A stretch of 20,844 nt of DNA, from positions 1-20,844 of the IMG/VR virus record IMGVR_UViG_3300025818_000242, one strand, 5' to 3'. Below the pieces are notes generated by a model. The model did not search any database. It had not been told where the DNA came from and was given only the letters and a program-made list of their open reading frames with translations. This document shows positions 1-20,844 of the stretch, piece by piece. The stretch is from a virus. How positions within the stretch are numbered: position 1 is the first letter of the stretch; the number at the start of each line of letters is the position of its first letter. The translations under genes and the position numbers were made by a program.

Positions 1-2
1 TT

Positions 3-263
3 CGTGCTGGTCTTCGTGGCATTAACAAGCCGCAAGGACTGAGAGATAGCACCTCTAAGTCACATCATGTGATGGCTCACTCTGGTGGTGAGTATAAGTA
101 TATCAAGTTCGGTGACGAGAACGCGACAACTGCTGGCGCACCGAAGGCGAATGAGTCCGAGGCAATGAAAGCAAAGCGTCGAGCCTTTAAGGCGCGTCAC
201 GCCAAGAACATTGCCAAGGGTAAAATGAGCGCAGCCTATTGGGCTGACAAAGTGAAATGGTAA
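3..263 (+). CDS. Conserved small phage protein of unknown function, 5' end missing
   Basis: The frame is open to the left edge of the window, so the gene starts before base 1. The visible 86 residues begin RAGLRGINKPQ. An internal GTG/ATG pair at 69/72 could be mistaken for the start, but coding-like residues continue upstream of it. The protein is small and very basic. It has a GGEYKYIKFGDENATTAG segment in the middle and a Lys/Arg/Ala-rich C-terminus ending MSAAYWADKVKW. I recall similar basic proteins with a KARHAKNIAKGK-type tail in many podovirus genomes, but I know no function for them. The charge would suit nucleic-acid binding, which is inference only. The stop is followed at once by the GGAG ribosome site of the next gene, so the two are probably co-transcribed. 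Confidence 0.75.
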   Translation, partial: RAGLRGINKPQGLRDSTSKSHHVMAHSGGEYKYIKFGDENATTAGAPKANESEAMKAKRRAFKARHAKNIAKGKMSAAYWADKVKW

Positions 264-274
264 GGAGTAATGCA

Positions 275-406
275 ATGAATGGTGTATTGGTTGATTTGAC
301 TATCTTCATGGGTCAGATGCGAAAGGGCATGGATCAAGAAGCAGGTATTGCTTGGCTTGAGCGTATTATTGAAAAGATGCGCTCTCGTTTGGCGGAGGAT
401 GTGTAA
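275..406 (+). CDS. Hypothetical 43-residue protein
   Basis: This small gene fills the space between two others. ATG at 275 follows a GGAG at 264-267 with 7-base spacing, and the stop TAA at 404-406 overlaps the next ATG as TAATG. The product is MNGVLVDLTIFMGQMRKGMD and then QEAGIAWLERIIEKMRSRLAEDV, which looks like a short hydrophobic start followed by an amphipathic helix. I do not recognise it. Support comes from the ribosome site, the exact fit between neighbours and the translational coupling, not from homology. The hydrophobic start is too short and mixed to call a membrane segment. Confidence 0.6.
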   Translation: MNGVLVDLTIFMGQMRKGMDQEAGIAWLERIIEKMRSRLAEDV

Positions 407-678
407 TGCCCAAAGGACAATCTCCCCGCTCTTCTATGCTTGCCAGATATAAAGTCTTGCAAGCTCAAATGAAGCGAATGGAGCCGAATCTGGACCGTGT
501 TGAGGATGCCCCCAATGCGACTACTGGTGAGAAGTTAATGCGCGGTTATCGCAACACAATGATTTCCATTGGGGAGCAGTTGAATAAAGCTAACCCTGCT
601 TATCGCTCTATTGGCAGGAGACTGACTAGGATTGAGAACAGTCTCGACACCAATGCTGAAAAGTTGTCTCGCAAATGA
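406..678 (+). CDS. Hypothetical 90-residue basic protein; possible small terminase by position
   Basis: ATG at 406 overlaps the previous stop (TAATG) and has a good GGAGG at 394-398, so the start is well supported. The product is basic and probably mostly helical (LARYKVLQAQMKRMEPNLDR near residues 12-31; SIGRRLTRIENSLDTNAEKL near 68-87). It contains no motif I recognise. T7 small terminase gp18 is 89 residues, and this protein lies two genes before the large terminase, so it is one candidate for the small subunit. I see no sequence likeness to gp18, so this is inference from size and place. Its TGA overlaps the next ATG (ATGA). Confidence 0.7.
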   Translation: MPKGQSPRSSMLARYKVLQAQMKRMEPNLDRVEDAPNATTGEKLMRGYRNTMISIGEQLNKANPAYRSIGRRLTRIENSLDTNAEKLSRK

Positions 679-881
679 GTTTCCTTTCTACGCTAAAGCC
701 AGACGAGCTTGGGCTATTGCGTGGGATCGTTCGCAAGGTCCACTTCGCAGAGGTGGTTAAGAAGTTTGGGCCTAACCACCCTGCGGTAACTGATAAGGAA
801 TGTGATCGCCTTATCGAAAACATTGGCCCTGAGATTGTCGAGCGGATGATTAAGTTCGGAGTCGATAAGGGTCTGCGCTAA
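675..881 (+). CDS. Hypothetical 68-residue protein directly before the large terminase
   Basis: This compact protein starts MSFLSTLKPDELGLLRGIVR and continues with a helix-rich body (DKECDRLIENIGPEIVERMI near residues 40-59). It overlaps the gene before by ATGA and the large terminase by TAATG, so it is translated within the same operon. I recall similar LKPDELxLLRxIVRKVHF proteins beside terminase genes in aquatic podoviruses but cannot name a family. Possible roles are a small terminase or a terminase accessory protein; neither is shown by the sequence. There is no strong ribosome site before 675, which fits re-initiation after the preceding gene. Confidence 0.7.
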   Translation: MSFLSTLKPDELGLLRGIVRKVHFAEVVKKFGPNHPAVTDKECDRLIENIGPEIVERMIKFGVDKGLR

Positions 882-2404
882 TGGTGGACTTCAAATACAA
901 ACCGGACGGCGAAGTCCTGAAATCCTTTATGAAGGATAACACCTTCTTTCGTGGCATTCGTGGTCCGGTTGGTTCTGGTAAGTCTGTGGGGTGCTGCATC
1001 GAAGTGTTCCGCAGGGCGCTTGGTCAGAACAAGGGCGACGATGGTATCCGCAAGAGTAGGTGGGCTATCATCCGGAACACCAACCCGCAGCTTAGAACGA
1101 CCACCATCAAGACTTGGCTTGACTGGTTTCCTGAGAACGACTGGGGCAAGTTTACTTGGTCGGTTCCATATACCCACCACATCAAGAAGGGGGACTTAGA
1201 CCTTGAGGTTATTTTCTTGGCTCTTGACCGGCCTGAGGACGTTAAGAAACTTCTGTCTCTCGAACTTACAGGAATCTGGATTAACGAGGCGCGAGAAATT
1301 CCTAAGAGTATTATTGATGCCTGCACGATGCGCGTTGGGCGCTACCCTTCTATGCGTGATGGCGGTCCTACTTGGACTGGCGTTATTGCCGATACCAACG
1401 CGCCTGAGGAAGATCATTGGTGGCCCATTATGTCTGGTGAGGTTCCAATCCCAGATCATATACCGCGTGAGCAAGCTAAGATGCTGGTTAAGCCGGACAA
1501 CTGGCGTTTCTTTACCCAGCCCTCTGCGATGGTTGAAGTAAAGAACGAGCAGGGTGAGATTGAGAAATATCAGCCAAACAAGAAGGCTGAGAACGCCAAG
1601 AACATGATGGATAGCTACTATCCTAATCTTATTCAGGGTAAGACTAAATCATGGATAGACGTATATGTGATGAATCGTCTAGGCCACATTCAGGACGGGA
1701 AGCCAGTGTATCCGATGTTTGCCCCAGAGGTCCACATTGCCAAGGAAGAAGTCCCGATTGCAGCGGGCCTGCCTGTCTACGTTGGCGTGGACTTTGGGCT
1801 AACTCCGGCAGCGACGATTGGTCAGAAGGTGCGTGGCCGTTGGTTGATCCAATCTGAAATCGTTGCCATTGACATGGGCATTGTTCGTTTCGCTGAAGTG
1901 CTTCGCAATGAACTGGCTTCGCGCTTTGCAGCATGCTCTGAGGTCCACATCTTTGGTGATCCGGCTGGCGACTTCCGCGCACAGACAGATGAATCTACTC
2001 CTTTTCAAATACTCCGAGGCGCAGGACTGCGAGCCTTTCCTACGCACTCCAACTCGGTTGACCTTCGACTAGAGGCAGTCTCCTCCCAACTGACCAAGAT
2101 GGTCGAAGGCAAGCCAGCGTTTATCGTAGATCGGCGCTGCTCTCAGCTTATCAAAGGGTTTGAGGGCGGATACTCCTACAAACGCATGGAAGTGTCGGGC
2201 GAGAGATACGCCGATAAGCCCGATAAAAATATGTTCAGCCACGTTCACGACAGCTTGCAATACCTTCTGCTCGGCGCTGGAGAGGGCAGGGCGTTGATGA
2301 ATAATCAAAAACCAGCTAATGTCGTAGTTGCCAAGCGCGACTTCGATGTGTTTGCAAAGACTAACAGGCCGCAGCGTAGACAGGGGCTATGGGCTAGAAT
2401 GTAA
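881..2404 (+). CDS. terL: Terminase large subunit (DNA packaging ATPase/nuclease)
   Basis: This is the motor that pumps phage DNA through the portal into the prohead and cuts the concatemer. At 507 residues it has the usual two-domain length. The ATPase domain has a Walker A motif GPVGSGKS at residues 28-35. A Walker B-like stretch LTGIWINEARE lies at about 129-139, with the catalytic glutamate expected in NEARE. The C-terminal nuclease domain has an RNase-H-like set of acids: VGVDFGLTPA (D304), HIFGDPAG (D360) and FSHVHDSLQY (D457). The start overlaps the upstream stop (TAATG). The gene lies directly upstream of the portal block, unlike T7, where gene 19 is at the far right end of the genome. 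No frameshift or missing motif is seen. Confidence 0.95.
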   Translation: MVDFKYKPDGEVLKSFMKDNTFFRGIRGPVGSGKSVGCCIEVFRRALGQNKGDDGIRKSRWAIIRNTNPQLRTTTIKTWLDWFPENDWGKFTWSVPYTHHIKKGDLDLEVIFLALDRPEDVKKLLSLELTGIWINEAREIPKSIIDACTMRVGRYPSMRDGGPTWTGVIADTNAPEEDHWWPIMSGEVPIPDHIPREQAKMLVKPDNWRFFTQPSAMVEVKNEQGEIEKYQPNKKAENAKNMMDSYYPNLIQGKTKSWIDVYVMNRLGHIQDGKPVYPMFAPEVHIAKEEVPIAAGLPVYVGVDFGLTPAATIGQKVRGRWLIQSEIVAIDMGIVRFAEVLRNELASRFAACSEVHIFGDPAGDFRAQTDESTPFQILRGAGLRAFPTHSNSVDLRLEAVSSQLTKMVEGKPAFIVDRRCSQLIKGFEGGYSYKRMEVSGERYADKPDKNMFSHVHDSLQYLLLGAGEGRALMNNQKPANVVVAKRDFDVFAKTNRPQRRQGLWARM

Positions 2405-2436
2405 TTTGTGCATTGCCCGTGCTTCTTTTCTATGCT
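2404..2436 (+). promoter_or_regulatory. Candidate promoter before the head-assembly genes
   Basis: The 61-base gap after the large terminase holds ATTTGTGCATTG (2404-2415; its first base is the last base of the terminase stop) and, 12 bases on, TTCTATGC (2428-2435). The same two blocks recur in the gap before the tail fibre (17512-17544) with 13 bases between them. Read as a sigma70-type site, TTGTGC would be the -35 and TATGCT the -10, with a long spacing of 19, so a match to host polymerase is only fair. A phage-polymerase promoter is an alternative. No start site can be seen from sequence. Confidence 0.4.
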
Positions 2437-2465
2437 TTTGAATTTAGAAATGTCAGGAGATTGTC

Positions 2466-2738
2466 ATGTGTTTCAAAAAGAAAGCTTCTGCTACAACTCA
2501 ACAAGAACAGGCTGTAGATCAGCAACAGGTTGCTGCCGAGGAAGTTAAGCAAGAAGAGATTGCTGCGGCCCGCGAGCAAAAGGCTGCTGACATTCGAGCG
2601 GAAGCTCCGCTGACCGAAGACCAAATTAAACGTGGTCGGCGTGGCGGAACTGGTCGTCGTTCTTTGCTTGTCTCTGGCGCTGGCGGTGCTGGTTATCTTA
2701 ACCGATTTCAGCCAGCTATGTCTCGTATGTGGGGTTAA
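2466..2738 (+). CDS. Hypothetical small Gln/Glu/Ala-rich protein between terminase and portal
   Basis: ATG at 2466 has a clear AGGAG six bases upstream (2455-2459). The 90-residue product starts MCFKKK and then has a Gln/Glu/Ala-rich helical region (about residues 8-45). It ends in a basic, glycine-rich tail (GRRGGTGRRSLLVSGAGGAG near 57-76, then YLNRFQPAMSRMWG). I recall small proteins with a GRRSLL and glycine tail beside portal genes in other podoviruses, but know no function. A minor virion or head-assembly part is a guess from position. The cysteine at position 2 is not preceded by a lipoprotein signal sequence. It is the first gene after a candidate promoter. Confidence 0.75.
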   Translation: MCFKKKASATTQQEQAVDQQQVAAEEVKQEEIAAAREQKAADIRAEAPLTEDQIKRGRRGGTGRRSLLVSGAGGAGYLNRFQPAMSRMWG

Positions 2739-2741
2739 AGA

Positions 2742-4274
2742 ATGGATCAAGCTGCAAAGAAGTATCTCAAGCGATACACCAAAGCAAAGGCGTTCCGCGA
2801 AAACTGGGTTCCTTTGTTCGAGGAGTGCTATGAGTATGCTCTGCCGCAGCGCGAGTCGTTCTATTACGAGGAGCATGGTCAGCGGCGCGATGACAGAATC
2901 TTTGACGAGACTGCCGTTGTTGGTGTTCAAGAGTTTGCAAGCCGTCTTCAGAGTGGCCTTGTTCCCAACTTTGCACGTTGGGCCGACCTTATGGCTGGTA
3001 GCGAGGTTCCTCCGGAACAGCGTGAAACCATTGACAACGAGCTTGATGAAGTAACTGAATACGTCTTCGAGATTCTCCAGAACTCCAACTTCAGCCAAGA
3101 GGTGCATGAGTCGTTCATGGACCTAGCGGTAGGCACTGGTGTGCTTGCGGTTGAAGAGGGTGACGCGATTAACCCAGTCAACTTTTCGGCAATCCCCCTG
3201 CCTCATGTAGTTCTTGATGTTGGTCCTGACGACCGCATCGACCATGTGTTCCGTGAGCGTAAGAAGATCAGGTATTCCGATCTGGAAATCCTTTACCCCA
3301 AGGGTAAGTTTGACGAGAAAGTAAAGCGCCAGATGAACAGCGAAGGGACCACCACGGTCCTTGAAGTTGTTTGCCGAGACTACTCCGTCAAGAACGAAGA
3401 GGCGTATATACACTACGCTATCTGTATGTCCACTGAGACTATCCTGTATGAGCAGAAGATGCGCGGGCTAGGCTCCAACCCATTTGTCTGCTTCCGCTGG
3501 TCTAAGTGTGCTGGCGAAGTCTATGGGCGTGGCCCGCTTCTCAATGCCCTGTCTGCCATCAAGACGACTAACCTGACCATCGAACTCATTCTGGAAAATG
3601 CTCAGATGCAAATCTCTGGCATCTACCAGATGGAAGATGATGGGGTTATTAACCCAGATACTATCCAACTCGTTCCGGGGACCATCATTCCCAAGGCTAT
3701 GGGTAGCTCCGGTTTGCAGCCGATCAATGCCGCTGGTCGCTTCGATGTTGCACAACTGGTCCTCAACGATATGCGACTGAACATCAAGCGGGCGCTTTAC
3801 AACGATATGCTTGGCGACCCGAACCGGACACCTGCCACGGCCACCGAAGTTGCCGAGCGCATGGCCGACCTTTCTCGCCGCATCGGTTCCGCATTTGGCC
3901 GCTTGCAGGCAGAGCTTGTCCAGCCCGTTCTTCAGCGCGTGATCTATATCCTAAAGAAGCAGGGCCGGATTGAAATCCCGACAGTCAATGGCCGCGAAGT
4001 CAAAATTCGATCTGTATCTCCACTTGCCCAAGCCCAAGCCAATCAAGACATTTCAAGCGTTGCTCGCTTCTTGGAACTAGTCGGTGGCGTCTTTGGACCA
4101 GAGATGTTGCAGATGCTTATTGATGGCGAGCGCACAGCTATTCACCTTGCTAAGAAGTTTGGTGTGCCTGAGAGCTTGATTCGTGATGAAGAGCAGCGTA
4201 AACAAATAGCTGCAATAGCGCAGCAGATGGCGCAGCAACAGATGAGTCAACAGGTTGGAACGCCCCAAGGTTAA
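2742..4274 (+). CDS. Head-to-tail connector (portal) protein
   Basis: The portal forms the dodecameric ring at one head vertex through which DNA enters and leaves, and onto which tubular A docks. At 510 residues it is close to T7 gp8 (536). Family hallmarks are the N-terminal WVPLFEECYEYALPQRESFY (residues 22-41), DETAVVGVQEFASRLQSGL (about 55-73), the NFSAIPLPHVVLDVGPDDRI segment, GRGPLLNALSAIKTTN in the middle, and DPNRTPATATEVAERMADLS. The C-terminus is Gln-rich (QQMAQQQMSQQVG), as in T7-type connectors. The 20 bases at its 3' end may overlap the next gene if that gene uses TTG at 4255. The upstream ribosome site is weak (a GGGG run inside the end of the previous gene). Confidence 0.93.
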   Translation: MDQAAKKYLKRYTKAKAFRENWVPLFEECYEYALPQRESFYYEEHGQRRDDRIFDETAVVGVQEFASRLQSGLVPNFARWADLMAGSEVPPEQRETIDNELDEVTEYVFEILQNSNFSQEVHESFMDLAVGTGVLAVEEGDAINPVNFSAIPLPHVVLDVGPDDRIDHVFRERKKIRYSDLEILYPKGKFDEKVKRQMNSEGTTTVLEVVCRDYSVKNEEAYIHYAICMSTETILYEQKMRGLGSNPFVCFRWSKCAGEVYGRGPLLNALSAIKTTNLTIELILENAQMQISGIYQMEDDGVINPDTIQLVPGTIIPKAMGSSGLQPINAAGRFDVAQLVLNDMRLNIKRALYNDMLGDPNRTPATATEVAERMADLSRRIGSAFGRLQAELVQPVLQRVIYILKKQGRIEIPTVNGREVKIRSVSPLAQAQANQDISSVARFLELVGGVFGPEMLQMLIDGERTAIHLAKKFGVPESLIRDEEQRKQIAAIAQQMAQQQMSQQVGTPQG

Positions 4275-4515
4275 TATTGGGATCGACGGAATACAGCGGA
4301 CTAAAGAGCTTGACCGTCAGATCAGCATGATGGTGGCTGAGATATTCAGCACACCAACAGGCAAAGAAGTCCTGAAGTATTTTAGGTCCATGACCATTGA
4401 AATGGTCAACGGCCCTAATGTTTCTACGGAAGAACTGCGACACTTGGAGGGGCAGCGATACTTCGTTGCCCTGATTGAACAACGAATTGCCCACGGACAC
4501 AGGAGCAAGCAATGA
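4255..4515 (+). CDS. Hypothetical protein of up to 86 residues between portal and scaffold
   Basis: This frame lies between portal and scaffold genes and reads VNIGIDGIQRTKELDRQISM and on through a helical body. No ATG lies near its beginning. A TTG at 4255 is the first canonical start after an in-frame stop at 4243-4245, and it overlaps the portal gene by 20 bases. An ATT at 4277 has a better-placed AAGG (4267-4270) but would be a very rare start codon. Internal Met codons (4327, 4330) would remove about 24 residues. The stop overlaps the scaffold ATG (ATGA). I do not recognise the family. The exact tiling and coding-like composition support a real gene, but the start is unsettled. Confidence 0.6.
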   Translation: MERPKVNIGIDGIQRTKELDRQISMMVAEIFSTPTGKEVLKYFRSMTIEMVNGPNVSTEELRHLEGQRYFVALIEQRIAHGHRSKQ

Positions 4516-5249
4516 GTGAAAGTTTGATGCAAGCAGCGGAGGCCACTGAGGCTCCGGAAACTACAGAGCCGCAGCAGGAAGCTGCGCCTGTATCTGATCG
4601 GCCAGAGTGGCTACCAGAGAAATACAAAAGTGGCGAAGACCTAGCCAAAGCCTACAAGGAGCTTGAGTCCAAGCTCGGCGGCAAGGAAGAAGAGCTTCGC
4701 AACAAACTCATGGAAGAGTTGCAAACGGAGGCATTCAAGGATCGTCCCGCCTCGGCTGGCGAGTATCAGCTTCCGGAAACTGTTGATGAAGAAGCTGGCG
4801 TAGACAGCAAGCTTTTGCAGTGGTGGTCTGAGCATTCCTTTGAGAATGGATACAGTCAGGAAGAGTTTCAGCAAGGCATCCAGATGTATATGGAAGCCAT
4901 TGGTCAGAGCGGTCCGGACCTTGAGTCAGAGGTTAAGAAACTTGGTGAGAATGCAAGCCAGCGCATTCAAGCTGTTTCTCTGTTTGCCAACAAGTTCTTT
5001 CCAAGCGAAGTCATGCCAGCCCTTGAGCGGCTTTGTGAGACTAGCGAAGGCATCGTCGCCCTTGAGCATATTATGGATTCGATGAAAGATGTAAGCGTTG
5101 CCGAATCAGCTAACTCTGCATCCGGTATCAACGAGCAATCTCTAAGGGAGATGATGAAGGATGAACGATACTGGAAAAACGGTTCTCAAGATCGTGACTA
5201 CATCCGGCAAGTCGATGAAGGTTTCCGCAAAATCTATGCACGAGGTTGA
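4512..5249 (+). CDS. Capsid assembly scaffold protein
   Basis: This is an internal scaffold that guides shell assembly and leaves before or during packaging, equivalent to T7 gp9. The 245-residue product has the typical make-up: an acidic, Pro/Glu-rich N-terminus (EAPETTEPQQEAAPVSDRPE, about residues 13-32), then WLPEKYKSGEDLAKAYKELE, a helical and strongly acidic middle, and a basic C-terminal helix-turn-helix-like end (about 215-245, DERYWKNGSQDRDYIRQVDE), the part that in this class binds the capsid protein. AGGAG at 4501-4505 and the ATGA overlap fix the start. Its position just before the capsid region fits. The last 14 bases overlap the next gene's likely start. Confidence 0.88.
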   Translation: MSESLMQAAEATEAPETTEPQQEAAPVSDRPEWLPEKYKSGEDLAKAYKELESKLGGKEEELRNKLMEELQTEAFKDRPASAGEYQLPETVDEEAGVDSKLLQWWSEHSFENGYSQEEFQQGIQMYMEAIGQSGPDLESEVKKLGENASQRIQAVSLFANKFFPSEVMPALERLCETSEGIVALEHIMDSMKDVSVAESANSASGINEQSLREMMKDERYWKNGSQDRDYIRQVDEGFRKIYARG

Positions 5250-5760
5250 GGTTCTTCGGCGGGGTAAGTGCTATCTTACCCCGTTTACTGTCGCCCATAT
5301 CGACGAGGTTGCCAGTATTCTATCGAAGGAAAACCTAGAAGAGATTTTCATACTTGGATTTGACAGTCCGCAGGAAGCTCTTCTGGATATGGTTGAATCC
5401 TCAGACTGCTATATCGCCCGACTGGACTCGGGCGATATTCTTTTTGTGGGTGGGCTTTGGTATGGAGAGGATGCAGAGCTTCCGCAAATGTTTGCGATGT
5501 TCTCTTCTAAGCTGAAGGAAAACTTTATTATGATGGCTCGTGGCTCAAAGATGCTTCTGCATTTCTTTGAGAAGGGCCATGATACACTGACGATGACTAT
5601 TCTTACCAAACATCAAGCAATGGTTCAGTGGGCTGTATGGCTAGGCTTTGAGCCTGTGGGTGTTTACGAAGACGCAGGACATCAGTATATTGATTTTGTG
5701 CGTTGTAATCCAAAGTCAAAAAGTGTTTACGATGACACACTACGGCCCGCTATGCACTGA
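5236..5760 (+). CDS. T7 gp13-like internal protein with GNAT-like fold (predicted)
   Basis: The body resembles T7 gp13 (a family formerly known as DUF2833): CYLTPFTVAHIDEVASIL at the start, a central VGGLWYGEDAELPQMFAMFS, and a C-terminal pattern HQAMVQWAVWLGFEPVGVYE followed by GHQYIDFVRC. This parallels gp13's SHIRFLKTIGAVFHEEYTRDGQFQLF. The pattern is reminiscent of acetyltransferase (GNAT) folds. I see no convincing acetyl-CoA loop, and an enzyme role is not shown. T7 gp13 is needed to make proper virions, so an assembly role is likely. I chose ATG 5236 (174 residues), because the earlier ATG at 5161 would add 25 unlike residues inside the scaffold gene. In T7 this gene lies between genes 12 and 14; here it is between scaffold and capsid. 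Confidence 0.7.
   Translation: MHEVEVLRRGKCYLTPFTVAHIDEVASILSKENLEEIFILGFDSPQEALLDMVESSDCYIARLDSGDILFVGGLWYGEDAELPQMFAMFSSKLKENFIMMARGSKMLLHFFEKGHDTLTMTILTKHQAMVQWAVWLGFEPVGVYEDAGHQYIDFVRCNPKSKSVYDDTLRPAMH
5694..5705 (+). promoter_or_regulatory. Weak copy of the promoter-like block, inside the gp13-like gene
   Basis: TTTTGTGCGTTG here is identical to 17512-17523 before the fibre gene and differs at two positions from 2404-2415. It lies about 135 bases before the capsid gene, where extra transcription would make sense. However, the second block (TTCTATGC) is absent at the right distance, and the bases also encode part of the protein (DFVRC). Coincidence is quite possible. Confidence 0.2.
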
Positions 5761-5839
5761 GAGGCCCGCAAGGACACCCTCGCCGAAGTGCCAGAATGGA
5801 TACCCGTCACATCTTTAACCTCAACAAAGGACTCTTGAA
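5761..5839 (+). promoter_or_regulatory. Capsid gene leader with ribosome site
   Basis: This 79-base untranslated stretch lies before the capsid gene. It ends with a strong AAAGGA (5826-5831) eight bases before the ATG, which suits a very highly made protein. I see no convincing -35/-10 pair and no terminator hairpin in it. Confidence 0.5.
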
Positions 5840-6649
5840 ATGGCTAATACGATTGACCAAGCCTTCATCAAGCAGTTTGAAACCGAGGTTCACCTTGCCT
5901 ATCAGCGTATGGGTTCCAAAATCCGGAACACTGTCCGCACTAGCAACGTGACGGGTTCGACTGCTCGATTCCAGAAGATCGGCACTGGTGCCGCTTCGAC
6001 CAAATCGCGTAACGGCAACGTGACTGCAATGGAACTGGCGCACACCTACGCCGAAGTTACCATGGCTGACTACTATGCTGCCGAATACATCGACAAACTG
6101 GATGAACTGAAGATCAACATCAACGAGCGTCAGGCCGTTGCTCAGTCGGCTGCTGCTGCCCTTGGCCGCAAAACCGACGAGCTTCTGACCACCGCTATGG
6201 ACGCTGGTGCTAACGCCACTCAGATCGCTGACGTTTCCGGCGCTCTGGGCAAGGCTGATCTTCTCACCCTGTTCCAAACCTTTGGCACTGCCGACATTCC
6301 GGAAGACGGACAGCGTTACCTCGCCATGTCGCCCGCTGGCTTTGCCGATCTCTTCAACATCACCGAGTTCGCTTCGTCGGATTATGTTGGCCCGCAGAAC
6401 CTCCCGTTCGCTGGCGGCATGACCATGAAAGAGTTCCTCGGCTTCAAGATTTACTCGACCTCGGCTGTTGCTGGCGGCAAGAACTTTGCCTACCACACCT
6501 CGGCTGTTGGCCTCGGCGTGAATGCTGATGTTTCGACTGAGATCAACTACGTTGCGGAAAAGGTTTCGCACCTTGCAACTTCGATGATGTCGATGGGCGC
6601 TGTTGTTATTGATAGCAACGGTGTCTACGAAGTCCTCGACAACAACTAA
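5840..6649 (+). CDS. Major capsid protein (predicted HK97 fold)
   Basis: The main shell subunit. The 269-residue product is shorter than T7 gp10A (344 residues), but its place after scaffold and before tubular A is the standard one. Features include a helical N-terminal arm (residues 1-35), the strand-rich region FQKIGTGAASTK and VTAMELAHTYAEVTMADYYA, then a long spine-helix-like stretch ERQAVAQSAAAALGRKTDEL (about 95-125). A compact domain follows, with EFASSDYVGPQNLPFAGGMT and an alanine/serine-rich end. Codons end in C or G far more often than in the ejection genes, as expected of the most abundant protein. Tandem stops TAA TAG close the gene. The sequence resembles short podovirus capsid proteins rather than T7's own. 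Confidence 0.85.
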   Translation: MANTIDQAFIKQFETEVHLAYQRMGSKIRNTVRTSNVTGSTARFQKIGTGAASTKSRNGNVTAMELAHTYAEVTMADYYAAEYIDKLDELKININERQAVAQSAAAALGRKTDELLTTAMDAGANATQIADVSGALGKADLLTLFQTFGTADIPEDGQRYLAMSPAGFADLFNITEFASSDYVGPQNLPFAGGMTMKEFLGFKIYSTSAVAGGKNFAYHTSAVGLGVNADVSTEINYVAEKVSHLATSMMSMGAVVIDSNGVYEVLDNN

Positions 6650-6655
6650 TAGGGG

Positions 6656-6675
6656 CGGGGGGCTTAGGCCCCCCG
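6656..6675 (+). terminator. GC-rich hairpin between capsid and tubular A genes
   Basis: CGGGGGGC (6656-6663), a TTAG loop (6664-6667) and GCCCCCCG (6668-6675) form a perfect 8-bp, all-GC stem starting 7 bases after the capsid stop. It occupies the place of T7's T-phi terminator. The following bases are AACTTACATG, with no T-run, so classic intrinsic termination is doubtful. It may instead cause partial termination, pausing or RNase processing, or stabilise the capsid mRNA. It sits 7 bases before the next ATG and so could also limit that gene's translation. Confidence 0.65.
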
Positions 6676-6682
6676 AACTTAC

Positions 6683-7264
6683 ATGACAGCAGCAAACACT
6701 CCGATCAAAGTATGCTCCCGCGCATCAATTCTGATGGGCGGTTCTCCCATTACATCCTTCACTGATGGAACTGTAGAGTCGGATGTGTGTGATGCAATGT
6801 ATGAAGATGTTGCTCGCGCAGCATTGACAAATACTCGCTGGCGCTTTGCAACCAATCAGTCTGTTCTTAACCGACTGGTTTCTGCGCCTACTGGCCGCTT
6901 CGATGCAGCGTATCAGCTTCCGGCTGGCATTCTCATGTTGAGCGCAATCACGGTTAATGATTTCCCAATCCAGTATGACACCTACGGAAGCAAGGCATAC
7001 TGCAACGCAGCATCAACCGACTCTGTAATTGCTGACTACATTTACAGGGCTGACGAAGCTGACTGGCCCGCGTTCTTTACAATCGCCGTTGAGTTTCAGA
7101 TGGCAGCGGTTCTCGCTGTGGCCGTGGCCCGCGATCAAGGTCTAGCCAATCTGATGGAGCAAAAGGCAAACATCTTGATGATGCAGGCCCGTAGACTTGA
7201 CTCTCAACAGCAGACTACGCGCAAGCTACATACGTCGAGGTTCATTGCACAAAGGCGTAGCTGA
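6683..7264 (+). CDS. Tail tubular protein A (adaptor, T7 gp11-like)
   Basis: This protein forms the ring between portal and nozzle. The 193-residue product is close to T7 gp11 (196). Its early part, ILMGGSPITSFTDGTVESDV, and the helical CDAMYEDVARAALTNTRWRF match the pattern in gp11 (ILASIGEPPVSTLEGD, then helices leading to SRGWTF). The C-terminal helix FQMAAVLAVAVARDQGLANL and the RRLDSQQQ segment also fit. No clear ribosome site precedes ATG 6683; the GC hairpin at 6656-6675 sits there instead, so its translation may depend on the capsid gene or be held low. The stop overlaps the next ATG (TGATG). Confidence 0.88.
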   Translation: MTAANTPIKVCSRASILMGGSPITSFTDGTVESDVCDAMYEDVARAALTNTRWRFATNQSVLNRLVSAPTGRFDAAYQLPAGILMLSAITVNDFPIQYDTYGSKAYCNAASTDSVIADYIYRADEADWPAFFTIAVEFQMAAVLAVAVARDQGLANLMEQKANILMMQARRLDSQQQTTRKLHTSRFIAQRRS

Positions 7265-9528
7265 TGCAGAAGGTCCGTGTCCCACAGAACAGCTTTAACT
7301 TCGGTGAGGTAAGCGATACGGCAATCATGCGGACTGACAGTCCGGTCTATGCTGCATCGGCTCAACGAGTTGAGAACCTGATGGTTCAGAGCGATGGTGG
7401 GTTGCGGTCCAGAGTCGGGACCGAACACATCTATACATATTCCGATATTACATACAGTGCGAGCTACGTTAAGCAGTCTCGCCTTATTCACTTTACGTTC
7501 TCGGACGACGAACAGTATATAATCTCCATTGAGAATGGTAAGGTTCGTTGCTTCTTCTTGGATGATACTGGCGCTCTAGGTCTTGGCGTTGGCGTCCACC
7601 TAGTAGAGACAATTACTCTAGATACTAGCTCTAACGCTCTTCCATTTAATCATAGCTATCTGCATGAATATACATTCGCCCAGTCTGGCGATGTTATGTT
7701 TATCTGCCACCCGCTCTTTATGCCGCGTATGCTGGTGAGGACTGCGCTGGATGCCTTTGAGGTAACTCCGTATTCCTTTGATGTTCGTGCAGACAACAAG
7801 GTTATCTATCAACCATATAGCACATTCCAGAATACGGAGATGACGCTAGACCCGTCTGCGACTACTGGCTCAATTACTCTGACTACAAGTAGCGCATACT
7901 GGGATACCACTGGGACACAGACTGGCGGCGACTATCTTGACTCGCTTCATGTTGGCGTTACCGTAAGATATGATGATGCAGAGATTGAAATAACTAGCGT
8001 TCAGTCTAGCACTCAGGCGACTGGAACTGTTGTTGATGAACTCAAGAGAAGGCTCACAATCCTTAACCCTCTCAGAACTATTGATGGCTCTGCGACAGTT
8101 GAGGTTACTCACTTGGGTCATGGCTTTTCTGGTGGCGAAGCAATCACAATAGAAGATGCTTCTGCCGTTGGTGGACTTAATGCTGCTCAGATCAACGGGG
8201 CAAGAACCGTTGGCAGCATTATAGACGAAGACACTTATACCATTACGGCAGGCGCATCTGCCAATACATCTGAGGATGGTGGCGGTTATGTTAGGGTTGT
8301 TTGCCATGCACCGACTAGGAACTGGGACGAGCAGTCCTTCTCAGCAAAGCGTGGATACCCAACAGCAGTTGTGTTTCATGAGAATCGTTTAGTATTTGGT
8401 GGAACGATCCAAGAGCCTGATGCTCTTTGGTTTTCTAAGATTGGCAAGTATTTCAACTTTGATGTTGGAACTGCCGCCGACGATGATTCGATCAACCTAG
8501 TAGCTGCCACTGGCGACATCAACGCAATCAGATACTTGGTATCCAACCGCGACCTACAGGTATTTACTGACTCCTCGGAGCTTTATGTTCCGACCTATCT
8601 CAATCAGGCAATCACTCCGGTCAACGTCCAGATTAGGAAGCAAACTCCGTATGGGTGTAATTTTGTTGCTCCACACCCCTTTGATGGCGCAACATTATTT
8701 GTTCAGGCTGGCGGCAAGGTTGTTCGGGAATATCTCTATACTGATGGTGAGGACGCCTATACATCAACAGCGGTATCTACTATTGCGCCGCACCTGATAA
8801 ACTCACCAATCGGTTTGGCCGTTGTAAACTCTGGCCTTGAAAGTGCAGAGTCCTATGCCGCTGTCGTAAACAGCGATGGCATTATCTCTCTGTTCAACTC
8901 TGCCCGTGCAGAGCGCCGCGCCTCTTGGGTTCGAATGACTATCGCCAATGGATACTTCCTAGATGCAGTCGGTATTCAAGACCGTCTCTTTGCAAATATC
9001 TATCTGAATGGCACGATATATTTCGTAGAGTTTGGAGACAGGGTTGGCCTTGACAACTATGTCTATTCAGCAATCTCTGGCGGGTATGCAGACGTTAGCG
9101 CAGCCTATGCAGTCGCTGATACTGTTTCTGTTCTGGGCCAGAACGGAAGCACCATCGACTATCTTGGCTCTATGACTGTAGTGAGCAATGGCGGAACCGC
9201 ATCTGTGAATGTGTCTGCTTATACTGGATACACTCATGTGTTCGTTGGCGTTCCGTTTACCGTGAACCTTACAACCAATCCCGTTGATGGCAATGGACCT
9301 AATGGCCCGTTTACCGGATCAGTTCGTGGCATCTCGGCTGCTATCGTTGACTTTAGGGATACACGATCTGCCAGCGTCAATGGCAGACCTTTGGTTACAA
9401 CCGCAGAATTTAATGGTAAGAAAGAGTTCCGGCTCAACGGATATGGCCGCGATCCTCAAGTTACTATTACCCAGAATGAACCTCTGCCGATTCATATCAA
9501 CGGCATAATCTCGGAGCTAGTAGTCTGA
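7264..9528 (+). CDS. Tail tubular protein B (nozzle, T7 gp12-like)
   Basis: This is the hexameric nozzle protein that carries the fibres and closes the tail. The 754-residue product compares with 794 in T7 gp12. The N-terminus has the hallmark FNFGEVSDTAIMRTDSPVYA (residues 11-30), then RVENLMVQSDGGLRSRVGTE (35-54). The mid-protein signature WDEQSFSAKRGYPTAVVFHE (354-373), NRLVFGGTIQEPDALWFSKI and GKYFNF lies near 354-400. Between them, about residues 278-346, is a beta-rich insert (VEVTHLGHGFSGGEAITIED, ending EDGGG) like modules found in other phage tail proteins. The remainder is beta-propeller-like repeats followed by a C-terminal domain. Start and stop overlap the neighbouring genes (TGATG at both ends), so it is tightly coupled to tubular A. 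Confidence 0.92.
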   Translation: MQKVRVPQNSFNFGEVSDTAIMRTDSPVYAASAQRVENLMVQSDGGLRSRVGTEHIYTYSDITYSASYVKQSRLIHFTFSDDEQYIISIENGKVRCFFLDDTGALGLGVGVHLVETITLDTSSNALPFNHSYLHEYTFAQSGDVMFICHPLFMPRMLVRTALDAFEVTPYSFDVRADNKVIYQPYSTFQNTEMTLDPSATTGSITLTTSSAYWDTTGTQTGGDYLDSLHVGVTVRYDDAEIEITSVQSSTQATGTVVDELKRRLTILNPLRTIDGSATVEVTHLGHGFSGGEAITIEDASAVGGLNAAQINGARTVGSIIDEDTYTITAGASANTSEDGGGYVRVVCHAPTRNWDEQSFSAKRGYPTAVVFHENRLVFGGTIQEPDALWFSKIGKYFNFDVGTAADDDSINLVAATGDINAIRYLVSNRDLQVFTDSSELYVPTYLNQAITPVNVQIRKQTPYGCNFVAPHPFDGATLFVQAGGKVVREYLYTDGEDAYTSTAVSTIAPHLINSPIGLAVVNSGLESAESYAAVVNSDGIISLFNSARAERRASWVRMTIANGYFLDAVGIQDRLFANIYLNGTIYFVEFGDRVGLDNYVYSAISGGYADVSAAYAVADTVSVLGQNGSTIDYLGSMTVVSNGGTASVNVSAYTGYTHVFVGVPFTVNLTTNPVDGNGPNGPFTGSVRGISAAIVDFRDTRSASVNGRPLVTTAEFNGKKEFRLNGYGRDPQVTITQNEPLPIHINGIISELVV

Positions 9529-10034
9529 TGCTTCAATTACTTGCCCTTTTGTTTGGTGGTGGCAGTGCAGCCGCCGGAACTGCGGCGACTGTCGCTGCGG
9601 TAGCTGGACTTGCTGGTTCTGCCGTTTCAGCGGCTGGTCAAATTAAAGCTGGTCAAGCAGCCGGAGAAGAGTCGCGTATAAACGCCAAGGCTCTTGAAGC
9701 TGAGAAGACGATGAATGCAGCGGTAGCCAAGCAGAACATGAACCGCAGGATTGCGGACTATCAACAGAATATGTCCGCAAATATTGCCCAGTTTTCTATT
9801 GGCGCTGGCCGCGCTGATAAATCCGTCGAGGCTTTTATGAAAGCCCAGAAGGAAACTCTTGGCAAAGACATTAAGGCAATTCAGACGCAGGGCTATCTAC
9901 AGCAACAGGCGGATACAGTCGCAGTTGCTTCTGAGAAAGCTAGAGGGAAAGGCGCTATGACTGCCGCTCGTATTGGCGCAGCTACTACGCTTCTTAGCGG
10001 CGTCAACAATTACTATACAACAAAGGGCGACTAA
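9528..10034 (+). CDS. Internal virion protein, T7 gp14-like
   Basis: This is a small ejection protein expected to leave the head first and form the pore in the outer membrane. The 168-residue product is close to T7 gp14 (196). It has a hydrophobic, Ala/Gly-rich N-terminal third (LLALLFGGGSAAAGTAATVA, residues 4-23, then AVAGLAGSAVSAAGQIKAGQ, 24-43) and a long helical, Gln/Ala/Lys-rich remainder (AVAKQNMNRRIADYQQNMSA, then SIGAGRADKSVEAFMKAQKE). Hydrophobic start, helical body and position after the nozzle gene fit gp14 well, although sequence identity to T7 is low. It overlaps the nozzle gene by TGATG and ends two bases before the next ATG. Confidence 0.8.
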   Translation: MLQLLALLFGGGSAAAGTAATVAAVAGLAGSAVSAAGQIKAGQAAGEESRINAKALEAEKTMNAAVAKQNMNRRIADYQQNMSANIAQFSIGAGRADKSVEAFMKAQKETLGKDIKAIQTQGYLQQQADTVAVASEKARGKGAMTAARIGAATTLLSGVNNYYTTKGD

Positions 10035-10036
10035 TA

Positions 10037-13000
10037 ATGGCAGTCATTCGTGAGCAACGTCAGTTTGGTGTAAGCCCAGTTCGAGTCGTGAGGGCCGATA
10101 CTGGTGGTCAACTTATTGGGCAGGCGATGGCTCAAGCTGGCGAAACATTCTCTGACATTATGTTCAAGCGGGCTGCGGTCCAAGCCGAGAAGGCTGGCAA
10201 AGAAGCTGCTTTGTCCATTGAATCTGAGAAGGTTGTTACCTTTGATCCCATTACGCAAAAACCTGTCGCATACACACCGCCAAAACCTTTTGGCACTATT
10301 GCAGCCGAAGCGTATCAGAATGTAATCAATCAGCGGTTCAATCAAGAGATTGAGTTTGACATTAAATTGAGGGCATCAGAGCTTGCCTCTCAGTTCCAAA
10401 ACAGTCCGAATGGTTCCGAGCTTTATAAGCAGGCAATGGATGATTACGTCAACCAGCTAAAAGAAAATGCTGGCGGTATGTATGGCGAGTATATCTCTGG
10501 TGTCGGCACTGATTACACAGAGATGACCTATCTTAATCTCAAAGAAAATGAGAAGGCTAGAGCTAGAGCGCAGCAAATAGCTGCAATGGAAGACAATAAC
10601 CTTGATGTAATTTCTCAGGTTCAAGCCGCTGCCGCTCAAGTTGGCGCACAACAAGCGGCAGAAATGTTTCCCGAAACCGCTTTGTCTTTGGGTGCTGCTT
10701 CCGGACTTTTGGATAGTTCTGCCGACAATCGGTTTCGTAAAGCATATAGAATCGCACTAGTTAGAGGCGATGCTGAATATATTTTCAATCAAGCAGTTAA
10801 TAGCGGAAAATATACTCAAGAGGAGCTTCAGTTAAATCGTGCAGCCATTAGCACTAGCAGTGGGTCTTCACGAATTACCATTCCAGAGCTTAAGCAGTTA
10901 CTTGCCCCGTTCAGTTCTAACTATAGTGACTGGTCTGAAATTACAGGCCCGCTTCTCGACACGTTCAACAACTTAATCGTTGAGAGAACGAATCGCATTC
11001 AGCTTGAGAATTTGTCCGTTGTGCCTCGTATCCCAACTGGTTGGACGGATTTTGGACTTAATTCTTCTGGTTCCTTTACTGATCCTGCAGCTTCGATTGG
11101 AACGGTGACTGAAGCGGCCCGAAACTGGAACGCTATTAGCACTGCAAAACCTGACCTTTGGCAGCTAGAGTCTGCTGAATATCAAGAAAAGCTTAAAGCC
11201 GCAGAAAGAAATTACCGTGAAGCTATTGCCACTTCTATTGATGCTTACATGGCAACATTGCCAGCCGGAACTGATGGCATTGAAGAAATTGTAAAACTTC
11301 AGAGCGCCATTCGAATGGGCGGTCGAGGTAAAGAAGATTTAAGTGAAGCATCGCGCACATTGCTTTCTCAAATGGAAGCAGTTGATGGCACTACTGGACT
11401 AGAAGAATTTGAAAGCAGTCTCATTTCTGCGCTTGATGCTTCTAAAAGTCTTGTGGCGCAACAAGAGGAAATTGACAACATTAGGGCCGCTCAAGCTGAA
11501 GAAGCTAAACAACTTGAGTTTGGTAATGAGTATACGGCCTCTGTAGACCTTGTTGCGCCCTCTATCCAAACCTCTTTGGATACAGAGCTTATCATTGAGG
11601 CTCTGAGAACCGAGAATACAGAAAAACTACCAGATCAATTTAAGAAATTCGTAGAAGATATTATTAACCTCGGGCAAAAATCTGAGTCTGATGAATATAT
11701 CAATCGTGCGGATGAATACGTTAATTCCCTTCGGACAATCTTTAAAGTTCGTGAGGGGCGCGAAGAAGACGCTGAAAATCTTGCTGTTGCACAAACTCAA
11801 GCTAAGAATAGAAACCTATCCAGAACTATTGTTCAAGAAAGTCGAGCAGAAATTTTTAATGCAAACTCTATTGAAGAAGTTGAGGCTCTTAGGAAGTCTG
11901 CTATTGATCAACTTGACTCTCTCCTTGAGGGTGAAGAAGACAATGCGTTCATCATAGGTCTTAAAAACAGAATCGAAGACGTTACTGCTGAAGTTTATGT
12001 GCGGAGCATACTGACTACGGCTGACAGTCGCGCAGATTTTATGACCCTCATGTATGCACTTGGGGGTGATGAAAAGGCGCTAGAAACTCTTAAGGATGAT
12101 CCAAGGCTAGAGCAAATCAAACAGGCCAGAACGTATGGCAGTGCCGATACGGACTCATACTCCAGTAACCTTAATCGCATTTCTAGCGATCTTCTAGAGC
12201 AAGCCAATGCTGTTGAAGCTCAGCTTGAATTCCAGCGAAACTCTAACAGAATCCTTAGTGGCTTTGGCAATCCAACAAACCCAGAAGACCAGAGGATTGC
12301 GGAGTTGGTTCTTGGACCCAACTTTCTCGACAGATTGATTGCTGGTCGTATCAGCCCAGAGGAACTTAATGCTGCTCGCAATGCACCTCCCACTAGTCTG
12401 ATAAACTCTTTTAATACAATTCAGAATCAACCGATTGAGCGTCAACTTGAGCTTCTTAATGCCTATTCTCAGTTTGGCTTTATTGAGAGCAGGGGCCAGC
12501 TAATTCAATCTAGGGCTTCTACCGCCATAGACTCTAGTGCTGTATCTTACATGGATAGCTTGCAACAATTCCTTGAGTCAACCGGTGCAACAACTCAACA
12601 AGATAGGTTAATCTACGCAGAACAATTTAGGCAAGTTAGAACTCCGGAAGTGGTTGAGAAGGTAAACAGCTATTTCCAGAAATTTCCACCCAATGTTGAT
12701 GGGGAACAATACAGCAGTGTCAATGATTTCCTTAACTTTCGTTTCTACGAGCATGGACTGAATGACAGAACCATGCAGTATATACGCGACAGGTTTTATA
12801 TGGATGCCGCTGCCAAGCAAAATACTGGAGACTACCTTGATTTAAAAACTTGGGCAGAGGGTATTGATAGATATATCAATAGAGACTTATCTTATGATCC
12901 CCGCGTTTGGGATGGCGGCATTTGGCCCGCTGATTTTGATATTTCTCAACTTTCTACCAGAGCGGTTGAAGCTCCTTTTGCCGCTACGGGCGGAGTTGGA

Positions 13001-13723
13001 ATGGGTTCGGTAGTTACGAGTGCTACTGCTCGCGAAAATTTAAATCGTCAGCAATGGGCCAAAACAGAATTTGGCCTTGTGAAGACACTTGGTGGAGAGG
13101 AGCAGGCCGCTCTATTTGAGCAGTATGTAACTCAAACTGTTGGTCACAATAATTGGATTCTTGAACCCGCCTCAACTGTGTCTCTGGATGGCGGCGTTGT
13201 TTATCAAGTCCTTGATGTTACTAGCGGTGTGCCTAATCCAGCAATAGCGCAATCTGGCGGACGGAATGAGCCGGAACCTATCTTTGAGCCTATCTATGTT
13301 TCAACAAGAGATTCAACATTCCTTGGGGCAAAAGTTGCTGCTGAAAAAGCTGTTATTGCTGCCAACATGGAAGAAGCAGAAGCAAGGTTGAGTGCGCCAG
13401 TAACTTCACAAGATCAGAATATTATCGAAAGAACTATCAAAGGCGTTGGCGCTCTCTTTGGTGGCCGTTCTCGCTCAGATCAGGCGCTGTCTGATTCAAT
13501 CAGCGATTTTGGTAATACATTCTCTAGCCAAATCGAAACTCTTGGTGTGGGCGATGCATCGATCCGAAAAGGCTTGATCTCTGGTGGCATTGGTTCTTTG
13601 GATAGATTTAAAACCAGACTTGAAACAGCTTTGGCAACTACCCCGCCGGAAACTCCACGTTATAACGAAATTCAAAATTTTCTTGGAAAAATCCAAGAGA
13701 TAAACGAACTTCACGGAAGGTGA
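10037..13723 (+). CDS. Large internal virion (ejection) protein 1, gp15-like by position
   Basis: This 1228-residue, mostly helical protein starts MAVIREQRQFGVSPVRVVRA. By order it corresponds to T7 gp15 (747 residues) but is far longer. Long Ala/Glu/Gln/Arg-rich helical stretches fill most of the length (for example KAAERNYREAIATSIDAYMA, ARAQQIAAMEDNNLDVISQV, LEEFESSLISALDASKSLVA). A more compact region follows near the end (WILEPASTVSLDGGVVYQVL), with another helical tail (VAAEKAVIAANMEEAEARLS). I see no soluble lytic transglycosylase motif, protease motif or membrane segment. In T7 the gp15/gp16 pair forms the periplasmic tube for DNA entry, and a similar job is inferred. Codon choice is visibly more A/T-rich than in the capsid gene. 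AAAGGG precedes the ATG. Confidence 0.75.
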   Translation: MAVIREQRQFGVSPVRVVRADTGGQLIGQAMAQAGETFSDIMFKRAAVQAEKAGKEAALSIESEKVVTFDPITQKPVAYTPPKPFGTIAAEAYQNVINQRFNQEIEFDIKLRASELASQFQNSPNGSELYKQAMDDYVNQLKENAGGMYGEYISGVGTDYTEMTYLNLKENEKARARAQQIAAMEDNNLDVISQVQAAAAQVGAQQAAEMFPETALSLGAASGLLDSSADNRFRKAYRIALVRGDAEYIFNQAVNSGKYTQEELQLNRAAISTSSGSSRITIPELKQLLAPFSSNYSDWSEITGPLLDTFNNLIVERTNRIQLENLSVVPRIPTGWTDFGLNSSGSFTDPAASIGTVTEAARNWNAISTAKPDLWQLESAEYQEKLKAAERNYREAIATSIDAYMATLPAGTDGIEEIVKLQSAIRMGGRGKEDLSEASRTLLSQMEAVDGTTGLEEFESSLISALDASKSLVAQQEEIDNIRAAQAEEAKQLEFGNEYTASVDLVAPSIQTSLDTELIIEALRTENTEKLPDQFKKFVEDIINLGQKSESDEYINRADEYVNSLRTIFKVREGREEDAENLAVAQTQAKNRNLSRTIVQESRAEIFNANSIEEVEALRKSAIDQLDSLLEGEEDNAFIIGLKNRIEDVTAEVYVRSILTTADSRADFMTLMYALGGDEKALETLKDDPRLEQIKQARTYGSADTDSYSSNLNRISSDLLEQANAVEAQLEFQRNSNRILSGFGNPTNPEDQRIAELVLGPNFLDRLIAGRISPEELNAARNAPPTSLINSFNTIQNQPIERQLELLNAYSQFGFIESRGQLIQSRASTAIDSSAVSYMDSLQQFLESTGATTQQDRLIYAEQFRQVRTPEVVEKVNSYFQKFPPNVDGEQYSSVNDFLNFRFYEHGLNDRTMQYIRDRFYMDAAAKQNTGDYLDLKTWAEGIDRYINRDLSYDPRVWDGGIWPADFDISQLSTRAVEAPFAATGGVGMGSVVTSATARENLNRQQWAKTEFGLVKTLGGEEQAALFEQYVTQTVGHNNWILEPASTVSLDGGVVYQVLDVTSGVPNPAIAQSGGRNEPEPIFEPIYVSTRDSTFLGAKVAAEKAVIAANMEEAEARLSAPVTSQDQNIIERTIKGVGALFGGRSRSDQALSDSISDFGNTFSSQIETLGVGDASIRKGLISGGIGSLDRFKTRLETALATTPPETPRYNEIQNFLGKIQEINELHGR

Positions 13724-13727
13724 GTAA

Positions 13728-16700
13728 ATGCCAATTGATCGTAGCCAGTTTGTTCTTGGCAACTTTTCTGGGGTCAGGCGCGGGCCGATTGAGAAGCCAG
13801 CGTTTTCTGAAACCGTTGGTGCAACGATTGGTTACACATACGATCCCGCCTATGAGTTTGTTCGCAATAGGATAATCTATGGCAATGTTCGCCAGAAGGA
13901 TTACAACCCTATGGCCGACATGGAGGGCTACGAGCAATACGCAGTTCACTTAACCCGTGCGGTAAGTCCAGAGCATATGATTGATCTGAAGCGCGGGATT
14001 GATGAATCTGCTAAACGTAGACAGGTTCTTGCAAGCTCTTCGCTTTCGGCTCAGTTCTTTGCGGGCCTGTTTGATCCAATAAATTTGGTTGCATTGCCTT
14101 TGGGTGGTCCTACTGTTGGCGCTCTCCGTTCTGCCGCTCGCGTTGGGGTGGGCGTGGGCGTGTTGCAGGCTGGCACTGAGCTTGCCATGATTCAACCTTT
14201 CGATCCACTACAGACCGCCAAAGAAAGCGCGATGAATATTGCTTCTGCTACATTGTTCGGTGGTGCGCTTGGTGGCGTTGCGAGCATTCCCATTTCTCGT
14301 AGAGCTAGAGCGTTAACCGCTTTTGAAGAAAACTTGGCAGGAACACTTGAGTTTACTCAGAGGATGGAATTGTTCCGGACTCTTACTCCGGAAGACCTCA
14401 CTACTCTTAATCAACCGCAAACCAGAATACTTGGCAATGTCAGTGAGAATCAATTATGGCTTGATCGGACAAAAGCTTTCGACGAAATAGATCAACTGAG
14501 GCGATCTTCTGCTGTGGCTGCAAAGTTAGCTTCTATCGATCAGATTGAAGTTAAAACAACATATATCAATTCAATAGAAAAAGAGATAGCTCTCAGGGTG
14601 CTCGAGAAAGGGGGATACAATAAGGAAAACGCTTTAGACTTTGCTATCAATGCTTTCATAGATAGCCCTTTTTATAAGACCCTAAGCACTCCGTTCAAAA
14701 GAATTATTCAATCCCCCAAAACTCCAGCAAAGGTAAAAGAATATACTATCAGACTTGCTGGCGACAGCGCACTGAACCATGCCTACAGTGCTGTCCTTGG
14801 TGTGCCTTCTACTCAATCCGTTTATTTAAGGGCGCAGATGCGTAGGGGTGAAGTTGCTGCGGCCTACGACAACCTTCATCAAATATATAGAGAAGAATAT
14901 GGCTTAAAGGATACACGTTTCCTTGACATCGATCTTATGAATACTGCAAGGAAAGCATTTGATTATGATAATTCTTTTGAAGGTTTTATGCGGAGGATAA
15001 GCGAAAAGCGAGTTAAGAAACTTCCCTTCTCAGCCTCAGAGGCTAAAGCGGCCAAGGTTATTGATGATTTCTTTAAGAAGGCAGAGCGAGAGCTATACGA
15101 TATGGGCATGATTGGCCTTACTGGTCGATTGAAGAAACAACTCGAAAGTATTGAGTCCGCAATCTTTAACCTTGAAGACGAGGCCAAGTCTATACGTGAT
15201 GCTTTGGGTAAGAACGCAGCGGGCGATCCTGAGTATCAGCGTATCGTAAGCGAGCTTGGTCGCCTGAATTCAAATAGAGGTAACATTGAAAGAGACTTGG
15301 GTATGGCCCTTAATGCCCCGCCTACTTTAACTGAGAATTGGACTCCTCGGTTTTATGACAAGAGAGCAATAAAAAAGAATATGGCAGATGTTGTTCGAAT
15401 CTTTGAGGACCATTACCGCGCCAATCCGGAAGTGTGGGACCTCAAAGATGGGCAGTGGGTTAAGGAAATTCTTCCGACCGATCCTGTCTCTATAAATAAA
15501 AGAGCAAAGGATACTGTTGCAGCCATCTTGGAGGAAGATGATCTTGTCTCTGTTGTTGGCGGAACCAGCCGCAAGAAACACTTCAACGGAAGGATTGACA
15601 TCGAAACCGAAAAGGTTTGGGACTACATCATTAAAGACCCCATTAACATTATGCGGGCATACTCTGCTCGCATCTCTCCGACAGTAGAGTTTAATAAAGC
15701 ATTCGGTGGCCGCAGCATTCAGAAAGTTAGTCGTGAGCTTCGTGAAGAGCTTGCTCTTGCTGGCGTTAAAGAAGGCGAAGCCAACAGGATTATGTCAGAC
15801 TTTCTGCATCTATATGATTCCATTGCTGGCATTGTCATGAAGGAACCGGATCGATGGGATAACAAGATTGCTTTTGGTTTGAGAAAACTTGCTGAAACCA
15901 ACTACATGGGTTCGGCTTGGCTGTCTGCATTTCCTGATACCGCTAGGATTATTGCGGAACATGATCTTGGCAATATGGCTAAAGCTATCAACCTTCTGCT
16001 TGATAAAAACATGAGGCCGATGCTCAAAAAGGACGCCAGACTATCCGGTGAAGCTCTTGATTATTTCCATAATTCTGTGGGCTTAAGGCTCATGGAAGAC
16101 CTTATGAATGACCCATCAACGCAAACCATTTGGGATACTGCTACTAGCGGGTTTTATGTTCTAAACGGACTAACACCCATGACGCAGGCCCTCAAGGTAT
16201 TGGACGGTATTGTCACTGGTCATGAAATTATTGACACCGCTATAAAATACACCGAGGGCAAGGCGACAGATCAAGACCTAACCAAGATGCTGCGCTACGG
16301 AATTTCCGTAGACCAGATGGAAAAGATTGCCAAATCTCCTTGGATTAAAACTAAAAATGGTATGTATATACCGAACACCACACACTGGGAGGGTCATATA
16401 TCTATACCAGACTTTGATGCTATTGGTTACAAGGTTGTCGAGATTGACAACTTTGGATCACCCCGTGTTGGTGTAATGTATAAGGGCGAATATAAACCTA
16501 TTGCTATCGACCTTAATAAGAAAACTTTTAGGTTTGATCGTGAGTATATTGAAAGCGCAGAGTTTGATGGACAGGTTTGGTTCTATGAGAACCAAATGAT
16601 TCAAGGCCGAACTGTCTTCCCAAAAGATGCCTTCGCTACACCGAAGGATTGGGCAAACTTTAGAATGATTAGAGCGGCTGAAGAAATCAAATTGGGAGGA

Positions 16701-17498
16701 AAGGTTGTTGGCCCACTATCTGTTGCTCAAGAAAATGCTTTGGACAGAGCGGCTTGGAATAGGCTTAAGAAAGCCAGCAAGATTACGCAAGAAACTGTCG
16801 ATACATTCAGAACTGCTCTTGGCAATTCCATCTTCAACACTGTAATGGCCGCAACTCCAGCGGATAAGCCAATGGCTACGTCCGGTCGCTTCCGCATTCC
16901 TTATAAGATTGCAAAGCAGTTTGGTTTTAAAGAAGACCCAATGCACGAAGGATATAGCATTATCCAAAGCCAATTTCTTGGACTGCCATTCCAGTTCTAC
17001 AATTTTGCCCTAGCAAATGCGAACAAGACGATTGCTGCGTTTGGTCACGGTCAACTAAAGAACCAACTATTTGCAACATCAATGGCTCTTTCGCTTGGCT
17101 ATATGTCCACAAAGCTGAGAACCCCAGAGTTTGCTTGGGAAGAAATGGACTACGCTGATAGGTTTGCCCGCGCATTTGATGCAAGTGGTCTTCTTTCTAT
17201 ATATAGCGGTCTGTTCTACACTGGGCTGCATACATCTCTTGCCCTTGGCGGGCCTAATATTTCCGGTGGCGTTATCAATCCAAAGTTTCCCGTTGTGCCA
17301 GATAAGGTCAGAGGCGCTGTTGGACTCATGGGTGCTGGTCCGTCCATTGGATTTGATCTTGGGGCTGGCGCTTATGAGTTAATGTTTGGCGATAACAGGG
17401 GCGAAGGCGCAAAGCAGATATTCAGGAATCTTCCATATGCTCGATTGTGGTTCTGGAAAGATCAGATGAACGCAATGACTAGAGCTTGGGGATTGTAG
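13728..17498 (+). CDS. Large internal virion (ejection) protein 2, gp16-like by position
   Basis: This 1256-residue protein has a clean GGAAGG (13715-13720) seven bases before its ATG. T7 gp16 is 1318 residues. Residues about 108-187 form a hydrophobic and Gly/Ala-rich block (FFAGLFDPINLVALPLGGPT, GVGVGVLQAGTELAMIQPFD, ASATLFGGALGGVASIPISR) that could enter the membrane. The middle is helical and charged. The C-terminal part has further Gly/aromatic-rich hydrophobic stretches (FGHGQLKNQLFATSMALSLG, LLSIYSGLFYTGLHTSLALG) and ends with FRNLPYARLWFWKDQMNAMT, an ending I recall in other phage DNA-injection proteins. T7 gp16 carries a transglycosylase at its N-terminus; here no such motif (ES...GLMQ type) is visible. 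Membrane insertion during DNA entry is the likely role. Confidence 0.75.
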   Translation: MPIDRSQFVLGNFSGVRRGPIEKPAFSETVGATIGYTYDPAYEFVRNRIIYGNVRQKDYNPMADMEGYEQYAVHLTRAVSPEHMIDLKRGIDESAKRRQVLASSSLSAQFFAGLFDPINLVALPLGGPTVGALRSAARVGVGVGVLQAGTELAMIQPFDPLQTAKESAMNIASATLFGGALGGVASIPISRRARALTAFEENLAGTLEFTQRMELFRTLTPEDLTTLNQPQTRILGNVSENQLWLDRTKAFDEIDQLRRSSAVAAKLASIDQIEVKTTYINSIEKEIALRVLEKGGYNKENALDFAINAFIDSPFYKTLSTPFKRIIQSPKTPAKVKEYTIRLAGDSALNHAYSAVLGVPSTQSVYLRAQMRRGEVAAAYDNLHQIYREEYGLKDTRFLDIDLMNTARKAFDYDNSFEGFMRRISEKRVKKLPFSASEAKAAKVIDDFFKKAERELYDMGMIGLTGRLKKQLESIESAIFNLEDEAKSIRDALGKNAAGDPEYQRIVSELGRLNSNRGNIERDLGMALNAPPTLTENWTPRFYDKRAIKKNMADVVRIFEDHYRANPEVWDLKDGQWVKEILPTDPVSINKRAKDTVAAILEEDDLVSVVGGTSRKKHFNGRIDIETEKVWDYIIKDPINIMRAYSARISPTVEFNKAFGGRSIQKVSRELREELALAGVKEGEANRIMSDFLHLYDSIAGIVMKEPDRWDNKIAFGLRKLAETNYMGSAWLSAFPDTARIIAEHDLGNMAKAINLLLDKNMRPMLKKDARLSGEALDYFHNSVGLRLMEDLMNDPSTQTIWDTATSGFYVLNGLTPMTQALKVLDGIVTGHEIIDTAIKYTEGKATDQDLTKMLRYGISVDQMEKIAKSPWIKTKNGMYIPNTTHWEGHISIPDFDAIGYKVVEIDNFGSPRVGVMYKGEYKPIAIDLNKKTFRFDREYIESAEFDGQVWFYENQMIQGRTVFPKDAFATPKDWANFRMIRAAEEIKLGGKVVGPLSVAQENALDRAAWNRLKKASKITQETVDTFRTALGNSIFNTVMAATPADKPMATSGRFRIPYKIAKQFGFKEDPMHEGYSIIQSQFLGLPFQFYNFALANANKTIAAFGHGQLKNQLFATSMALSLGYMSTKLRTPEFAWEEMDYADRFARAFDASGLLSIYSGLFYTGLHTSLALGGPNISGGVINPKFPVVPDKVRGAVGLMGAGPSIGFDLGAGAYELMFGDNRGEGAKQIFRNLPYARLWFWKDQMNAMTRAWGL

Positions 17499-17511
17499 TT
17501 TGTCATAGTGC

Positions 17512-17545
17512 TTTTGTGCGTTGAGTTCACTGCCTCTTCTATGCA
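17512..17545 (+). promoter_or_regulatory. Candidate promoter before the tail fibre gene
   Basis: The 74-base gap before the fibre gene holds TTTTGTGCGTTG (17512-17523) and, 13 bases on, TTCTATGC (17537-17544), the same pair as at 2404-2435. As a sigma70 site the spacing (20) would be long, so a phage-type promoter or a regulatory site is equally possible. CTATG (17539-17543) and CATAG (17549-17553) also form a 5-bp inverted repeat. T7 has a strong promoter at the same place, before gene 17. Confidence 0.4.
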
Positions 17546-17572
17546 ATTCATAGACGAAACAGAGGGCATAGC

Positions 17573-19948
17573 ATGACCATTAACGCGGCAGACAACTCAC
17601 CACGCATTGAGTATGCGGTAGCGCAGGGCGTCACTCAGACGACCTTCTCGGTTCCGTTTGAGTTCTTTGACACTGGTGATCTAAACGTCTACGTTGATGG
17701 CGTCCTCAAGGTCGAAGGCTCTGACTACACTGTCACTGGCGGCGAGGGATCGACTGGTTCGATCATCTTTGTTGACGCTGATCCGGGTGAAGTGCAGCAA
17801 GTCACTGGTGCCACTGGCGGAAGCCAAGTTGTCATTACCCGTGACATTCCCATTGAGCGCACGACTGATTTCAATGCTGGCTCTGACATCAATCGCGCCG
17901 CACTGAACGAGCAACTCGACACGATCATTGCCCTCATTGCTGACGTTGACGACAAGGCCAGCCGCGCCATTCAGATTCCTGACTATGAGGTTGCGCCAAG
18001 CCTGTCTCTGGCTGACATCAATGACCGCAAGGGTAAAGTTCTTGCCTTCAATGCAACGACTGGCGCTGTTGGTGTTGGTCCTACGTCCTATGACATCGGC
18101 GTTATTGCTGACAACATTGCAGCTATTCTTGATGCCGACGATCAGGCTGCTGCCGCTGCTGCAAGTGCTGCTGCCGCCGCCTCTAGTGAGTCTCACGCTG
18201 CATCCTCTGAGGGTGCTGCTGCATCCTCTGCCTCTGCTGCTGCAACGTCTGAAACAAATGCTGCTTCTTCAGCTTCGAGCGCATCTGGGTCAGCCACTGC
18301 CGCTGCCTCTAGCGCCTCTGGTGCTGCCGATTCCGCTACTGCTGCCGCTTCTTCTGCCTCTGCCGCTGCGTCTTCTGCGTCTGCCGCATCCACCTCTGCA
18401 AGCAATGCTGCTGCCTCTGAGGCTGCTGCTGCTGCATCGTATGATAACTTCGATGACAGATACTTGGGTGCCAAGTCTTCCGACCCGACGACTGATAACG
18501 ATGGCGATGCTCTTGTAACTGGCGCTTTGTATTTCAACACCACCTCCGAAGACATGAAGGTATGGAGCGGTTCTGTCTGGAAGACAGCTTATGTCTCTCT
18601 GGCTGGTGCTTTGATTGCTGCAAATAACCTGTCAGACCTTGCGGATGCTGCTGCCGCAAGAACTAACCTCGGCCTCGGCTCTGCCGCCACCGCAGACAGC
18701 ACTGACTATGCGGCTGCGTCTCACACGCACACCTTGTCTCAGATCACTGACGCTGGGACTGCCGCTGCTGCCGCTACTTCCGACTTTGCCACGGCAGCAC
18801 AGGGTGCATTGGCTGACAGTGCAGTGCAGCCCAATGACAGCCCCACCTTCGGCAGCATCACTGTCACTGGCACAGTAGATGGCCGTGACGTTGCCGCTGA
18901 TGGCACTAAGCTGGACGGCATTGAAGCAGGTGCGGACGTAACGGATACGGCCAACGTCACTGCCGCTGGTGCGCTGATGGACAGCGAGCTAACCAATATC
19001 ACAGCGGTCAAGGCCCTGAACCAAGGCGTTGCAACGACTGACAGCCCAGCGTTTGCTGGCCTCACTGTTAATGGTCAGGGAGTTGCGACTGGAGATCAAA
19101 GTGTAGCCACGACTGACAGCCCAGCGTTTGCTGGTCTCACTGTTAATGGTCAGGTCGGTCTTTCTGGTGCCAACTACGGCACATCCGGTCAGGTGCTTGC
19201 CAGTAATGGCACTGGCTCTGCGCCGAGTTGGCAGGATGCGAGTAGCGGTGGTCCGCTTAATGTTCAGCAATTCACAAGCTCTGGCACTTGGACGAAGCCA
19301 TCCCAACCAAGCACCTCCGTAGTAAAAGTCCAAGTATGGGGCGCAGGCGGTGGTGGAGGAGAGGATTCCACATCATCCGATGGCGGCGGTGGCGGCGGTG
19401 GAGGCTATAACGAGCTTTGGACCACGCTAGGCAATCTTAGCTCTACTGTAAGTGTTACTATCGGAGCGGGAGGGGCTGGTGGAACTGCTGGTGGAAACGG
19501 CGGGAATAGCTACTTTGGAACCTATCTTGGCGCATCAGGCGGAGACGGCGGTGAATACAATGGGGCAGCAGGCGGCTCTGGCGGCGGTCCAATGGTTTAC
19601 AACTCTGAGTGGTCTGTCTGGAGAGTAATCCACAGTAACAGTGACGGCATCAACACCGATATGGGAATTTTCAGAGGCGGCGGCGGAGGCTATGATGTTT
19701 CCGTATCTACAAGAAGCGGCGGAAACGCTGTCTGGGGCGGCGGCGGTGGCGGCTTAAGCAATATTCTTTCCTCAAGAAAATACGGCGTTAGCGTGAACGC
19801 TGGCCGAGGTGGAACTGGCTCTAATACTGGAAACGCTGAGAATGGGCAGTTTCCGGCTGGCGGTGGTGGCGGCGCTGATAGCGACACCGGAAGTGCTGGG
19901 AATGGCGCTAACGGTTATGTTGTTGTTACTGTATATGCGGGGGCTTAG
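17573..19948 (+). CDS. Tail fibre protein: T7 gp17-like anchor, Ala/Ser-rich coil, poly-glycine tip
   Basis: This is the receptor-binding fibre, 791 residues, with AGAGGG six bases before its ATG. Residues 1-150 are the T7 gp17-type anchor (RIEYAVAQGVTQTTFSVPFE, VYVDGVLKVEGSDYTV, VVITRDIPIERTTDFNAGSD, INRAALNEQLDTIIALIADV), which attaches to the tail. Residues 191-289 are almost only Ala and Ser, a likely trimeric coiled coil or extended stalk. Residues 290-560 hold common fibre modules (DDRYLGAKSSDPTTDNDGDA, HTHTLSQITDAG, ADGTKLDGIEAGADVTDTAN) and a 25-residue duplication at about 486-527. Residues 567-791 begin FTSSGTWTKP and VKVQVWGAGGGGG, with at least seven long glycine runs, matching glycine-rich adhesin tips. 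No chaperone or peptidase domain is seen at the C-terminus. Confidence 0.9.
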   Translation: MTINAADNSPRIEYAVAQGVTQTTFSVPFEFFDTGDLNVYVDGVLKVEGSDYTVTGGEGSTGSIIFVDADPGEVQQVTGATGGSQVVITRDIPIERTTDFNAGSDINRAALNEQLDTIIALIADVDDKASRAIQIPDYEVAPSLSLADINDRKGKVLAFNATTGAVGVGPTSYDIGVIADNIAAILDADDQAAAAAASAAAAASSESHAASSEGAAASSASAAATSETNAASSASSASGSATAAASSASGAADSATAAASSASAAASSASAASTSASNAAASEAAAAASYDNFDDRYLGAKSSDPTTDNDGDALVTGALYFNTTSEDMKVWSGSVWKTAYVSLAGALIAANNLSDLADAAAARTNLGLGSAATADSTDYAAASHTHTLSQITDAGTAAAAATSDFATAAQGALADSAVQPNDSPTFGSITVTGTVDGRDVAADGTKLDGIEAGADVTDTANVTAAGALMDSELTNITAVKALNQGVATTDSPAFAGLTVNGQGVATGDQSVATTDSPAFAGLTVNGQVGLSGANYGTSGQVLASNGTGSAPSWQDASSGGPLNVQQFTSSGTWTKPSQPSTSVVKVQVWGAGGGGGEDSTSSDGGGGGGGGYNELWTTLGNLSSTVSVTIGAGGAGGTAGGNGGNSYFGTYLGASGGDGGEYNGAAGGSGGGPMVYNSEWSVWRVIHSNSDGINTDMGIFRGGGGGYDVSVSTRSGGNAVWGGGGGGLSNILSSRKYGVSVNAGRGGTGSNTGNAENGQFPAGGGGGADSDTGSAGNGANGYVVVTVYAGA
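18143..18439 (+). repeat. Low-complexity Ala/Ser codon tract in the fibre gene
   Basis: About 99 codons are nearly all GCN and TCN/AGC, giving an irregular GCTGCTGCCTCT-like repeat. It encodes the stalk at residues 191-289. Such tracts tend to gain or lose units by slippage or recombination. It also produces long open frames on both strands that are not genes. Confidence 0.8.
19034..19154 (+). repeat. In-frame direct repeat in the fibre gene (two 46-base copies, 75 bases apart)
   Basis: Bases 19034-19079 and 19109-19154 are identical except for one C/T difference (19060 versus 19135). The offset of 75 bases is exactly 25 codons, so the protein repeats VATTDSPAFAGLTVNGQ without a frame change. 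The near identity, including silent positions, points to a recent duplication. Confidence 0.9.
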
Positions 19949-19950
19949 TA

Positions 19951-20319
19951 ATGAAGAAGTTTCAAGTCGTTGACAACATTGTGGTCAACTCCATCACTGT
20001 TGATACAGACAACATTCCAGACTGGTGCGTAGACTGGCCTTCGGACGAAGACTTCCCGAGCCTTGGAATTCATGACGAGCTTGTTAATGATGCGTGGGTC
20101 AACAAGACACAGCGACCAGCGTATATGGAGCCGTTAGTTCGGAGGAGAAGGGATGACCTTCTTCTTGAGCTTGACAATATTGTTTCTAATCCTCTGCGAT
20201 GGTCGCAAACTTCACCAGAAAAGCAAGCAGAGTGGACCACCTACCGCCAAGCCCTTCTTGACATTCCACAGCAAGCTGGATTCCCGACCGACATCACTTG
20301 GCCGACAAAACCGGAGTAG
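19951..20319 (+). CDS. Tail fibre assembly/chaperone-like protein
   Basis: This 122-residue protein lies directly after the fibre gene, with a GGGGG run (19939-19943) as a ribosome site. Its N-terminus is a small strand-rich part (FQVVDNIVVNSITVDTDNIP). The C-terminal half has the pattern RRRRDDLLLELDNI, then WSQTSPEKQAEWTTYRQALL, DIPQQAGFP and ITWPTKP. That last pattern (helix with Arg/Asp, W..YRQALLDIP, then a WP ending) is typical of phage tail assembly chaperones and fibre assembly proteins. By family and position it probably helps the fibre fold or trimerise, or is a minor tail part. T7 has no such gene next to gene 17. I am sure of the family type more than of the exact role. Confidence 0.7.
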   Translation: MKKFQVVDNIVVNSITVDTDNIPDWCVDWPSDEDFPSLGIHDELVNDAWVNKTQRPAYMEPLVRRRRDDLLLELDNIVSNPLRWSQTSPEKQAEWTTYRQALLDIPQQAGFPTDITWPTKPE

Positions 20320-20325
20320 CCTCGC

Positions 20326-20466
20326 ATGGACCAGAAGGCCGTCATCTCAGTGCTGTTCGCAGCGATCATGGGGTTGATCGGCTGGAACATCAAGACTACC
20401 AACGAACTCCAACTGCGAGTGCAGCGGTTGGAGATCATCCTTCTAAACGATGCTTTTATCAAGTGA
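20326..20466 (+). CDS. Small one-pass membrane protein (46 residues), lysis module
   Basis: ATG at 20326 follows a GGAG (20313-20316) set in the end of the previous gene. The product has a short MDQK start, a hydrophobic helix AVISVLFAAIMGLIGW (residues 5-20) and a helical, heptad-like tail (NELQLRVQRLEIILLNDAFI). The layout (one membrane helix, then a short coil) fits a small holin, an antiholin or a membrane partner of the next protein. It lies seven bases before the ATG of another single-pass protein and close to the amidase gene, so a lysis role is a fair inference. I do not recognise a named family. Confidence 0.65.
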   Translation: MDQKAVISVLFAAIMGLIGWNIKTTNELQLRVQRLEIILLNDAFIK

Positions 20467-20473
20467 GGGCGAC

Positions 20474-20704
20474 ATGGAACTGATCAAGACATTTTGGCCG
20501 ATCATTCTCGGGTTTATCGGCGCTATCGTGTGGCTCATTCGTCTGGAAGCTCGTTCGATAGAAAACGAGAAAGAGATCAAGCGTTTATGGTTGCAGCGTA
20601 AGGAAGATTTGGAAATGTCTCGTCAGGCCCGTGAGGACACGAACAAAATGCTCACTGAAATCCGCGACGACATCAAAGCTCTCATAGCAAGGGTGGGCAA
20701 ATGA
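20474..20704 (+). CDS. Small one-pass membrane protein with coiled-coil tail (76 residues), holin or spanin-like candidate
   Basis: I chose ATG 20474, which follows a GAGG (20465-20468); the in-frame ATG at 20450 would add eight residues inside the previous gene and has a poorer site. The product has an N-terminal membrane helix FWPIILGFIGAIVWLI (residues 7-22) followed by about 50 charged residues likely to form a coiled coil (RSIENEKEIKRLWLQRKEDL, then ARED TNKMLTEIRDDIKALI). This is the shape of single-pass phage holins and of inner-membrane spanins, although it is short for a spanin and no lipoprotein partner is seen. Its stop overlaps the amidase ATG (ATGA), which ties it to cell lysis. 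Confidence 0.7.
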   Translation: MELIKTFWPIILGFIGAIVWLIRLEARSIENEKEIKRLWLQRKEDLEMSRQAREDTNKMLTEIRDDIKALIARVGK

Positions 20705-20844
20705 GGTCGATCAACGAGATCATTATTCATTGCACTGACACGCCACCATCGTGGGGCGCAACGCTTACGCCGCAGCAGCAAGTTGCTGAGATTAAGCGTT
20801 GGCACGTTGAGGACAATGGCTGGAAGGACATCGGATACCACTAC
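20701..20844 (+). CDS. N-acetylmuramoyl-L-alanine amidase (endolysin), T7-lysozyme type, cut by the window end
   Basis: Only the first 48 residues are present; the gene runs off the right edge. They match the zinc amidase (Amidase_2/PGRP) family: EIIIHCTDTP with the first zinc-ligand histidine at H10, VAEIKRWHVEDNGWKDIGYHY ending with the conserved Tyr46, as in T7 lysozyme (VHCSAT, IRQWH, GWLDVGYHF). The enzyme would cut the bond between N-acetylmuramic acid and L-alanine in peptidoglycan. Compared with T7 gp3.5, the segment before the first histidine is about seven residues shorter; in T7 that segment helps bind RNA polymerase, so a polymerase-inhibiting role is less likely here. The start overlaps the stop of the membrane protein before it, giving a membrane-protein/endolysin cassette. 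Confidence 0.88.
   Translation, partial: MRSINEIIIHCTDTPPSWGATLTPQQQVAEIKRWHVEDNGWKDIGYHY

Follow-up and report, generated by a model that had tools for sequence, protein, structure and literature searches.

A glycine-rich fibre tip and its putative chaperone in an exchanged cassette of a marine podovirus-type phage

The fibre gene and its exchange between sibling viruses

The window (the whole stretch of DNA analysed here, 20,844 bases) is IMG/VR virus record IMGVR_UViG_3300025818_000242 and carries a podovirus-type late region. Its open reading frames (ORFs) matched terminase large subunits, portal (PF12236), capsid (PF19821), nozzle (PF25675) and an internal virion protein; the 1,256-aa ORF just before the fibre gene matched phrog_342 (internal virion protein). 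Judged on the portal protein, the nearest isolate is Pelagibacter phage EXVC031P Hodr (66%). The tail fibre gene is an ORF of 791 aa on the plus strand (17573-19948), and PHROG tail-fibre families cover its residues 169-789. Downstream lie the gene for a 122-aa tail-fibre chaperone (19951-20319, plus strand), an ORF of 84 aa (20450-20704) and an amidase gene.

The initial annotation gave the fibre a T7 gp17 anchor. Fibre residues 1-166 (17573-18070, plus strand), which are common to sibling phages (97% aa identity), do bear a weak resemblance to the gp17 N-terminal domain (hhalign probability 23%), but membership in the corresponding Pfam family did not hold up. The window anchor (17573-18082) scored 12.9 bits against PF03906, for which the cut-off is 25.2, and the anchors of four relatives scored 12.5 to 16.2 bits, so that all five anchors tested fell below the cut-off. 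These scores suggest that the five anchors form a divergent branch of the PF03906 anchor. Farther along, a shaft segment (residues 291-451; 18443-18925, plus strand) is 64% identical to roseophage SIO1 and Siovirus, and parts of it are common to other marine phages. With residues 1-166 shared with the siblings and residues 291-451 with SIO1, the fibre is a mosaic.

Two siblings were available for comparison, IMGVR_UViG_3300031565_000430 (L002) and 3300031566_000210 (L003), whose fibre genes differ from each other at 12 nt. They were 93.3% identical to the window over 13054-18069, and farther upstream the aligned stretches were 87-93% identical, with two short gaps. This similarity breaks off at about fibre codon 166, and the rest of the sibling fibre aligned with the window fibre no better than shuffled sequence. 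In L002 the match resumes at 20697 (89% over 148 bases), within the amidase gene; the L003 contig ends earlier. The cassette that is wholly unlike the siblings spans 18071-20696 (plus strand; the right edge is taken from L002 alone) and comprises the rest of the fibre, the chaperone and nearly all of the ORF at 20450-20704. The modular exchange that had been proposed for this fibre is thus seen directly. The sibling fibre is 663 aa long and contains YadA-head repeats, with a collagen match below the cut-off. The L002 cassette also encodes a protein of 143 aa, which in its N-terminal part matches phrog_4998 rather than the clamp families described below.

The N-terminal part of the 84-aa product of the ORF at 20450-20704 is hydrophobic, and the protein weakly matches phrog_462 ("lipoprotein"). 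It lies within the exchanged cassette and possibly has a role in lysis, because the amidase gene comes next.

Family, predicted fold and conservation of the glycine-rich tip

The fibre ends in a TNF-like plus glycine-rich tip (residues 562-791; 19256-19945, plus strand), supported by Pfam, an AlphaFold2 model and fold matches. Its glycine-rich part, 19271-19948, encodes residues 567-791 plus the stop codon and begins FTSSGTWTKP...VVKVQVWGAGGGGG. Glycine makes up 31% of residues 567-791 and 9% of residues 1-566, the latter containing no run of three. We counted six glycine runs of three or more in the tip, starting at residues 592, 604, 670, 702, 722 and 763, rather than the "at least seven" first reported; with pairs included there are 15. 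The number of runs was rejected as evidence by itself: in 2,000 shuffles of the same composition the mean was 4.4, and 470 reached six, so that the tip has no excess. The longest run, of eight, was rare in the shuffles (17/2,000). The signal of the tip is its glycine composition together with its family match, not the number of runs.

As for that family, the comparison with known glycine-rich domains returned PF21722 (Gly_rich_2) at an E value of 7.6e-15 (56 bits, above the curated cut-off of 24.3) along positions 2-226 of 226. PF21722 was likewise matched at E <= 0.01 by 32 of the 34 related tips in our alignment, and no other Pfam family was found for the window tip. A tblastn search of phages with the tip gave no match, and a family search of its own record gave 0 candidates; we attribute both blanks to low-complexity filtering. 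The related-locus search with the tip gave one relative only, and a DNA pattern for VWGAGGGG was used instead; the tips listed among its matches are a lower-bound sample. For the HMM searches for tips the bias filter was switched off, and shuffled sequences served as a control.

Glycine-rich tips also occur in other arrangements. In L080, whose fibre anchor is 61% identical to that of the window, PF21722 was found in a separate, unfused protein of 289 aa (9607-10473; 8.6e-25), the product of the third gene after the fibre, with an ORF for a 484-aa protein next. L021 (134-3368) carries tandem tips: a fibre ending in a glycine tip, then a stand-alone tip of 262 aa.

The AlphaFold2 monomer model of the tip (pLDDT 83.1, pTM 0.83) contained a folded glycine region that matched solved glycine-rich tips. 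Foldseek ranked Bxb1 (3.2e-9, TM 0.58) and Pam3 (1.9e-5, TM 0.56) first. With VIA-align, the model aligned end to end with Bxb1 gp33 (PDB 9d93; Z 19.9, 2.5 A over 184 residues, 37% identity) and Pam3 gp24 (PDB 7ypx, 7yfw; Z 17.8, 2.7 A over 179 residues, 30% identity), followed by ALK/LTK ectodomains at Z 6.9-8.2 over 122-127 residues. A phmmer search of the PDB with the tip alone returned nothing at E up to 10. The profile of 34 tips recovered Bxb1 gp33 (1.6e-12), Pam3 gp24 (2.2e-10 and 2.5e-10 for two entries) and RemZ (2.3e-6), and after these FtsZ chains alone, at 0.17 and worse. Salmonella phage S16 gp38, to which the initial annotation had compared the tip, was not the nearest structure: its chain was absent from both the phmmer and the profile results at E up to 10, and its structure (6F45) was not among the fold matches listed by Foldseek or VIA-align. 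Among predicted viral structures, 264 tip matches passed E 0.001, and of the 50 listed many bear the name "glycine-rich domain-containing protein"; the fold is thus widespread among phages. The tip is a fresh case within an already described fold and family.

In Pam3, the TNF-like domain extends into twelve glycine-rich motifs arranged in four stacked layers with variable distal ends; the backbone angles of these motifs are near those of a beta-sheet, and the tip has been compared with S16 gp38 (PMC9608196). Given those angles, "poly-glycine II" is possibly the wrong term for this branch.

To compare glycines with the remaining residues at the codon level, we drew 31 disjoint pairs of relatives, 55-97% identical, from 119 distinct tips; the window tip is not among the paired tips. 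Amino-acid change affected 42/682 aligned codons in glycine runs of three or more (0.062), 117/1,511 codons of other glycines (0.077) and 1,201/4,797 codons of the remaining residues, which include framework strands (0.250). Per-codon change was thus three to four times lower at glycines. Synonymous change at unchanged residues was not lower at glycines (0.47 in runs and 0.41 at other glycines, against 0.32 elsewhere), glycine being fourfold degenerate, which raises its synonymous figure. In the 34-tip alignment, the mean identity to the window was 0.69 at run glycines and 0.18 at non-glycines, although such an alignment favours glycine matching. As judged from the codons, the low change at glycines shows purifying selection on them, not positive selection on the loops. 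The original proposal, a fibre tip whose glycine-rich scaffold carries variable loops, was right in kind: the tip belongs to PF21722, the model is folded, and non-glycine residues vary more than glycines in both comparisons.

One stretch stands out in the model. The pLDDT fell below 50 at model residues 114-124 and 126-135, corresponding to fibre residues 675-696 (19595-19660, plus strand). This segment lies inside the longest glycine-poor stretch of the tip and is poorly conserved and often missing in relatives. We regard it as a candidate receptor-contact loop.

The two-domain chaperone and its linkage to glycine-rich tips

The assembly-type protein noted behind the fibre is a PF16778 chaperone. 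Residues 63-122 matched PF16778 (Phage_tail_APC) at 1.4e-15 (57.3 bits, above the cut-off of 26.6), and this C-terminal helical domain (20137-20316, plus strand) also matched 2kz6 by fold (Z 7.2). The monomer model (pLDDT 91.1, pTM 0.61) consisted of a small beta domain and then helices, with strands at residues 2-7, 10-16, 42-45 and 48-51 and helices at 56-78, 81-86 and 89-103. The N-terminal beta domain (N-domain; residues 1-56, 19951-20118, plus strand) aligned with residues 4-60 of Pam3 gp25 (7ypx_a) at Z 5.8 (2.5 A over 53 residues), which is below the tool's caution level of 8. Among the 50 fold matches listed for the chaperone, only the gp25 alignment starts before residue 44. Foldseek placed gp25 second, weakly (E 0.19, TM 0.24 over the whole chain), and a profile of 20 N-domains placed it first of three in the PDB, also weakly (E 0.041; the next was 0.23). 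The Pam3 gp24-gp25 pair has been solved by cryo-EM, and gp25 resembles TfaMu (PMC9608196). The part of gp25 that resembles the N-domain embraces the tip, and this likeness, with the linkage described below, is the basis on which we propose the N-domain as a tip clamp. The helical C-domains of the two chaperones may belong to different families, because a PF16778-rich profile (A4) did not list gp25 in its results.

A search of IMG/VR with the whole chaperone, which matched mostly the PF16778 part, gave 73 loci. One (L077) was dropped for want of a chaperone ORF start, and 68 of the 72 tested had an upstream ORF. A glycine tip lay directly upstream in 7/68 loci (5/41 clusters at 90%). Since phmmer with the window's own N-domain found two ORFs only among 6,051, a profile was needed for the N-domain. 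It recovered 15 ORFs at E <= 1, and 12 of them came straight after a recognised tip. The three remaining were L005, with too little upstream DNA, and L055 and L166, both at contig starts, whose scant upstream sequence looks like the last part of a glycine tip; L055 was still scored as "no tip" in the 7/68.

When IMG/VR was searched with the N-domain, a glycine tip was found directly upstream in every locus with enough upstream sequence. The first search gave 14 loci, 13 of which had DNA upstream (L204 has 99 bases); the count was 13/13 (11 clusters). The second, which took the best 80 of 100 confirmed relatives from 212 pattern matches, gave 79 loci, 77 of them with an upstream ORF (L223 and L287 had none), and the count was 77/77 (44 clusters at 90%, 26 at 60%). 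Cluster counts are given because near-duplicates were frequent. The queries came mostly from loci beside glycine tips, so that some matches are the queries themselves (L204, L207; L216, L218, L240, L244, L246, L259), and further matches are contigs already in the sample (at least L219, L228, L258 and L022). The same arrangement was seen in 4/4 N-domain relatives found on GTDB genome contigs and in 2/2 isolates, Escherichia phage Goslar and Synechococcus phage S-CBS4. The gap between the last sense codon of the tip and the N-domain ORF was 0 to 29 nt.

Because the bias filter was off in the tip searches, the 96 upstream tips from these N-domain searches were each compared with 20 shuffles of themselves; all 96 scored above every shuffle, with and without the null2 correction. 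Under ordinary Pfam settings, 46 of 61 representative upstream tips matched PF21722 at E <= 0.001 and 15 did not; the tip upstream in L206 scored 0.074. The reverse linkage is loose: among the pattern-scan matches listed that had enough downstream DNA, an N-domain lay behind 13/71 glycine tips (10/38 clusters). The rule is therefore one-way and holds for recognisable relatives of the N-domain only.

Relatives of the N-domain matched phrog_22737 and phrog_14370. The window N-domain matched neither directly, the link running through relatives such as L213 (1.9e-4). The Goslar protein matched the tail-fibre assembly family phrog_188 along its length. Members of phrog_188 adjoin other kinds of tip too. 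From the Goslar match and the likeness of gp25 to TfaMu, the wider superfamily of the N-domain is probably not glycine-specific.

What follows the N-domain varied. Classed by simple motifs, 93 IMG/VR loci from the two scans comprised 46 with a PF16778-like domain, 17 with a short "PTKEELL" helix, 7 of an "ADPLFF" type, 16 others, 6 with nothing more (51-62 aa) and 1 truncated where the contig ends. For ten loci of short or unusual type, no relative of the C-domain (profile A4) turned up in the roughly 600 bases downstream. With one protein of 48 aa from a genome contig, the N-domain-only partners directly behind glycine tips range from 48 to 62 aa (L202, L203, L264, L278, L281, L290 and L297). 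Such partners are not predicted by the Pam3 model, in which trimerisation runs through the C-domain. L207 (1041-3569) has two glycine tips, each followed by its own N-domain partner. The N-domain of about 50 residues is probably a tip-specific clamp. That it is a dedicated clamp for TNF-like/glycine-rich tips, sufficient alone as a minimal chaperone and with an optional, freely exchanged C-terminal domain, we hold to be an even bet. We found no report in the open-licence literature of the pairing of N-domain and glycine tip or of N-domain-only partners.

A putative host-recognition cassette and its known counterparts

We consider it likely that the locus serves as an exchangeable cassette by which a marine podovirus-type phage recognises its host. 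In it, a glycine tip that presents its loops to the receptor would be paired with a chaperone that grips the tip through the N-domain. The fibre would be attached by its N-terminus and would continue through an Ala-rich, repeat-bearing shaft to the TNF-like/glycine-rich tip at its end, where glycine strands would stack as a lattice and hold the variable loops outward. During folding and trimerisation the N-terminal beta domain of the chaperone would grip the flank of the tip; the helical C-domain, where present, would hold the chaperone together, joining three grips. The chaperone would then be released, and the finished trimer would show its variable loops to the host. For the trimer, the lattice geometry, the clamp action and the release, our model follows Pam3. 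By analogy, the loops may attach to a receptor on the cell surface, possibly LPS or another glycan. The LPS suggestion comes only from work on Klebsiella phage mutants that infect an LPS-altered host, in which a homology model placed the changes in such a domain and for which the authors want further validation (PMC12671077).

The glycine domain could instead be a structural cap or folding domain, with receptor binding seated in the shaft or in another protein. For a prophage protein of C. difficile that carries a Pfam glycine-rich domain at its N-terminus, the C-terminus is reported to be sufficient for binding (PMC9615553), and the best structural match to our tip, from Bxb1, is named "tail wing brush" and not receptor-binding protein. 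We nevertheless think this unlikely, since the tip is distal and C-terminal and is exchanged as a unit between siblings, and the Klebsiella phage mutations were put, subject to the validation mentioned, in a homologous domain. Slightly less likely again is that the N-domain follows glycine tips merely as an adjacent segment rarely split off by recombination, with no functional pairing. It is indeed the segment nearest the tip, the C-domain lying farther off; however, the linkage held in every case across three collections and many fibre backgrounds (13/13, 77/77, 4/4 and 2/2), the C-domain, which begins only a few dozen codons later, varies in type or is absent, and the search with the whole chaperone yielded mostly other tips.

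There is very little to commend the view that the fibre acquired its tip by fusion from a T-even-like phage, as a true S16-type gp38 adhesin made of a beta-helix and a poly-glycine II sandwich. The two are alike in design, with variable loops on a scaffold of glycines, and Pam3 gp24 resembles 6F45 over 52 C-alpha atoms (PMC9608196). Against this, neither phmmer nor the 34-tip profile listed the gp38 chain at E up to 10, Gly_rich_2 is the sole Pfam family found for the tip, the model runs end to end with Bxb1 gp33 and Pam3 gp24, and gp38 forms a tip as a protein of its own, with a beta-helix domain (PMC12892980).

Under our preferred reading, that of an exchangeable recognition cassette, a solved fold is tied to such a cassette in uncultured marine phages. 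The rule that a recognisable N-domain has a glycine tip upstream points to a function for small proteins so far without an assigned role, and fibre-chaperone pairs could be matched by sequence alone. With the N-domain-only proteins, the part that trimerisation plays in the chaperone can be tested directly.

Among known systems, Bxb1 gp33 is the best match in both fold and sequence; it is a separate tail-tip protein of a mycobacterial phage, and we found no papers on the Bxb1 wing and glycine, or on Phage_tail_APC, in the open-licence literature. The gp38 proteins of S16 and PP01 also carry variable receptor loops on a glycine scaffold, but as a separate protein on the gp37 trimer with a beta-helix instead of the TNF-like part (PMC12892980), whereas the glycine domain of the window is fused as the C-terminal part of the fibre ORF. 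The TNF-like and glycine-rich ectodomains of ALK/LTK share the arrangement; these are animal receptor kinases, and their Z level may reflect only that common arrangement and not common descent. Alteromonas phages A5 and V22 have a fibre with a cognate chaperone as a module common to distant marine phages, so that such sharing is already published; theirs differs in having knob and head domains, and the main text of that report does not use the word "glycine" (PMC10579305). Pam3 gp24 shares the predicted fold and the sequence family of the tip, and the cognate chaperone gene lies directly downstream, as does that of the window, which starts 2 nt past the fibre stop; gp25, like the window chaperone, has an N-terminal beta domain and a helical C-domain. 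Unlike the fibre described here, gp24 alone makes up a short fibre (residues 31-280 modelled) on a myovirus baseplate (PMC9608196); in the window, the tip is the last part of a long-shafted fibre of 791 aa.
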